From an uncultured Muribaculaceae bacterium (GTDB taxonomy: Bacteria; Bacteroidota; Bacteroidia; Bacteroidales; Muribaculaceae): DNA of 64,000 bases. The stretch lies in assembly GCA_947627615.1 (NCBI GenBank), contig CANQWS010000003.1:62001-126000 (forward strand), given 5' to 3'. Made by a program: the position numbers and the translations under genes. The number at the start of each line of letters is the position of its first letter. Position 1 is the first letter of the stretch. Under the pieces are notes generated by a model. The model did no database searches. It was not told the DNA's origin and saw only the letters and a list, made by a program, of their open reading frames with translations. Positions 1-64,000 of the stretch are shown here, piece by piece.

Positions 1-2
1 GT

Positions 3-908
3 CTGCCGGGCAATCTGGTGAGTGGATTCATCTCCATCATGCGCGGATGCAACAATTTCTGCTCCTACTGCATAGTGCCCTACACCCGCGGCCGCGAGCG
101 CTCGCGCGAGGTTGACTCTATTCTGGCCGAACTGGCCGACCTGCGGGCCAAGGGCTACAAAGAGGTCACGCTGCTGGGCCAGAACGTGAATTCCTACAAC
201 TACCGCCCCACCGATGGCGAGCCGGTGACATTCGCGGGCCTTCTGGCGAGGGTAGCGGAGGCGGCTCCCGACATGAGGGTGCGGTTCACCACGTCGCATC
301 CCAAGGACATGACCGACGACATACTGGAGACCATAGCCCGGTATCCCAACATCTGCCATCACATCCATCTGCCGGTGCAGAGCGGCTCCGACGCCGTGCT
401 CAAGGCCATGAACCGACACTATACGAGGGAGTGGTATCTGGAGCGGGTTGCCGCCATAAAGCGCATAATCCCTGACTGCGGCATCACCACCGACATGTTC
501 ACCGGTTTCCACGGCGAGACCGAAGAGGACTTCGAGCAGACGCTGAGCCTGATGCGCGAGGTGGGCTTCGACGGGGCGTTCATGTTCAAATATTCGGAGC
601 GTCCGGGCACACTGGCCGCCCGCATGATGCCCGACAACGTGAGCGAGGAAGTGAAGGTTGATCGCCTGAACCGCATGATAGCGCTCCAGAACGAGCTGTC
701 GCTCGAATCCCACCGCCGGATGACGGGCAAGGTGGTGGAGGTGCTTGTGGAGGGCGTTGCCAAGCGTTCCAAAGAGCAGATGGTGGGCCGGACGAGCCAG
801 AATATGACGGTGGTGTTTCCGCGCGGCACATACCGCGTGGGCGATACGGTCAGGGTGCGCGTCACCGGGGCCACATCGGCCACGCTCACGGCCGAGCCGG
901 CCGAATGA
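3..908 (+). CDS. miaB: tRNA-2-methylthio-N6-dimethylallyladenosine synthase MiaB, 5' truncated by window edge
   Basis: Radical-SAM motif SIMRGCNNFCSYCIVPYTRGRERSR, LLGQNVNSYN, C-terminal TRAM-like region; reading frame open to the window edge (LPGNLV precedes the listed start). Confidence 0.95.
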   Translation: MPGNLVSGFISIMRGCNNFCSYCIVPYTRGRERSREVDSILAELADLRAKGYKEVTLLGQNVNSYNYRPTDGEPVTFAGLLARVAEAAPDMRVRFTTSHPKDMTDDILETIARYPNICHHIHLPVQSGSDAVLKAMNRHYTREWYLERVAAIKRIIPDCGITTDMFTGFHGETEEDFEQTLSLMREVGFDGAFMFKYSERPGTLAARMMPDNVSEEVKVDRLNRMIALQNELSLESHRRMTGKVVEVLVEGVAKRSKEQMVGRTSQNMTVVFPRGTYRVGDTVRVRVTGATSATLTAEPAE

Positions 909-921
909 AAGGGGGAAGAGC

Positions 922-1710
922 ATGGACACGCTAAGACATCAGAAACTGACCCGCTACGTGGTGCCTCTGCGCGAAGGCGGCTCTCTGCCGGCCCTTGCGG
1001 AGGCCGATGACGGCTTCAAGTACGTGGTGAAGTTCCGCGGCGCGGGCCACGGTCCCAAGGCGCTGATAGCGGAGCTGATAGGTGGCGAGGTGGCCCGAAT
1101 GATGGGGCTCAACGTGCCGGAGCTTGTGTTTCTGGACGTTGACAGCCGTTTCGGAATCACCGAGGCCGACGAGGAAATCCAGGACCTGCTCAAAGCGAGC
1201 CAGGGCCTGAACATAGGGCTCCACTATCTGTCGGGCGCCCTCACCGTGGACCCCTATACCAGTCCGGTGGACGCCGTGACGGCCTCGCGCACAGTGTGGA
1301 CCGACGCTTTCCTGACCAACGTGGACCGCACGGTCCGTAACACGAACATGCTGCTGTGGCATGGCCGCGAGATATGGCTCATAGACCACGGCGCAGGGCT
1401 GATGTTCCATCATTCGTGGACTGACCCGATGGCATCGGCGCTGTCGCCGTTCGCCTACATAAAGGACCATGCCCTGCTGCACAAAGCTTCGCTGCTGAAG
1501 GAGGCCGACGAGCTGGCCCACAAGGTGATAACGCCGGCGGCGCTGCGCGAAATCACTGACATGATACCTGACGAATGGCTCCGCTGGCCGGGCGCGCCCG
1601 CCCCGGAGGCCGATATGCGCCGGACCTATCATGACTTTTTAGTTAGACGTCTCGAAAATTCAGAAATCTTCTTACGCCAGGCTATCGATGCAAGAAAATC
1701 ACTTATATGA
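922..1710 (+). CDS. HipA-like kinase family protein
   Basis: 262 aa; VVKFRG lysine motif, TNVDRTVRNTNMLL and LIDHGAGL catalytic-loop-like motifs; overlaps the following DUF3037-like gene. Confidence 0.75.
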   Translation: MDTLRHQKLTRYVVPLREGGSLPALAEADDGFKYVVKFRGAGHGPKALIAELIGGEVARMMGLNVPELVFLDVDSRFGITEADEEIQDLLKASQGLNIGLHYLSGALTVDPYTSPVDAVTASRTVWTDAFLTNVDRTVRNTNMLLWHGREIWLIDHGAGLMFHHSWTDPMASALSPFAYIKDHALLHKASLLKEADELAHKVITPAALREITDMIPDEWLRWPGAPAPEADMRRTYHDFLVRRLENSEIFLRQAIDARKSLI

Positions 1711-2071
1711 GTATGCCACGGTGCGTTATGTGCCGCGGGTTGAGCGCGAGGAATTCATCAACGTGGGCCTCGCCATGATGTGCAAGCGCCAGCGCTGGCT
1801 CAAGCTGCGCGTGAAGGCCGACCGCGGGCGCCTGTCGCTGTTTTCGGGCGAGGCCGACGTGGACGAGGTCATGGCCCATCTCCACGGCTTCGAGTCCATA
1901 GCCGACGGATGCCGTGATGCCGGCCCGATGGCGGACTGCCCGGTTGAGGAACGGTTCCGCTGGCTTACGGCCGAAAAGAGCGCCTGCCTGCAGACCTCGC
2001 GTCCGCACGCGGGGCTGACAGCCGACCTCGACGGAACGTTCGAGCGGCTGTTCAGCGAACTGGTGGACTGA
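1688..2071 (+). CDS. DUF3037-like protein
   Basis: 127 aa; YEYATVRYVPRVEREEFINVGLAMMC N-terminus typical of DUF3037; overlaps upstream HipA-like gene by 23 nt. Confidence 0.75.
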   Translation: MQENHLYEYATVRYVPRVEREEFINVGLAMMCKRQRWLKLRVKADRGRLSLFSGEADVDEVMAHLHGFESIADGCRDAGPMADCPVEERFRWLTAEKSACLQTSRPHAGLTADLDGTFERLFSELVD

Positions 2072-2083
2072 GCCGCAGGCCGG

Positions 2084-2848
2084 TCAGGGAATGGCCGGCT
2101 GCAGACGCAGATAGATGTAAAAAACGAGTACGGCGAGAGCGGTGCCGGCGAGCGGGCCGAGGATGGGAACCCATGAGTACCACCACTGGCTCGAACCTTT
2201 TCCCTTGATGTGGAGCACCTGATGGGCCAGACGCGGACCGAGGTCGCGGGCGGGGTTGATGGCATAGCCCGTGGTGCCTCCGAGCGCCATGCCGATGACC
2301 ATGACGAGGAATGCCACGGGGAGCGCTCCTATGGAACCGAGCCCTATTTCGGAGACGTTGCCGCGCTCGGCAAGGAACAGAATCACTATTATGAGCACGA
2401 ATGTGCCTATAAGCTCGGAGAAGAAGTTGCGTTTCAGGTTCCTGATTGCCGGGATGGTGGCGAATACGCCGAGCTTTGCGTCGCTGTCGGCGGTGCGGTC
2501 AAAGTGGTCCTTGTAGAAGAAATAGACCGTGAGGCCTCCGAGGAAAGCGCCGATGAGTTGCGAGACCATGTAGGGGATGACCATGGCCCAGTCGAATTTT
2601 CCGGCGAGCGCGAGGCCGAAGGTCACGGCCGGGTTGAGGTGGGCGCCGGTGTAGGGTCCGGCGATGAACACGCCGCACATCACGGCGAGACCCCAGGCTA
2701 TTGTTATGACTATCCATCCGGCGCCGGAGCCTTTGGAGTCTTTCAGAGTGGTGCATGCCACTACCCCGCATCCGAGAAGAATCATCACGAAGGTGCCGAG
2801 GAATTCAAAGAAGCATTGCAGAAAAATCGGAATTACGATTTGTTCCAT
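2084..2848 (-). CDS. glpF: MIP family aquaporin / glycerol uptake facilitator
   Basis: NPAV (GAHLNPAVTFG) and NPARDLGPR motifs, six hydrophobic segments; adjacent to glpK. Confidence 0.9.
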   Translation of the reverse strand: MEQIVIPIFLQCFFEFLGTFVMILLGCGVVACTTLKDSKGSGAGWIVITIAWGLAVMCGVFIAGPYTGAHLNPAVTFGLALAGKFDWAMVIPYMVSQLIGAFLGGLTVYFFYKDHFDRTADSDAKLGVFATIPAIRNLKRNFFSELIGTFVLIIVILFLAERGNVSEIGLGSIGALPVAFLVMVIGMALGGTTGYAINPARDLGPRLAHQVLHIKGKGSSQWWYSWVPILGPLAGTALAVLVFYIYLRLQPAIP

Positions 2849-2872
2849 GGTTAAAAAGATTTACGGGTTAGG

Positions 2873-4390
2873 TCAGATGAGGGGATTTGAATCGGAATCG
2901 GCTGTCAGGATGCGGCTCACGGCATTGTGCCATCCGTTGAGCTCGCGGGTCACGGCCTCCACGTTGCCCGAGGGCTTGAAGTCATGCTCCATCTGCCACT
3001 GGGAGTGGATTTCGTCGATGTCCTTCCAGTAGCCCACGGCGAGGCCGGCGAGGTAGGCGGCACCGAGAGCCGTTGTTTCGGTTATGCGGGGCCGGAGTAC
3101 GTCGGTGTTCAGTATGTCGGCCTGAAACTGCATGAGCAGATTGTTCTGCGAGGCGCCGCCGTCGACCTTCAGCTCTGAGATGCGGAGTCCGGAATCGAGT
3201 TCCATGGCTTTCACTATGTCATAGACCTGGAAGGCTATTCCCTGAAGGGCGGCCCGGGCAATGTGGGCCAGGGTGGTGCCGCGTGAGATGCCGGAGATGG
3301 TGCCGCGTGCATACTGGTCCCAGTAGGGTGCGCCGAGTCCTGTCAGGGCGGGAACGAAGTAGACGCCGTCAGTGTCAGGCACGGAGGCTGCAAGTGCTTC
3401 CACCTCCGACGACGAGGATATGCAGCGGAGGCCGTCGCGGAGCCACTGGACCACGGAACCGCCCACAAATATGGAGCCCTCGAGGGCGTAGGTCACCTCG
3501 TCGCCTATTTTCCAGGCTATGGTTGTCAACAGCCGGTTCTGCGACATGATGGGGCGTGGACCCGAGTTCATCAGGAGGAAGCAGCCGGTGCCGTATGTGT
3601 TTTTTACAGCACCCGGGCTGACGCACATCTGCCCGAACAGGGCCGACTGCTGGTCGCCGGCCACTCCGCAGATGGGTATCTCATGGGCGAAGATGGTGGT
3701 TGTGGTGTGGCCCATGATGCCGCTGCTGGGGCGCACTTCGGGCAGCATGGATTCAGGGATGTCGAAGAGTTCGAGCAGCTCCTTGTCCCACTGGAGGGCG
3801 TGGATGTTGAAGAGCATTGTGCGGGAGGCGTTGGTGACGTCAGTCACGTGGGCCCGGAAGCGGGTCAGGCAGGCGATGAGCCAGGTGTCGACGGTTCCGA
3901 AGGCGAGGCGTCCTTCGCGGGCCTTTTCGCGGGCGCCCTCCACGTTGTCAAGAATCCATTTTATCTTCGTGGCGCTGAAATAAGCGTCGATTATCAGTCC
4001 GGTTTTCTCGCGGATCATGTCGGCATAGCCTTCGTCGCGCAGATGGTCGCAGTATTCTGATGTGCGCCGGTCCTGCCAGACTATGGCATTGTAGACGGGC
4101 TCGCCTGTCTGGCGGTCCCAGACAATGGTTGTTTCGCGCTGGTTCGTAATGCCTATTCCGGCTATGTTTTTTCCGTTGATGCCCATTTTGGAGATGGCCT
4201 CGGCAATAACGGAGGCCTGTGAACCCCAGATCTGCCTCGGGTCATGCTCCACCCAGCCCGATTGCGGGAAAATCTGCGGGAATTCGTGCTGTGCCACCGA
4301 CCGGATGTTGCCGTCGTGGTCAAAAACTATGGCACGGCTTGAAGTGGTGCCCTGATCGAGCGAGAGGATAAATTTTTCTTCCATGGTCAA
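2873..4390 (-). CDS. glpK: glycerol kinase
   Basis: [59 protein letters not shown] motifs. Confidence 0.97.
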
Positions 4391-4575
4391 ATATGATTTT
4401 CAGTAGTTGTAAACGGGTTTCTGGAGGCCAAGCCAATATCATGAGCCAAATATAGGGAGAATATTTGAAAAAATATCAGCATCAGTAACCTAATTTAACT
4501 AACGCCCTGCAAAACGCTAAAGTTGTGGGAGGGATGGGAAGAATGGGAATGGTGGAAAGGATGGGAAAGGATGGG

Positions 4576-5907
4576 TTAATTGGAGGGGGTGCGGGTCCAG
4601 TGTTTGAGGCGGGCGAGGAGGTAGACGGCTGCGGCTGCGGCGAGACATGCGGCGGAGAAGGGGATGCCGTAGCCGCTGACAAAGGCGGCGGGGGCGAAGG
4701 TGACAAGGGCTATCTCCACGGGGGCTATGAAGAGGTAGGCCATGGCGTAGCCGTCGAGGCAGCGGCTCTGCATTTTCGGGTCGACGATGCGCAACAGGGC
4801 TATGCCCATGGCCATGGTGCCGGTGTACCATCCCCAGGTGAATATGGCTTTCTCAAACCAGTGGGTGGTCATCATCTTGCGGGCTACGAGTATGACATAG
4901 AGGAAGGTGACGAGCAGCCCGGCGCCGAGCAGGATGGCGAGTGGCACAACGTAGTCAACCACCACGGAGAGGTTGATGGAGGCTATGCCGAAGGCCACGA
5001 GGAAATCGGTGAAGGCGCCGCTGAGGTGGGAAATGGTGTCGCGGCAGATGTAACGTGACACTCCCGTGCGCGAGAAGGCGGCTTTCAGCACTATGCCGGC
5101 CACGAAGGCGCAGCTGAACACGGGGAGCTCGAAGCCGGGCAGGAAGTGGGCGGCGAGCCGGCTGATTCCATAACCGGCGAACGCTATGACGGAGATTATG
5201 GCCATGCTCAGTGTCAGGGAGTCCATGGAAACGGCGGAGCATGTGGCGAGTCCCATGCTCTGGCGCCGGCATTCGGGGACGAGGCCCGTGCGGAGCTCGT
5301 CGGGCAGTTCGCGGAAATCGGAGAGGAATGCGGCATGGCCCTTGCGCGTGGCCCATTTAACAATGGCGAGTCCCACGATGACCGAGGCTATGATTCCCAC
5401 GGTGGCGGCGGTCATGGCGAGCGTCATTATGTCGGGGTAGCCGAGGCGGTCAAAGGCCTGTCCGATGGCGGCCGCGGTTCCGTGTCCGCCGCAGAATCCT
5501 CCGGGCATGGAAACGCCGAAACCGGGCTGGAGGGTCCATATTTTACCGAGCACGAGCAGAGCGAGCAGCCCCCCGACACCCCACTGCAGGAGCATGCCTA
5601 TCTGCGAGTAGGCCCACAGAGCCTTGACGGACTTGCCCTCGCCTTTGGTGCCCGACGACAGCAGCGGCAGGCTTCCGAATACCAGGGCTATGAGGATTCC
5701 GGCATAGGTTCCGGTGTTGGACGACAGGGGCAGCCAGCCGGTGCCCTGCGGCCCGAAAGCGAGCGCCATGACTCCGGCGAGCAGTCCCGGCGGGATGAAG
5801 AGTTCCTGTATCAGCTTGATACGCACTCTCATCCATTTCGCTAAGAGTAACAATACGGATATGATGCCTAAATCAATGAAGAGGCTCCAGGGGGTGAACG
5901 ATTCCAT
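4576..5907 (-). CDS. sodium/glutamate symporter (GltS-like) family protein
   Basis: 443 aa polytopic protein; PPGLLAGVMAL, PGGFCGGHGTAAAIGQAF motif typical of the GltS family. Confidence 0.75.
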   Translation of the reverse strand: MESFTPWSLFIDLGIISVLLLLAKWMRVRIKLIQELFIPPGLLAGVMALAFGPQGTGWLPLSSNTGTYAGILIALVFGSLPLLSSGTKGEGKSVKALWAYSQIGMLLQWGVGGLLALLVLGKIWTLQPGFGVSMPGGFCGGHGTAAAIGQAFDRLGYPDIMTLAMTAATVGIIASVIVGLAIVKWATRKGHAAFLSDFRELPDELRTGLVPECRRQSMGLATCSAVSMDSLTLSMAIISVIAFAGYGISRLAAHFLPGFELPVFSCAFVAGIVLKAAFSRTGVSRYICRDTISHLSGAFTDFLVAFGIASINLSVVVDYVVPLAILLGAGLLVTFLYVILVARKMMTTHWFEKAIFTWGWYTGTMAMGIALLRIVDPKMQSRCLDGYAMAYLFIAPVEIALVTFAPAAFVSGYGIPFSAACLAAAAAVYLLARLKHWTRTPSN

Positions 5908-5935
5908 AAATTTCAGAGTTTGTCAATAAGAGAAC

Positions 5936-5966
5936 AAAAAAAACCGCGCCGGGGTTGCCGGCGCGG
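5936..5966 (-). terminator. rho-independent-type terminator of the subtilase gene
   Basis: Perfect 9-bp arms CCGCGCCGG/CCGGCGCGG (5944-5952/5958-5966) followed on the minus strand by T8. Confidence 0.8.
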
Positions 5967-6013
5967 ATATTTAGAGTAGGTTTACTCTCAGGGATGAGGA
6001 ATCCGAATCAGAT

Positions 6014-9000
6014 TCACTTCTTTATGATTACGAACGAGGCGGGAGCGGCACCGTCGGTCGAGACGGAGAGCACGTAAGTGCCGGCCACGAGCGTCGAAAC
6101 GTCGATGTCATGGGCCTGACCCGCAACATTGTCCTCGGTCATTTCCATCATGGTCATGCCGTTGATGGCGGTGAGCTTCAGTGTCACGGCGGCAACATCG
6201 TCGGCGCAGGTCACGTGGAGGGTTTCAACAACGGGGTTGGGCCATACGGTGAGCGAGGACGCCAGAGTGATGTTGTCGATGGCGGCGGGAGTCTCAACCT
6301 TGAATGTGAGGGTGTTGGCTGTGGTGGCGCCCGATTCGTCGGTAGCCTCTACAACAGCTGTGGTCTCGCCCACGGCTTTTCCTACAAATATTGCGGAAGA
6401 AGCAGAAGTGAATGCCTCGATGACTGAAGGATCGGCAATCTCGATGTTGTAGGTCATCACTTCACCGTCAGGTTCGTTGAAGATGGTGTTGAAGTCAAGC
6501 ACCTCGGTGGAGCCGCCCACCTGAAGCACGTAAGGCTCTACGGCCAGGGCCTCGGGAGCGCGGTTGGTGCGCTCAACGGTGTAGCTGACGGTGTGGCCTG
6601 ACTCGGAACCGAACTTGTCGGCTGCCGACAGAGTGGCGGTGTAGACGCCATTGTCGCCGTAATCGGGAGCGATGTCAACGGTCACATTCACGGGACCAGT
6701 GACTCCGGTCACGTTCCATACATCCTCGTCACCTTCGGCTTTGACAGCCTCGGCGCCGGTGACGGCGGAGATGACAGCGAGGTTTCCGTTGTCGTCGAGA
6801 CGTACGGAGAAGTCCTCGTTCTCAGGTTCGGTGACGGTGAACTGAACTGACTGGCGCTGGCCTTCGGCCACGAGCACGTTGGCGGCATCGGATTCGATAA
6901 CCGGAGCGCCATTGTTGTCAAGCACCACCGGAATGTTCATCACGGGCTGCTGCGGGTCGTTGAGCTTGAGCACGAGAGTGGCCTTGTTGCCGGATTCGAG
7001 GGGAGCCGAAGCGGCGTTGACCTTCAGTTTGATCACGGTCTCGCCTGACGGGTCGACGAGCACGGTGCCGTCACCGTCGATGGTGAGCCAGCTTTCGCCC
7101 TTGACTGTCTCGAGGGCGGTTGTGCACCAACCGAGTGAGCCGTACTGGTCCTGGAACATGTCAGCGACATCGAACCATGAGACGCCTTCGGTCCATGCGC
7201 GGTAGCGGTCGCTTGTCACCTTGTCCTGCTTGGCAGCCATGGTAGCGGGCCATTCCTCGCCAACGGGGTAGGTAACAACGATGTTGAATGTCTGTCCGCC
7301 GGGGATGAATACACTCTTGTCCATGGGAACCACCACTGTCATGCTGGCAGCCGGAGAATGATTCTCACCGCTGTGGAACACGCCTGAGGCGAGTACGTTG
7401 CCGTTGTCGAGGTCGGAACCGCTGATAATCTCAACCTTGTAGTCGGCGTTCTTGGCCTGACCGAGGTGGATTATGGTGTAGACATGCGACAGGTTGAATC
7501 CGTCCTCCGGAGCAACCATCTCAGTAGCGGCCTTGAACAAGGCGTAGGTTTTTCCGCTACCGTAGTTGTAGACAGCTTCGGATACTTCCGAGTGGGGGTG
7601 ATAGAGAGCGCGGAGGTAATCGAACTCGGCTTTCGAGGGAGCGTCGAAAATGTCGCTGACCTCATCGGAAACGTCGCTCGGAACAACCGAGGGCTTGCCG
7701 ATGGTCTCAAGCACTTTCTGAGCCAGAGCGGCCTTGGCTGCCTTGGCTTCGGCAGCCGAAACGAGGGGAGCCACGCCGCCGCCGTCGCCAACTTCTTCGG
7801 TCTTGCCGGAGAGGTCGATAGTGGCGGTGCCTTTGAGGACGCCTTCGCCATAGTTGGCAACCACCACATCACGCTCGCCCTTGTAATCGGGTGCGGGAGC
7901 CTTGATGTAGATGCCCTGAACGTCGTCGGTGTAGGCCACAGGCGCGGGAGTCACCTTGAAGAGGAAGTTGATTTCCCTGGTCTGTGTTTCCTCACCGAGA
8001 CCTTCGATGTCAAACGTGAGTTTCACGGGGTATTCGCCGGGGGTGTAGGCGGTTTCGTTGGGCAGCATGGGGAGCGCGAAGCGGATAGCATCGGTGCCTA
8101 CGGCAACGGGCATTCCGGATTCAAACGGATACTGACCCCATCCCTTGACGGTCTCGCCGGTCCAATCGTCGATTCTCTCGCCATAGTAGAAGAGCATGAA
8201 TGCGGGTTCGGCACCCCATCCGTAGTCTTCGCCCATGGGGCCTTCGTAATGGATGTTGGAGATGGTGTAGGGGGCTGTGCCGGAGTTGGCGGCATCGAAG
8301 TAGATGCTGTACATGGCACCCATCTGTACCATGGGGTCGGAGACGTCAGTTGACTGCTGGCCGACGGCACGCTCTATTTCAAGCTGTTCCTCGGGGAGGA
8401 CGGGTTCGGGAGTACCGTTGACGGTGAGCGACACGGGAATCTCGATCTTACCGTTCGAGGGAACGTTGGTGGTCACGGTGATTGACGATGCGTATTCGCC
8501 GCCGAGGATATTGGCGTTGACCTTGATGTCGGCCACATCGCTCTGTCCTGCGGGGAGCGACATCTGAACAACGGGGCTGAACTCAACGGCGTTGTTGAAC
8601 TGGATGTAGCGGTCGGGCAGGCGGATGCTGTTCTTTCCGTTCTCGTCGGTGATACCGGCAAGACCGAAGGGCGAGTAGATCACGGGGTCGGTCACGTTGG
8701 AAGAGCCTCTGTAGACGAAGCGGAAGGTGCCGTCAGGTCTGAGCACGAGCTGGAAATCGACACCGATGTTCATGCTGTTGCCGTACTCGGTGAACGAAAT
8801 GACGGCGCGGTCAGCGTTCTCGTGGTGGTAGATACCGGCTGTCTTGGTCTCGTCCATTGAGTGGAGACCCCAGTAGGGAGCAATTATGTTGGTGAAATAA
8901 TTGTCGTTGGGGAATCCAGCGGGAGGTTCGGGCCAGATCTTGTCGTCGTTACGTTTGGTAAACGAAACGAAGCCTGTGTTGTAGACATACATTTTGGTGT

Positions 9001-12000
9001 ACTTCTTGCCGTAGAAGGGGAATTCGAAGGGCAGTTCCACTTCAATGTAGTCATGTGCCAGGTAGTATGTCAGACCGTTGCGTGCGCCGAGGCCGTTGGT
9101 CTCGATGTCGATCCATTCGTCGGACACTGACTTGTCATCGATGCGGGCGGTGCTTGTGTAGGCCACGCCGGTTGACTTGGAGTAGTCAGGCATGTAGTTC
9201 ACGTGCTCGCCGGTCACGATGGAGTAGGTCAGGGGCTCGTTGCCGTTGTTGGTCACGGTCAGCGGCTTGTCGATGACGTTTCCTGCATCGGTCACAATCT
9301 CGAGGCTTTCGTAGCTGAGCTGGGCTTCGGGGCATCCGATCACCTTACCTGCGAGCTGAACGTCGGCAGAACCGGCATCGGCCACGATGTGGACAATGTC
9401 AGAAACCTCGCCTTCGGTCTCGGTGGGCAGAATCACGGTGATGTCCTTGGCGCGTCCGGCCTCGATGGCGAACGGTTCGGAGGATGCGAGGCGGAACTTG
9501 CCGTTCTCAACGGTCACTGAGGTGACGTTCATTACGGCATGACCGTTGTTGCGCACGGTGATGTTGCGTTTGGCCTCGGATGTGCGGAACACGCTGCCGA
9601 AATCAACCTTCTCCACGTCAACTGCAAACACGGGCTTGCGGTCGCCGGTGATGTTGGCGTTGAAGGGCATGAGCACGGTGGGGTTGACGATGTCATTGGA
9701 GTTGATGATGAGGTTGGTTACGGTGGGTCCGGCGTTCATGTCGTCGGAAGCAGCCACGCTGGCGGTCACAGTCACGGATTCACCCGGGGCGATGAGGCCA
9801 GAAGCGGGAGCTATGGAGGTGATCATGTTCGGGGCCGGAGCGACGAATTTCACGGCTGTACCCGAGCCGAACGATCTGTAGCGCTCGCCTTCCGGAGTCT
9901 GTTCATCTTCCGGAGTGTATTCCTTGTTGGAAATGTCAGTAGAGGTTACTGAAATCGGGTCGGAGTTGGCGGGGTCGTCGATACCGCAGTAGAGGTTGCG
10001 GCCTGAATTGAACACCATCGAGGGGTCATAATCGTCGTAGTACATCTCGATGTCGCCGTTGGAGCAGAGCGCGATGTGGAAGGAAATGGGAGTGTATTCC
10101 CCGCCATAGACGCTTGCGAGAACGTTGATGAACTTGACAACGAACTTGCCGTCGACCTTGGCATACTGAATCTTGCTCGAAGGACCTATCTTCACGTCGC
10201 TGCCGAAGGCCGTCATCCAGCCTCCCCCGGCGAGATAAGAGTGTCCGGGGTAGACGGGGGGATAGCCCATGTTGCCGTCGTAGGGATTGATTGCCACGGC
10301 GCCGTAGCTTGTCACGTAGACATGGTCATATTCCTTGCCGTAGTAGGGGAACTTGAAGCCGAGGTCAATGCGGTCGGACCACCAGTCCTGATCGGAGAAC
10401 TGCGACGAGATGTCGACAGCGTCAACGAGTTCCGGGTTGCCGTCGTAGGCGAAAGCGTCGGAGCCGTTGAGGTTGGAGGTCCATACGTAGCCGAATTTGT
10501 GGACATCGCCGCCGGAAGCACCCTCTATGGTCTCGTCGCTGTATTTGGGCATGACGTACTGGAGGGGGAATTTACCGTCGTTCACAATGGAGAATGACAG
10601 TTCCTTGGCTTCGGCACCCACTTCGAGGTCGCCGGCGTCGAGCGACGCGGGATTGAGGGTTATCTTGGCGGGATCAACGGCCACACCGGTAACCATCACC
10701 TTGAACTGGCGTCCGTCCATGTCGGTGAACACGATCTGTCCGCTCTGGGGACCTGACTGCTTGGGCGCGAAGGTCACGTCGAAGCGGGTGGTGCTTCTTG
10801 CGGGGAATCCGGAGCTTACGTCAGACGGGCCCTGGAAATTCTCGTTGGTCGACGAGATGTTGTCGGAATAGAGACCTGCACCCCACTGGCTGCCCTTGAA
10901 GTCGCCGTAGCCGGCGTTGAACACCTCGAGCGAGAGGGTCTTCTGCTGGCCCACGAGAAGCGAGCCGAAATCAACCACCTTGCCGAACTTCACTTCAGGA
11001 GCATGGCCCGAGACATTGAGAGTCACGGGGATTACGATTTCGTTGGCCTGGCTTTCGTTGGTCTCGAAACGGAGATTGAACTTGTAGTCGCCGTTGACCA
11101 GAGGCTGGCTTCCGGCAGCCACGGTCACTTCCTGGGTCTCACCCTGTTTCAGGGTACCGGAGGCGGGCTTGATGTCAAGAACCGTAGACCAGTCGGGAGT
11201 GAGCGAACGGGCAGTAATGGCCCATGTGGGATTTTTGACCGATTCGTAGGGCGAACCCTTGAGGGCGTCGCTCAGGCGAGTCCAGGTCTTGCCGAGGTCA
11301 TTGGACATGAGGGCGTTGGTTGCCTCGTTGGCCGATGTTGTGGCTTCGGCGAGTCCGAGAGGATAGAGATTGTCCTGCGCTGGGAAGTGGACGCACACCC
11401 AGAAGATCTGGCCGGGCGCGAAATAGAGCTGCTCGGGCAGGGCTATGTTCCAGTCGTAGACGAAGAACTGGGGTGTGAAGCTGCACACCAGGTTGGCGGG
11501 CATGGGAGCCGAGCCTCCGGCGTAGATCTCGAAGTAGGCGCCTTCACCGCCGCCACCGCTGACGCGGAGAGAGGTGAGGTTGAAGCCTTCGGGATATTTC
11601 TCGGCATCCACGGCAAACATCTGCGCCATGGAGTTGGGCAGCTTGGTGTCGACATCGCCGATGCGGGCGTAGAAGTAATCGAAGTATTTCAGGTCCTTGG
11701 GATACTCGTCGGCAACGTACTCGTCGGAGCGGACCACGCTGAAGGTCTTGATTTTCTCGCCGTCGAGCTTGCCGGAGAACGGAACGATATTGTTTGCGGT
11801 GGAGAACATGGAGGCCTTCGGGCCTGACACGGTGCGAGCCTTGTAGGCCCACTTCAGGAGGCCTTCGTCTTCGTTGCCTATGTTGAAGGTGGCGGGGCCG
11901 GATGTTATGTCGAGGCTCTGCTTGTCGACGGTCATTTTGGGACCGGCGTTGGTTGACGCGCTCTTGACTTCGGAGATTTCCGAAGCGACGCCCTGACGGC

Positions 12001-13765
12001 TGACAGCCTGAATGGCGAAATAGTAGGTGGTCATGGGCGCGAGGTTGGAGACTTCGCGACGTGCGGTCTCGCCTGACGAGAGAAATTTGGTGTCGACGGT
12101 CACCGTGCGTGCCTTGCCGATGTTTTCGGCGGTCAGCGGTTCGGTAGAGTAGTAGATCACGCAGTGGTCAACCACGTTGAACGAAGCTTCGGGAATGACC
12201 CATTCCACCACGATGTTGTCCTGTGCGGGAAGCAGAGAGAACTCGGTAACGGCGGAGGGAGCGGAGCCGGAAGCATCGAAATTCAGCGCTTTGGCCGCGT
12301 CGATGTAGCCTGTACCGTAGAGACCCTCTTTGCCGGGGTTGAAGGAATAGAGGTCGTTGACCGACGATTCGAGCTGCGAACGGAGCATGTCGGGGCTGAA
12401 CTTGGTGTCTTTGTAGTGCGACAGGAGAAGAGCCGCGATACCCGACACGTGAGGCGTGGCCATAGAGGTACCCTCGTTCCATCCGTAGGAGTTGTCAGGG
12501 AGAGTGGAGAGCACGCCCCATGCCTCGCCGAAGTCAAGGATACCGCCGGGAGCGGTGATGTCGACCCAGCTGCCGTAGTTGGAGTAGGGAGCCACGATTT
12601 TGTTGGGAATCATGGAGCCTACGCTCAGAACCTTGTCGTAGCATGCGGGATAGTAATCGCCTGTGGAGCCCATGTTACCGGCAGCGAAAATGCAGAGGCC
12701 GCCGTGTTCGTCAGTGAAGTAGTCAATGGCGTCAAGCACAGCCTGCTCGCAGTAGTCGGGAGCGTCCCAACCCCATGAGCACTGGGCTATGTGTGCGCCC
12801 ATTTCGGCCGCGTAGACAATGGCCTGGGCGAAATCGCCTTCGGAGGTGCCCTGACGCGAGTCGAACACCTGGCAAGAGAGCATTCTGATACCGGACTGGG
12901 GCGAGCCGTCACCGCCGGCCACACCGGCCACACCTATGCCGTTGTTGTTGACAGCGGCAACCGTACCGGCCACGTGAGTACCGTGGCTGTGGGGGTAGAT
13001 CTGTGACGAGTTGGTGCAGAAGTTGAAGCCGTAGATGTCATCGACATAGCCGTTGCCGTCGTCGTCGACGCCCGGCTGGCCGTTAAGCTCGGCCTCGTTG
13101 ATGTACATGTTGGCGGCGAGGTCCTCGTGGGTGTAATCGACACCGCCGTCAATGATGGCCACGAGCACTTCGGGCTTTCCGGTCTCGGTTTTCCATGCCT
13201 CGAAAAGGTTGATGTCGGCACCTGCGACGGCATTGTTGATGGAGCCGTCGTTGAAATAGTGCCACTGTGCGGGGAGACGGGGGTCGTTGAACGGCATTGC
13301 GGCCGAAGACCTCACGCCAGCCAGCTTTTCGGGGGCGAATGGAACGAATTTCTGAGAACCGACGATGACCGGAGTGCGGACCACTTCGGCTTTCTGAACG
13401 CCGATTGTCTGTTTGAGTACGCTCTGGGCCTGCTGCGGGGTAACTTCAGTGTCGAAAGTCACTTCGTACCACTGGTCAAGGCCATGGCGTGCACGCTTTT
13501 CTGCAAATTTAGGGTTTGGCGGGAAAAGCGGGCGCATTGTCAGACCACCGATTTTCTTGAGGGAGGCGTTGAGCGCCTTCACCGGTGTTGACAGAGTGCC
13601 AGCCTTCTTTACCGAGCGTGATTCAGCGCCCATAGTCGCAGCGACGGAGGGCTGGAGTTTCACGCGCACCTTTCCGGGGACGGTGCCCGCGGAGGCCGCC
13701 AATGCAGAAAGTCCGACGACAGCCATTATGGCTATCGCCAGTGTTTTACGTAAAAACTGTAGCAT
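6014..13765 (-). CDS. giant secreted S8 (subtilisin-like) serine peptidase with T9SS-type C-terminal sorting domain
   Basis: 2583 aa; signal peptide, catalytic VAIIDGGVDYTHEDL / HSHGTHVAGTVAAV / GTSMATPHVSGIAALLL; C-terminus LTVWPNPVVETLHV...GTYVLSVSTDGAAPASFVIIKK resembles Por-secretion tail. Confidence 0.92.
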   Translation of the reverse strand: MLQFLRKTLAIAIMAVVGLSALAASAGTVPGKVRVKLQPSVAATMGAESRSVKKAGTLSTPVKALNASLKKIGGLTMRPLFPPNPKFAEKRARHGLDQWYEVTFDTEVTPQQAQSVLKQTIGVQKAEVVRTPVIVGSQKFVPFAPEKLAGVRSSAAMPFNDPRLPAQWHYFNDGSINNAVAGADINLFEAWKTETGKPEVLVAIIDGGVDYTHEDLAANMYINEAELNGQPGVDDDGNGYVDDIYGFNFCTNSSQIYPHSHGTHVAGTVAAVNNNGIGVAGVAGGDGSPQSGIRMLSCQVFDSRQGTSEGDFAQAIVYAAEMGAHIAQCSWGWDAPDYCEQAVLDAIDYFTDEHGGLCIFAAGNMGSTGDYYPACYDKVLSVGSMIPNKIVAPYSNYGSWVDITAPGGILDFGEAWGVLSTLPDNSYGWNEGTSMATPHVSGIAALLLSHYKDTKFSPDMLRSQLESSVNDLYSFNPGKEGLYGTGYIDAAKALNFDASGSAPSAVTEFSLLPAQDNIVVEWVIPEASFNVVDHCVIYYSTEPLTAENIGKARTVTVDTKFLSSGETARREVSNLAPMTTYYFAIQAVSRQGVASEISEVKSASTNAGPKMTVDKQSLDITSGPATFNIGNEDEGLLKWAYKARTVSGPKASMFSTANNIVPFSGKLDGEKIKTFSVVRSDEYVADEYPKDLKYFDYFYARIGDVDTKLPNSMAQMFAVDAEKYPEGFNLTSLRVSGGGGEGAYFEIYAGGSAPMPANLVCSFTPQFFVYDWNIALPEQLYFAPGQIFWVCVHFPAQDNLYPLGLAEATTSANEATNALMSNDLGKTWTRLSDALKGSPYESVKNPTWAITARSLTPDWSTVLDIKPASGTLKQGETQEVTVAAGSQPLVNGDYKFNLRFETNESQANEIVIPVTLNVSGHAPEVKFGKVVDFGSLLVGQQKTLSLEVFNAGYGDFKGSQWGAGLYSDNISSTNENFQGPSDVSSGFPARSTTRFDVTFAPKQSGPQSGQIVFTDMDGRQFKVMVTGVAVDPAKITLNPASLDAGDLEVGAEAKELSFSIVNDGKFPLQYVMPKYSDETIEGASGGDVHKFGYVWTSNLNGSDAFAYDGNPELVDAVDISSQFSDQDWWSDRIDLGFKFPYYGKEYDHVYVTSYGAVAINPYDGNMGYPPVYPGHSYLAGGGWMTAFGSDVKIGPSSKIQYAKVDGKFVVKFINVLASVYGGEYTPISFHIALCSNGDIEMYYDDYDPSMVFNSGRNLYCGIDDPANSDPISVTSTDISNKEYTPEDEQTPEGERYRSFGSGTAVKFVAPAPNMITSIAPASGLIAPGESVTVTASVAASDDMNAGPTVTNLIINSNDIVNPTVLMPFNANITGDRKPVFAVDVEKVDFGSVFRTSEAKRNITVRNNGHAVMNVTSVTVENGKFRLASSEPFAIEAGRAKDITVILPTETEGEVSDIVHIVADAGSADVQLAGKVIGCPEAQLSYESLEIVTDAGNVIDKPLTVTNNGNEPLTYSIVTGEHVNYMPDYSKSTGVAYTSTARIDDKSVSDEWIDIETNGLGARNGLTYYLAHDYIEVELPFEFPFYGKKYTKMYVYNTGFVSFTKRNDDKIWPEPPAGFPNDNYFTNIIAPYWGLHSMDETKTAGIYHHENADRAVISFTEYGNSMNIGVDFQLVLRPDGTFRFVYRGSSNVTDPVIYSPFGLAGITDENGKNSIRLPDRYIQFNNAVEFSPVVQMSLPAGQSDVADIKVNANILGGEYASSITVTTNVPSNGKIEIPVSLTVNGTPEPVLPEEQLEIERAVGQQSTDVSDPMVQMGAMYSIYFDAANSGTAPYTISNIHYEGPMGEDYGWGAEPAFMLFYYGERIDDWTGETVKGWGQYPFESGMPVAVGTDAIRFALPMLPNETAYTPGEYPVKLTFDIEGLGEETQTREINFLFKVTPAPVAYTDDVQGIYIKAPAPDYKGERDVVVANYGEGVLKGTATIDLSGKTEEVGDGGGVAPLVSAAEAKAAKAALAQKVLETIGKPSVVPSDVSDEVSDIFDAPSKAEFDYLRALYHPHSEVSEAVYNYGSGKTYALFKAATEMVAPEDGFNLSHVYTIIHLGQAKNADYKVEIISGSDLDNGNVLASGVFHSGENHSPAASMTVVVPMDKSVFIPGGQTFNIVVTYPVGEEWPATMAAKQDKVTSDRYRAWTEGVSWFDVADMFQDQYGSLGWCTTALETVKGESWLTIDGDGTVLVDPSGETVIKLKVNAASAPLESGNKATLVLKLNDPQQPVMNIPVVLDNNGAPVIESDAANVLVAEGQRQSVQFTVTEPENEDFSVRLDDNGNLAVISAVTGAEAVKAEGDEDVWNVTGVTGPVNVTVDIAPDYGDNGVYTATLSAADKFGSESGHTVSYTVERTNRAPEALAVEPYVLQVGGSTEVLDFNTIFNEPDGEVMTYNIEIADPSVIEAFTSASSAIFVGKAVGETTAVVEATDESGATTANTLTFKVETPAAIDNITLASSLTVWPNPVVETLHVTCADDVAAVTLKLTAINGMTMMEMTEDNVAGQAHDIDVSTLVAGTYVLSVSTDGAAPASFVIIKK

Positions 13766-13967
13766 TGATTGGTAAGTAATTGGTGAGTAATAAAATTTGT
13801 GTCTTGATTGATGAAACTGTATGTGAATCAGTAAGATAGTTTGACGTGAAGAACGCTATGTGAAAATTTGCGTAGGAGCGGGACATGGGGCTTGCATCAG
13901 TCGGGGCGAGTCAGGCTTTCATGTCCACTTACAGAGGTTGAAGTTTGCTTTTAGAATTAATTTGGTG

Positions 13968-13997
13968 CAAAGATAGTTAAAATCGTGTTAAACCCAA
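13968..13997 (-). promoter_or_regulatory. Bacteroidetes-type promoter for the subtilase gene
   Basis: Minus strand: TTG (13995-13997), 19-nt spacer, TATCTTTG (13968-13975), matching the TTG-N19-21-TAnnTTTG consensus. Confidence 0.75.
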
Positions 13998-14029
13998 TAA
14001 AAATTCATCATTTTTACCGCATAAAAATT

Positions 14030-14064
14030 CAGACGCCGATTTGTCTGTGAAAAATCGGCGTCTG
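14030..14064 (-). terminator. terminator-like hairpin after the GH78 gene
   Basis: CAGACGCCGATTT ... AAATCGGCGTCTG, 13-bp perfect arms, just downstream (minus strand) of the GH78 stop. Confidence 0.7.
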
Positions 14065-14099
14065 TAGATTATAAGTGGGAGAGTGCAGGGGGAAAATGT

Positions 14100-16700
14100 T
14101 CAGAGGCGGAACTCTATGACGTGCTTTCCGGAATCGAGGGTGCGCTCGAGTCCGGGCAGGACGAGAGAGCCTGTGGAGCCGGCGGGAAGCTCGATTTTCA
14201 GCGTCACTTTGTCGCCCTTGCGCTTCCACGACGAGCGTACCGGGCCGCGGACGGAATTGTAGACGGCTTCGGCGCTTTCCAGACCCTCGGGGAAGTGCGG
14301 ACGCAGAATCACGTTGCGGAATCCGGGCTGCTCGGGGTCGTAGTTGATTCCGGCGAGGTCGTTGGTCATCCATGCGCTTATATCGCCCATGAACACGTGG
14401 TTGAGCGAGGCGTCGTGGAATTCGGGACCGAGTGTCCAAGTCTCGGGCAGAGTGGTGTAGCCGCGGTCAACGAGCCAGTAGCCCCACGATGGCGCGTCGG
14501 TGCGCGTGGCCATCAGGTAGGCGTCGTCGACATATCCGTAGCGGGTGAGCATGCGCAGCACGGTCTTGCTTCCGAGCAGACCGAAATCGAGGTGATGACC
14601 GTTGGCGGCGACCATATCGCGCAGACTGCGGGCCACATCCTGCCGCTTCTCTTCGGGGACAATTCCGGCGTAGAGGGCGAGGGCCTGGGCGGCCTGAGTG
14701 CCGTCGGCATACAGACCGGTCTCCGCATCGAAGAATGTTTCGTTGAGACTCTCGAGAAGCGAGGCCGCCTTCTTTTCGTAGGGTTCCGGGTCTTTTCCGA
14801 GAATCCGCGCGAAACCGGCCATGTAGCGGCAATCGAGATAGTAATAGAGCGAGGATGTGAAGTGGGTGGAAGTCTGGGCCTTGTAGGAGAGCCAGTCACC
14901 GATTCCGTTGGTGAGCATCCCTTTTTCGTTCTCCATACCCCGGCACCATTCGAAATAGCGCTCCATGGCGGGATAGAGCCGCTCGATGGCGCGGGAATCG
15001 CCGTAGTATCTGTAGAGGGCGTCGGGGATGATGAACATGGCGGCGTCCCATACCGGTCCGGGCCATTCGCCATAGCCCCAGCCGGACGAGGGTATGATTC
15101 CGGATATGTTGCCCGACGGGCGCTGATTGTCAATGAAATCGTTCATCCATTTCTCGTAGAAGGTGATTCCGTCGAAGTTCAGCAGCCCGAGGTCAACGGC
15201 CACGTGGGCGTCGGCCGTCCAGCCGTTTTTCTCGCGTTGCGGGCAGTCGGTGGGAATGCTGTGGAGGTTGCCGAGATAGCTCAGCATGGTGGCGGCGTGG
15301 ATTTTGTTCAGCAGCGGGTTGGACGAGCTGAAGCTGCCGACAGGAGCGAGGTCGGTGTGCATGAACAGGCCGGTCACATTGGAGTCCGACAGCTTCACGG
15401 GGCGGTCGGCGGTGATTTCCACATATCTGAACCCGTGGTAGGTGAAAGCGGGCGTGAATGACTCCACGGAACCGTTGCCGGCGAAGGTGAATTCATCGGT
15501 CTGGAACCGTTCGCCCGGTTTTTCGGGGCGATAGTAGACGTTGATGTTGTCCTGCAGAAGGCGTCCGTCGCGCAGGAGCTCGCCGTAGGAAACGGTCAGA
15601 TGCGTGTCCTTTTCGGCCCGGGCACTGACCGAGACCACACCGGCTATGTTGCGGCCCATGTCGAAGACAAACAGGGTGTCGCCCTCCGACGCCACGAGCT
15701 TCGGACGGATTTTCTCGACCGGACGGACGGCCGGCATGGCCTGGGCTTTGAGCAGGGGAGCGGGCGCTTTCACGGGGCGTGCTTTAGGCCAGCCGGAGTC
15801 ATCGAATCCGGGGAGCTGCCAGCCGGAGGGCATGAGGCGGTTGTCCACGCGGTCGCCGCTGTAGATATTATTGTAGGTGTAGGGGCCGGTGTGGGTGGTC
15901 CATGAGGCGTCAGTGGCGAGCAGCAGGCGGGGAGTGTCGTCGCCGGCCGGAATGCCGCGGAGTTCCATGATGAACGCGGGCCGGTTGCGCCAGCGGGCCT
16001 TCTCGAAATCCCACACAGCCTTGCTCTGGCAGTTGTAGAAACCGTTGCCGAGGACAGCCGTCACCACATTGGTGCCCTTGACGAGCAGCGGGGTGACGTC
16101 GTGGGTGGCGTAGAGGTTACGCTCGTCGTAGTGGGTGTAGCCGGGGTCAATGTGGCTGTCAGATACCCTGCGGCCGTTGATGAAAAGCTCGTAATAACCG
16201 GCGGCCGAGATGTAGACGCGGGCGTCCTTCACAGCCGAGGGGAGCCGGAATTCCTTGCGGAACATGGGCGCCGGTTCGAAATCGGCGCCGGCGCTGTCGG
16301 TGATCCAGACGGCGCGCCATCCGTCGAGAGTCATTTTCCCTGTCTCGAACGACGCCTCGGCCGAGCGGACGCGCTTGCCGGAGCCGTCGACCGCGGTCAC
16401 GTGCCAGAGGTATCTGTTGTGGGACTTCAGGGCGGTCTGCAGGACGATGCATCGCTCCGCGGCGCCGATATCGCCGGATTTCCATACGGGATTTCCGTAG
16501 CGGGCGTCGGTCACCTCCACAGTCTGGGACTTCAGCGGGCGGTCCGAGGCTATCTCCCATGTGAGGCGGGGCGCGGCAGCGTCGATTCCGATGGGCTCGG
16601 AGAGGTATTCACAACGCAGATTGACCACCTTGGTCCCCGCGAGGGAACCGAAGGCGGCCAATGCAGAAAGCGTGGAAATAAGTATTCTTGATTTTGTCAT
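14100..16700 (-). CDS. alpha-L-rhamnosidase (GH78)
   Basis: 866 aa; signal peptide; FINGRRVSDSHIDPGYTHYDER, DCPQREKNGWTADAHV, GDWLSYKAQT, WGYWLVDRGYTTLPETW motifs. Confidence 0.92.
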   Translation of the reverse strand: MTKSRILISTLSALAAFGSLAGTKVVNLRCEYLSEPIGIDAAAPRLTWEIASDRPLKSQTVEVTDARYGNPVWKSGDIGAAERCIVLQTALKSHNRYLWHVTAVDGSGKRVRSAEASFETGKMTLDGWRAVWITDSAGADFEPAPMFRKEFRLPSAVKDARVYISAAGYYELFINGRRVSDSHIDPGYTHYDERNLYATHDVTPLLVKGTNVVTAVLGNGFYNCQSKAVWDFEKARWRNRPAFIMELRGIPAGDDTPRLLLATDASWTTHTGPYTYNNIYSGDRVDNRLMPSGWQLPGFDDSGWPKARPVKAPAPLLKAQAMPAVRPVEKIRPKLVASEGDTLFVFDMGRNIAGVVSVSARAEKDTHLTVSYGELLRDGRLLQDNINVYYRPEKPGERFQTDEFTFAGNGSVESFTPAFTYHGFRYVEITADRPVKLSDSNVTGLFMHTDLAPVGSFSSSNPLLNKIHAATMLSYLGNLHSIPTDCPQREKNGWTADAHVAVDLGLLNFDGITFYEKWMNDFIDNQRPSGNISGIIPSSGWGYGEWPGPVWDAAMFIIPDALYRYYGDSRAIERLYPAMERYFEWCRGMENEKGMLTNGIGDWLSYKAQTSTHFTSSLYYYLDCRYMAGFARILGKDPEPYEKKAASLLESLNETFFDAETGLYADGTQAAQALALYAGIVPEEKRQDVARSLRDMVAANGHHLDFGLLGSKTVLRMLTRYGYVDDAYLMATRTDAPSWGYWLVDRGYTTLPETWTLGPEFHDASLNHVFMGDISAWMTNDLAGINYDPEQPGFRNVILRPHFPEGLESAEAVYNSVRGPVRSSWKRKGDKVTLKIELPAGSTGSLVLPGLERTLDSGKHVIEFRL

Positions 16701-18517
16701 TTGTCAAGCGATTTGGTCAGGCGGCGGTTGATGTCGCGCACGCGGTCTTCCTCCATCTTGACGAGCTTGCGGTCGTAGGTGAGGAATCCGTTGACCTCTT
16801 CCTCCACGTCGGTGGTCTGGGTGTAGACGGCACCGGTGAAACCGCGCTCCACGAGGCGGAGCAGCTGTTCGGCATATTTCACATATTCGTCGGTCACGGC
16901 TTTGGGCGATTCGAAGCGGATGTAGCCCCAGTTGCGGTCGGGGTCCCAGAGATGTCCCTTGACGGGGTAGCCGATTCCGCCGAACTCGCCGAGCACGTTG
17001 GCGCGCTGTGCGTCATAGAGATACATGTCGGGGCCGGGATAGTTGTGGAGGTCGAGGATGTCGCCCACGGTGTAGAAATTACCGCCCGATGCGGGGTTGA
17101 CGAGACGCGAGGGGTCGTAACTCATGGTCCATTCGGTTATTTCCTGGGTCTTGAACTGTCCCCATGCCTCGTTGAAGGGAACCCACACGGCCACACAGGG
17201 ATAGGAATATAGGTAGTCCATGATTTCCTTCCATTCCTTGCGGTAGATGGCCTCGCTTTCGGCGCTGCGGGTCTTTTCGGTGCCGTTGAAATAGTTGCGG
17301 TTCTGCCACTGCGGACCCTGGTCGCCGTTGGGCATGTCCTGCCATACGAGGATGCCGTTGCGGTCACACCATGTGTACCATGTGGCGGGCTCTACCTTCA
17401 CGTGCTTGCGTATCATGTTGAAACCGAGGTCTTTTGTCTTTTCGAGGTCATAGACCATGGCGTTGTAGGTGGGGGCGGTGTAGAGACCGTCGGGCCACCA
17501 GCCCTGGTCGAGGGGTCCGAACTGGAAGATGTCCTTGTTGTTGAGCTGCATTCTGACCACACCGTTCTTGTCGCGGGCCTTTGAAATCTTGCGCATGGCG
17601 GCGTAGCTCTTCACGCGGTCCACGACCTTGCCTTTGTCAGAGAGGGTGATTTCAAGGTCGTAGAGGAAGGGGTCGTCGGGACTCCAGAGGCGGAAACCCT
17701 CGGGCATGTCGATTTCCACGGGCATTCCGTTTACGCTCTTTCCTGTGGCGACAGTTTTGGTGCCGTCCATTACCTTTACAGTAGCGGAAAGGCCGGCCGA
17801 GGACTGTGCGGAGGGATTGACGGTGACGGTCAGTTTGCCCTTGTCTATGTCAGACAGCGTGCGGAGGGAGGCGATGTGCTTCTCAGCTACCGGCTCGAGC
17901 CATACGGTCTGCCAGATTCCGGTCACGGGGGTGTACCAGATGCCGCCGGGGCGGTTCACCTGCTTTCCGCGCGGCTGCGGTCCGCGGTCGGTGGGGTCCC
18001 ATACGCGCACCGTCAGTGTGTTATCGCCTTTAGGGGCGAGCGCTTCGGTGATGTCGAGCGAGAAGGGGGTGTAGCCGCCGGTGTGGGAGCCTACGAGGGC
18101 ACCGTTGACCCACACGTCGCATTTCCAGTCCACGGCGCCGAAATTGAGCATCACGTTCTTGCCTTTCCAGTCCTTGGGTACGGTGAACGAGCGGCGATAC
18201 CATATCTCATTGTCGTCGCCCACGCGCTTGCCTACGCCCGAGAGCGACGATTCGGGGCAGAAGGGCACGAGAATCTCTCCCTGCCACGTGGCGGGAGCCG
18301 GTTTGCCCACGGGGGTGATGGCATAGTCCCAGAGGCCGTTGAGGTTTTTCCAGGCCGTGCGTTCCATGATGGGGCGGGGATATTCGCCGCGGACATTGCC
18401 GAGGTCAATCGAGTCGGCCCATGCGGAGCGGATTTTGTCGCCGGCCGGGGAGTAGCTGTCGGCCGACGCGCAGAGGGCCGAGACTGCCAGAGCGGATAGA
18501 AGCAGAAATTTCTTCAT
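16697..18517 (-). CDS. glycoside hydrolase family 2 protein (beta-galactosidase/glucuronidase-like)
   Basis: 606 aa; signal peptide; WNLNGLWDYAITP-like start, RRSFTVP, VWVNGALVGSHTGGYTPFSLDIT, VWVPFNEAWGQ catalytic region, EFGG. Confidence 0.9.
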   Translation of the reverse strand: MKKFLLLSALAVSALCASADSYSPAGDKIRSAWADSIDLGNVRGEYPRPIMERTAWKNLNGLWDYAITPVGKPAPATWQGEILVPFCPESSLSGVGKRVGDDNEIWYRRSFTVPKDWKGKNVMLNFGAVDWKCDVWVNGALVGSHTGGYTPFSLDITEALAPKGDNTLTVRVWDPTDRGPQPRGKQVNRPGGIWYTPVTGIWQTVWLEPVAEKHIASLRTLSDIDKGKLTVTVNPSAQSSAGLSATVKVMDGTKTVATGKSVNGMPVEIDMPEGFRLWSPDDPFLYDLEITLSDKGKVVDRVKSYAAMRKISKARDKNGVVRMQLNNKDIFQFGPLDQGWWPDGLYTAPTYNAMVYDLEKTKDLGFNMIRKHVKVEPATWYTWCDRNGILVWQDMPNGDQGPQWQNRNYFNGTEKTRSAESEAIYRKEWKEIMDYLYSYPCVAVWVPFNEAWGQFKTQEITEWTMSYDPSRLVNPASGGNFYTVGDILDLHNYPGPDMYLYDAQRANVLGEFGGIGYPVKGHLWDPDRNWGYIRFESPKAVTDEYVKYAEQLLRLVERGFTGAVYTQTTDVEEEVNGFLTYDRKLVKMEEDRVRDINRRLTKSLDK

Positions 18518-18777
18518 GGGGTGATATGTTTTATTGATTGGTTGATGTGATTCGCGGGGCGGAGGGTGACGTCGCGGCCATTTTCAGCAGCGCCGGGTGG
18601 CGAGTCATTGCAAAGATAGACAAAGCGTCTGAAAAAGAATAAAAAAAGCCTGTCAAAAGAGTTTCAGGAGCGGATGTATACACATTTGTCACAAACGGAT
18701 ACATCGGGGCGATTCGGCGAAAGATGTTACAATCAAGTGAATTGTGTTAAATAATTTCTAGGGTAAAGGAATATGAT

Positions 18778-18785
18778 TATCTTTG
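18778..18785 (+). promoter_or_regulatory. candidate -7 element upstream of susC-like gene
   Basis: TATCTTTG matches TAnnTTTG; no good -33 TTG at 19-21 nt. Confidence 0.4.
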
Positions 18786-18939
18786 CGTGACCGTGAAAAT
18801 GTATAGGTTTCTGCCAAAATAATATGCAGAAGGCAGGAAGTCTATTGAAAATATATATATGGCAAATTTCATCACGCGGCCAAGAACATGGAAACACTAC
18901 TTTTGCCGCATCACTTTAATAAACCAATTAAATCTACCA

Positions 18940-21900
18940 ATGGCATTTAACAATTTAAAGAAAGCGAACATGCTAATGGCGGGATTAATGGCCACCACAC
19001 TGGCAGCCACACTCCCGATACCGACACATGCCGCACCGAATCCCACTCCGGTAGTATCGCAGCAGAATCAGATAACGGTCAGCGGAACCGTTACCGACGA
19101 AGCCGGCGAACCACTGGTAGGAGTCTCAGTAATCGCCAACGGGACGACCAACGGAGTATCGACAGACCTTGACGGAAAGTTCTCCCTCCGCTGCGCCTCC
19201 AACGCGAAAATCACAGTTACTTATGTGGGCTACATCAAGGCCGAGTACACCGCCTCGAAGATGCCCAAGACCATTGTCCTGAAAGAGGACAGCAAGCTGC
19301 TCGACGAAGTAGTGGTAATCGGTTACGGTACCACCACCCGCAAGGCAGCCGTAGGCGCCGTTGACCAGGTCAAGGGCGAGAAACTCGCCTCACGCCCGGT
19401 CCAGACCATGACCCAGGCCCTTCAGGGTGCCGCGCCTAACGTTATCATCCAGTCCAACTCGTTCGACCCCAACAACCAGGACACCCGCTTCAACATCCGC
19501 GGTGTGACCTCGACGACGAGCAGTGACCCTCTGTTTGTGATTGACGGTATAGTAGCCGACGCCGGCGCATTCAACCGTCTGAACCCCAATGATGTGGACA
19601 ATATCTCAGTGCTCAAGGACGCAGGCGCCGCAGCAATCTACGGTTCGCGTTCGGCAGCCGGTGTGATCCTCGTCACCACCAAGGCCGGTAAGAAAGACCA
19701 GCCTGCAAGCGTTACATTCAGCGCCACCGTGGGCTGGAACGACCCCTACTACCAGTACACGGCCGTTGACGGTTATCAGAACGCCCTTCTCTACAACCAG
19801 GCCCTGACCAACTCCGGCCGTGCCCCGAAATTCTCGCCCGCCGATATCCAGGACCTCTACAACCACCGCAGCGAAGAGCGCTGGGCCCTCGACGATATCA
19901 CCAAGACCGCACTGATGCAGAAATACAACGTGCAGGTTTCGGGCGGTACGTCGAAGACCACCTATATGTTCTCCTTAGGTTACTTCGACCAGGCAAGCAA
20001 CCTCGTGGGCAAGAACAACAAGGGCGTGCAGCGCTACAACATGCGCATGAACATAGGTACCGACATTGGCCGCCTGCATCTGGGCGCCATCATGTCGTTC
20101 ACCCGCAACGACTCCAAGATCTCCACCGCGAATCTCGGAAACTGCTACGCCAACTCCAAGCGTACACCTAAATATTATTACAACAACCTGACCGACGCCG
20201 AGGGCCGATACGTGGCCAACAGCACCGTGGCCGACCAGCACGCCCTTGCCGAGCTGAACTCCGACGGTTACAACAAATACCGCAACAATGACTGGCAGGG
20301 TAACCTCAATGCCGATTTCAAGATCATCGAGGGCCTGAAACTGCGCGGTGTAATCGGCGTGAACGTCCACAACGAACTCCGCTCCACCCGCGCCATTCCC
20401 TACGGCTTCTACAGCCCCGCGGGCGACTGGCAGGAAGTTTCGGCCAAGGACTACGGCGCAAGCAACTGGAACGCCGACGCCTACAGCATCAACACCCAGC
20501 TGCTCCTTGACTTCAACCGCACCTTCGGCCAGCACACCGTGAACGCCATGACCGGTTTCACCAACGAGTCCAACTCCTCGCAGTACAATGACATCTGGAA
20601 AGACTACGTGGACCCCGACCTCGGAACCGCAACCGACATGACACAGAGCGAGGTTGGCTACATCGGCGGCGGTACATTCCTCGACAACAACGGCCGCACA
20701 TCGCTTTCGTCATGGATAGGACGTGTGGGCTACAACTACGCCGAGAAGTACTTCGCCGAATTCACCTTCCGCTATGACGGCTCGTCGAAATTCCACAAGG
20801 ACTACCGCTGGGGTTTCTTCCCCTCGGTTTCACTGGCATGGCGCCCGACACAGGAGCAGTTCATGGACACCTACCGCGAGAACATAGGCGACCTGAAGCT
20901 GCGTCTCTCCTACGGTAAGCTGGGTAACCAGGCCGTGGGCAACTATGACCGCTTCACCACCTACTCGCTCAACTCACTGGGCTACGTGATCAACAACGGC
21001 GCCGTTTCATCGGCCGGATTCCAGCTCGGCAAGCCCGACCTGACATGGGAAAAGACCAAGACCTACAACGTTGGTGTCGACGCCACCTTCCTGAAAGGCG
21101 CCCTGTCGGTATCGTTCGACGCATTCTACAAGAAAACCACCGACATTCTCCAGACCCCGCTCTATCCGGGCCTGTTCGGAACAGCCGTGTCACGCGACAA
21201 TATCGGCGAGATGAGCAACCGCGGATGGGAACTCTCCGTACAGTACTTCCTGCGCACAGGTGAGTTCAACCACAATTTCAACTTCAACCTGGGCGACACA
21301 CAGAACAAGCTGCTCAAATTCGTGGGCCACGAATCGATAACCGGAGCCGACGAAGTATGGCGTCTGCGCCGCGAGGGTCTGCCCTACAACAGCTACTACG
21401 GCTACAACTGCATCGGCATCTTCCAGACCTACGAAGAGATAGAAAGCTCGGCCACACCTCCGGGCCTGAACATCCAGCCGGGTAACCTGAAATATCAGGA
21501 CGTCAACAACGACGGCATCATAGACCAGAACGACCGCGTGGTTCTCGGCAACCCGTTCCCGCGCTTCACGTTCGGTTTCACCTACGGCCTGCAGTGGCGC
21601 GGCTTTGACTTCTCGATGTTCTGGCAGGGAGTCGGCAAGCGCGCACAGCACATCCGCGGCGAGAATATCGAACCGTTCCACGCCGATTACTCGCAGACCA
21701 TGTACAAGCACCAGCTCGACTTCTGGACCCCGACCAACACCGACGCCGAATATCCGCGTCTGGCCGTCAACGGTTCCGATTCACAGAAAAACGACTGGGG
21801 CATGGGTAACTCGCGCCAGATTGTAAGCGGTGCCTACGCCCGTCTGAAAAACCTGTCGGTGGGCTACAGCCTCCCCGCATCGCTTCTCCACAAGATAGGC

Positions 21901-22077
21901 ATGACCAAGTGCCGCATCTATCTCAACGGCGAGAACCTCTGGACCATATCCGAAAACTCATGGCTGGATCCCGAGCTGACCGACGTGAACTCTACACTCG
22001 GTGCCGGCGGTGACAGCTCCTACCGTAAATATCCCTCGCTCCGCTACTACGGATTCGGACTTGACATAACCTTCTAA
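18940..22077 (+). CDS. SusC/RagA family TonB-linked outer membrane protein
   Basis: Carboxypeptidase-regulatory-like N-terminus (ITVSGTVTDEAGEPLVGVSV), plug domain EVVVIGYGTTTRKAAVGAV, C-terminal beta-barrel ending RYYGFGLDITF; start placed at MAFNNLKK rather than the longer ORF start at 18859. Confidence 0.95.
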   Translation: MAFNNLKKANMLMAGLMATTLAATLPIPTHAAPNPTPVVSQQNQITVSGTVTDEAGEPLVGVSVIANGTTNGVSTDLDGKFSLRCASNAKITVTYVGYIKAEYTASKMPKTIVLKEDSKLLDEVVVIGYGTTTRKAAVGAVDQVKGEKLASRPVQTMTQALQGAAPNVIIQSNSFDPNNQDTRFNIRGVTSTTSSDPLFVIDGIVADAGAFNRLNPNDVDNISVLKDAGAAAIYGSRSAAGVILVTTKAGKKDQPASVTFSATVGWNDPYYQYTAVDGYQNALLYNQALTNSGRAPKFSPADIQDLYNHRSEERWALDDITKTALMQKYNVQVSGGTSKTTYMFSLGYFDQASNLVGKNNKGVQRYNMRMNIGTDIGRLHLGAIMSFTRNDSKISTANLGNCYANSKRTPKYYYNNLTDAEGRYVANSTVADQHALAELNSDGYNKYRNNDWQGNLNADFKIIEGLKLRGVIGVNVHNELRSTRAIPYGFYSPAGDWQEVSAKDYGASNWNADAYSINTQLLLDFNRTFGQHTVNAMTGFTNESNSSQYNDIWKDYVDPDLGTATDMTQSEVGYIGGGTFLDNNGRTSLSSWIGRVGYNYAEKYFAEFTFRYDGSSKFHKDYRWGFFPSVSLAWRPTQEQFMDTYRENIGDLKLRLSYGKLGNQAVGNYDRFTTYSLNSLGYVINNGAVSSAGFQLGKPDLTWEKTKTYNVGVDATFLKGALSVSFDAFYKKTTDILQTPLYPGLFGTAVSRDNIGEMSNRGWELSVQYFLRTGEFNHNFNFNLGDTQNKLLKFVGHESITGADEVWRLRREGLPYNSYYGYNCIGIFQTYEEIESSATPPGLNIQPGNLKYQDVNNDGIIDQNDRVVLGNPFPRFTFGFTYGLQWRGFDFSMFWQGVGKRAQHIRGENIEPFHADYSQTMYKHQLDFWTPTNTDAEYPRLAVNGSDSQKNDWGMGNSRQIVSGAYARLKNLSVGYSLPASLLHKIGMTKCRIYLNGENLWTISENSWLDPELTDVNSTLGAGGDSSYRKYPSLRYYGFGLDITF

Positions 22078-22093
22078 AACTCGAAACAACGCA

Positions 22094-23695
22094 ATGAAAA
22101 TAGCAAAAATACTGGCGGTTTCCTCTCTGCTCGTCACCGGCGCAGTGATGACAGGATGCAATGACCTCGAACAGCCGCCATCCAACAAATATACCGACTC
22201 GAACTTCTGGACGGCCAAGAACGCCGAGACCATGGTTATGACCGCCTACTCGCAGATGTACAGCGCCGGCACCATGTGGCGCGACGAGGAACTGACCGAC
22301 AACATGTACAACGGTTACCGCGCCGAGGACATCCACAGCATTCGCCGCGGCATAGCCAAGGCCAATCTGGGCCATTTCAGCTGGAACGGCCTCTATCAGG
22401 GCATCAAGAGCTGCCATACATTCCTGGCCCACGCCGATGAAGTAACCGGCATGGATCCCGAACGTGTGGCCCGTCTCAAGGCCGAGTGCCGTTTTATCCG
22501 CGACATGCTCTTTTTCCGTCTGGCCAACCTCTACGGCGACGTGCCTCTGTTCATGGAGGACATTGACCTTGCCACGGCAAGCCACATCAAGCGCACCCCC
22601 CACGCACAGGTCATAGCCACCATCACCGAGGACCTCGAGGACCTTATCAAGGACCTGCCCCTGAACACCGAGATGGCATCGGAGGAAAACGGCCGCATAA
22701 CCCAGGGCGCCGCCGCGATGCTCCGCGCACGCATAGCGCTTATGGACAGCGACTGGCCCACCGTTGCCAAATGGTGCCAGGACATCATGGACGGCAAATA
22801 CGGCCACTATGAGCTCTTCGGTTCCTACGAAGGCCTGTTCAAGGAAGCCAACGAATACAACTGCGAGGTGATACTTGACCGCGGCTATGCCGTTGGCGTC
22901 AACACCTGGGGCGAGATGACCAACATGAAACCCTCGTCACTGCGCTCGAACTACGTGACCTGGTGCCCGACCCAGAGCCTCGTGGACTCCTATCTGACAC
23001 TCGGCGGATACACCATCGACGAGCCCGGCACAGATTATGACGCCTCCAAGCCCTACGCCAACCGCGACCCGCGTCTGGACGCGACGGTGGTCTATGACAA
23101 GTCACGCCTGTATGACCCCGTGACCGGCGACACCCACACCATCTATATCAACCCGTCACACTCGTCGGTTGACAACGTGGGCATAGGCGGCGGTCTCTCC
23201 AAGACAGTTACCGGCTACTACACCCGCAAATGGTTCCAGCCCATCGCCGGCAACTTCAGCTATGCCTCGGCGCTGAATATCATCATGATGCGCTATGCCG
23301 ACGTGCTGCTGATGTATGCCGAAGCAAAGAACGAGCAGAACCAGATGACCGAGAGCGTGTGGAACCAGACCATTAAACCTATCCGCCAACGCGCCGGCTT
23401 CACCGCCTCCAAGGCCCTTGACTATCCTCAGGGCGGCGACATGCGCAAGATACTCCGCAACGAACGCCGCGTGGAACTCGCACTTGAAGGTCTGCGCTGG
23501 TGGGACATCAAGCGCTGGAAAGCCGGCAAGGAATATCTTGACGGAGCTGTCAGAGGCTGCACCCACGTGGGCGGCGCCGCCGTGCTTGACACATACTCGT
23601 TTGACGAGAACCGCGATTATCTCTGGGCAGTGCCTCTGAGCGAAATCGACTTCAACCCCAACCTCAAGCCCCAGAATCCCGGTTACGGATCATGA
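22094..23695 (+). CDS. RagB/SusD family nutrient-binding outer membrane lipoprotein
   Basis: Lipobox TGCND; SusD-like RRVELALEGLRWWDIKRWKAG; C-terminal NPNLKPQNPGYGS. Confidence 0.95.
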   Translation: MKIAKILAVSSLLVTGAVMTGCNDLEQPPSNKYTDSNFWTAKNAETMVMTAYSQMYSAGTMWRDEELTDNMYNGYRAEDIHSIRRGIAKANLGHFSWNGLYQGIKSCHTFLAHADEVTGMDPERVARLKAECRFIRDMLFFRLANLYGDVPLFMEDIDLATASHIKRTPHAQVIATITEDLEDLIKDLPLNTEMASEENGRITQGAAAMLRARIALMDSDWPTVAKWCQDIMDGKYGHYELFGSYEGLFKEANEYNCEVILDRGYAVGVNTWGEMTNMKPSSLRSNYVTWCPTQSLVDSYLTLGGYTIDEPGTDYDASKPYANRDPRLDATVVYDKSRLYDPVTGDTHTIYINPSHSSVDNVGIGGGLSKTVTGYYTRKWFQPIAGNFSYASALNIIMMRYADVLLMYAEAKNEQNQMTESVWNQTIKPIRQRAGFTASKALDYPQGGDMRKILRNERRVELALEGLRWWDIKRWKAGKEYLDGAVRGCTHVGGAAVLDTYSFDENRDYLWAVPLSEIDFNPNLKPQNPGYGS

Positions 23696-23752
23696 TGCAA
23701 AGGGCAATAAACAACTCAAACAGTTAACAACAGATTCACCCCCAACAACAAT

Positions 23753-24904
23753 ATGAAATCAATAATTTTCAAGGGCCTCGCCCTCGTATCGATCCTTGTA
23801 GCCGGCGCATCATGCTCGGACGACATGGAATATACCGACACCAACGCCACTCCGGTAAAACAGTTCTACGAACCGGTCAACGGCAAAGCTGTCAAGCTGG
23901 TATCGTCAGCCTCAGCCTCACTGCTTTTCGAATGGGAAGCCGCACATGCCGGCGACGGCGCAGTGCCTCAGTATGAAGTGGTGTTCACCACCGCCGACGG
24001 CAACCTGGACAAACCCATCTACCGCGTGACATCGGACAACGGCGGCTCGAAACCCATGGCCACCATCTCCCACAAGATTCTCTCGAAAGTGATGGCAGCA
24101 GCCGGAGTGGGTTCCGGCGAGACCGGCAAAATCAAATGGGGCGTAATGTCCTACGCCGGTGTCAACGGCACCAAATCGACCGAGCTCTATGACCTCACAG
24201 TGACCCGCTTCGAAGGCTTCGCCGAAATCCCCACCTCGCTCTACATGGCCGGTGCCGGTTCTGAAACAGGCGACGACATTGCAAACGCTCAGGCTTTCAA
24301 CGCACTCGATGCTGAAACCTACGAAATATTCACCAAGCTGAACGCCGGCCAGAAAATCTACTTCAGCGCGGACCGCGACGGCCTCGAGCTCTTCAGCCTC
24401 AAGGGCACCAAGGTGGTTGAAGGCGAAGACGGCGGCACAGGCGTCGACGAGACAGGCGTTTACCGCGTGACCCTCGATTTCTCCACCGCAAGCGCATCAG
24501 TGAAGAAGATTGACCATCTCTATTTCGTGATCTGCGACAAATATCCCGCAAACGCCTTCGAATACAAGTATGTTGGCAACGGCGTTTACCAGAGCGATGC
24601 CTTCACCTTCGAGACCAAGGATACAGGCTGGTCATGGGACCCCTTCGAATCACGCTACAAGATACTGATGGAGTACGGCGACGGCACCCAGAAGATGTGG
24701 GGCCCGACTAACGCCAGCCTCGACGGCAAACCCTCGGCACTGGACATCACCAGCAGCTACTTCTACATGGCCGAATATGGGGTGAGCCAGTGGGACCAGA
24801 AGTGGAAACTCGCCGACGCATGGTACAAGAAACCGTGTATCTACAGCGTGTACTTCAACACCCAGTACGGAGCCTACACCCACTTCATCGAGGAAGTAAA
24901 ATAA
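23753..24904 (+). CDS. SusE-like outer membrane lipoprotein
   Basis: Lipobox GASCSDD; SusE-type Ig fold (LLFEWEAA...YEVVFTT), position immediately after susD-like gene. Confidence 0.75.
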   Translation: MKSIIFKGLALVSILVAGASCSDDMEYTDTNATPVKQFYEPVNGKAVKLVSSASASLLFEWEAAHAGDGAVPQYEVVFTTADGNLDKPIYRVTSDNGGSKPMATISHKILSKVMAAAGVGSGETGKIKWGVMSYAGVNGTKSTELYDLTVTRFEGFAEIPTSLYMAGAGSETGDDIANAQAFNALDAETYEIFTKLNAGQKIYFSADRDGLELFSLKGTKVVEGEDGGTGVDETGVYRVTLDFSTASASVKKIDHLYFVICDKYPANAFEYKYVGNGVYQSDAFTFETKDTGWSWDPFESRYKILMEYGDGTQKMWGPTNASLDGKPSALDITSSYFYMAEYGVSQWDQKWKLADAWYKKPCIYSVYFNTQYGAYTHFIEEVK

Positions 24905-24932
24905 CCATTTACCACTTTAAGAAAACATCAAG

Positions 24933-26114
24933 ATGAATAAAAATATTCTGTTCACCGTACTGTCCGTGGCGATGCTTCCGGCATTCGTGGCCTGCGACGA
25001 TGTCGATGAGTACGAGGCACCGAAGCCCTACGTCATAGACTGGTCGGCCGCAGCTGACAGCTCGACAATGGCGCTTGTGAACTATTTCTGGGATGACAGC
25101 AAGGGGTATTTCCACACCACAAGCGAAAAGACCGATGACCTCGGCTGGAACTACTGGCCCCAGGCCCATTCCATGGACGTGATAATCGACGCATATCTGC
25201 GCACGAAAGACACCAAATACTCGGCCATGTTCGACAAATGGTTCGAAGGTATCAAACTTCAGAACGACGGCGGCTGGACCGGCGGCTACACCAATGACTT
25301 CTACGATGACGAAGCGTGGATAGCCCTGACCATGACCCGTCTCTACAAGGTGACTGACGACGCCAAATATCTGGGCGTGGCCAAGACCCTCTACGAGGAC
25401 ATCATGGGCGGCTGGAACGAACAGTACGGCGGAGGCGGCATTGCATGGCGCAAGTCACAGCCGTGGAGCAAGAACGCATGTATCAACGGCCCGGCTTCGC
25501 TTCTGTCGTTCAAGCTCTACGAGGCCACCGGCGACAAGACCTACGCCGAGAACGGTGTGAAAATCCACGAATGGGTGCGCGAGAACCTGCTCAATCCGGC
25601 CACCGGAGAGGTCGTTGACGGTCTCAACGGCCAGACCGGCGAGCTTACCGGCTGGAACTTCACCTACAATCAGGGTACGGTGATGGCGGCCGCTCTCGAA
25701 GCCTATCACTACACCGGCAACGAGCTCTATCTCAAGGACGCCCGCCGCGCCGCCAACTTCACCATCTCGTCGAGCAAGTTCCTCGACTCGTCAATCAACA
25801 CCATCATGCGCGAGAACGGCGGCAAGCCCGGCAACGACGACGGCGGTCTGTTCCGTGCGGTTTTCTTCCGCTACTTCTGCGACGTTGTGGAATCAGGTGA
25901 CTTCGACGAGTCATGGCACAAGAAATTCCTGGCCTGCATGAACTCAAGCTCCGAATATCTGTGGCGCCACGGCGTGGCCGACAAGCGCTGGGTGCTCTTC
26001 AGCGGAGACTGGCAGAACGGCGTGGAGCCCAACGGCACCGGCCATCTGAATCCTCAGGTGAGCGCATGCACCGTGATGGAGATGCGCGCACGTCTGGAAA
26101 CCGCCTCTAAATAA
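24933..26114 (+). CDS. glycoside hydrolase family 76 (endo-alpha-1,6-mannanase-like) lipoprotein
   Basis: Lipobox FVACDD; YWPQAHSMDVIIDAY, WTGGYTNDFYDDEAWIALT (consecutive catalytic Asp pair), WNFTYNQG. Confidence 0.92.
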   Translation: MNKNILFTVLSVAMLPAFVACDDVDEYEAPKPYVIDWSAAADSSTMALVNYFWDDSKGYFHTTSEKTDDLGWNYWPQAHSMDVIIDAYLRTKDTKYSAMFDKWFEGIKLQNDGGWTGGYTNDFYDDEAWIALTMTRLYKVTDDAKYLGVAKTLYEDIMGGWNEQYGGGGIAWRKSQPWSKNACINGPASLLSFKLYEATGDKTYAENGVKIHEWVRENLLNPATGEVVDGLNGQTGELTGWNFTYNQGTVMAAALEAYHYTGNELYLKDARRAANFTISSSKFLDSSINTIMRENGGKPGNDDGGLFRAVFFRYFCDVVESGDFDESWHKKFLACMNSSSEYLWRHGVADKRWVLFSGDWQNGVEPNGTGHLNPQVSACTVMEMRARLETASK

Positions 26115-26138
26115 ACATAGAAAACGCAATCAAATGAA

Positions 26139-26171
26139 TTCTGCCTGTCCCCTGTGAAGGGACAGGCGGAA
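26139..26171 (+). terminator. intra-operon hairpin between the two GH76 genes
   Basis: TTCTGCCTGTCCC/GGGACAGGCGGAA, 13-bp arms with one wobble; no strong T-run. Confidence 0.5.
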
Positions 26172-26193
26172 TCAGTTCAAACAAACTCTAATT

Positions 26194-27420
26194 ATGATCA
26201 GAAAAACCGGTCTGTCCGTTCTGCTTGCCGCGCTGATGGCCACTGCGGCATGCGGCCGCCGCGAGGAAACCGCCAAGGAAGCCGCAGCCGACCCGTATGC
26301 CCTCAGGGCAGCCGAGACGCTTGACTCGCTCTACGCTCACTACGGCTGTGACTCCACGCAGCTGCTCCGCGAGAACTATCCTTTTGTCAAGGACTACGAG
26401 GCTACCTATCTGGCATCGCAGGACGACGCCCGCCCCAATCCCTATTCCTATCTGTGGCCCTTCTCCGGGACCCTCTCGGCGATATCGGCTCTCTACGAGG
26501 CCACGGGCGACAGCGTGTATCTGACAATGTGGGAGGAACGCGCCATGCCGGGCCTGCAGGAGTACTATGACAGCTCCCGCACTCCGGCCGCCTATTCGTC
26601 ATACATCAGCAGCGCTCCGCAGAGCGACAGGTTCTATGACGACAACGTCTGGATAGGCATAGACTTCACGGACATGTACATGGCCACCAGAAATCCGGTC
26701 TGGCTGGAGAAAGCCCGCGAGGTGTGGAAATTCATTGAGAGCGGCACCGACAGCATACTCGGCGGCGGCATCTACTGGTGCGAGCAGAAGAAGCACTCAA
26801 AGAATACCTGTTCGAACGCGCCGGGGTCGGTCTACGCGCTGAAACTGTTCCGCGCCACCGCCGACAGCAGCTATCTCCGCCAGGGCAAGGCACTCTATGA
26901 GTGGACCCGCGCCACGCTTCAGGACCCGGATGACCATCTTTACTTCGACAACAAGGGCCTCGACGGCAAGATAGGCGAAGCCAAGTTTGCCTACAACAGC
27001 GGCCAGATGATACAGTCAGGCGCCCTTCTGTTCAAGATCACGGGCGACAGCACTTATCTGCGTCAGGCGCAGGAGACCGCCGAGGCGGCCTACCGCCGTT
27101 TCTTCAGCGGCAAGGCCAAGGACGCCGCCGGAGAGTTCGACCTTCTGGAACCGGGCAACATCTGGTTCACCGCCGTGATGCACCGCGGTTTCGCGGAACT
27201 TTACGACGCGGATTCCAACCCGAAGTACATGGATGCGTTCGCCCGCAATCTGGACTACGGCTGGACCCATGCCCGCGATGCGGCCACCGGACTGTTCAAC
27301 ACCGACTGGAGCGGCGACAAGACCGATGAAACCAAATGGCTATTAACTCAGGCGGCTATGTGCGAGATGTCAGCGCGCACAGCCATCTACAACAAAAATA
27401 AAAAGGATAATAATAAATGA
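26194..27420 (+). CDS. glycoside hydrolase family 76 lipoprotein
   Basis: Lipobox TAACGR; FYDDNVWIGIDFTDMY catalytic DD pair, FAYNSGQMIQSGALL, second GH76 paralogue. Confidence 0.9.
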   Translation: MIRKTGLSVLLAALMATAACGRREETAKEAAADPYALRAAETLDSLYAHYGCDSTQLLRENYPFVKDYEATYLASQDDARPNPYSYLWPFSGTLSAISALYEATGDSVYLTMWEERAMPGLQEYYDSSRTPAAYSSYISSAPQSDRFYDDNVWIGIDFTDMYMATRNPVWLEKAREVWKFIESGTDSILGGGIYWCEQKKHSKNTCSNAPGSVYALKLFRATADSSYLRQGKALYEWTRATLQDPDDHLYFDNKGLDGKIGEAKFAYNSGQMIQSGALLFKITGDSTYLRQAQETAEAAYRRFFSGKAKDAAGEFDLLEPGNIWFTAVMHRGFAELYDADSNPKYMDAFARNLDYGWTHARDAATGLFNTDWSGDKTDETKWLLTQAAMCEMSARTAIYNKNKKDNNK

Positions 27421-28883
27421 ACAAGACTTCCATCTTTCTGACCGCGGCCCTTCTCTGCGGCGGTCTGAGCGTATCGGCGGCCAATCACAACATCTGCATC
27501 AGCGATGCCACCTCAGTGGGGGTTCCACGGGCCGACTACACGGTGACCAAGCGTCCGAATGCAAGCGAACGCCTGTTTACATCGCAGGCCGTCGAGAAGC
27601 AGATCAAAAGAATAAAGAAACTTCTGAAGAACCAGAAACTGGTGTGGATGTTCGAGAACTGCTTCCCGAACACTCTGGACACCACCGTGCACTACCGCAA
27701 AGGCAAGGACGGCAAGCATGACACCTTCGTGTACACCGGTGACATCCATGCCATGTGGCTCCGCGATTCGGGCGCCCAGGTGTGGCCCTACGTGCAGTTC
27801 GCCAAGGACGACAAGGCCCTGCGCGACCTTATTGCCGGAGTGATCAACCGCCAGTTCAAGTGCATAAACCTCGATCCGTATGCCAACGCGTTCAATGACG
27901 GCCCCACAGGCGGCGAATGGATGACGGACAACACCGACATGATTCCCGACGTGCACGAGCGCAAGTACGAGATTGACTCTCTGTGCTATCCCATCCGTCT
28001 GGCCTACGAGTACTGGAAGCGTACGGGCGACGCCAGCGTGTTCGACGAGGAATGGCTCGCCGCTATAGGCAACATTCTGGAGACCTTCACCGCGCAGCAG
28101 CGCAAGGACGGCAAGGCAGGCCCCTACAAGTTCCAGCGCAAGACCGAGCGCGCGCTCGACACCATGAACAACAACGGTCTCGGCGCTCCGGTGAGCGGCT
28201 GCGGACTGATAGTGTCGTGCTTCCGTCCGTCGGACGACGCCACCACGCTGCAGTATCTCGTGCCGTCGAACTTCTTCGCCGTTTCCAGCCTGCGCAAGGC
28301 CGCCGAGATTCTGAATGCAGTGAACCACAAGGCCGACATTGCCTCGCAGTGCACCGCTCTGGCCGACGAGGTTGACGGCGCGCTGAAGAAATATGCCGTC
28401 TACAACCATCCGGAGTTCGGCCAGATCTACGCTTTCGAGGTTGACGGTTTCGGCAACCATCTGCTGATGGACGATGCCAACGTGCCGAGCCTGCTCGCGC
28501 TGCCTTATCTGGGCGACGTTGACGTAAACGACGAAATCTACCAGAACACCCGCCGCTTCGTGTGGAGCAAGAACAATCCCTACTTCTTCTCCGGACCTGC
28601 CGGCGAGGGCATAGGCGGCCCGCATGTGGGCTATGACATGGCATGGCCCATGAGCATCATGATGAAGGCTTTTACCTCGCAGGACGACAACGAGATAAAG
28701 GAGTGCATAGCGATGCTTCTGAGAACCGACGCCGAGACGGGCTTCATGCACGAGACGTTCAACGTGAACGATTCGTCGGATTTCACCCGCCCCTGGTTCG
28801 CATGGTCCAACACCCTTTTCGGAGAGCTGATTCTGAAGCTCGTTGACGAAGGCAAGGTGGATCTGCTCAACAGCATATCATAA
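27417..28883 (+). CDS. glycoside hydrolase family 125 (exo-alpha-1,6-mannosidase-like)
   Basis: GDIHAMWLRDSGAQVWPY, GEWMTDNTDMIPDVHERKYEIDSLCYPIRLAYEYW, MHETFNVNDSSDFTRPWFAWSNTLFGELI; ATGA overlap with GH76 stop. Confidence 0.95.
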   Translation: MNKTSIFLTAALLCGGLSVSAANHNICISDATSVGVPRADYTVTKRPNASERLFTSQAVEKQIKRIKKLLKNQKLVWMFENCFPNTLDTTVHYRKGKDGKHDTFVYTGDIHAMWLRDSGAQVWPYVQFAKDDKALRDLIAGVINRQFKCINLDPYANAFNDGPTGGEWMTDNTDMIPDVHERKYEIDSLCYPIRLAYEYWKRTGDASVFDEEWLAAIGNILETFTAQQRKDGKAGPYKFQRKTERALDTMNNNGLGAPVSGCGLIVSCFRPSDDATTLQYLVPSNFFAVSSLRKAAEILNAVNHKADIASQCTALADEVDGALKKYAVYNHPEFGQIYAFEVDGFGNHLLMDDANVPSLLALPYLGDVDVNDEIYQNTRRFVWSKNNPYFFSGPAGEGIGGPHVGYDMAWPMSIMMKAFTSQDDNEIKECIAMLLRTDAETGFMHETFNVNDSSDFTRPWFAWSNTLFGELILKLVDEGKVDLLNSIS

Positions 28884-28904
28884 GATAAATCACCCAACAC
28901 CCAG

Positions 28905-28952
28905 AGCAAAGTGCCGGAAAGCCGCCTTAAGGGGCCCATGGCATTTTGCTCG
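28905..28952 (+). terminator. terminator-like hairpin after GH125
   Basis: GAGCAAAGTGCC / GGCATTTTGCTC arms (one G-T wobble) followed by GTTTTGTTT. Confidence 0.6.
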
Positions 28953-28984
28953 TTTTGTTTCATGACACATAAAGGAAAAAGAGA

Positions 28985-30946
28985 ATGAAAAGAATATCGG
29001 CAATCATGCTTGCCGCGCTGCTGGCGGTTCCGTCGGCAACGTGGGGCAAGGCAAAGACTTACAGGGTGACGTCGCCCGGAAACAATGTGGAACTTACGGT
29101 CACCGCCGGAGACTCGCTGACCTACAGCGTGAAGCGTGACGGCCGGACGGCGGTGGAGAACGTTACCATTGCGCTCGACGCCGGCGGAAAGGTCCTCGGG
29201 CGGAAGCCGGCCGTCAGAAAAACTCGGCGCCGGTCGGTCAACGAGACCATCAGGCCGGTAGTGCCGGTGAAGCGCTCCGAGATTCCGAACCGCTACAACG
29301 AGCTGGCCATGGATTTCAAGGACGGTTACGGGGTTGAGTTCCGGGTGTTCGATAACGGAGTGGCCCACCGTTTCGTGACATCGATGCCTGACAGCGTGGA
29401 GATTATGGACGAGGTCTACAACGTGACTCTGCCCGTGGGCACCTCGGCCCACCTGCAGCAGCCGGGCGGCTTCAAGACTTCGTGTGAGGAACCTTACAGC
29501 CACAAGCCATTGGCACAGTGGAATGAGGCCGACCGCATGTCGGAGCTTCCGGTGCTGATGGAAAACGGTGACTTCATCCTTTTCTCGGAGAGCGATCTGG
29601 AGGACTACCCGGGCATGTTTCTCAAAGGCACGGGGAGCAACGGTTTCCGGGCCGTCTATCCGCACGCACCGCTGCGTTTCGGCCCTGACGGCGACCGCAG
29701 CGTGAAGATTCTGGAAGAGGCACCCTACATAGCCCGCACGGCAGGCTCGCGCACCTATCCCTGGCGCCTGATGGCCATGGGCACGGCCGCTGAGATAGCC
29801 GAGCAGACCCTTGTGGCGCAGCTCGCGCAGCCCTGCGCCCTGACTGAAACCGAATGGATCAAGCCCGGCACTGCAAGCTGGGAATGGTGGAACGGAGCCG
29901 TTCCCTACGGCGACGACGTGGATTTCGAATCGGGATTCAACATGAACACCTACAAGTACTTCATTGATTTCGCCTCGCGCTACGGCATTCCCTACATTGT
30001 GATGGACGAGGGCTGGGCCAAGACCACGCTCGACCCCTATACGCCGAACCCCGAAGTGAACCTCGACGAAATCATGCGCTACGGCAACGAGAAGGGCGTG
30101 GGCGTGTTCGTGTGGCTCACATGGCTCACGGTTGAGAACAACTTCGAGGACGTATTCCGCCATCTCGCCGACAAAGGCGTCAAGGGCCTGAAGATTGACT
30201 TCATGGACCGCAGCGACCAGTGGATGGTCAACTACTACGAGCGTGTGGCCCGCGAGGCAGCCAAAAACCACATTCTTGTGGACCTCCACGGCGCATACAA
30301 GCCCACCGGACTGGAGATGAAATATCCCAACGTGCTTTCGTTCGAGGGCGTCAGGGGAATGGAGCAGATGGGGGGCTGCGTGCCCGACAACAGTCTCTGG
30401 TTCCCGCTGATGCGCAATGCCGTGGGACCGATGGACTACACCCCCGGGGCCATGATAAGCATGCAGCCGGAAGTCTACGGCTCGCGCCGGCCCAACTCGG
30501 CGTCGATAGGCACGCGTGCCTACCAGATGGCTCTCTTTGTGATATTCGAGACCGGCCTGCAGATGCTTGCCGACAATCCCACTCTCTATTACCGCAACCA
30601 TGACTGCACGGAGTTCATCACCGGAGTGCCGGTGACAACCGACGAGACCCGCGCGCTGCTGGTGGATCCGGGCAAGAGCGTGATAATAGCCAAACGCAAG
30701 GGCGACAAATGGTACGTGGCCGGCATGAACGGCAACTGCGACAAGAGCCGAGACTTCAAGGTGGCGCTTGATTTTCTGCCTTCCGGCCGGAAGTACCGGA
30801 TGACCTCGTTCGAGGACGGTCCGAACGCCTTCCAGCAGGCCATGGACTACAGACGCCATGAATCAACCGTTGACAGCAACACGGTTCTCGACCTGCGCAT
30901 GGCCCGTAACGGCGGCTGGGCCGCGGTCATAGAGGCGGCTGAATAA
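28985..30946 (+). CDS. glycoside hydrolase family 97 (alpha-glucosidase/galactosidase-like)
   Basis: Signal peptide; PGTASWEWWNG, DEGWAKTT, KGLKIDFMDRSDQWMVNYYERVAREAAKNHILVDLHGAYKPTGLEMKYPNVLSFEGVRG. Confidence 0.95.
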   Translation: MKRISAIMLAALLAVPSATWGKAKTYRVTSPGNNVELTVTAGDSLTYSVKRDGRTAVENVTIALDAGGKVLGRKPAVRKTRRRSVNETIRPVVPVKRSEIPNRYNELAMDFKDGYGVEFRVFDNGVAHRFVTSMPDSVEIMDEVYNVTLPVGTSAHLQQPGGFKTSCEEPYSHKPLAQWNEADRMSELPVLMENGDFILFSESDLEDYPGMFLKGTGSNGFRAVYPHAPLRFGPDGDRSVKILEEAPYIARTAGSRTYPWRLMAMGTAAEIAEQTLVAQLAQPCALTETEWIKPGTASWEWWNGAVPYGDDVDFESGFNMNTYKYFIDFASRYGIPYIVMDEGWAKTTLDPYTPNPEVNLDEIMRYGNEKGVGVFVWLTWLTVENNFEDVFRHLADKGVKGLKIDFMDRSDQWMVNYYERVAREAAKNHILVDLHGAYKPTGLEMKYPNVLSFEGVRGMEQMGGCVPDNSLWFPLMRNAVGPMDYTPGAMISMQPEVYGSRRPNSASIGTRAYQMALFVIFETGLQMLADNPTLYYRNHDCTEFITGVPVTTDETRALLVDPGKSVIIAKRKGDKWYVAGMNGNCDKSRDFKVALDFLPSGRKYRMTSFEDGPNAFQQAMDYRRHESTVDSNTVLDLRMARNGGWAAVIEAAE

Positions 30947-30968
30947 ACTTAGAGCTGAATCTTAAACG

Positions 30969-31009
30969 AGAAATGCCCCGGCGCTATCTGACAGCGACGG
31001 GGCATTTCT
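30969..31009 (+). terminator. terminator hairpin at the end of the SusC-to-GH97 locus
   Basis: AGAAATGCCCCG(G)CGCT ... AGCG(A)CGGGGCATTTCT, about 16 paired positions. Confidence 0.7.
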
Positions 31010-31096
31010 GATTACCAATCATAATTCAAGCCGGGGAGATGTTCCCGGGGAATTCCAGACATGTGTCTTCATTTTTTCCTTTCTCTTCGGGTGGAT

Positions 31097-31125
31097 GGTC
31101 CGGCGGCTGATGTGTCCGCCGGACC
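31097..31125. terminator. hairpin, possible second terminator
   Basis: GGTCCGGCGG / CCGCCGGACC perfect 10-bp arms with a 9-nt loop, followed by TTTCCC. Confidence 0.45.
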
Positions 31126-31469
31126 TTTCCCGATGGAGTAGTTGTTTCAGTGATTATTGTCGAGGATGAGGAATTGCAACCTTACACAATAAAAATCTAA
31201 ATGTGTATTCGGGCAACACTTCTCTTTTTTTACGAGAAGAAATTAACCTATTGTTTGTAATTACCAAAAACCTAAGTATGATTTATAAAACAGAACCATT
31301 AAAACCAATTTCAGTGGGAATCTCTATTTCCACGATGCAAAGTAACAACATAAAAATCTAAGCGTAGAATGAAATTGAGTCATAAAAGTATAATATTTCG
31401 TCAAACAGGCAATTGTACAACTTTGTCATGGATGAATACATGCCGGTCAAGGAAAGAAACAGTTCACGA

Positions 31470-31764
31470 GGGGCTGACAGCCCCGGGTTCCGGGGGATAG
31501 GGACTAAAAAGCCTTGTCTGGTGAAGGCGGGGAAAAGGAGTGGCTGCTTTAGCTGCCATAGCTACAGATAATTAGAGGTATTATAACCCCGAAGGGGTGG
31601 GTTACGGACCCCAATAATATAAGCCCGCGCCAGCGGCCGTGCTCATGGTAGAGACACACAACCACCCTTCCACAAACCCGGCCGCTGCGCGGGCTCTCAT
31701 CTTTTTTGCTCGGCTAACCGAGGGCCAAGGCCCCCGGTTAAGAACAACCCCGTGCCTCCGGCAC
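31470..31764. repeat. palindrome-rich noncoding block
   Basis: At least five hairpins: GGGGCTGACAGCCCC (31470-31484), ACCCCGAAGGGGT (31586-31598), AGCCCGCGCCAGCGGCCG...CGGCCGCTGCGCGGGCT (31622-31695), TAACCGAGGGCCAAGGCCCCCGGTTA (31715-31740), GTGCCTCCGGCAC (31752-31764). Confidence 0.7.
31518..31542 (+). repeat. left copy of imperfect 25-bp direct repeat flanking the RHS module
   Basis: CTGGTGAAGGCGGGGAAAAGGAGTG; 23/25 identical to 36754-36778. Confidence 0.8.
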
Positions 31765-31815
31765 TCCGCGAGGGGATTAATCGACCCAATTTTCCCTATT
31801 TCTTAAAAATTGCAC

Positions 31816-31845
31816 TTGGATTCCGCAAATTAATGCCTATATTTG
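31816..31845 (+). promoter_or_regulatory. Bacteroidetes-type promoter for the RHS operon
   Basis: TTG (31816-31818), 19-nt spacer, TATATTTG (31838-31845), exact match to TTG-N19-TAnnTTTG; ATG at 31873. Confidence 0.8.
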
Positions 31846-31872
31846 CGGATGTAAAGAAAAAGACCAATCGCC

Positions 31873-32961
31873 ATGAGATATTTACGACCAGTCATCTGCT
31901 TTCTTGCATTGCTTTTTCTGTGTCCGGTTGCGGCAGGGAAGATAATGCGGAACACGAACTGTCTGCGTTCAGGCGATTCATTCATCATGGTCCCTGTGAC
32001 TTTTGCGGATACCATGTCTGCCGGTGACAACAGACTGTGGGACCTGTCCGGCACAAAAATCTGCGGTAAATCCAGAAAACTCACACTGAACCGTTCGGGA
32101 GAGACGGATGATTCCTTGTATTGCATAGTGGGGAATACGGCCTATCACTTCCTGTGTCACGGTGATTCCGTGTCATTGAATGCCTTTGAGAACAATCTCT
32201 CGGACATGGCATATTCCCGGAAGGAATTGCTCCTTGCGTTCCCTTTTGATTTTAACTCACAGGTCTCCGGGGCATTCTGCGGGACAGGACGTTACGCCGA
32301 CAAATGGCACCATGTAATGAACGGAAATTATCGTAGCGTTGCCGATGCGCGCGGCTCCCTGATAACTATTGATGGCGATACCATAAACAATGTGACGAGA
32401 ATCAGCACTGTCCGCAATATGAACAGCCTATATCTGGCTGCCGACAGCTCTGTTGCCGACAGCATGTATCTATGGCAACACGACAGCCGGCTGTATGCTC
32501 CCGGCTACCGATACCCTCTCATGATGTCATCGGCTGTTTATGCTGCCGACGGTATAACCCGGATTTCCCACAAAGCCTGGTATATACCCGCTGACGCCAT
32601 AGAAGCTCTCGATGACCCCGACAACAGCGACATACGTAGGGAGGAAAAAGACCGCAGAAATGTGTCCACCTCTCCGGAGTCAGATTCCGGCATGGATAAA
32701 GACCGCAACATAGCCTACAGTTTCAGACAGGACAGAGGGACCGAGAGCGTCACCATAGAATTTTCCGTAGCCCGGCCGGCAGACATCGAGCTTGTCCTGA
32801 GCGACATGGGCGGAATCGTTTACCGCAGGGAGTCCACGCATGCCTATCCCGGCGAAACCTATAGTGTCACTTTCGATTATGGCGGATTACCCTTCTCCGC
32901 GGCTTACGGTGTGGGGATAACCGCCGGTCAGGAACATTATTCCGAGAAATTCTACCGTTAG
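31873..32961 (+). CDS. secreted hypothetical protein preceding RHS, with sorting-domain-like C-terminus
   Basis: 362 aa; signal peptide MRYLRPVICFLALLFLCPVAAG; C-terminus IELVLSDMGGIVYRRESTHAYPGETYSVTFDYGGLPFSAAYGVGITAGQEHYSEKFYR resembles T9SS-tail beta-sandwich; 12-nt gap to RHS gene. Confidence 0.7.
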   Translation: MRYLRPVICFLALLFLCPVAAGKIMRNTNCLRSGDSFIMVPVTFADTMSAGDNRLWDLSGTKICGKSRKLTLNRSGETDDSLYCIVGNTAYHFLCHGDSVSLNAFENNLSDMAYSRKELLLAFPFDFNSQVSGAFCGTGRYADKWHHVMNGNYRSVADARGSLITIDGDTINNVTRISTVRNMNSLYLAADSSVADSMYLWQHDSRLYAPGYRYPLMMSSAVYAADGITRISHKAWYIPADAIEALDDPDNSDIRREEKDRRNVSTSPESDSGMDKDRNIAYSFRQDRGTESVTIEFSVARPADIELVLSDMGGIVYRRESTHAYPGETYSVTFDYGGLPFSAAYGVGITAGQEHYSEKFYR

Positions 32962-32973
32962 AGAAAGCCTGCC

Positions 32974-35900
32974 ATGAAAGTCACTGACCTGTTATATATG
33001 CTTGTTCTGCTTCCCTTTGCCATCTCAGCGGAAGTCAACTATCTTGAAGGCCCTACGGCCGGCCTTTCGCCCACGGCAAAGTCTTTCCAGCGCTACGGTG
33101 AAATCCCGGTCTCGCTCTACACGGGTACCCCGAATATATCCGTTCCTCTTACAACGATGAAATCCGGCAGCCTGACAGTGCCGGTGGAGCTTCCTCCCAT
33201 CTTCCCCTCTGACCCTGACAACTCGCAGCCGGAAATGTCCGCGGCCTGTTATTCACTGACGGAATACGAGCCGTCGCCGCTTCAACGGCCTATCCGCCAG
33301 TATTCTCCAAGCGAATACGGACTCAGCGCCGACACTGCCGTCACATACGAATACGCGCTCAATCACGGCGACGGACTGTTGAACTGCATCTGCTTCTCTG
33401 TGACCGACACGCCGCTGCAGCCGGGTGTCCCGGTCTCGGTGAGATGCTCGGCATCGGCCGGAGGTTCTGTCTATTATTCTCCGGGTGAGCTGACGGTGGT
33501 CCGCACCACTGACGAGGACGGCCATACGTCCTACGAGTTCCACGATGTCTATGACCGCACGGTACTCTCGCGGCGCATGCTCGACGACGGCTCTCCTGCC
33601 GACACCTATTACTGCTATGACTCCTTCGGCAACCTTACGGCCGTGCTGCCGCCGGAGGCCTCGTCGCGCATAGCCGGGCCCACGGTCATGGTGTCGGGGC
33701 AGTCGGAGATACTTGACGGTTACTGCTATGTCTACACCTATAACTCCCGCGGCCTCATGGCCTCGAAGAAGTTGCCCGGCTGTCCGAAAGTCATCAATCA
33801 GTATGACGTGACGGACCGTCTGATAGCGTGGCAGGACGGCAACCTCCGCCAATTTGGGCTGTGGCGCTTCGAGCTGGCCGACGAATTCGGACGCCCCTGC
33901 CTGAGCGGGACATGCTCGTCATTGGGTCAGAATGCCACCGCTTCCATGGTGCGCGCCCGCCGTGACCAGACCGGAACACTGGCCGGCTACAAAGTGACCG
34001 GAGCCGATCTGGCAGACGCCTACGTGCTTTCGGCAAGCTATTACGATGATTACACATTCATAGGCCTTGACGGATTCCCCGAGGCGTCCGTGATGGATTT
34101 CCGCGCCGCCGGTGACTACGGCGACCGCAATCCCGATGCACGGGGCAAACTCACCGGCACCATGACGGCCCTTGACCCCGGAGCCGGCGCAAGCGCCTAC
34201 AAAGGAAAATATCTCTACACGGCCATGTACTACGATGTCCATGACCGGGTGGTGCAGAGCGTTGCCACCAACCATCTCGGGGGAACCGACCGCACGTTCA
34301 CGGCCTACGATTTCACCGGCCATCCCGTCAGCACGGAAACCGTCCACACGGTGGCGGGTGCCGGACAGGAGACAGTGCAGCAGACGCAGCGCACCTACGA
34401 CCGTCAGGGACGTCCGCTGACCGTTGACCACCGCATGGGTCGCGAAGGGGTGTGGACAAGCCTCTCGTCCATGGCCTACGACCGCCTCGGGCGTCTCGGC
34501 TCGGAGCAGCGGGGCACTGTCGGAACGGCCGCAATGACCTACAGCTACGACCTGCGTTCGCGTCTCACCTCAATGAGTTCCACACTCTACGGCCAGAACC
34601 TCCGTTACACCCCGGGGGACAACATCGCCTCGATGACATGGAGCGCGGGCCCCTGCAGACCGCAGCGGAGCTACGAATTCGGATACGACGGCCTTTCCCG
34701 TCTGACCTGTGCCCGTTATGACGACAGCAGCGGGGGCAAAGGCAAGTTCGACACCTCATATACCTACGACCTCAACGGCAACATCACCGCCCTGACCCGC
34801 AAGGGCGACATGAGTCCCTTCTCGGCCGGCAGATATCCCAGGCCCGTCACCATAGACAGCCTGACGCTCGAATACTCCGGCAACAGACTCATCCGCGTCA
34901 CTGATGCGGCCGCCGGACCGTTCCATCAGGGAGTGTTCCACTTCATCGACGGTGCCGACGAGCCGGTGGAATACCTCTATGACGACAACGGCAACACCGT
35001 CAGGGACATCAACCGCGGAATCGTGGCGGGCCATTTCGATTTCAACAACCGCCCGCGGATGCTGGAGTTCGCCGACGGGTCCTCCACCGCCTATCTCTAC
35101 GACGATACCGGCACAAAGCTGCGCACCATCCATCGTGTGGCCACGGTGCCTGTGGCCATTCCGGGAAGCGAAGGAGCGGCCGGCTTAAGCCGCCACGCTG
35201 CAAATGGGCTATCCGGCAGTTCAGGCGATGTGTCAGCTGAAGCAGACACTCCTGCCGCTGCGTCGGCGATTGCCGAGACCGTGACTGACTATTGCCGCGG
35301 CATTATCTATGAGGACGGCGAAATCTCACGCATAAACCTTGACGGCGGCTATCTGAGCTACACGGACCCTGCGGGCAACCGGCTGACGGAGCCGCAATAT
35401 CACTTCTATCTGCATGACCACTTGGGCAACAACCGCGCGGACGTCAGCGCCTCGGGGCTTGTGTGTCAGCAAACGGACTACTACCCCTACGGACTCCCCA
35501 TGAGTTCGAGCGCCAACACATCCTATCAGCGCTGGCTCTTCGGCGGCAAGGAGCTGGACCGCATCTCCGGCCTCGACCTCTACGACCAGGAAGCCCGCGC
35601 CTACGACCCCGCCCTCGGCCGCTTCCGCTCCGTGGACGCATTCGCCGAGATCGATTATGACATATCTTCTTTTGTTTATTGCGGCAGTAATCCCATAATT
35701 CGGTTCGACTCTGATGGAAATATTTTTGATACTATATGGGATGTCGGGAATGTCATCTATGATGTTGGGGCAGCAGTTTACAATCATGTAAAAGGAGACC
35801 ATGAAACGGCAAAAGGACATTGGGCGGATGCTGGATTTGACGTAGCTGCAGCTTTAATTCCATGTGTTCCTGCCGGCGCAACAAAGGCTTTTAAAGTAGC

Positions 35901-36300
35901 TTCTAAAACAGCAAAAAGCGTTGATAAGGTTTCAGACGTTAAAAAAACTACTGAAGCAGCATCTGAAGTTGCTAAAGCTACAGATAAATCTGCTGAGGTT
36001 AATAATTCAAAAGCACTTCTAAAAAAGGGGCGCTCTGGTAGGCAGGCAAAGCTAAAAGAATTGGGAAATGACCCTAAGCTGGGTAAAGCAGACCGTGGGT
36101 GGATTAAACAAGAGCAAAATCGGAAGCAAAGAGGTAAACGTACTCCCATACGTAATCCCAAAGGAAATGTTCTTGCTCATCCCCGCGGCAAAGAAGCTTC
36201 TAAAGGTCATTCTTACCGAGAGAGTAACCTCCAACTTGAAAGTAATCATAAGTTACAACATAAGTACGACAATAATGGAAGACGAAACAAGCCCAAATGA
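32974..36300 (+). CDS. RHS-repeat polymorphic toxin with C-terminal Ntox8-like (type 8) toxin domain
   Basis: 1108 aa; signal peptide; YD repeats; core motif YHFYLHDHLGNNRADVSASGLVCQQTDYYPYGLPM...LDLYDQEARAYDPALGRFRSVDAFAE; C-terminus RGWIKQEQNRKQRGKRTPIRNPKGNVLAHPRGKEASKGHSYRESNLQLESNHKLQHKYDNNGRRNK matches the recalled type-8 toxin pattern. Confidence 0.88.
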   Translation: MKVTDLLYMLVLLPFAISAEVNYLEGPTAGLSPTAKSFQRYGEIPVSLYTGTPNISVPLTTMKSGSLTVPVELPPIFPSDPDNSQPEMSAACYSLTEYEPSPLQRPIRQYSPSEYGLSADTAVTYEYALNHGDGLLNCICFSVTDTPLQPGVPVSVRCSASAGGSVYYSPGELTVVRTTDEDGHTSYEFHDVYDRTVLSRRMLDDGSPADTYYCYDSFGNLTAVLPPEASSRIAGPTVMVSGQSEILDGYCYVYTYNSRGLMASKKLPGCPKVINQYDVTDRLIAWQDGNLRQFGLWRFELADEFGRPCLSGTCSSLGQNATASMVRARRDQTGTLAGYKVTGADLADAYVLSASYYDDYTFIGLDGFPEASVMDFRAAGDYGDRNPDARGKLTGTMTALDPGAGASAYKGKYLYTAMYYDVHDRVVQSVATNHLGGTDRTFTAYDFTGHPVSTETVHTVAGAGQETVQQTQRTYDRQGRPLTVDHRMGREGVWTSLSSMAYDRLGRLGSEQRGTVGTAAMTYSYDLRSRLTSMSSTLYGQNLRYTPGDNIASMTWSAGPCRPQRSYEFGYDGLSRLTCARYDDSSGGKGKFDTSYTYDLNGNITALTRKGDMSPFSAGRYPRPVTIDSLTLEYSGNRLIRVTDAAAGPFHQGVFHFIDGADEPVEYLYDDNGNTVRDINRGIVAGHFDFNNRPRMLEFADGSSTAYLYDDTGTKLRTIHRVATVPVAIPGSEGAAGLSRHAANGLSGSSGDVSAEADTPAAASAIAETVTDYCRGIIYEDGEISRINLDGGYLSYTDPAGNRLTEPQYHFYLHDHLGNNRADVSASGLVCQQTDYYPYGLPMSSSANTSYQRWLFGGKELDRISGLDLYDQEARAYDPALGRFRSVDAFAEIDYDISSFVYCGSNPIIRFDSDGNIFDTIWDVGNVIYDVGAAVYNHVKGDHETAKGHWADAGFDVAAALIPCVPAGATKAFKVASKTAKSVDKVSDVKKTTEAASEVAKATDKSAEVNNSKALLKKGRSGRQAKLKELGNDPKLGKADRGWIKQEQNRKQRGKRTPIRNPKGNVLAHPRGKEASKGHSYRESNLQLESNHKLQHKYDNNGRRNKPK

Positions 36301-36700
36301 ACTTTGGATCTCCAAAGAAGAATTTAACGCACTTAACAAGTGCTCTTCAGATGTCAGATATAAGTATGCCTTGAAAAGGATTGCTGCAATGGAAACTCTA
36401 TGGTTAATTTCAGAATCCGAAGATGATGAATATATCGCCTATCAAATTTGTGACAATGAACGTTTTCTTCCAATATGGTCTTCAAAGGAATATGCCCAGG
36501 CTTTTTGTGTTGAGGATTTTAGTTCATGCAAATGCACACCGATAACTCTTGAGTATTTTTGTGAAACCATAATCGATTTTATCTGCGAAAAAAAGCTGCT
36601 TATCAATGTATTCCCTACCCAAAAAGAATCATTTGGCAAAATAGTAGATTTAAACACTTTTGTCAATGATTTAAGTGTAGAATTGGACGATTATAAATAA
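36275..36700 (+). CDS. DUF2750-like protein, putative immunity protein
   Basis: Start at MEDETSPNELWIS inside the listed ORF; METLWLISESEDDEYIAYQICDNERFLPIWSSKEYAQAFC...ITLEYFCETIIDFICEKKLLINVFPTQKESFGKIVDLNTFVNDL matches DUF2750 layout; overlaps RHS stop by 26 nt. Confidence 0.75.
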   Translation: MEDETSPNELWISKEEFNALNKCSSDVRYKYALKRIAAMETLWLISESEDDEYIAYQICDNERFLPIWSSKEYAQAFCVEDFSSCKCTPITLEYFCETIIDFICEKKLLINVFPTQKESFGKIVDLNTFVNDLSVELDDYK

Positions 36701-36753
36701 CCCGATTCCAAATACCCTAATTAATCCTCTCATGAATATGTTAAATGTTTTGG

Positions 36754-36778
36754 CTGGTGAATGCGAGGAAAAGGAGTG
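36754..36778 (+). repeat. right copy of imperfect 25-bp direct repeat flanking the RHS module
   Basis: CTGGTGAATGCGAGGAAAAGGAGTG; followed by perfect hairpin ATGGCAGCTGAAGCTGCCAT (36797-36816). Confidence 0.8.
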
Positions 36779-36882
36779 CCCGCGGCGAGGGTTTTGATGG
36801 CAGCTGAAGCTGCCATACCTTGTGGTGGGGAAAAAGAGGTGGAAAATGGGGAGAAAATGATGGAGAATGAAGCAAAAAGGTG

Positions 36883-36890
36883 TATATTTG
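36883..36890 (+). promoter_or_regulatory. candidate -7 element of the hybrid two-component regulator gene
   Basis: TATATTTG matches TAnnTTTG; no clear -33 TTG. Confidence 0.45.
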
Positions 36891-36940
36891 CAATAGATAA
36901 TAAACCTCTGAAGATAATCATCATCCCCTGACCTGACACC

Positions 36941-39900
36941 GTGAGATTACGAATTTTACTTGCTATTGAATTTATTGTGCTGTCACTGCTCACATGTGGT
37001 GCCTACAACATACGCCAGACAACAGATGTGGACGGTTTGCCCAACAGCGCCATCCTGTCACTGAAGGCCGATGACCAGGGCTTTCTATGGATAGGTACCT
37101 GCGACGGAGTGAGCGTGGCCAACGGCATGGACATTGTGCCGTTCACCACCATGTTTCCGGGCCTGCATCTCTCGGGCAATTTCATAGAGAAGATCATACA
37201 CTGCGACAACGGCGTGACATGGATACAGACCAACCACGGTCTGGACCGGATTCTGCGCCATCGCGGCACCATGACGTCGTTTCCTGAATTCCGGGGCAAC
37301 GAGCATCTGAGCATGCTTGACAACGGTGACGTGATTGTGCTGACGCCGGCGGGTCTGATGTGTTACGTGGAGGGCCGCAGCGAGGGATTCACGGCCATGG
37401 GCCCGATAAAGCAGAATTTCAATCGGGTGAAGGCCATAACGGTCATTGACGGGAAGCTGTTCGTCATAGGCAACGAGGGAATCTGCGAATACACGCTGAC
37501 ATTTGACCGCGACAAGAACGTGTACCGGATTTCCAGTCCGAGGATGACATCGGGGCAGAATGTCACGTTCGCGAGGGTCAACGACGATGTGTGGGCGGTG
37601 GTCGACAATCATCTTCTGGGGAAGATGTCGCCCCATGGCGATTTCTCCGTTCTGATGGATATAGGCGGCTACACTTCGAGCTTAGGCGAGATCTCCGACA
37701 TAATATCGGACAGCAAGGGCAACATAGTGGTGTCGTTCCTTACGGGGGGCGCCATCCGGTTCTCGAAGGATGCTTCGGGCAACGCCATATCGGACAAGCT
37801 CGGGCTCAAGGCGGGCGTGTTCTGCCTGGAGCGGTCAAAGACGCAGGACGTTGTGTGGATAGGGTCGGACTGTCAGGGCATCTACACTCTGAGCGAGAGC
37901 GGCAACATGCTCCGCTCGGTGACTTTCATGGCTCTGGACCAGATGATAAGCCATCCGGTGAGGTCGATATATCTCGACGATGAGCGCACTCTGTGGCTCG
38001 GAACCAAGGGCAGCGGACTGCTCCAGATTTTTGATTTCGACGAGGAAAGTCCGTTGCAGTCGCTGGGACGCCGACAGCTCCTGACCACGGCCAACTCGCC
38101 GCTGCGGAGCAATTCGGTCTACGGTATGGCCCGCAGTTCCCGACCGGTGCTCTGGATAGGCACGGAGGACGGCCTGAATTACTACAGCTACGCCGACCGT
38201 TCGATCCATCAGGTGCCGGAGCATCCGCTGCTGCGTTTCGTCCATGAAATCTATGAGCCGAATGACTCCACGCTGATCATGGCCACTCTGGGACTCGGCA
38301 TAATCAAGGCACGTATAACCGGTCCGGCCACGGCTCCGGTGCTGACGGACCTGCGGCAGTATGTGACCAACGGCGGAGGCGTGTCATCGAACTACTTCTT
38401 CGCCATAGCCGACGTGCCCGGCACGGGAATCGTGGTGGGCAACCGCGGCCAGGGAGTGTTCAAGCTCGGCGCCGATTCGCTGATAAAGATGCCGTTTGCC
38501 AATGACTGGGGCACGAACTCGGTCTACGACGTGTTCTCCGTGGTGGCGGCCGACGATGCCCTCTGGCTCGGCACCGGCACGGGGCTGATCCGTCTGGGCG
38601 GCGGGGCCGAACAGCTGTATTCGGGACCCGAGAACGGGTTCATCAACAACACGGTCCATGAGATACTGAGGGACCATAACGGCAATCTGTGGGTGGCCGC
38701 CAACGGATGTCTGATACGATTCCAGCCGTCGAGCGGCAAATCGCGGTCATATACGCGCCAGTCAGGCCTCGCGGTGTCGGAGTTCAGTGACGGAGCGGCC
38801 TTCGCCACATCGAAATCATTGCTTTTCGGCGGTATTGACGGTTTCGTGGTGGTCAGTCAGGACGGCCAGGAGGACTCCGAGGCGTCGTTCATGCCGCCCA
38901 TCATGCTGCAGACCATGAACATAGGCGGCGTCAACGTGAACCTCTACGATTACATCAGCACCGACAAGGGCGAGACGCGTCTGAACCTCGGGGCCGACCA
39001 GAACCATTTCGCCCTGACGTTTGCCGCGCCGGACTTCATAGACGCCTCGAACTACAGCTTCTCCTACACGATTGACAACGGCGCGTGGATAGAGGCGGGC
39101 GAAAACCGGACCATATCGTTCAGCGAGCTGAACTACGGCAACTACATACTGAAAGTCAGATACTTGAACCGCACCACGGGAGCCATGAGCGAGCCCTACG
39201 AGCTGCACATAACCATCCACGCCCCATGGTATCTGTCCATGCCGGCGAAACTTGTGTATCTGCTGCTTGTCATAGCGGCTATATGCTTCGTGATCTACTA
39301 TTTCCTGCACAGGCAGCGCCAGCACCAGCGTCATGAGATGGCACTGCTCGAACACACGCACAAGGAAGAGGTCTACGAGGAAAAACTCAGGTTCTTCACC
39401 AATATAACCCACGAATTCTGCACACCGCTGACGCTTATCTACGGACCTTGCGAGCGCATACTCTCCTACGGCGGCAGCGACAACTACATAAAGAAATACG
39501 TGGGGCTGATACGGTCGAACACCGAACGCCTCAACACCCTGATTCAGGAGCTGATAGATTTCCGGCGCATGGAAACAGGCCACAAGACGCTCAAGATACG
39601 GCCCACGGACATATCGCGGCTCTGTACCGACACTCTGGAGGCCTTTGCCGAGCTTGCCGAGACAAACCACATCAATCTGCAGACGGAGATAGAGCCTGAT
39701 GTGACATGGAATTCCGATTTCAGCGGCCTGCGCAAGATACTCTACAACCTGATATCCAACGCCTTCAAATATACTCCCGTAGGGGGCATTATCCGTGTGA
39801 GGCTGAAATCGGGCGAGAAACTGGAAATCAGCGTGTACAACACGGGCAAGGGAATACGCGAGGAAGACAAGGAGCGAATCTTCAACCGCTACTCCGTGCT

Positions 39901-40930
39901 TGCCAACGTGGAGGAAAACGCCGTGAAGGGACTGTCGAGCCGCAACGGGCTGGGCATGGCTATATGCCACAGCATTGTGGAGATGCTCAAGGGCGAGATC
40001 AGGATTGAGAGCGTGGTGGGCGAGTATGCCGAGTTCATAGTGGAACTGCCGCAGCTCGAGGTGACGGTACAGTCCGAACCGGCAGCCGATAAGCCTGACG
40101 CGCCGGTTGCGGTGAAAGAGGACCGGAGCGTGGAACCGGACATGTCGCATCCCGCATCCAAGGACAAGCCCACGGTGCTGGTGATTGACGATAACGCGGA
40201 GATTCTGACGCTGCTGTCGGACAGTCTCACGGACTACAACATACTGACGGCAGCCTCGGCCGAAGAGGGCATGAAGCTGCTGACCACCAGGCAGCCTGAC
40301 CTGATAATCACCGACGTGATGATGCCCGGCACCGACGGTTTCGAGCTCACCCGCCAGATAAAGAACAATATCCACACCCGTTACATTCCCCTGATAATCC
40401 TCTCGGCCAAGAACAGCATGGAGGAACGCGTGGGCGGACTGGAATCGGGCGCCGACGTCTATGTGGGCAAGCCATTCAACCTGAGCTATCTCAATGCCGT
40501 CATACACCGTCTGCTCGAAAGCCGCGAGAGTCTGAAGGAATACTACAACTCGTCGGCGAGCGCCTTCGAATACAACGACGGGCGACTGCTCGAACGCAAG
40601 GACAAGGATTTTCTGGAGAAGACGGTGAGATATATCGACGAGCATATCGACGACGAGAACCTCTCGCCTGAAGCGCTTGCCGAGTATCTTCAGGTCAGCG
40701 TCAGGAACCTCTACCGCAAGTTCAAGGAGCTTGACCTGGCCGCGCCCAACGATTTCATAAAGGGCCAGCGGATGAACATGGCTTCGAAACTTCTGCTGAC
40801 CACCTCCGACACGGTCCAGGAAATCATGTACCGGACCGGATTCTCCAACCGCTCGCATTTCTACAAGGAGTTCGGCCGCCGTTTCGGCATGACTCCGGGC
40901 GAATACCGCAGCAACAACCGACAGCACTGA
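36941..40930 (+). CDS. hybrid two-component system regulator (periplasmic beta-propeller sensor, histidine kinase, receiver, AraC output)
   Basis: 1329 aa; Reg_prop-like repeats (GLPNSAILSLKADDQGFLWIGTCDGV), Y_Y_Y domain, HK (FFTNITHEFCTPLTLIYGP, NLISNAFKYTPVGG), receiver (VLVIDDNAEI..IITDVMMPGTDGFEL), AraC HTH C-terminus. Confidence 0.97.
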   Translation: MRLRILLAIEFIVLSLLTCGAYNIRQTTDVDGLPNSAILSLKADDQGFLWIGTCDGVSVANGMDIVPFTTMFPGLHLSGNFIEKIIHCDNGVTWIQTNHGLDRILRHRGTMTSFPEFRGNEHLSMLDNGDVIVLTPAGLMCYVEGRSEGFTAMGPIKQNFNRVKAITVIDGKLFVIGNEGICEYTLTFDRDKNVYRISSPRMTSGQNVTFARVNDDVWAVVDNHLLGKMSPHGDFSVLMDIGGYTSSLGEISDIISDSKGNIVVSFLTGGAIRFSKDASGNAISDKLGLKAGVFCLERSKTQDVVWIGSDCQGIYTLSESGNMLRSVTFMALDQMISHPVRSIYLDDERTLWLGTKGSGLLQIFDFDEESPLQSLGRRQLLTTANSPLRSNSVYGMARSSRPVLWIGTEDGLNYYSYADRSIHQVPEHPLLRFVHEIYEPNDSTLIMATLGLGIIKARITGPATAPVLTDLRQYVTNGGGVSSNYFFAIADVPGTGIVVGNRGQGVFKLGADSLIKMPFANDWGTNSVYDVFSVVAADDALWLGTGTGLIRLGGGAEQLYSGPENGFINNTVHEILRDHNGNLWVAANGCLIRFQPSSGKSRSYTRQSGLAVSEFSDGAAFATSKSLLFGGIDGFVVVSQDGQEDSEASFMPPIMLQTMNIGGVNVNLYDYISTDKGETRLNLGADQNHFALTFAAPDFIDASNYSFSYTIDNGAWIEAGENRTISFSELNYGNYILKVRYLNRTTGAMSEPYELHITIHAPWYLSMPAKLVYLLLVIAAICFVIYYFLHRQRQHQRHEMALLEHTHKEEVYEEKLRFFTNITHEFCTPLTLIYGPCERILSYGGSDNYIKKYVGLIRSNTERLNTLIQELIDFRRMETGHKTLKIRPTDISRLCTDTLEAFAELAETNHINLQTEIEPDVTWNSDFSGLRKILYNLISNAFKYTPVGGIIRVRLKSGEKLEISVYNTGKGIREEDKERIFNRYSVLANVEENAVKGLSSRNGLGMAICHSIVEMLKGEIRIESVVGEYAEFIVELPQLEVTVQSEPAADKPDAPVAVKEDRSVEPDMSHPASKDKPTVLVIDDNAEILTLLSDSLTDYNILTAASAEEGMKLLTTRQPDLIITDVMMPGTDGFELTRQIKNNIHTRYIPLIILSAKNSMEERVGGLESGADVYVGKPFNLSYLNAVIHRLLESRESLKEYYNSSASAFEYNDGRLLERKDKDFLEKTVRYIDEHIDDENLSPEALAEYLQVSVRNLYRKFKELDLAAPNDFIKGQRMNMASKLLLTTSDTVQEIMYRTGFSNRSHFYKEFGRRFGMTPGEYRSNNRQH

Positions 40931-40959
40931 AACACTGACCGACAGAATAGACAGACCTC

Positions 40960-41463
40960 ATGAGCAACCGCCAGACAGATCCCGCGACAACAGACCCGGT
41001 AGAAGAACTCCGATACGAGCCGGTGGCGCCGAAATACAGATCGGTGCAGATGGTTACAGCCACTCTGGCCTACGCCGCACTGGCGGCTCTGGCCCTGCTG
41101 CTGCTTTTGGCCGACAGCCCGTGGTGGTGCGTGGCGGCCGAGGCGTTCATCGTAATCTCGTTAATCGTAAACCTGACAATCCTGAGGAAGGCATATCTCT
41201 ACAAGGGCTACGCACTGCGCGAGCATGACATAACCTACAGGAGCGGAGTGATTTTTCCGAAAATCACCACTGTGCCCTTCTCGCGGATACAGCAGGTGAG
41301 TATTTCGCGAAATCCCGTCACAAGTTATTTCGGGCTGTGTGCTCTGGATGTGGTCAACGGCGCCCAGGACCTTTCGTCGCTCTCCCTCAAGGGCCTCACC
41401 ATTGAAAGGGCGGAGGAAATCAAGAATCTCGTAACGCAAAGACTCCACAACGATTATGACTGA
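40960..41463 (+). CDS. PH (bPH2/DUF304) domain membrane protein, YdbS-like
   Basis: Two TM helices then LREHDITYRSGVIFPKITTVPFSRIQQVSISRNPVTSYFGLCALDVVNG. Confidence 0.85.
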   Translation: MSNRQTDPATTDPVEELRYEPVAPKYRSVQMVTATLAYAALAALALLLLLADSPWWCVAAEAFIVISLIVNLTILRKAYLYKGYALREHDITYRSGVIFPKITTVPFSRIQQVSISRNPVTSYFGLCALDVVNGAQDLSSLSLKGLTIERAEEIKNLVTQRLHNDYD

Positions 41464-42934
41464 TTTCTCCGTTCCGCAGAGAATGAGCTTCGGAGCCTTC
41501 GTAATTTATTTCCTGAAGTACTTCCGGATCATCTTCAATGCCACAGTCATCTATCTGATTTTCGTCATAATCAAATCGGACGAAGGCCTCGCGCACATAC
41601 TCCTTAACACCGCAATGCTGATTGGCTTCATTGTGGCTCTTGCGCTGATTCTGGCGTCGATGGCCTTTTTTCAGATAAAGTTCCATGTTGAGGACGGCAA
41701 CATAATCTACCGCCACCGCCTGATAAGCCGGGCCACAACCACCATACCGCTCGACCGCGTCCACACGCTGCGCACCCGTCAGGGACTTTTCTACAGCCTG
41801 CTCAACCTGCGGGGCGTCCTTTTCGACACCCTTGCCGCCAAGGGCGAGGAAATAGAGCTGATTCTCAGCGAATCGGAGTGGCGTAGCCTTCTGAGCCGGA
41901 TTGAACTGCAGGAGAAGCCTCAGCCGGATGCGGCATCGGCCGCCCCGGGCATGCCGCCCCCTTACGTACCTTCATTGTCAAAAAAATTCAGTACCGGGGA
42001 GCTTGTGATGGACGCGCTGTGTCAGAACCATCTGAAAGGGATGGCTGTGATGGGCGGTTTCGCCGCTGTTGTCCTCAACCGTCTGTCGGACCTTCCGGAC
42101 AATGCCGTGGAGATTATGGCGGACTATCTCGAGACTCATTACGGCAGCTTCGCGGTTTCGGTGGGCGGACTGGCCGTCATTCTGGCAGCCACCTACATAT
42201 TTTCGCTCCTTTTCTGGCTCGGGAAGGTGATTCTTCGCTATTTTGACCTTACGCTCACCTACGACAACAAGACCCTCACGTTCAGTCACGGACTGTTCTC
42301 GCGCATGACCAGCCGCTTCAACCGCCACAAGATCTGTTCCGTGTGGGTCAAGCGCAACTATCTTGAGAAGCGCTACGGCCTGAGCACCATCGCTCTCAGG
42401 CAGGCGCGGAATTCAAGCGCGGAGAAGGAGGATGACAATCTGAAAATCTACGGCCGTGACTGCTCCCGGTTTTTCCTTGAATGGTGGCTTGGCCAGGAGT
42501 ATGGCCAGGAGTCCGACATTGCCTGTGCCGAATCGGGCAAAGGGGTCATAGCGCGCTCATTGCTCCCCGATGTGATTGTTTCCTGCGCGGCCGCAGTGGT
42601 GATGTGGCATTTCGGACTGTATCTGTGGCTGATTCTTCCGGCCCTCTATCTGCTGGCCGTCATACCGAAAGGCATTCTGACCATGCGTCACAGCCGCATC
42701 ATACTCAGGGAATCGTATATCGTGATCAACATGGGGCGCTTCGCCGAGATAAGCAACTACCTGAAGTATGACAACGTTGAGGTGGTGAGAATAACCCGCA
42801 CGCCCTTCACGCGGTTTACGGGCCGCGTCACCCTCTCCCTCTCCACCACCGGCACCACATTCGCCGTGAGAAGCCTACGCGAGGACCGGGCCATGCGCAT
42901 CTACGAGCTGCTGCTCGCCCCGCTCGAACACTAA
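41456..42934 (+). CDS. PH (bPH2/DUF304) domain membrane protein, YdbT-like
   Basis: Repeated TM pair plus PH modules (IIYRHRLISRATTTIPLDRVHTLRTRQGLFYSLLNL; LTFSHGLFSRMTSRFNRHKICSVWVKRNYLEKRYGL); overlaps upstream PH gene by 8 nt. Confidence 0.85.
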   Translation: MTDFSVPQRMSFGAFVIYFLKYFRIIFNATVIYLIFVIIKSDEGLAHILLNTAMLIGFIVALALILASMAFFQIKFHVEDGNIIYRHRLISRATTTIPLDRVHTLRTRQGLFYSLLNLRGVLFDTLAAKGEEIELILSESEWRSLLSRIELQEKPQPDAASAAPGMPPPYVPSLSKKFSTGELVMDALCQNHLKGMAVMGGFAAVVLNRLSDLPDNAVEIMADYLETHYGSFAVSVGGLAVILAATYIFSLLFWLGKVILRYFDLTLTYDNKTLTFSHGLFSRMTSRFNRHKICSVWVKRNYLEKRYGLSTIALRQARNSSAEKEDDNLKIYGRDCSRFFLEWWLGQEYGQESDIACAESGKGVIARSLLPDVIVSCAAAVVMWHFGLYLWLILPALYLLAVIPKGILTMRHSRIILRESYIVINMGRFAEISNYLKYDNVEVVRITRTPFTRFTGRVTLSLSTTGTTFAVRSLREDRAMRIYELLLAPLEH

Positions 42935-43052
42935 TTAATGACACAAGGTCATTGTCTTGTTGCCATTATCCTTAGAATCAGCTGTATAAGCTCGGACCTA
43001 TTATGCTGTACTACACTTTTTCAAGGGAGTTGGCCATCTCTATCCGTGAATT

Positions 43053-43322
43053 TCAAAGCTCATCGATAAAAGAGATTGCCGATTTTGCAGGCAGCTTGCC
43101 CGATTCCATATCCTTAACCTGTCGCCAGCTGCGCCTGATGCTTTCGGTTAACTCGTCCACTTCCCGTTGTTGCTGCTGAGATAGGGTCAGATCCTCTTCT
43201 CCTATGCTGACAAGTGCATAGAGTACGTTCTTGCGCCGGATAATGACCCGTTCTCCCTCATCCGCCCTATCAAACGATGCGGCCAGATTTTTCCGATAAT
43301 CTCTTACTGACAGAACTTTCAT
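43053..43322 (-). CDS. Phd/YefM family type II antitoxin, no partner toxin adjacent
   Basis: MKVLSVRDYRKNLAASFDRADEGERVIIRRKNVLYALVSIGEEDL is Phd/YefM-like; start placed at the internal Met. Confidence 0.8.
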   Translation of the reverse strand: MKVLSVRDYRKNLAASFDRADEGERVIIRRKNVLYALVSIGEEDLTLSQQQQREVDELTESIRRSWRQVKDMESGKLPAKSAISFIDEL

Positions 43323-43378
43323 GCTTAAAAAATGCTTTATTCGATGCAAAGATGGTAATTTCTCAGCAATATAACGAA

Positions 43379-43401
43379 TTTGTGCACAAAAATGTGTACA
43401 C
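43379..43401. promoter_or_regulatory. candidate antitoxin operator palindromes
   Basis: TTTGTGCACAAA (43379-43390) and GTGTACAC (43394-43401), perfect palindromes with centres 13 bp apart, upstream of the YefM-like start. Confidence 0.5.
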
Positions 43402-43433
43402 GCTGCATAAAAAATAATGTCATAAAAAGAGTT

Positions 43434-43460
43434 GTCGCCGCGGTGGGGTGCCGCGGCGAC
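43434..43460 (-). terminator. terminator-like hairpin after GH127
   Basis: GTCGCCGCGG / CCGCGGCGAC perfect 10-bp arms; minus strand continues AACTCTTTTT. Confidence 0.7.
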
Positions 43461-43493
43461 GTTTAAGATTGAGTTATGTGTTTAAGACGGGGG

Positions 43494-45527
43494 TTATCGG
43501 TCGGAGGTGGGGAAGGATGAGATGCGGAGGCGGGCGGCTCCCATCGGCACGAGGGTTATTTCCTCGATTTCAGCGGCTCTGGGGGTCATTGCGTCAGGCA
43601 GCACTCCGGTGAGGCCGGTTCCGTCATATCCCCACGAGGGTATGCGCCGTGCAGTGGCCTTGAACTGCAGGGGAACGCCGTCGAGGCGGAAGGGCTGGTT
43701 GTCGGCGGGCCATTCGAGGCGCTCCATTGTGAAGGAATCCAGCGAATTGTCGGCCGGGAGAATCAGCGAATAGTTCCACGGGGTTTCGGGATAGATCTCG
43801 TAGGTGGGCCATTTCGAGGCATCTACGCCGGCCTGCCAGTGAGAATCGCCAATGGCCGATTTGCGGGAATCGACCTCGACGTAGCGTTCGCCGATGCGAA
43901 GTGACAGGGTGAGCGGACCGTAGTTGACGGAAGCGCTGTTCTGGTTCGTAGGCCAGCGGCGCACGGTTAGTTCCATCGGGAAGCGAAGTTCTATTCTATC
44001 GCCGTTGCTCCATTTGCGTTCTAATCTGAGATACTCTCCGGGAACAATCGCGGAGGTCTCGACGGCTTTGCCGTTGACAGAGGCGGTTGCTCCTTTGGCC
44101 CACGACGGGATTCGGAAATAGACGGGGAATTCGGCTTTGGATTTCATTGACATGCTGAAGACGAGTCGGTCACTGAACGGATACTGCGTGTCCTCCGCAA
44201 TGGTCACTTTCTTGCCGGAGGCCACATCGAGCGTGGCGGTGCTGGGGGCGTAGACGGCATAGGCCACGCCGCCGTCGGATGTGGCGAACGCGAGGCTCTG
44301 GGTGAACGCCGGCCAGCCGAGGCCGTGGTTGTGCTGGCAGCATCGGCTGCTGAAAGGATTCATGTTGAGGAACGGGCCGCGGTTGTCAATGCCGGGGTTG
44401 TGGTTGCGGGAGTCGCTGACCGTGTGGTTGGGCGAGGTGATGTAACGCAGGGCCCGCAGGTCGGGCATCATCGCGGCGGGGAAGGAATTGAAGGCAATAT
44501 CCTCCATGTTCTCGGCCCAGAGGGGGTCGGCGGTGATGGAGAGCATGACGCCGTCCGACAGCATCTGTTCGGCGAAGCCGCATGTCTCCGTACCCTGACG
44601 GGGATCGATGTAGCCTATGCGGGCGTTCTCGTCGGCTCCGAACATGCCGCCGGGGGCCTGTCCGAAGGTGCGGCGGATAAGATTGTGGACGTTGTAGGAG
44701 GCATGCATGAGCGTGGAATCGCCGGTCAGGAGGTACACTTCCGACGGTTCGCGGAAATACTGGGCTATATTGACATTGTGCCAGTTGGGCAGACGGGCCG
44801 GATTGGTGCAGTCGGCATTGTTGCGGTGGATTTTGTCAATGAGAGGGAGCACGGAGCTGTCGCCGGTGCGGTTGTAGTACCATATCACGCTCCATATATT
44901 GTCGCCGCCGCGGCAGTTTTCCCAGTAGTCTTCGAGGAAATCGGCATCGTCCTGAGCCATTTCCCATTCAAAGAAGCGTTTCATGAAGGGGAGCACGCGC
45001 TCGTCGGCGGTGTACTCATAATAATTCTGGAGGCACCAGAGCATAATCATCTGCGCCCAGATTTCGGGTTTGCCGTCATGTTTGTTCTGCGGACCGAAGA
45101 AACCGTCGGGGCGCTGCGAGTTCAGGGCGGCGTCGATCCAGAAGCGTGTCTCGCGCAGCATGTCGTCATTGTCAAGGATGTAGGCTAGCGCCGAGTAGCC
45201 GCGGAGCCAGTAGGGCACTTCCTCCCATCCGCGGTTGCCGCCCTCGCCGAGCCAAGCGTTGTCGGATTTGTCGAGCCAGTCGCTGATTTCCCCGAGATGG
45301 CCGTTGAGTCCGTCACGCTGCAGTTCAAGCTGGCGCAGGAGCCATCCCTGCGGTTTTATGCTTCCGGCGGGGAGCAGAGTGAGGTTCAGCGGATGCAGCC
45401 CGGCTCCGGGAGCCGCTTCCTCTATGGCGGGGCGCTTCATGGAGCGTGCTTCGGAAGGCGCCGCCATGGCCGGCATGACTGCCGAGAGCAGCAGCGAGCC
45501 GGTAATCAATTTGGTCAGGAGTCTCAT
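43494..45527 (-). CDS. GH127-like (DUF1680) beta-L-arabinofuranosidase family protein
   Basis: 677 aa; signal peptide; GSIKPQGWLLRQLELQRDGLNGHLGEIS, GNNRGWEEVPYWLRG-like, SRCCQHNHGLGWPAF, YGPLTLSLRIG. Confidence 0.85.
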   Translation of the reverse strand: MRLLTKLITGSLLLSAVMPAMAAPSEARSMKRPAIEEAAPGAGLHPLNLTLLPAGSIKPQGWLLRQLELQRDGLNGHLGEISDWLDKSDNAWLGEGGNRGWEEVPYWLRGYSALAYILDNDDMLRETRFWIDAALNSQRPDGFFGPQNKHDGKPEIWAQMIMLWCLQNYYEYTADERVLPFMKRFFEWEMAQDDADFLEDYWENCRGGDNIWSVIWYYNRTGDSSVLPLIDKIHRNNADCTNPARLPNWHNVNIAQYFREPSEVYLLTGDSTLMHASYNVHNLIRRTFGQAPGGMFGADENARIGYIDPRQGTETCGFAEQMLSDGVMLSITADPLWAENMEDIAFNSFPAAMMPDLRALRYITSPNHTVSDSRNHNPGIDNRGPFLNMNPFSSRCCQHNHGLGWPAFTQSLAFATSDGGVAYAVYAPSTATLDVASGKKVTIAEDTQYPFSDRLVFSMSMKSKAEFPVYFRIPSWAKGATASVNGKAVETSAIVPGEYLRLERKWSNGDRIELRFPMELTVRRWPTNQNSASVNYGPLTLSLRIGERYVEVDSRKSAIGDSHWQAGVDASKWPTYEIYPETPWNYSLILPADNSLDSFTMERLEWPADNQPFRLDGVPLQFKATARRIPSWGYDGTGLTGVLPDAMTPRAAEIEEITLVPMGAARLRISSFPTSDR

Positions 45528-45550
45528 TTATGTTTATGTGTTTGAATGAG

Positions 45551-46729
45551 TTATTGTTCCGGTGAAACATGATGGGTCTGTTCGCGCTTTTTTCCTGCAA
45601 ACGAGGCATAGCCGATCGGCAGCATGCACAGGGGCAATATCAGCATTCCGGCCGTAAGCCCGAAGGCATCGGTGAGCAGTCCCATCAACGGCGGGACGAG
45701 AGCGCCTCCGGCCACGCCGATAATCATCAGAGCCGAAACCTGGTTCGAGGCATCGGGCCGGTGTTCGAGGGCCAGAGCGAAGACTATGGAGAAGATGTTG
45801 GCGCAGGCGAGTCCCGCCAGAATGATTCCGGCGCCGATAACCGAGAGCGAATCCCCTGCGGGGAGTATGGCGAACGCCACCAGGGCCAGAACGGCGCTCC
45901 AGCGGAGGAAGGGCCGGGGTGCCACACGCGCGAGCAGCATGGCGCCGACGAATGTCCCGGCCATTCGGGCGGCGAAGTAGAGGCTCGTGCCGAGGCCGGC
46001 TTCATGGACGGGCAGACCAACGTTGCGCATGAGCAGCGCGGGAATGGTTGTGTTGAGGCCTACGTCGATGCCCACCACGCATACAATGGCAAGGAAATAG
46101 AGCGCCAGCAGCGGGTCCTTGCACAGAGCCATGACCGAGCGGATGCTGCCCGGATTCTTCTCTCCGGAATCCGTGGCCGGCACTCCGAACCGGAGCCACA
46201 GGGCCGACAGTAGGGTCACTCCGGCATAGACCGGGAAGACCGACAGCCAGTTACCTGTTATTTTTACGGCAGCTCCGGCCGCCAGCGGCCCGAGAAGCGA
46301 GGAAACGGCCTTGATGAACTGTCCCCACGTCAGCACGCTGCTGATGCGCGAGGGATTCACCACGGCGGCCGCCATGGGATTCAGCGCAACCTGAAGTATG
46401 GTGTTGCCGATGCCGAGCAGCGCGAAAGCCACAAGCATGGCGGGAAAAGAGTAGCAGAATACGGGGATGACCATGGCGGCCGCGGTCAGCGCCATGCCGG
46501 CGATGACCGTGTCGCGGCGCCCGTAACGTCCCATCAGCAGCCCGGTGGGGATGGAGAACAGGGCGAACCACACGAACACCATCATGGGCAGCAGATTGGC
46601 CATTGAATCGGAGAGAGCGAAATCGGACCTGACGAAGTTGGCCGAAATGCCCACGAGGTCCACGAATCCCATGACGAAGAAACCGCACAGGATCGGGAAA
46701 ATCACTTTTGAATTGCCTTTGCCGCTCAT
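45551..46729 (-). CDS. MFS sugar transporter (FucP/glucose-galactose-like)
   Basis: 392 aa, about 12 hydrophobic segments; FFVMGFVDLVGISANFVRSDFALSD, GRYGRRDTVIAGM. Confidence 0.85.
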   Translation of the reverse strand: MSGKGNSKVIFPILCGFFVMGFVDLVGISANFVRSDFALSDSMANLLPMMVFVWFALFSIPTGLLMGRYGRRDTVIAGMALTAAAMVIPVFCYSFPAMLVAFALLGIGNTILQVALNPMAAAVVNPSRISSVLTWGQFIKAVSSLLGPLAAGAAVKITGNWLSVFPVYAGVTLLSALWLRFGVPATDSGEKNPGSIRSVMALCKDPLLALYFLAIVCVVGIDVGLNTTIPALLMRNVGLPVHEAGLGTSLYFAARMAGTFVGAMLLARVAPRPFLRWSAVLALVAFAILPAGDSLSVIGAGIILAGLACANIFSIVFALALEHRPDASNQVSALMIIGVAGGALVPPLMGLLTDAFGLTAGMLILPLCMLPIGYASFAGKKREQTHHVSPEQ

Positions 46730-49089
46730 AGCCTGTCGTTGGGGGTGTCAGTCATGTCGAGGCGCAGTGTGCCGCCGTCGGTGACGCTTTGGAAGGGGAT
46801 GCGGCCTGATTCGAGGGCGGAGCCGTTGAGCGTGGCCGAGGAAACATGAACGTTCTGCGGCGAATTGCCCGCGGTCTGAATCACGAAGCTGGATCCCCTG
46901 TAATAATCGGGGTTGAGTTTCACGGTCACCTTGTCGAATTTCGGGCTGCCGATGGCGAACGACGGGGAATCGGCCGTAAGTCCGGAGACATCGAACAGAC
47001 CTATCGACGACATCACATACCAGGCGCCGAGCTGGCCCTGATCCTCGTCCTGACCGTAGCCGTAGCCGTGGATTCCGTCAGTTCCGTAGAACTCGTCGAG
47101 AATCAGGCGCACCCATTTGCGTGTGAGCGAGGGACGGCCGGCGTGGGAGAAGAGCCAGGAGATGTGGAGGCAAGGCTGGTTGCCGTGGTTGTAGAGCGTC
47201 TGCAGTCCGGCAAAGGCTCCGATCTCGGTGCCGCCGCTGAAGATTTTGTCACGCGACACGGTGAAGATGCTGTCGAGCCTGTTGACAAACACCTCTTTGC
47301 CCACCTTCTCTATCAAGGCTTCGGGCTCGTGGGGCACATAGAAGGTGTACTGCCATGCGTTTCCTTCCTGGAAACCGCGCCACACTTCCATGGGCTTGAA
47401 ATCAGAGATGAAGGAGCCGTCGGCATTGCGGGGCCGCATGAATCCTGATTCGGTGTCGAAAATGCGCTCCCATCCCTTGGAGAGCCATCTCAGGGTGTCG
47501 GCGTCGCGGTCATGGCCCAGCTTTCTGGCGAGTTTGGCCAGAGCGCCGGCGCTGTAGGAGTATTCAAGAGTGTGGGAAGCCGAGAATTTCGAGGAACCGT
47601 CACGCTCTTCGGCGGGAGAGGGATGGGGGACGTAACCGTATTTTACAAACAGGTCGGTGTCGCTCTTACCGGCGCCCATAGGTCTGTCATTGCCGTCAAG
47701 CTCGTTCTTCAGGCAGGCCTCGTAGGCGGTCTTTAGGTCGAAATCGCGTATGCCGCACTGATAGGCAGCCACAATCACCGTGCTCAGCAGATTCGTGCCC
47801 ACTCCCGACACATAGCGGCAGTTGGCGGTTCCGTCGGCGAGCCATCCGGCGTCCTTGTACATCTGCAGGTGGCTGCTGATATAGTCTGAGAGGTATTCGG
47901 GATAGGCCAGCGCCCACAGCTGGACGAGGTTCCACTGTCCGCCCCAGATGGCGTCGGTGTTGTACATGTTGTGGACCGGTTTTCCGTCGGGACCGAGCGG
48001 CAGACGCCCCACGGAACCGTCGTTGCGGGGATAGTCGCCGTTGACGTCGCTGGAGAGTCCGCGTCCGAGCAGAGCGTGATAGAGTCCGGTGTAGAATTTG
48101 ACCTTGTCGTCTATGGAATCGGTTTCCACCTCTATCCGTGAGAGCATTTCCTCCCATTTGCCGGTAGCCGCAGCGCAGGCCTCATCGAAAGAGAGCTCTT
48201 TGGCCTCGGTCTCGAGGTTGAGGCGGGCGTTGGCTATGGAGGTGTAGGAAAGGCCAACCTTGACGGTGACTTTCTGATTGTCGGCCGTGGGGAAATCAAT
48301 GTAGGCTCCGGCGCCCTTGCCGCTAACGCTGTCGGTTCCGGCCATGACTCGGTCGCTCAGGAATGTGCCGAATGAAGCGGGCACGGTATCGACAACAGCA
48401 TGGAAGTAGAGGGGTACGGTAGCTTCCGGCTGATAGATTTTCACGTACTCGGGTTTTGTGACCACCATGCCTTCAATGCAGCGGCCGTTGTCGAGAATCC
48501 GTACCTGTGCGTCCTCCACGGGGCCGCTCTCGCCGGCGCGGTTGCCTATGTCGAATATTATGCGGCTGCTGTCGGATTTCGGGAAAGTGTAGCGCTGGAA
48601 CGCCACGCGGGGAGTGGCCGTGACTTCGGCCGTTATTCCGGTGTCCTTGAGACGGACGCTGTAGTAACCGGGTTTCACAATCTCGTCGTCGTGCGAGAAA
48701 TGGGACCTGTAGCCCGGAACGACGGTGTCGCCGGGCACGGTGATGAGCTGTCCGGAGGTGGGCATCAGCGTTATACCCCCGACCTGAAATTCATGGAGGC
48801 ATGGAAAACCGTCGATAACCACGTCGCGGTAGTCATAGCCGGTTGCCTCCCAACCGGAAGCGTTGCCGAGGTGGCCGTTGGTCGACGGTCCCGGTTTGGC
48901 CATGCCGAAAGGCATTGCGCCGGGAGTGAAATGGAACCAGCGGCAGTGGGCTGTGCCTATGCGCGGCTCAACGTAGGAACTCAGTGTTGCGGAACCGTTG
49001 TCGGAGACATTGTTGCTGTTGCCTGAACAACCGGCGGCGAAAGCGACGGAAGCGGCGAATAGAAATGGGATTATGTGACTGGATTTCAT
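46726..49089 (-). CDS. GH92 family glycosyl hydrolase (alpha-mannosidase-like)
   Basis: 787 aa; lipobox AAGCSG; VEPRIGTA...GAMPFGMAKPGP, YNTDAIWGGQWNLVQLWALAYPE, GNQPCLHISWLFSHAG, DEDQGQLGAWYVMSSIGLFDV. Confidence 0.95.
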   Translation of the reverse strand: MKSSHIIPFLFAASVAFAAGCSGNSNNVSDNGSATLSSYVEPRIGTAHCRWFHFTPGAMPFGMAKPGPSTNGHLGNASGWEATGYDYRDVVIDGFPCLHEFQVGGITLMPTSGQLITVPGDTVVPGYRSHFSHDDEIVKPGYYSVRLKDTGITAEVTATPRVAFQRYTFPKSDSSRIIFDIGNRAGESGPVEDAQVRILDNGRCIEGMVVTKPEYVKIYQPEATVPLYFHAVVDTVPASFGTFLSDRVMAGTDSVSGKGAGAYIDFPTADNQKVTVKVGLSYTSIANARLNLETEAKELSFDEACAAATGKWEEMLSRIEVETDSIDDKVKFYTGLYHALLGRGLSSDVNGDYPRNDGSVGRLPLGPDGKPVHNMYNTDAIWGGQWNLVQLWALAYPEYLSDYISSHLQMYKDAGWLADGTANCRYVSGVGTNLLSTVIVAAYQCGIRDFDLKTAYEACLKNELDGNDRPMGAGKSDTDLFVKYGYVPHPSPAEERDGSSKFSASHTLEYSYSAGALAKLARKLGHDRDADTLRWLSKGWERIFDTESGFMRPRNADGSFISDFKPMEVWRGFQEGNAWQYTFYVPHEPEALIEKVGKEVFVNRLDSIFTVSRDKIFSGGTEIGAFAGLQTLYNHGNQPCLHISWLFSHAGRPSLTRKWVRLILDEFYGTDGIHGYGYGQDEDQGQLGAWYVMSSIGLFDVSGLTADSPSFAIGSPKFDKVTVKLNPDYYRGSSFVIQTAGNSPQNVHVSSATLNGSALESGRIPFQSVTDGGTLRLDMTDTPNDRL

Positions 49090-49102
49090 GCTATTGGATG
49101 AG

Positions 49103-50200
49103 TTATGGCAAGTGGTTTATGGCGTAGATGTAAGCTCCGGCGGCAATGGAGCGGCTTGTGGGGCCTTTGGCGGTGATTATTCCGGTGCGTTTGAAACTGT
49201 CATACCGTACCGAGCGCCCGGACCCGGGCACGGATATCATCCGGCTGTCATCGCGGGCGAAAGCGGCGAAACCTTCGGCGGTGTCGAGATCAAAGACTTT
49301 CATCTGCATCCCGGGGAAGCTCGCGCCGGAGCGGGTGGAGAGCTCGCGCGACATTTCCTCTATGAGAGCCGGCATGTAGTAGCGTGCGGCACCCGAGAGT
49401 CCGCCGCCTATCACAACCAGTCCGTCAATGAGGGTCACGGCATGGGCAAGCGCGTCGCCGGCCGCCGTTCCGAGTCTCCGGAACGCTTCCAGAGCCGCCT
49501 CGCGGTTGCCGGGCATGGCGTTTTCGGCGATGAGGAATATCTCCTTAGGCGAGAGCTTCGCGGCGGTTCCGGCCAGAGAGGCATAGACGCTCTCCACGGC
49601 CCTGATGCTGACGTTTTCCTCCACAATCAGATTCCGGTCAAAGGGGTTGCGGAAACACCACACGTCGCCCCCGCAGTCGTTGTCGCCGGTCAGGAGCCGG
49701 CCGTCAATGACCACTCCGGCCCCGAATCCGGTGCCGAGAGTCACGCCTATCAGGTTGCGGAAGCGTCTGGAGCTTCCGGCCTCGCGCAGACGGCGGTTTA
49801 TGTCGGGCAGGGCACCGGCAAGCGCCTCGCCACAGGCAAAGAGGTTGCCGTCATTGTTGATGAATACGGGTATCCCCAGGCGGTCCTGAAGGTAAGGGCC
49901 GAGGGCCACGCCGCCGCGGAAACCGGGGAAATTGGGGAGATCGCCGATGATTCCCGAACGGTAATCGGCCGGTCCGGGAAAGGCGAAGCTCGCGGCCGCG
50001 GGCCGCTCCGGAATCCGCTCCATTACCCGGAGGAATCCGGCTGCGATGTTCTCGAGGCACTTTACGGCATCGGTTGTGCACGAATCGATTCTGATCGGTT
50101 CGGTTATCTCGCGGCACCCCCGCATGGCCGAAAACACCATGTTGGTGCCTCCGGCATCGAGGGTGAGCACTATTCTGTCATCTTTCAGGTATCGGTCCAT
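49103..50200 (-). CDS. ROK family sugar kinase-like protein
   Basis: LTLDAGGTNMVFSAM, FPGPADYRSG, VFINNDGNLFACGE, GVTLGTGFGAGVVIDG. Confidence 0.9.
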   Translation of the reverse strand: MDRYLKDDRIVLTLDAGGTNMVFSAMRGCREITEPIRIDSCTTDAVKCLENIAAGFLRVMERIPERPAAASFAFPGPADYRSGIIGDLPNFPGFRGGVALGPYLQDRLGIPVFINNDGNLFACGEALAGALPDINRRLREAGSSRRFRNLIGVTLGTGFGAGVVIDGRLLTGDNDCGGDVWCFRNPFDRNLIVEENVSIRAVESVYASLAGTAAKLSPKEIFLIAENAMPGNREAALEAFRRLGTAAGDALAHAVTLIDGLVVIGGGLSGAARYYMPALIEEMSRELSTRSGASFPGMQMKVFDLDTAEGFAAFARDDSRMISVPGSGRSVRYDSFKRTGIITAKGPTSRSIAAGAYIYAINHLP

Positions 50201-50203
50201 AGT

Positions 50204-51952
50204 CTATTGACGGAATCGGATATATGCCTTTATGGTTCCACATCTTTTTCCCTCGGACGGGCCGTGAGGGCGTATGGTGTAGCGTCCCACGCATGCCGGC
50301 ACAATAAAGGTCTCGGCATAGTGGACCACGAACGGACTGAAAGCATTGTCGGGGCTTTCCACGACCAGCTCGTCGCCCTCGATCACATTGAACACCTGGA
50401 CGCCCCCGTCGGTATCGTGTTCCACCGGACCGGTAAACCAGTGGCGCCGGGTCTCGATGAATTCGTTTTCGTGGAGACCGGTACGTTCCTCCACCCATCC
50501 GGGGCCTTCCCCCACCTTTTCAATGCGGTTCACTATGTTGCGTCGCACCCACTCGGTCTGACGGTCCCACTGGATCACGTTCTTGCCGTGGCCGATGTTG
50601 ATGGGGCGTGGCAGGCCGTCGAGCCCGAGGCGTCCCCAGTCCCAGAGCTTGAAGGTGAAGATGCTGGGCGTGGCGCTGATTTCGAGCACCATGGCACCGG
50701 CGCCGGAGCAGTGTATGGTGCCGGCGGGAATGAGGAAATGGTCATGCTTTTTCGCGGGCCAGCGGTTTACGTAGCGCTCCGCGTCAAACGGCTCCCCGGT
50801 TTCCTGCGAATGCTCGAGCGCCGCAATCATCCCGTCGGGGTCCACTCCGGTCTTCAGGCCGAGGAAAACGGAGGCTTTGCCTTCGTCGGCATCGAGCAGG
50901 TAGTAGCTTTCGTCCTGGGTGTAATAGATTCCGAAGGTGTCACGGATGTACTGGGTCACGGGGTGGACCTGCAGACTGAGGTTGCCGCCACCCATGGTGT
51001 CGAGAAAATCGAACCGGATGGGGAAGTCCTGGCCGAACCGCGCCTCCACGGGGCCGCCGAGCAGTTCGCGGGTGTGGAAGAACACGAGGTCGTTGGAGGG
51101 AATCTCGAACAGATGTCCGTCAATGCGGAAATAGAGGCTGTTTTCCTCCGGGACGCAATCGAAACACCAGCCGAAATTTTCCCTGTCAGGGTCAAGTCCG
51201 CACACCTTTTTCATCCATTGGCCGCCCCACGGAGCAGGGTCAAAGAACGGAACCACACGGAACGGAGTCCTGACGGTCCTGCCGAGAGCCATGCGGAATG
51301 TCTCGCCCGAAATCATCTTGGGGACGTCATGGGTGTTCGTGTCAAGCCAGTAGTCCACTTTGCCCATGATTTTTTTCTTGAGGCCGTCACAGACGTTCCA
51401 GTCCAGGAAGTAACCGCGCTTGTAGTGGAGCGAGGCGGCTTCGTCGCGGTTGCTCACTCCTATGCCGTCGATTTCATGGCGGCGGAATCTCTGCTGTATC
51501 TCCCACCGGGCCATATCGGCATAGACCAGCAGACTGCCTTCGGGGACAATAGTAGAGGCGGCATAGCCCATGACTATCACCGGGACGTCGGAGTCAGCGA
51601 CGGCCTGACGCGCCGCCGCCACTTTCGCGGGATCAAGGAAGTGACTGAAAGTCAAGTTGACTCTGAACCCGAAAAGACGGTCGTGCGTCACGTAAGGACG
51701 TGTCAGGGCCTCTATTTCGGCTTCGTCGCGGAACAGAGTCCGGGTGTCGACGAACAGAGAGTGGGGAATTCTGCGGAGCTCCTTTGCGAGGCGGTCAAGA
51801 TAGACACCGTGGTAGCATTCCACTGCCATGATGCCGTTGCGGCTCGGGAGCGCTCCGGCAAGTGTCGCAAGGATGTCATCCCAGCCGACACTGAGGGGAG
51901 CGTCGATTTCCGTGGCCGGGAATCTGTCATAGTTCGGTTTCATCGGTAGCAT
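50204..51952 (-). CDS. class I mannose-6-phosphate isomerase-like protein with N-terminal kinase-like domain
   Basis: 582 aa; cupin metal site region GGGNLSLQVHPVTQYIR...KKHDHFLIPAGTIHCSGAGAMVLEIS; N-terminal about 220 aa resembling a degenerate nucleoside-kinase fold. Confidence 0.8.
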   Translation of the reverse strand: MLPMKPNYDRFPATEIDAPLSVGWDDILATLAGALPSRNGIMAVECYHGVYLDRLAKELRRIPHSLFVDTRTLFRDEAEIEALTRPYVTHDRLFGFRVNLTFSHFLDPAKVAAARQAVADSDVPVIVMGYAASTIVPEGSLLVYADMARWEIQQRFRRHEIDGIGVSNRDEAASLHYKRGYFLDWNVCDGLKKKIMGKVDYWLDTNTHDVPKMISGETFRMALGRTVRTPFRVVPFFDPAPWGGQWMKKVCGLDPDRENFGWCFDCVPEENSLYFRIDGHLFEIPSNDLVFFHTRELLGGPVEARFGQDFPIRFDFLDTMGGGNLSLQVHPVTQYIRDTFGIYYTQDESYYLLDADEGKASVFLGLKTGVDPDGMIAALEHSQETGEPFDAERYVNRWPAKKHDHFLIPAGTIHCSGAGAMVLEISATPSIFTFKLWDWGRLGLDGLPRPINIGHGKNVIQWDRQTEWVRRNIVNRIEKVGEGPGWVEERTGLHENEFIETRRHWFTGPVEHDTDGGVQVFNVIEGDELVVESPDNAFSPFVVHYAETFIVPACVGRYTIRPHGPSEGKRCGTIKAYIRFRQ

Positions 51953-51980
51953 ATTCTATAAAGCTCAGACGGGGAAATAA

Positions 51981-54278
51981 TTATTTGTAGGTCACGGCAA
52001 TCTTACGGGTCTTGGAGCAGGGAGCCTCGGGAACGGTGACGGTGGTGCAGCGGGCTGCGGCGTCATAGGTGGCCGTGGCCTTCTTGCCGTCGATGCGCAC
52101 CTTGGCGGGTTCCGGGGTGTTGTAGATCTTCATCTCATAGCCGCGATTCTCTGCAAGACGGTCGGCATGGCCCTTGCGCGCGCCTATCACGTACTCGGCT
52201 TTCTTGCCGCGCAGTTTCTGGGAGATGGCCGTTGTGGCGAAGGCGGTTTCATAGTCGTTGGAGTCACCGGAATCCTCATAGAGTTCCGTCGAACCGTCCT
52301 TGCCGGAGACAATGTGAAGGATGAGACGCGAGGGACGCTCGGTGGTGCTCTTCACCTCGGGCGGATTGTTGACAATTATGGAGCCTTCACGGAAGAAATA
52401 GGGAATCTGACTCAGCGTGAAATCAAGGTTCTGAACGGTGTTGCCCTCGATCAGGCGGTTGTGGGCCACTGACCACCAGTTGCCTTCGGGCAGCCATATC
52501 TCCTTGGTGCTCTTTCCGTTGACCGACGGCTCCACAACCGGGGCCACGAGGATGTCATCGCCGAAGAAGTACTGGCCTTCACGGTCGTAGGCTTCCTGGA
52601 GCTCGGGATACTCGTAATAGAGCGGACGGCAGATGCCCACGCCGGTGTCGTAGCTCTTGCGGGCCATGGTGTAGAGGTAGGGGAACATGGCATAGCGCAG
52701 CTTCACGGTCTCGTTCAGCATGGGGAAGTTGGGGTAGGTCCAGATGAGGCGGTTGATGTAAGTGCCTTTGGTGGCATGGGTGCGGAATATGGGGGTGAAC
52801 ACACCGAACTGCATCCAGCGGAGCAGCAGCTCGGGGTCGTTGACGTCATGTTTGTGGTCGGACTGGTGTCCGCCGAGGTCATGTCCCCAGTAACCGTAGC
52901 CGATGTTGGAGGCGGTTGCGGTGAAGTAGGGCTCGAACGCGAGGGTGGGGTAGTTGATGAAGGTGTCGCCGGAGAAACCAATCTGATAGCGGTGGCTTCC
53001 GAGACCACCCCAGCGGTGGAAGATGAGCGGACGGCGGTCGGGACGGCTGTTTTTCATCTCGTTGAAGAATACATGGTTGCACCAGATGGTTTCGCCGAGG
53101 CCCTCGATGAACGGACTTGTGAGATACTGCTGCCAGTCAAGCCACCAGAAGTCAACGCCCTGTTTTTCGAGCGGACGGATGATGTTTTTGAAGAAAGCCT
53201 TGGCAAACCGCTTGTCCTCGAGATTCCAGGGAATGTCCTTTTTGGAAGCGGGGTCTATGCCGAGGTCGCGGGCCATGGCGGCATAGCAGTCCTCATGGGC
53301 CTTGACGCCGTCGGCGGGATGGAGGTTCAGGGCAATGTGGAGGTTGTTGTCGTGGATGTGGCGCAGCAGTCCGTCGGGGTCGGGAATCAGGTTGGTGTTC
53401 CAGCTCCATCCGGTCCATCCGCCGCGACCGCCTGACACTTCTTTCTCTCCGTTCCAGTGCCAGTCCATGTCAAGAATCATCACGTCGGCGTTGATGTCGT
53501 TGTCCTTCAAGGCCTTCACTATGTTGCGGAAGTCATCGGCGGAGTAGTTCTCGTATTTGCTGTACCAGTAGCCGAACACGTAGTCCGGCGGCAGGGGAAT
53601 CCGGCCGGCGATGCGGGTGAAATCCTTCAGGGCGCGTTTGTAATCGTGGCCGTAGCCCATGAAGTAGAGGTCAAGGACGCCCTTGACGGCGCGCTCCGTC
53701 ACCCAGTCAATCCCGTCAGGCTCGGATGTGAAGGCGAGCGAGTGGCTGCCGTCGGGGCGGGTGAACGAGGGCGAGTCATTGATCACGGCCCAGCCGGAGC
53801 GTGAAATCACGCCTTCCTCCATGCGGTCACGGTGTGAATCGCCGTTGTTGCCGTCAAGAGTGCGGTAGGTGCCTCTGAGATTCTGTGGGTCCTTGAGACC
53901 GGGATACCATGTCACGGGCTGGCCGTTGAGCTCCATGGTGATTGAAAGATTCTCCGGTGATGCCGGGTCGGTCATCGGGTCGGTGCCTTTGCGGTATCTG
54001 AGTTTGAGACGGTCGGTGGTAATTGTGATGAACTGTCCGTCGTCGTTGCGGGTGAAGCGGGGTACCGGCAGATTGCGGTTGACCACCGAAAAAGTGGCGC
54101 GGTCCTCGAATTTCCCCGCGGGGCTGTACTCGATGCGGATCATTTCCGGGGTGAGAACCGTGAAACGGGCTTTGCCGTCGGTCACCACGGCACCGCGGTC
54201 GGCTACGGGATTGTGTGATGCGGCGCCGGTCAGTGCGGCGGCCGCCGTCAGCATTATGGCTGTAAGTTTCTTGAACAT
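51981..54278 (-). CDS. GH31 family glycoside hydrolase (alpha-glucosidase/xylosidase-like)
   Basis: 765 aa; signal peptide; DVMILDMDWHWNGEKE, VDFWWLDWQQ, RPLIFHRWGGLGSHRYQIGFSGDTF, FGDDILVAPV. Confidence 0.95.
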   Translation of the reverse strand: MFKKLTAIMLTAAAALTGAASHNPVADRGAVVTDGKARFTVLTPEMIRIEYSPAGKFEDRATFSVVNRNLPVPRFTRNDDGQFITITTDRLKLRYRKGTDPMTDPASPENLSITMELNGQPVTWYPGLKDPQNLRGTYRTLDGNNGDSHRDRMEEGVISRSGWAVINDSPSFTRPDGSHSLAFTSEPDGIDWVTERAVKGVLDLYFMGYGHDYKRALKDFTRIAGRIPLPPDYVFGYWYSKYENYSADDFRNIVKALKDNDINADVMILDMDWHWNGEKEVSGGRGGWTGWSWNTNLIPDPDGLLRHIHDNNLHIALNLHPADGVKAHEDCYAAMARDLGIDPASKKDIPWNLEDKRFAKAFFKNIIRPLEKQGVDFWWLDWQQYLTSPFIEGLGETIWCNHVFFNEMKNSRPDRRPLIFHRWGGLGSHRYQIGFSGDTFINYPTLAFEPYFTATASNIGYGYWGHDLGGHQSDHKHDVNDPELLLRWMQFGVFTPIFRTHATKGTYINRLIWTYPNFPMLNETVKLRYAMFPYLYTMARKSYDTGVGICRPLYYEYPELQEAYDREGQYFFGDDILVAPVVEPSVNGKSTKEIWLPEGNWWSVAHNRLIEGNTVQNLDFTLSQIPYFFREGSIIVNNPPEVKSTTERPSRLILHIVSGKDGSTELYEDSGDSNDYETAFATTAISQKLRGKKAEYVIGARKGHADRLAENRGYEMKIYNTPEPAKVRIDGKKATATYDAAARCTTVTVPEAPCSKTRKIAVTYK

Positions 54279-54311
54279 TGCGGGTGATGTTTAGATTGTA
54301 AGGTCAGTGAT

Positions 54312-56477
54312 TTATTTCGTGTAAATAGTAAGGTCGTTGCCCTTGGCGAGGCGGTCATGGTCAATGAAATAGCCGTTGACGGTCTCGTTGCCGCAGGTGA
54401 TTCGGTCGATTTTGCGGCCGGTGCCTTTGCGGCGGATGTTGAACGGCGTTCCGTTGAGGTCGAAGCGGACCCTGTCGAACAGCGGCACGCTGACAATGTA
54501 TTCTGCATCGGCCGGCGAGAAAGTGTAGAGACCTATGGCGTTCAGCACATACCATGCCGACATCTCTCCGGCATCGTCCATTCCGGCGTAGGCGAGCTTT
54601 TCACGGCCCATGTCATAGAACCGGTCCATGATGCTGTCAAGCACCGCCTGGGATTTCTCCTGCCGGCCAATGAAATAATAGGTGTAGGGGATATTGTGGC
54701 CCGGCTGGTTGCCGTGGCAGTAATTGCCTATGAAACCGGTCATGTTCGAGACCTCGAGACCGCACCAGGGTTCGGTGAACAGCGAGTCGAGCTTGCTTTC
54801 AACGGCACCGGCCGAGGGGTAGAGGGCCAGCATCCCTTCGGGGTCATGGGGAGCGTAGAAAAGGGTGTTCCATCCGTTGGCCTCGCGGTACATGTGCTGG
54901 AAATAAGGGGCGTAGGGGTCGTAGGGCGTCATCCAGCCACCGCCTTCGACGCGTCCGCGCAGGAATCCAGTGGACGGGTCGAAAACGTTGCGGTAATTGC
55001 GGGAGCGGTCCATCAGCATGCGGTAGTTTTTCTCGTCGCCGAGTATGCGGGCCATTCCGGCCACGGCATAGTCATCGTAGGCATACTCCACGGTTTTGGT
55101 TACTCCGCCCTTGTGCTCTTCCCAGAAGGGGCAGTCAGGCTTGTTGACGTCGGCTATGTAGCCGTTGTCCATATATTCCTGAAGGTAGGGGCGTCCGCCT
55201 TTGCCCGGCACCGTGGCGCTCTTCAGGGCAAGGGCGTAGGCGCGAGAGAGGTCAAAGTCCTTTATGCCGCGGAGATAGGAGCCTAATATAAATGTGGGGG
55301 CATGGTCGCCGTGGAAATACGAGGGGATGTAGCCTGAGCCTTTCTCGCCGCGGTCAATCGTTGACTTGATGACATCGAGGGCCACATCAGGCTGAAGCAT
55401 TCCGAGCAGGATGAGCTGATTGCGGTGCACGTCCCAGAATGCAGGATTGGAGTAATAGCGGAATCCGGCATCGCTGACAATCTGACGGCGGTTGTCGCGG
55501 TACTGGCCGTTGACGTCGCTTTCGAGGCGGGGCATAAGCGAGGCGCGGTAGAGAGTGGAGTAGAAAAGGCCGCGGTTGCGGGCATCGGAACCTTCAACCT
55601 TTATCTTGCCGAGCTGTTTCTGCCAGATGTCGTCGGCCTCTTTCTTCACCTGAGCGAAATTCTTGTGGAGCATTTCCTTCTCGAGGTTGAGGCGGGCGTT
55701 CTCGACGCTTACGTAAGAAATGCCCAATTTCACTTCGAGCGGCTTGGAGCCGGTGTTGTCAAGGAAGTCTATGACTGCCACGGGAACGGCCTTTTTGCCG
55801 GTTCCGGGTATGATGGCTATGGAATCTATGGGAAGGCTGGTGACGGCATAGTAGTTCACACCCCCCTGATGGCCCGCAAAGGCGTTAGGCGCCACTTTGT
55901 CAATTTTCCAGTCGCGCACGGGATTCTGATTGTGGGCCACGTTGACCAGCAGACGTTTCGCGGCATCCTTTCCAAAGGTGTAGCGGTGATAGCCGGCGCG
56001 GAGTGTAGCGGTCAGTTCGGCATTCACGCCGTAGCGGTCAAGGAACACCTGATAGTAGCCGGGCCGGGCTGATTCGCGCTGATGGCTGTAGGCCGACGCG
56101 TAGTCATCGGCCGAGAACTCGCCGGTCACGGGGAGCATGGGCAGGTCAATCAGGTTCCAGTGTCCCATTGCCGTGTGGGCGAATCCGAGAATTGTGGGGT
56201 CCTCATACTGGTATCCGGCACCGGCGCGCCACATTGTGACCGGTGTGAGCTGGACCATGGCGTTGGGCAGGGTTGCTCCGGGGAATGCCTCGGCACCCCA
56301 TGTGCGTGACTTCTGGTGACGGACATAACCGAGGTCCTCGGGTTCCCACAGGGTGGCGGTTCCGAGAAGCGGGTTGACATGGTCGGTGAGCTGTTCGGCC
56401 CTGAGGGCAGGTTGCGGTGCGGAAAAGGCGATTCCGGCCACAAGAAATGCTTGGATCAGATTTCTGATATTTTTCAT
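54312..56477 (-). CDS. GH92 family glycosyl hydrolase (alpha-mannosidase-like)
   Basis: 721 aa; signal peptide; VNPLLGTA, FPGATLPNAMVQLTP, GNQPGHNIPYTYYFIG, MDDAGEMSAWYVLNAIGLY. Confidence 0.95.
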   Translation of the reverse strand: MKNIRNLIQAFLVAGIAFSAPQPALRAEQLTDHVNPLLGTATLWEPEDLGYVRHQKSRTWGAEAFPGATLPNAMVQLTPVTMWRAGAGYQYEDPTILGFAHTAMGHWNLIDLPMLPVTGEFSADDYASAYSHQRESARPGYYQVFLDRYGVNAELTATLRAGYHRYTFGKDAAKRLLVNVAHNQNPVRDWKIDKVAPNAFAGHQGGVNYYAVTSLPIDSIAIIPGTGKKAVPVAVIDFLDNTGSKPLEVKLGISYVSVENARLNLEKEMLHKNFAQVKKEADDIWQKQLGKIKVEGSDARNRGLFYSTLYRASLMPRLESDVNGQYRDNRRQIVSDAGFRYYSNPAFWDVHRNQLILLGMLQPDVALDVIKSTIDRGEKGSGYIPSYFHGDHAPTFILGSYLRGIKDFDLSRAYALALKSATVPGKGGRPYLQEYMDNGYIADVNKPDCPFWEEHKGGVTKTVEYAYDDYAVAGMARILGDEKNYRMLMDRSRNYRNVFDPSTGFLRGRVEGGGWMTPYDPYAPYFQHMYREANGWNTLFYAPHDPEGMLALYPSAGAVESKLDSLFTEPWCGLEVSNMTGFIGNYCHGNQPGHNIPYTYYFIGRQEKSQAVLDSIMDRFYDMGREKLAYAGMDDAGEMSAWYVLNAIGLYTFSPADAEYIVSVPLFDRVRFDLNGTPFNIRRKGTGRKIDRITCGNETVNGYFIDHDRLAKGNDLTIYTK

Positions 56478-56550
56478 TGACTGGTATATTATCGGTTGAT
56501 TTTTTTCAACGCAGGAAGATTCGGAATGTGACGGAGAGCAAAGGACTTTC

Positions 56551-56558
56551 CAAAGTTA
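56551..56558 (-). promoter_or_regulatory. candidate -7 element upstream of the seven-gene glycan operon
   Basis: TAACTTTG on the minus strand matches TAnnTTTG; no -33 TTG at expected spacing. Confidence 0.4.
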
Positions 56559-56646
56559 GCAGTTTTCAATTACGCCGACGGTATGTAATGCCGACAAATG
56601 TGTGCGGTTTTCAGCCAAACCGGATTGCGGGGTGATTTCATAGCAG

Positions 56647-56685
56647 AAACCCAGCCTCCGGGAGTTGATTCCGGAGGCTGGGTTT
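56647..56685 (-). terminator. terminator-like hairpin downstream of the Pit transporter gene
   Basis: AAACCCAGCCTCCGG / CCGGAGGCTGGGTTT, 15-bp perfect arms. Confidence 0.7.
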
Positions 56686-56801
56686 TGCCGGTGAAAACCG
56701 GCCATATCTATGAAAAAATCTGGTCAAATCAGGATAAAATCCGTTCAGGACAGGGGTGAAATTTGTTCTGAATAATTGACAACCAATTGTGGTTCAGCAG
56801 T

Positions 56802-59096
56802 TTATTTGTTTAAGGCGGGCGCGGGCGTCTCGGCGAGGGGCAGAGAGCTGAAATCGGAGTCAAGAAGCTTGGCGTAGGCCCTCAGGAACTTGCGCAGTGA
56901 CGACACCATTTCCTGTGTTTCCTGAAGCATGTTGAGGTAGACATAGAGCACCGCCATTGTAGCCGGGTCGCCTTCGCGGAGCTGCACGAGCAGACGGTGG
57001 TAGACGGCCGAAATGTAGTCCTTGGTCTGGTCGCAGTGACGGCGGATCATGGGGATTGTGTCGGACTGACGCAGCTCCATCATTTCAAGTGTGTCGTTGA
57101 AAAGAGTCTCCACGCGGGTGCGTATGAGTTCCAGTTCCTCGGCGTGGCGTTTGGGCAGAGGATGGAAATTATTGTCGACATGCTCCTTGCTCACCTCGTT
57201 TATGCGGCGGAGATTATAGAGGATGCTCATGCAGCAGTTGTTGGCGAGATGGAACCATGCGCTCTTCTCGATGGCCGTGGCTCTGGGGACCTGACGGAAG
57301 CAGAGGGTTTCCTTGCGCCGGATGCTCTTGAGGATGTCTTTCTGACGCATGAGCGCCGATTCGGTCTTGCCGAGAATGCGGGTGTTGTCAGTGGCGAACC
57401 CTCCGGTAATGTCGTGGTAGCTGTCGCGCGCGAAGGCAATGAAGGTCTGCTGGCGTCCGGTGATGTAAAGCATCAGCATGGACCATATCTGGGATTTGTC
57501 GTCGGTCGACAGGATGGCCTGGAAAAGCGCGTCGCCCTCCTGACCGTCCGATTTGCCTTTGCGGAACCGGCGGTTGCTCCTTATGATCAGAAGCACTGTC
57601 AGTACGGCCAGAGCAATCATGACCCAGTGACCGCCGAAATGCATGGCCGCCACAATGAGACCAGCTCCGATGAAGGCCGCTCCGGCGGTAAGGAGCCATC
57701 CGCCTATGACGGAAATCACGCCCGTGATGCGGAACACGGCGCTTTCGCGGCTCCATGCGCGGTCGGCCAGCGAGGTACCCATGGCCACCATGAAGGTGAC
57801 GAAGGTGGTGGAGAGCGGGAGTTTGAGCGAGGTGCCGAAGGCTATGAGCGCTCCGGCGAGCACCAGATTGACCGAGCCGCGGATGAGGTCGAAAGCGGCG
57901 CCCTGGTCCATGATGGTCTCGTCAGTGTTGAAGCGGCTGTTGAGCCAGTGGCGCACGCGCAGGGGCGTGTGGCGGGCGGTCCAGGAGATTATGGAGAGGG
58001 TCCAGCGGACAAGCCTGCGGGCAATGCCTGAGGAACCGAACATCTCGTCGCCGCTCTGCTGGGAGCCGAGACCAATCTGGGTCTTGGTGACATTGCGGGC
58101 TTTTCTGGAGGTGGAGAGGGCCACGACCATTATCACGCCGGCGCCGATGAGGAAGTAGACCGGAGTGTCGGCGGGGCTGTTGAGCGAATCCATCATGAAC
58201 GATTCGGCGTTGCCGCCTCCGCCGGCCATGTAGCTGCCGTAGGATGCGAGTCCGGTGAGCGGAACGCCTATGAAGTTCACGAGGTCATTGCCGGCGAAGG
58301 CCATGGCGAGCGCGAAGGTACCCATCATAACCACTATCTTCAGCACATTGACTTTCAGCGCGTGCAATCCCTGCATCACCAGCGTTGACGCCGCGAAGCA
58401 TCCGAGAAGAATCATGGCCGTGTTGCCATCGATCCATGCCTTCACCTCGGGAGTCATGAAATTCATGCCTTTGGCGCCCTTGAGCAGGAGAAAATAGATG
58501 ATGGCGGTGGTGCAGAGGCCTCCGAATAAGCCGATTTTCCATTTGAGCCGGCTGCGGTAGTTGAACGAGAAAATCATTCGGGAGAGGAACTGGACCACCG
58601 TTCCGAACACAAAGGCTATGGCCACGGAGAGGAATATGCCTATTATCACGGAGAGTGCTTTCTCGGTGTTCATCAGCTCGTTGAATCCGAGGTCAATTCC
58701 GTCGGCCATCTTTATCAGCGCCACCACGAATGTGGCTCCCAGAAGCTCGAACACCATTGAAACGGTGGTTGACGTGGGCATTCCCAAGGTGTTGAAGATG
58801 TCAAGCAGGATTATGTCGGTGACCATCACCGCCATGAATATGCATATAAGGTCATAGAACGAGAAGTGTTCCGGCCGGAAGATGCCGTGGCGGGCTATGT
58901 CCATCATGCCGTTGCTCATGGCGGCGCCTATGAACACGCCTATGGAGGCCACTATCATCACCCTTTTGAAGGAGCCGGCCTTAGAGCCTATGGCCGAGCT
59001 GAGAAAATTGACGGCATCGTTGCTCACACCCACCGTCAGGTCGAAAACGGCCAGCAGGAACAGGAAGATAATTATGCAAAGGAACAGTATATCCAT
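56802..59096 (-). CDS. inorganic phosphate transporter (Pit family) with PhoU-like C-terminal helical region
   Basis: 764 aa; FDLTVGVSNDAVNFLSSAIGSKA and AGNDLVNFIGVPLTG Pit signature repeats; long charged helical C-terminus. Confidence 0.92.
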   Translation of the reverse strand: MDILFLCIIIFLFLLAVFDLTVGVSNDAVNFLSSAIGSKAGSFKRVMIVASIGVFIGAAMSNGMMDIARHGIFRPEHFSFYDLICIFMAVMVTDIILLDIFNTLGMPTSTTVSMVFELLGATFVVALIKMADGIDLGFNELMNTEKALSVIIGIFLSVAIAFVFGTVVQFLSRMIFSFNYRSRLKWKIGLFGGLCTTAIIYFLLLKGAKGMNFMTPEVKAWIDGNTAMILLGCFAASTLVMQGLHALKVNVLKIVVMMGTFALAMAFAGNDLVNFIGVPLTGLASYGSYMAGGGGNAESFMMDSLNSPADTPVYFLIGAGVIMVVALSTSRKARNVTKTQIGLGSQQSGDEMFGSSGIARRLVRWTLSIISWTARHTPLRVRHWLNSRFNTDETIMDQGAAFDLIRGSVNLVLAGALIAFGTSLKLPLSTTFVTFMVAMGTSLADRAWSRESAVFRITGVISVIGGWLLTAGAAFIGAGLIVAAMHFGGHWVMIALAVLTVLLIIRSNRRFRKGKSDGQEGDALFQAILSTDDKSQIWSMLMLYITGRQQTFIAFARDSYHDITGGFATDNTRILGKTESALMRQKDILKSIRRKETLCFRQVPRATAIEKSAWFHLANNCCMSILYNLRRINEVSKEHVDNNFHPLPKRHAEELELIRTRVETLFNDTLEMMELRQSDTIPMIRRHCDQTKDYISAVYHRLLVQLREGDPATMAVLYVYLNMLQETQEMVSSLRKFLRAYAKLLDSDFSSLPLAETPAPALNK

Positions 59097-59179
59097 ATTT
59101 GTAAGTTGCTTGATGTACTTTTTACCGATACAAAATAACTTACAAATGATTTCAAAAATGTTACATAAAATTGAATCTT

Positions 59180-60625
59180 TTATGAAATCAAGGGCAGCGT
59201 AATGGTGAACAGCAGACCGCCTCCCTCTCTGTTGGCCACAGAGATGGTGCCTCCGTGGAGCGCCACGGCGTTGCGGACAATCGCGAGCCCGAGCCCCGTG
59301 CCTCCCGCGGCGCGCGAGCGGCCCTTGTCAATGCGGTAGAATCGCTCGAAAAGGTGTGGAAGATGCTCCGGAGGCACTCCGCAGCCGTTGTCGCAGAGCG
59401 TTACGGTGACTTTGCCTCCCGGAGCGGGGGCGGCCGCGATGTCTATGGCGGTGCCGCCGCTATAGGCCACGGCATTGTCTATGAGGTTGCGGAACACTGA
59501 TTCCATCAGGTTCCGGTTGGCCATGAGCCGGTAATCGCCCTCGGACCCGTAGTTTATGTCAATGCCGGCGGCAAGAGCCAGCGGGGCGCATTCGGCCACC
59601 ACATCCCCGATAATGGCCGAGAGGCTTGCCGGCTGTCGGGTTATGGCGCTTCCGCCATCGTCCATGCGGGTGATGAGCGACACATCGGCCAGCAGGTTGC
59701 CCAGACGTCCGGCGTTGGCCAGACAGCGGCGCAGGAAGTCCCGGCGCTTTTCCTCGGGCAGGTTCTCGTGGGCGAGCAACGTTTCCACGCACACCCTGAT
59801 GGCGGCCACCGGGGTTTTCAGCTCGTGGTTTATGTTGTTGGTGAGCTGTTTCTTGATGCGCTCCTTTTCCTGCTGCTGGTGCAGTGCGGCCCGGTGTTCC
59901 GTGTCGCGGTCGGCCAGAGCCTGCTGCAGGCGGGTGTAGAGGCGTATGATATGGCTCGAGATGTCGCCGAGTTCGTCGTGGGGGAAGCGGCCGGTGTCGC
60001 AGATACGTCGGCCGCTCTCGGCATCGGCGGCGAATCTGCGCAGCCTCATGATGTTGAGGCCGAGTTTGCGAGTGGCCACATAGCCTATTATGCACATCAG
60101 CAGTGTGATCAGGCCCATCACCCAGAGGAAGCCGCGGTCGGCCCGGAGAAGCTCGCTGAGCGACACGGAGTAGGGCACGGCAGTGCGGACAACGGTGTCG
60201 TCGTTGCCCAGGCGGGCGGAATAGAAATAATTCTGTCCCGTGCTCTCGCTGTGGCGGCGGAGGGTGTAGCCGGAGCCTTTTGTGATGGCTTCGCGTATCT
60301 CCTTTCGGTTCTGGTGGTTCGTTCCCGGAAGTGTGTCGAGCGAGTTGTCGTAGACCACAGTCCCGTCCCGGCGGATGATGCTGACGCGGAGTCCCTCCAC
60401 GGGCATGAGCTCGTCGAGATTCATCTGGCTTACATTACGGCCGCTGTCAATCTCGTTGATGATGTAGGCGTTGACAATCTGGAGGCGGGCGTCGAGCTCG
60501 GCCGCCTTGAAATCCTTTTCCCGGTGATACTGGAACAGGACGAAGCATGTGACCATCAGCAGCGAATAGCCGAGCAGCCACAGGAAAAGACGGCGCGGAT
60601 ATGTCAGTTTATTCCATGAAGCCAT
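59180..60625 (-). CDS. sensor histidine kinase (PhoR-like)
   Basis: TM-periplasmic-TM, HAMP-like, NINHELKTPVAAIRVCVETLL, N/G boxes FRNLIDNAVAYSGG, GGTGLGLAIVRNAVALHGG. Confidence 0.93.
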   Translation of the reverse strand: MASWNKLTYPRRLFLWLLGYSLLMVTCFVLFQYHREKDFKAAELDARLQIVNAYIINEIDSGRNVSQMNLDELMPVEGLRVSIIRRDGTVVYDNSLDTLPGTNHQNRKEIREAITKGSGYTLRRHSESTGQNYFYSARLGNDDTVVRTAVPYSVSLSELLRADRGFLWVMGLITLLMCIIGYVATRKLGLNIMRLRRFAADAESGRRICDTGRFPHDELGDISSHIIRLYTRLQQALADRDTEHRAALHQQQEKERIKKQLTNNINHELKTPVAAIRVCVETLLAHENLPEEKRRDFLRRCLANAGRLGNLLADVSLITRMDDGGSAITRQPASLSAIIGDVVAECAPLALAAGIDINYGSEGDYRLMANRNLMESVFRNLIDNAVAYSGGTAIDIAAAPAPGGKVTVTLCDNGCGVPPEHLPHLFERFYRIDKGRSRAAGGTGLGLAIVRNAVALHGGTISVANREGGGLLFTITLPLIS

Positions 60626-61295
60626 ATCCGTAGCCCGAGCGTGTTATGATATGCTTTCCGTAGTCTCCGATTTTGCTGCGTATGCGGTTGATGTTGACAT
60701 CAATGACTCTGTCAAGCACCACGGCCTCGTCAGGCCATATCTCGTTCAGCAGTTCCTCCCGCGAGAAAACGCGCCCTATGTCCGACAGCAACCGGGCCAG
60801 AATCTCGAATTCCTTGCGGGGCAGCTTGACTTTCTCGCCGTTGACCGTGCATTCCTTGCTTGACGGCCGCAGCACGAGGCCTCCGAAAGATATGGTGCCG
60901 TCAGGTGCCGTAACGGCAGCGGCCGGTTGTGCGGCGGTGCGCCGGAGAACGGTGCGCACGCGGGCCAGCACGTTGCGAATGGAGTAGGGCTTGACAATGT
61001 AATCGTCGGCGCCGGTGTCGAGACCGTTGACCATGTCGTCTTCCGAGTCTTTGGCCGTGCAGAAAATCACGGGGATGGATGCTGTCAGCGGGTTGGATTT
61101 GATGATGCGCGCCAGCTGGGTCCCGGAAATCTCGCCCATCATGATGTCAAGCAGAATCAGGTCATAGCACGAGATGTCCATGGCAAGGACTTCTTCGGAG
61201 CTGTGGGCCACGTCGGCCTCATAGCCCTCGGCCTCGAGATTGAACCTCAGTGCCTCGCACAGGGTCTCTTCGTCGTCGACAACCAGGATCCTCAT
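60609..61295 (-). CDS. OmpR/PhoB-type response regulator
   Basis: Receiver ILVVDDEETLCEAL...YDLILLDIMMGEISG...IVKPYS; winged-helix C-terminus RVIDVNINRIRSKIGDYGKHIITRSGYGYGF. Confidence 0.95.
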   Translation of the reverse strand: MRILVVDDEETLCEALRFNLEAEGYEADVAHSSEEVLAMDISCYDLILLDIMMGEISGTQLARIIKSNPLTASIPVIFCTAKDSEDDMVNGLDTGADDYIVKPYSIRNVLARVRTVLRRTAAQPAAAVTAPDGTISFGGLVLRPSSKECTVNGEKVKLPRKEFEILARLLSDIGRVFSREELLNEIWPDEAVVLDRVIDVNINRIRSKIGDYGKHIITRSGYGYGFME

Positions 61296-62068
61296 TCGGG
61301 AAGATAGTGACGCACCCAGTCAATTTCCATCTCCACGGGCAGGTCTCCGGCATCCACGTCGCCGACCCAGTCACCGCCCAACTGCATGTCCATAAGCAGA
61401 TACTGGTCAATGTAGAAGGGGAACTGTCCGTCAACTCCCGTGGCGGGATAGGTCATGGTCTCCTTGCCGTTGACCAGAAACACAATGCGGTCAGGGTGGA
61501 TTTCCACGCCGTAGACGTTGAAGCCGTCGCGGTCAATGGCTCCCGTGGTGCTGTGAGGGGGATTTTTGTCGCCGCCCCGGTTCTGGGTGTAGTCGGAGTG
61601 AACGGTCTGATAGACGAAGTGGTTGTTGTTGAGCCGCTCCATGATGTCGATTTCGCCACCGAGCGGCCAGCGGTATTTGCGGTAATCGTAAGGCAGAAGC
61701 CACAAAGCCGGCCATGCCCCCTTGGCTCCGTGCAGGCGGGCGCGTATCTCTATTTTGCCGGGAGCGAACGATTTACGGTTTTTGGTCCAGACGCCGCCGG
61801 TCAGATAGGGGGAATGGTCCACGGAAGTGTCGGGATTGACAATTCCGCGCAGAATGAGCTTGCCGTCACGCACAATCACGAGGTCCTCGCGGTCCGACAT
61901 GGTGTTGTCCCAGTTCGATGTGCCGCGGGTGCAGCGCCCCCAGACCGAAGTGTCAAGCCTGTTGGAGTTGAAATTGTCTTCCCATGCCAGACGCCACTTT
62001 GTAGGGCCGGCCAGAGCCGCTGAAACCGACATGACGGCTGCGGCAAATAAAATCGCAATCTTCTTCAT
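61292..62068 (-). CDS. GH16 family secreted beta-glucanase-like protein
   Basis: Signal peptide; catalytic GEIDIMERL (ExDxxE) motif; FAPGKIEIRARLHGAKGAWPALWLLP. Confidence 0.93.
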   Translation of the reverse strand: MKKIAILFAAAVMSVSAALAGPTKWRLAWEDNFNSNRLDTSVWGRCTRGTSNWDNTMSDREDLVIVRDGKLILRGIVNPDTSVDHSPYLTGGVWTKNRKSFAPGKIEIRARLHGAKGAWPALWLLPYDYRKYRWPLGGEIDIMERLNNNHFVYQTVHSDYTQNRGGDKNPPHSTTGAIDRDGFNVYGVEIHPDRIVFLVNGKETMTYPATGVDGQFPFYIDQYLLMDMQLGGDWVGDVDAGDLPVEMEIDWVRHYLPE

Positions 62069-62215
62069 GCGGCTAAATTAGCCAAAATATTCGAGACCAA
62101 AACCATAATCACCTAAAAAAATAACAGTATCGTACCATTGGTGTGCGCCAAAGCGAAAGAATGGTGGCGGGATGAATTCGGAAGGGGAAGGGGAGCATTT
62201 TAAGGAATTATTGTG

Positions 62216-62223
62216 TATCTTTG
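62216..62223 (+). promoter_or_regulatory. candidate -7 element of the dUTPase-fold/NUDIX operon
   Basis: TATCTTTG matches TAnnTTTG, about 28 nt upstream of ATG 62251; weak -33. Confidence 0.5.
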
Positions 62224-62250
62224 TCAGGCAATCAATCACATCTGACCGTT

Positions 62251-62886
62251 ATGTCGATAATCAATCTAAACCGCCGCGTGACTTCCGACTGGGATGCGAG
62301 ATGCGAGAATCTGAAATCGCCTGACAGCCTTGTGCTCGTAAAGCCCAAGGTGTCGGACCCCATTCAAAATCCGGCCTCTATGGAAGTGGAGGTGGGTGAC
62401 AATTATATTTTACCAGATGACAACAAGACCTACAAGATAGATGACAATGGACTGAAGGTCAAGCCCGGCTGTTCGGTAGTGGTCTATAGCCGGCAGAAAT
62501 TCGCGTTGCCTTACAATGTGTTCGGAGTGGTCACAGGAAAGGGCAATTACATATTTCAGGGTTGTTTCGTGTCGACCGGAAAAATCGACCCCGGATTCAA
62601 CGGATTTCTCAAAATCGGTTTTTACAACGGTGGCCGCAGAAATATAGTACTGAAGCCGGGCACCGCTTTCGCATCCGTGTTTTTTATTTCAACGGAATTC
62701 ACCATGGCTCATAAGCTTGAGGATTACCAGTCTGAGCCGCCGGCCGACAGCAAACCTATAGGCTTCTGGAGGCGTTTCGGTCTCTTTGTGTCAGCGCATT
62801 GGAAAGGAGCTTTGGGATGGCTCATAGCTGTGCCGGCATCCATCTATTATGTGATTCAGTTAGTAAAAATTATCACAGGTTCATGA
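62251..62886 (+). CDS. dUTPase/dCTP-deaminase-fold protein with C-terminal transmembrane helix
   Basis: Start at MSIINLNRR; LKVKPGCSVVVYSRQKFALPYNVFGVVTGKGNYIFQGCFVSTGKIDPGFNGFLKIGFYNGGRRNIVLKPGTAFASVFF fits the dUTPase-superfamily core; C-terminal GWLIAVPASIYYVIQLVKII hydrophobic helix. Confidence 0.75.
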   Translation: MSIINLNRRVTSDWDARCENLKSPDSLVLVKPKVSDPIQNPASMEVEVGDNYILPDDNKTYKIDDNGLKVKPGCSVVVYSRQKFALPYNVFGVVTGKGNYIFQGCFVSTGKIDPGFNGFLKIGFYNGGRRNIVLKPGTAFASVFFISTEFTMAHKLEDYQSEPPADSKPIGFWRRFGLFVSAHWKGALGWLIAVPASIYYVIQLVKIITGS

Positions 62887-63422
62887 GTATGATTATAACC
62901 GGAGATAATCTTCTGGCCCTTGTCAGACAGCATAAAATAATTGACGAGACAGCCTACGACAGGTTCTCGCTTTCGCTGAGTCTTGACGGCTCAGTGACCA
63001 GATTCAGGGGCGAATTGCCGCTCATAACCTATGGACAGGAGGTTACGGAGAGCATGATGGAGCGTGTGGATATACCGGAAGGATATGTGCTCAATCCGGG
63101 AGAGGCCGTTCTGGCATGCAGTGCCGAAAAGGTGAAAATACCGCCGGGATATATGGGTCTGCTGCAGACCAAGGGTTCGCTGGCCCGCCTTTTCGTGACG
63201 GTTCATTGTTGTGACAGCCAGATTGAAAGCGGGTTCAGGGGCAAGGTCACCTTCGAACTGTGCAATATGGGCAGGGCCAGGGTGAGGCTGACTCCCGGAC
63301 AGAAGGTCGCTCAGATGTATCTGTTCCGGACATCGTCAGACATGGTGATGTATGACGGAATTTACCGCGATGCCGATGAACCTACGATGAGTAAACGAAA
63401 TTACAATCATAAAGATAAATGA
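62883..63422 (+). CDS. dCTP deaminase-like protein
   Basis: Start at MSMIITGDN (ATGA overlap with the previous stop); KGSLARLFVTVHCCDSQIESGFRGKVTFELCNMGRARVRLTPGQKVAQMYLFR. Confidence 0.8.
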   Translation: MSMIITGDNLLALVRQHKIIDETAYDRFSLSLSLDGSVTRFRGELPLITYGQEVTESMMERVDIPEGYVLNPGEAVLACSAEKVKIPPGYMGLLQTKGSLARLFVTVHCCDSQIESGFRGKVTFELCNMGRARVRLTPGQKVAQMYLFRTSSDMVMYDGIYRDADEPTMSKRNYNHKDK

Positions 63423-64000
63423 AAACCGAACTGACTCTCGCCGTGCCTACCGAAAAGGTGTGGCGAATACTGGACTACAAGGAGAACGCCGTGATCCGCG
63501 ACACTGACTCCGACACCATCTCGCGCCTGCTGGCCGACGGAATTTTCGAGCACCGTAATCTGCTCGAGGACGACCCCGGCCACAAGCAGATTATTCCCTA
63601 CGCGGTGATATGCCACGGAGATATGGTCTATCTGTTCCACCGCACCAAAAAGCAGACCGAGACCCGGCTCCACAATCTGTACTCGCTGGGCGTGGGGGGC
63701 CACATGAATCCGTGGGGCGACCACGCCATTGACACCGGCTATCTCCACCATGAACTGGAGCGCGAGATGCATGAGGAAGTGCTGCTCCACGAGGGCTGCC
63801 GGGTGGAGTGCCTGCGTCCGGTGGGGTATATCAACGATGATACCAACGAGGTGGGCCGCGTGCATCTGGGCGTGCTCTATGAGATTGTGCTCAACAACAC
63901 CGACATTGAAATCAACGAGAAGGAGAAGATGACGGGCCGCTGGGTCAGGAAAGCTGACCTGGGCGAGTATTATCCGCAGATGGAGTCCTGGTCAAAAATC
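63419..64000 (+). CDS. NUDIX hydrolase family protein, 3' truncated by window edge
   Basis: MKTELTLAVPTEKVWRILDYKENAVIRD...GVGGHMNPWGDHAIDTGYLHHELEREMHEEVLLHEG (REMHEEV matches the Nudix-box REUxEE core); ATGA overlap with upstream stop; open at position 64000. Confidence 0.8.
   Translation, partial: MKTELTLAVPTEKVWRILDYKENAVIRDTDSDTISRLLADGIFEHRNLLEDDPGHKQIIPYAVICHGDMVYLFHRTKKQTETRLHNLYSLGVGGHMNPWGDHAIDTGYLHHELEREMHEEVLLHEGCRVECLRPVGYINDDTNEVGRVHLGVLYEIVLNNTDIEINEKEKMTGRWVRKADLGEYYPQMESWSKI

Follow-up and report, generated by a model that had tools for sequence, protein, structure and literature searches.

At the right-hand end of a 64,000-nucleotide stretch of the genome of an uncultured Muribaculaceae bacterium (the stretch is hereafter the window and the genome G000), we find a three-gene operon that couples two DCD/dUTPase-fold proteins, P1 and P2, to a NUDIX hydrolase. 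As a sequence-only reading of the same DNA had remarked, this is not a standard layout for pyrimidine biosynthesis. The dUMP from which thymidylate is made comes from dUTP by way of the dUTPase Dut or from dCTP by way of Dcd or the bifunctional Dcd:dut. Judging from sequence comparisons, we give an even chance to the reading that the operon is a deoxypyrimidine-nucleotide module standing in for a canonical dUTPase that has been lost. What is new relative to the known Dcd and Dut enzymes is the coupling of a soluble DCD-fold protein with a membrane-anchored, apparently dead homologue and a NUDIX hydrolase.

Gene structure, composition and origin of the operon

All three genes lie on the forward strand. 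P1 (62251..62886; ATG at 62251, stop TGA at 62884-62886) encodes a DCD/dUTPase-fold protein of 211 amino acids with a C-terminal transmembrane helix; P2 (62883..63422; ATG at 62883, stop TGA at 63420-63422) encodes a soluble dCTP-deaminase-like protein of 179 amino acids; and P0003 (P3; 63419..64051; ATG at 63419) encodes a NUDIX hydrolase of 210 amino acids, with 63419..64000 of its gene inside the window and the last 51 bases beyond it. Read directly from the sequence, and in agreement with the earlier description of the gene order, P1 and P2 share an ATGA overlap at 62883..62886 and P2 and the NUDIX gene another at 63419..63422. The expectation that the operon would continue past the window holds for those last 51 bases and goes no further: the next gene on the assembly contig (G000:C3) is a convergent one of the YbaK/tRNA-editing type, followed by yaaA, so that the operon consists of three genes with no fourth. 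Also to the right of the window (L002 8243-13194) are fimbrillin-like and OmpA-like lipoprotein genes, with a tyrosine recombinase at the end.

For P1, the ATG at 62251 is favoured over an upstream TTG, its relatives beginning with MGVIDLN and MSLINIE. The start codon of P2 may be the ATG at 62883 or another one in frame at 62889, the latter being the better fit to the starts of its relatives (MLVVGDN and MIIIGDN). A pattern match to a Bacteroidota-type -7 promoter box, TATCTTTG, is present on the forward strand at 62216..62223, 27 bases 5' of the P1 start codon, the pattern used being the general consensus for Bacteroidota; the window contains 19 matches to it where chance alone would give 13.4, so this is a weak promoter candidate. 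P1 and P2 are also coupled in two other genomes, G217 (with a 2-nucleotide gap) and G505 (by ATGA). The recurrence of the pair, the passing of Pfam cut-offs and the match of the NUDIX protein to a solved structure, PDB 3e57, confirm that the three genes are real and that their coupling goes beyond chance.

The GC3 values of P1 and P2 are 0.57 and 0.59, against 0.79 for the NUDIX gene and 0.73-0.77 for the neighbouring genes; among the 33 long open reading frames of the window (mean 0.728, sd 0.072) the frames of the pair, at 0.56 and 0.57 as listed there, are the two lowest, P1 being the lowest. The P1-P2 pair therefore looks recently acquired and set upstream of the NUDIX gene, and its horizontal acquisition is part of our best reading. 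The same values, in which the NUDIX gene fits the genome and the pair does not, would also suit an account in which the three genes are unrelated neighbours: an acquired pair of unknown role would have landed upstream of a resident NUDIX gene, and that dut is missing from both pair-bearing genomes would be a coincidence or an assembly gap. We regard this as rather unlikely, and the ATGA coupling between P2 and the NUDIX gene is a first point against it.

P1 is probably a pseudoenzyme and P2 probably an active enzyme

The dUTPase-fold and dCTP-deaminase-like calls of the sequence-only reading are borne out by profile searches, as is the NUDIX call by the match to 3e57. P1 passes the curated Pfam cut-offs for DCD (E 1.5e-9) and dUTPase (E 5.5e-6); P2 matches the DCD model with E 2.5e-24 and 86.5 bits against a cut-off of 27 bits, its fold covering nearly the whole model, and passes the dUTPase cut-off too. 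AlphaFold predictions of P1 and P2 from two-row alignments (pLDDT 46 and 42) were too poor and were left out of fold searches. Both proteins resemble the trimeric dUTPases (Dut; PF00692) in passing the Pfam cut-off, and the biological role, that is the removal of dUTP and the supply of dUMP, is probably shared. In contrast to Dut, the motif II Ser is lost, the glycine-rich C-terminal motif V is not seen in alignments of P1 or P2, the cut-offs of dut models are not reached, and the pair is found where canonical Dut is absent.

The membrane anchor proposed for the first gene corresponds to a hydrophobic C-terminal segment, LIAVPASIYYVIQLVKIIT (residues 191-209; 62821..62877, forward strand), which has the best 19-residue hydropathy in P1 (1.75) and is similarly placed in the relatives from G217 and G505, where the C-terminal ends reach 3.0 and 2.5, respectively. 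In alignment with E. coli Dcd, P1 is without Ser111, Arg115, His121 and Glu138; the equivalent of Glu138 (residue 123; codon 62617..62619, forward strand) is Gly here, Ala in G217 and Leu in G505. Because this Glu is replaced, deaminase chemistry is not expected of P1, which is probably a pseudoenzyme by this alignment. Glu138 is likewise missing from the other transmembrane-anchored DCD-fold proteins that we read.

P2 is akin to the metal-independent Dcd and bifunctional Dcd:dut enzymes (PF22769, TIGR02274; E. coli 1xs1, 2qxx, M. jannaschii 1ogh), with which it shares the fold, the equivalents of Arg115, His121 and Glu138, and a C-terminal Y..PT motif as in Dcd. Arg115 corresponds to Arg102 of P2, and the catalytic Glu138 of E. 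coli Dcd to Glu125 (codon 63255..63257, forward strand); the three residues are also retained in the P2 proteins of G217 and G505. It differs from these enzymes by its score against the NCBIfam equivalog dCTP_deam (TIGR02274; 80.7 bits, under the cut-off of 92.8), by the dead, anchored homologue beside it and by the substitutions Ser111 to Gly, Ala124 to Asp and Asp128 to Glu, which all three known P2 proteins have, unlike the other soluble DCDs aligned. Ser111 of motif II is common to the aligned Dcd and Dut sequences, and its loss makes the activity of P2 uncertain; P2 is probably active.

The best solved relative of P2 is 2qxx, annotated as a deoxycytidine triphosphate deaminase and known as the bifunctional enzyme of M. 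tuberculosis. This relationship, along with the conserved Glu138, Arg115 and His121 equivalents, would agree with a scheme in which P2 alone replaces Dut by combining dCTP deaminase and dUTPase activities, like the bifunctional enzymes of Mycobacterium or Methanocaldococcus, P1 being only an anchor and the NUDIX hydrolase cleaning other dNTPs. We find this scheme quite improbable, given the three substitutions common to all P2 proteins and the score under the equivalog cut-off.

Canonical dut is absent from both Bacteroidales carriers of the pair

In G000, which is 99.8% complete, PF00692 and PF22769 match P1 and P2 only, and the Dut protein of a genus-mate used as query retrieves P2 only. A DCD/dUTPase-fold match, typically of about 150 amino acids, is present in 144 of the 149 genomes of the family, the nine genus-mates included, and it is Dut in both genus-mates that we read. 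The genus-mates G327 and G409 and the distant G119 have a conserved dut-TPR-DUF4292-M23 locus; in G000 the TPR-DUF4292-M23 cluster is intact and contiguous, and a gene for an outer-membrane-type protein takes the dut position on the same contig. An assembly gap is unlikely at a locus that is contiguous and empty of dut, and this tells against the account of unrelated neighbours. G217 is similarly without canonical dut, which its congener G119 has; a weak Dut-like match in G217 (C4, E=0.85) proved to be a frame running antisense to the gene of an AAA ATPase. A search for the dimeric (phage-type) dUTPase with one query found nothing in G000 or G217; for G000, the searches for enzymes leading to dUMP covered the DCD and dUTPase families and this dimeric type.

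Across the order, 230 of 244 good genomes have a PF00692 match. In two of these, G000 and G217, the match is to P1 or P2 alone, which leaves 228 of 244 with canonical dut. The probability that both carriers of the pair would fall by chance among the 16 dut-less genomes is 0.004. Another 14 of these good genomes score dut-less as well, a point in favour of coincidence and hence of the unrelated-neighbour account. Two members of the family, G402 and G404 (99% complete), have ung and yielded no DCD/dUTPase match, no NUDIX gene and, in the DCD search, no pair; since they are dut-less without the NUDIX, the loss of dut must be survivable in some other manner or sometimes be an assembly artefact. 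They too may be cases of an unexplained dut- ung+ genotype.

Many bacteria in which no known dUTPase is found nevertheless retain uracil-DNA glycosylase, although a cell with this combination is expected to have a destabilised genome. As ung is present in G000 and G217, the possibility that dut loss is tolerated in the carriers through a missing ung is ruled out. A housecleaning function, which the sequence-only reading had offered as one option, fits these observations: canonical dut is lost, ung is kept, and all three proteins point to dCTP/dUTP/dUMP metabolism.

A NUDIX hydrolase related to Tm1382 occurs in both carriers

A full-length match (E=3.4e-27, 98 bits) links the NUDIX protein to 3e57, the structure of Tm1382 from Thermotoga maritima, which is its only sequence match among solved structures; it also matches PHROG 8902 and has no match in Pfam. 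From the Nudix box GX5EX7REUXEEXGU it keeps the REUxEE core as REMHEE, with the first Glu and the last Gly missing. The record of phage SP-15 notes its member of this family as similar to BSU17400, the ymaB gene in the nrd operon of B. subtilis. The protein is like the Tm1382/YmaB type in its full-length match and its REUxEE core, and differs from it by the ATGA coupling to P1-P2.

A profile built from the G000 and G217 sequences and run over 295 genomes of the order recovered close relatives in exactly these two pair carriers (436 and 416 bits; next 81), the nine genus-mates of G000 having none; this co-occurrence argues against unrelated neighbours. Since the G000 copy is part of the operon, what is informative is the presence of the gene in the other carrier too, the chance of which is about 1/294 for a close relative and 4/294 for any relative. 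Distant relatives (54-81 bits) are found in G003, G243 and G261. In G217 the NUDIX gene is not beside the pair, a lack of linkage that favours the unrelated-neighbour account, and instead overlaps the end of thyA by about 10 bases. At that locus (L113 6311-8013) thyA encodes 363 amino acids, and a DnaQ-like exonuclease frame lies ahead of it.

Members of the NUDIX family encoded by phages, plasmids and viral contigs often adjoin nrdE/nrdF, thyA or dut, the last being an annotated dUTP diphosphatase accompanied by thioredoxin and guanylate kinase. These neighbours support a putative role of the family in deoxynucleotide supply. The NUDIX hydrolase need not itself be a dUTPase, because GR1-like phages carry both it and an annotated dUTPase. 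The notion that the NUDIX alone accounts for dut loss everywhere is weakened by these phages and by G003, G243 and G261, all three of which carry canonical dut along with the distant NUDIX.

Distribution of the pair, related anchored proteins and the question of phage defence

P1 was found in 2 of the 295 Bacteroidales genomes, namely G000 and the Lentimicrobiaceae metagenome-assembled genome G217, which rules out a core housekeeping operon and the universal conservation that the sequence-only reading had named as evidence against its proposal. A scan of genome contigs with P1, using strict peptide patterns, returned only G217 again. A third, more divergent P1-P2 pair is present in G505, from a 396-genome sample of the phylum, and canonical dut occurs alongside it there, in favour of the unrelated-neighbour account. 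On the short contig concerned (L086 2173-3327), a PIN_8-domain gene lies upstream of the pair; upstream of the G217 pair (L009 about 11240-12080) are degenerate short repeats of the GTGCTAAGTGGTCATATTGCACGAAATTATAGCC and TTTCTGGGAGTAGTGATCAAG types within a long non-coding stretch. Viral contigs yielded no confirmed relative of either P1 or P2, the phage records searched contained distant single DCDs only, and so a phage origin of the pair was rejected; in plasmids no relative of P1 was found.

Membrane-anchored DCD-fold proteins also occur singly, in every case lacking Glu138: they were observed in G705, G724 and G746, and the same class is present on plasmids of Rhizobium, Acuticoccus, Acinetobacter, Priestia and Sinorhizobium. 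Islands that recur across phyla combine an HTH regulator, an ImmA/IrrE (M78) peptidase, often a C1 peptidase, an anchored Glu-less DCD-fold protein and an HMUDK-type "DNA base hypermodification" protein or, in Acuticoccus, UDG and MazG genes (G724, L088 6036-12238; G746, L089 6692-10512; Rhizobium pRlX4, L157 1568-6895; an Acuticoccus plasmid, L158 5001-10570); that of G724 also has thymidylate kinase, ThyA-like and MazG-like genes. These islands are possibly an undescribed mobile system. Their DCD-fold proteins are like P1 in the DCD domain, the C-terminal transmembrane helix and the lost Glu, whereas they have no P2 partner and keep the company of the HMUDK-type, peptidase, thymidylate kinase, ThyA-like, MazG or UDG genes just named. 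On S. meliloti pSmeRU11d (L161 3983-5109), an anchored Glu-less DCD-fold gene is joined through ATGA to the gene of a MazG pyrophosphohydrolase, in parallel to the coupling of P2 and the NUDIX gene. In G705 (L087 5374-7729), the anchored DCD-fold gene directly adjoins one for a kinase plus cytidine-deaminase protein that matches the PADLOC dCTPase (E 4e-64). A literature search of incomplete coverage turned up no account of DCD proteins that are anchored in the membrane or are pseudoenzymes.

Parts of this distribution would agree with an anti-phage system, as the sequence-only reading had suggested, in which P1, at the membrane, would sense infection or disturbed dNTP levels, freeing P2 (and the NUDIX) to deplete dCTP or dNTPs, halting phage replication. 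The pair is rare, patchy and foreign in composition, and DCD-fold relatives adjoin the PADLOC dCTPase protein in G705, lie near a PIN-domain gene in G505 and occur in HTH-ImmA/IrrE islands with an HMUDK-type protein or UDG and MazG. Nevertheless, PADLOC gives no match for P1, P2 or the NUDIX, no defence genes were noticed near the operon in G000 among neighbours judged from their translations, and the G217 NUDIX gene is beside thyA, apart from the pair. Moreover, canonical dut is missing in both carriers, and an effector that makes dUTP without Dut would be expected to harm an ung+ host. The suggested link to known anti-phage dCTP deaminases is likewise not supported, as P2 would be like those enzymes in nominal dCTP activity only. 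The defence enzymes described by Tal and by Hsueh (AvcD) in 2022 reportedly have a zinc cytidine-deaminase fold. Zinc-type dCTP deaminases are set apart from the metal-independent family of E. coli Dcd (PMC12697855), and it is to the latter that P2 is related. We therefore consider defence unlikely and, on the strength of the dut loss and the thyA linkage, favour metabolism.

A proposed substitute for dUTPase

Without dut, an ung+ cell must convert dUTP to dUMP by some other step, and a deaminase yielding only dUTP would worsen matters; hence, the operon is best read as one that would turn dCTP and/or dUTP into dUMP, through the joint action of P2 and the NUDIX hydrolase. The dUMP would feed thymidylate synthase, and dUTP would be kept out of DNA. 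DCD-family enzymes are trimers; P1 would probably be a catalytically dead partner subunit that holds P2 to the inner membrane and/or regulates it there. Substitution for dUTPase is favoured by the loss of dut, the co-occurrence of the NUDIX, the nrdEF/thyA/dut context of its family, the GC3 of the pair and the DCD-MazG parallel on pSmeRU11d; counting against it are a total of only two carriers, the pair beside dut in G505, G402 and G404, the lack of Ser111 in P2 and the GR1-like phages. In a more specific version, a heteromeric membrane-tethered complex of dead and active DCD-fold subunits would work with a YmaB/Tm1382-type NUDIX, the latter being a so far unrecognised dUTPase (dUTP/dCTP pyrophosphatase) in its own right; this would make a new type of dUTPase substitute and would answer in part how dut- ung+ bacteria survive, and we offer it tentatively, with a low probability.

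Many prokaryotes, among them 14 of 15 Thermotogae and 26 of 96 Bacteroidetes, are without any known dUTPase; undescribed proteins have been proposed as one explanation for "Life without dUTPase" (PMC5122711). Thermotoga maritima, the source of the solved match of the NUDIX, belongs to the phylum with those 14 dut-less genomes. Membrane-anchored DCD-fold proteins without the catalytic Glu emerge as a recurring, little-noticed class. The three genes make a compact, clonable set, and both genomes in which they occur are dut- ung+, in an order where dut is nearly always present; if our reading is true, the set would help explain bacterial life without dUTPase.
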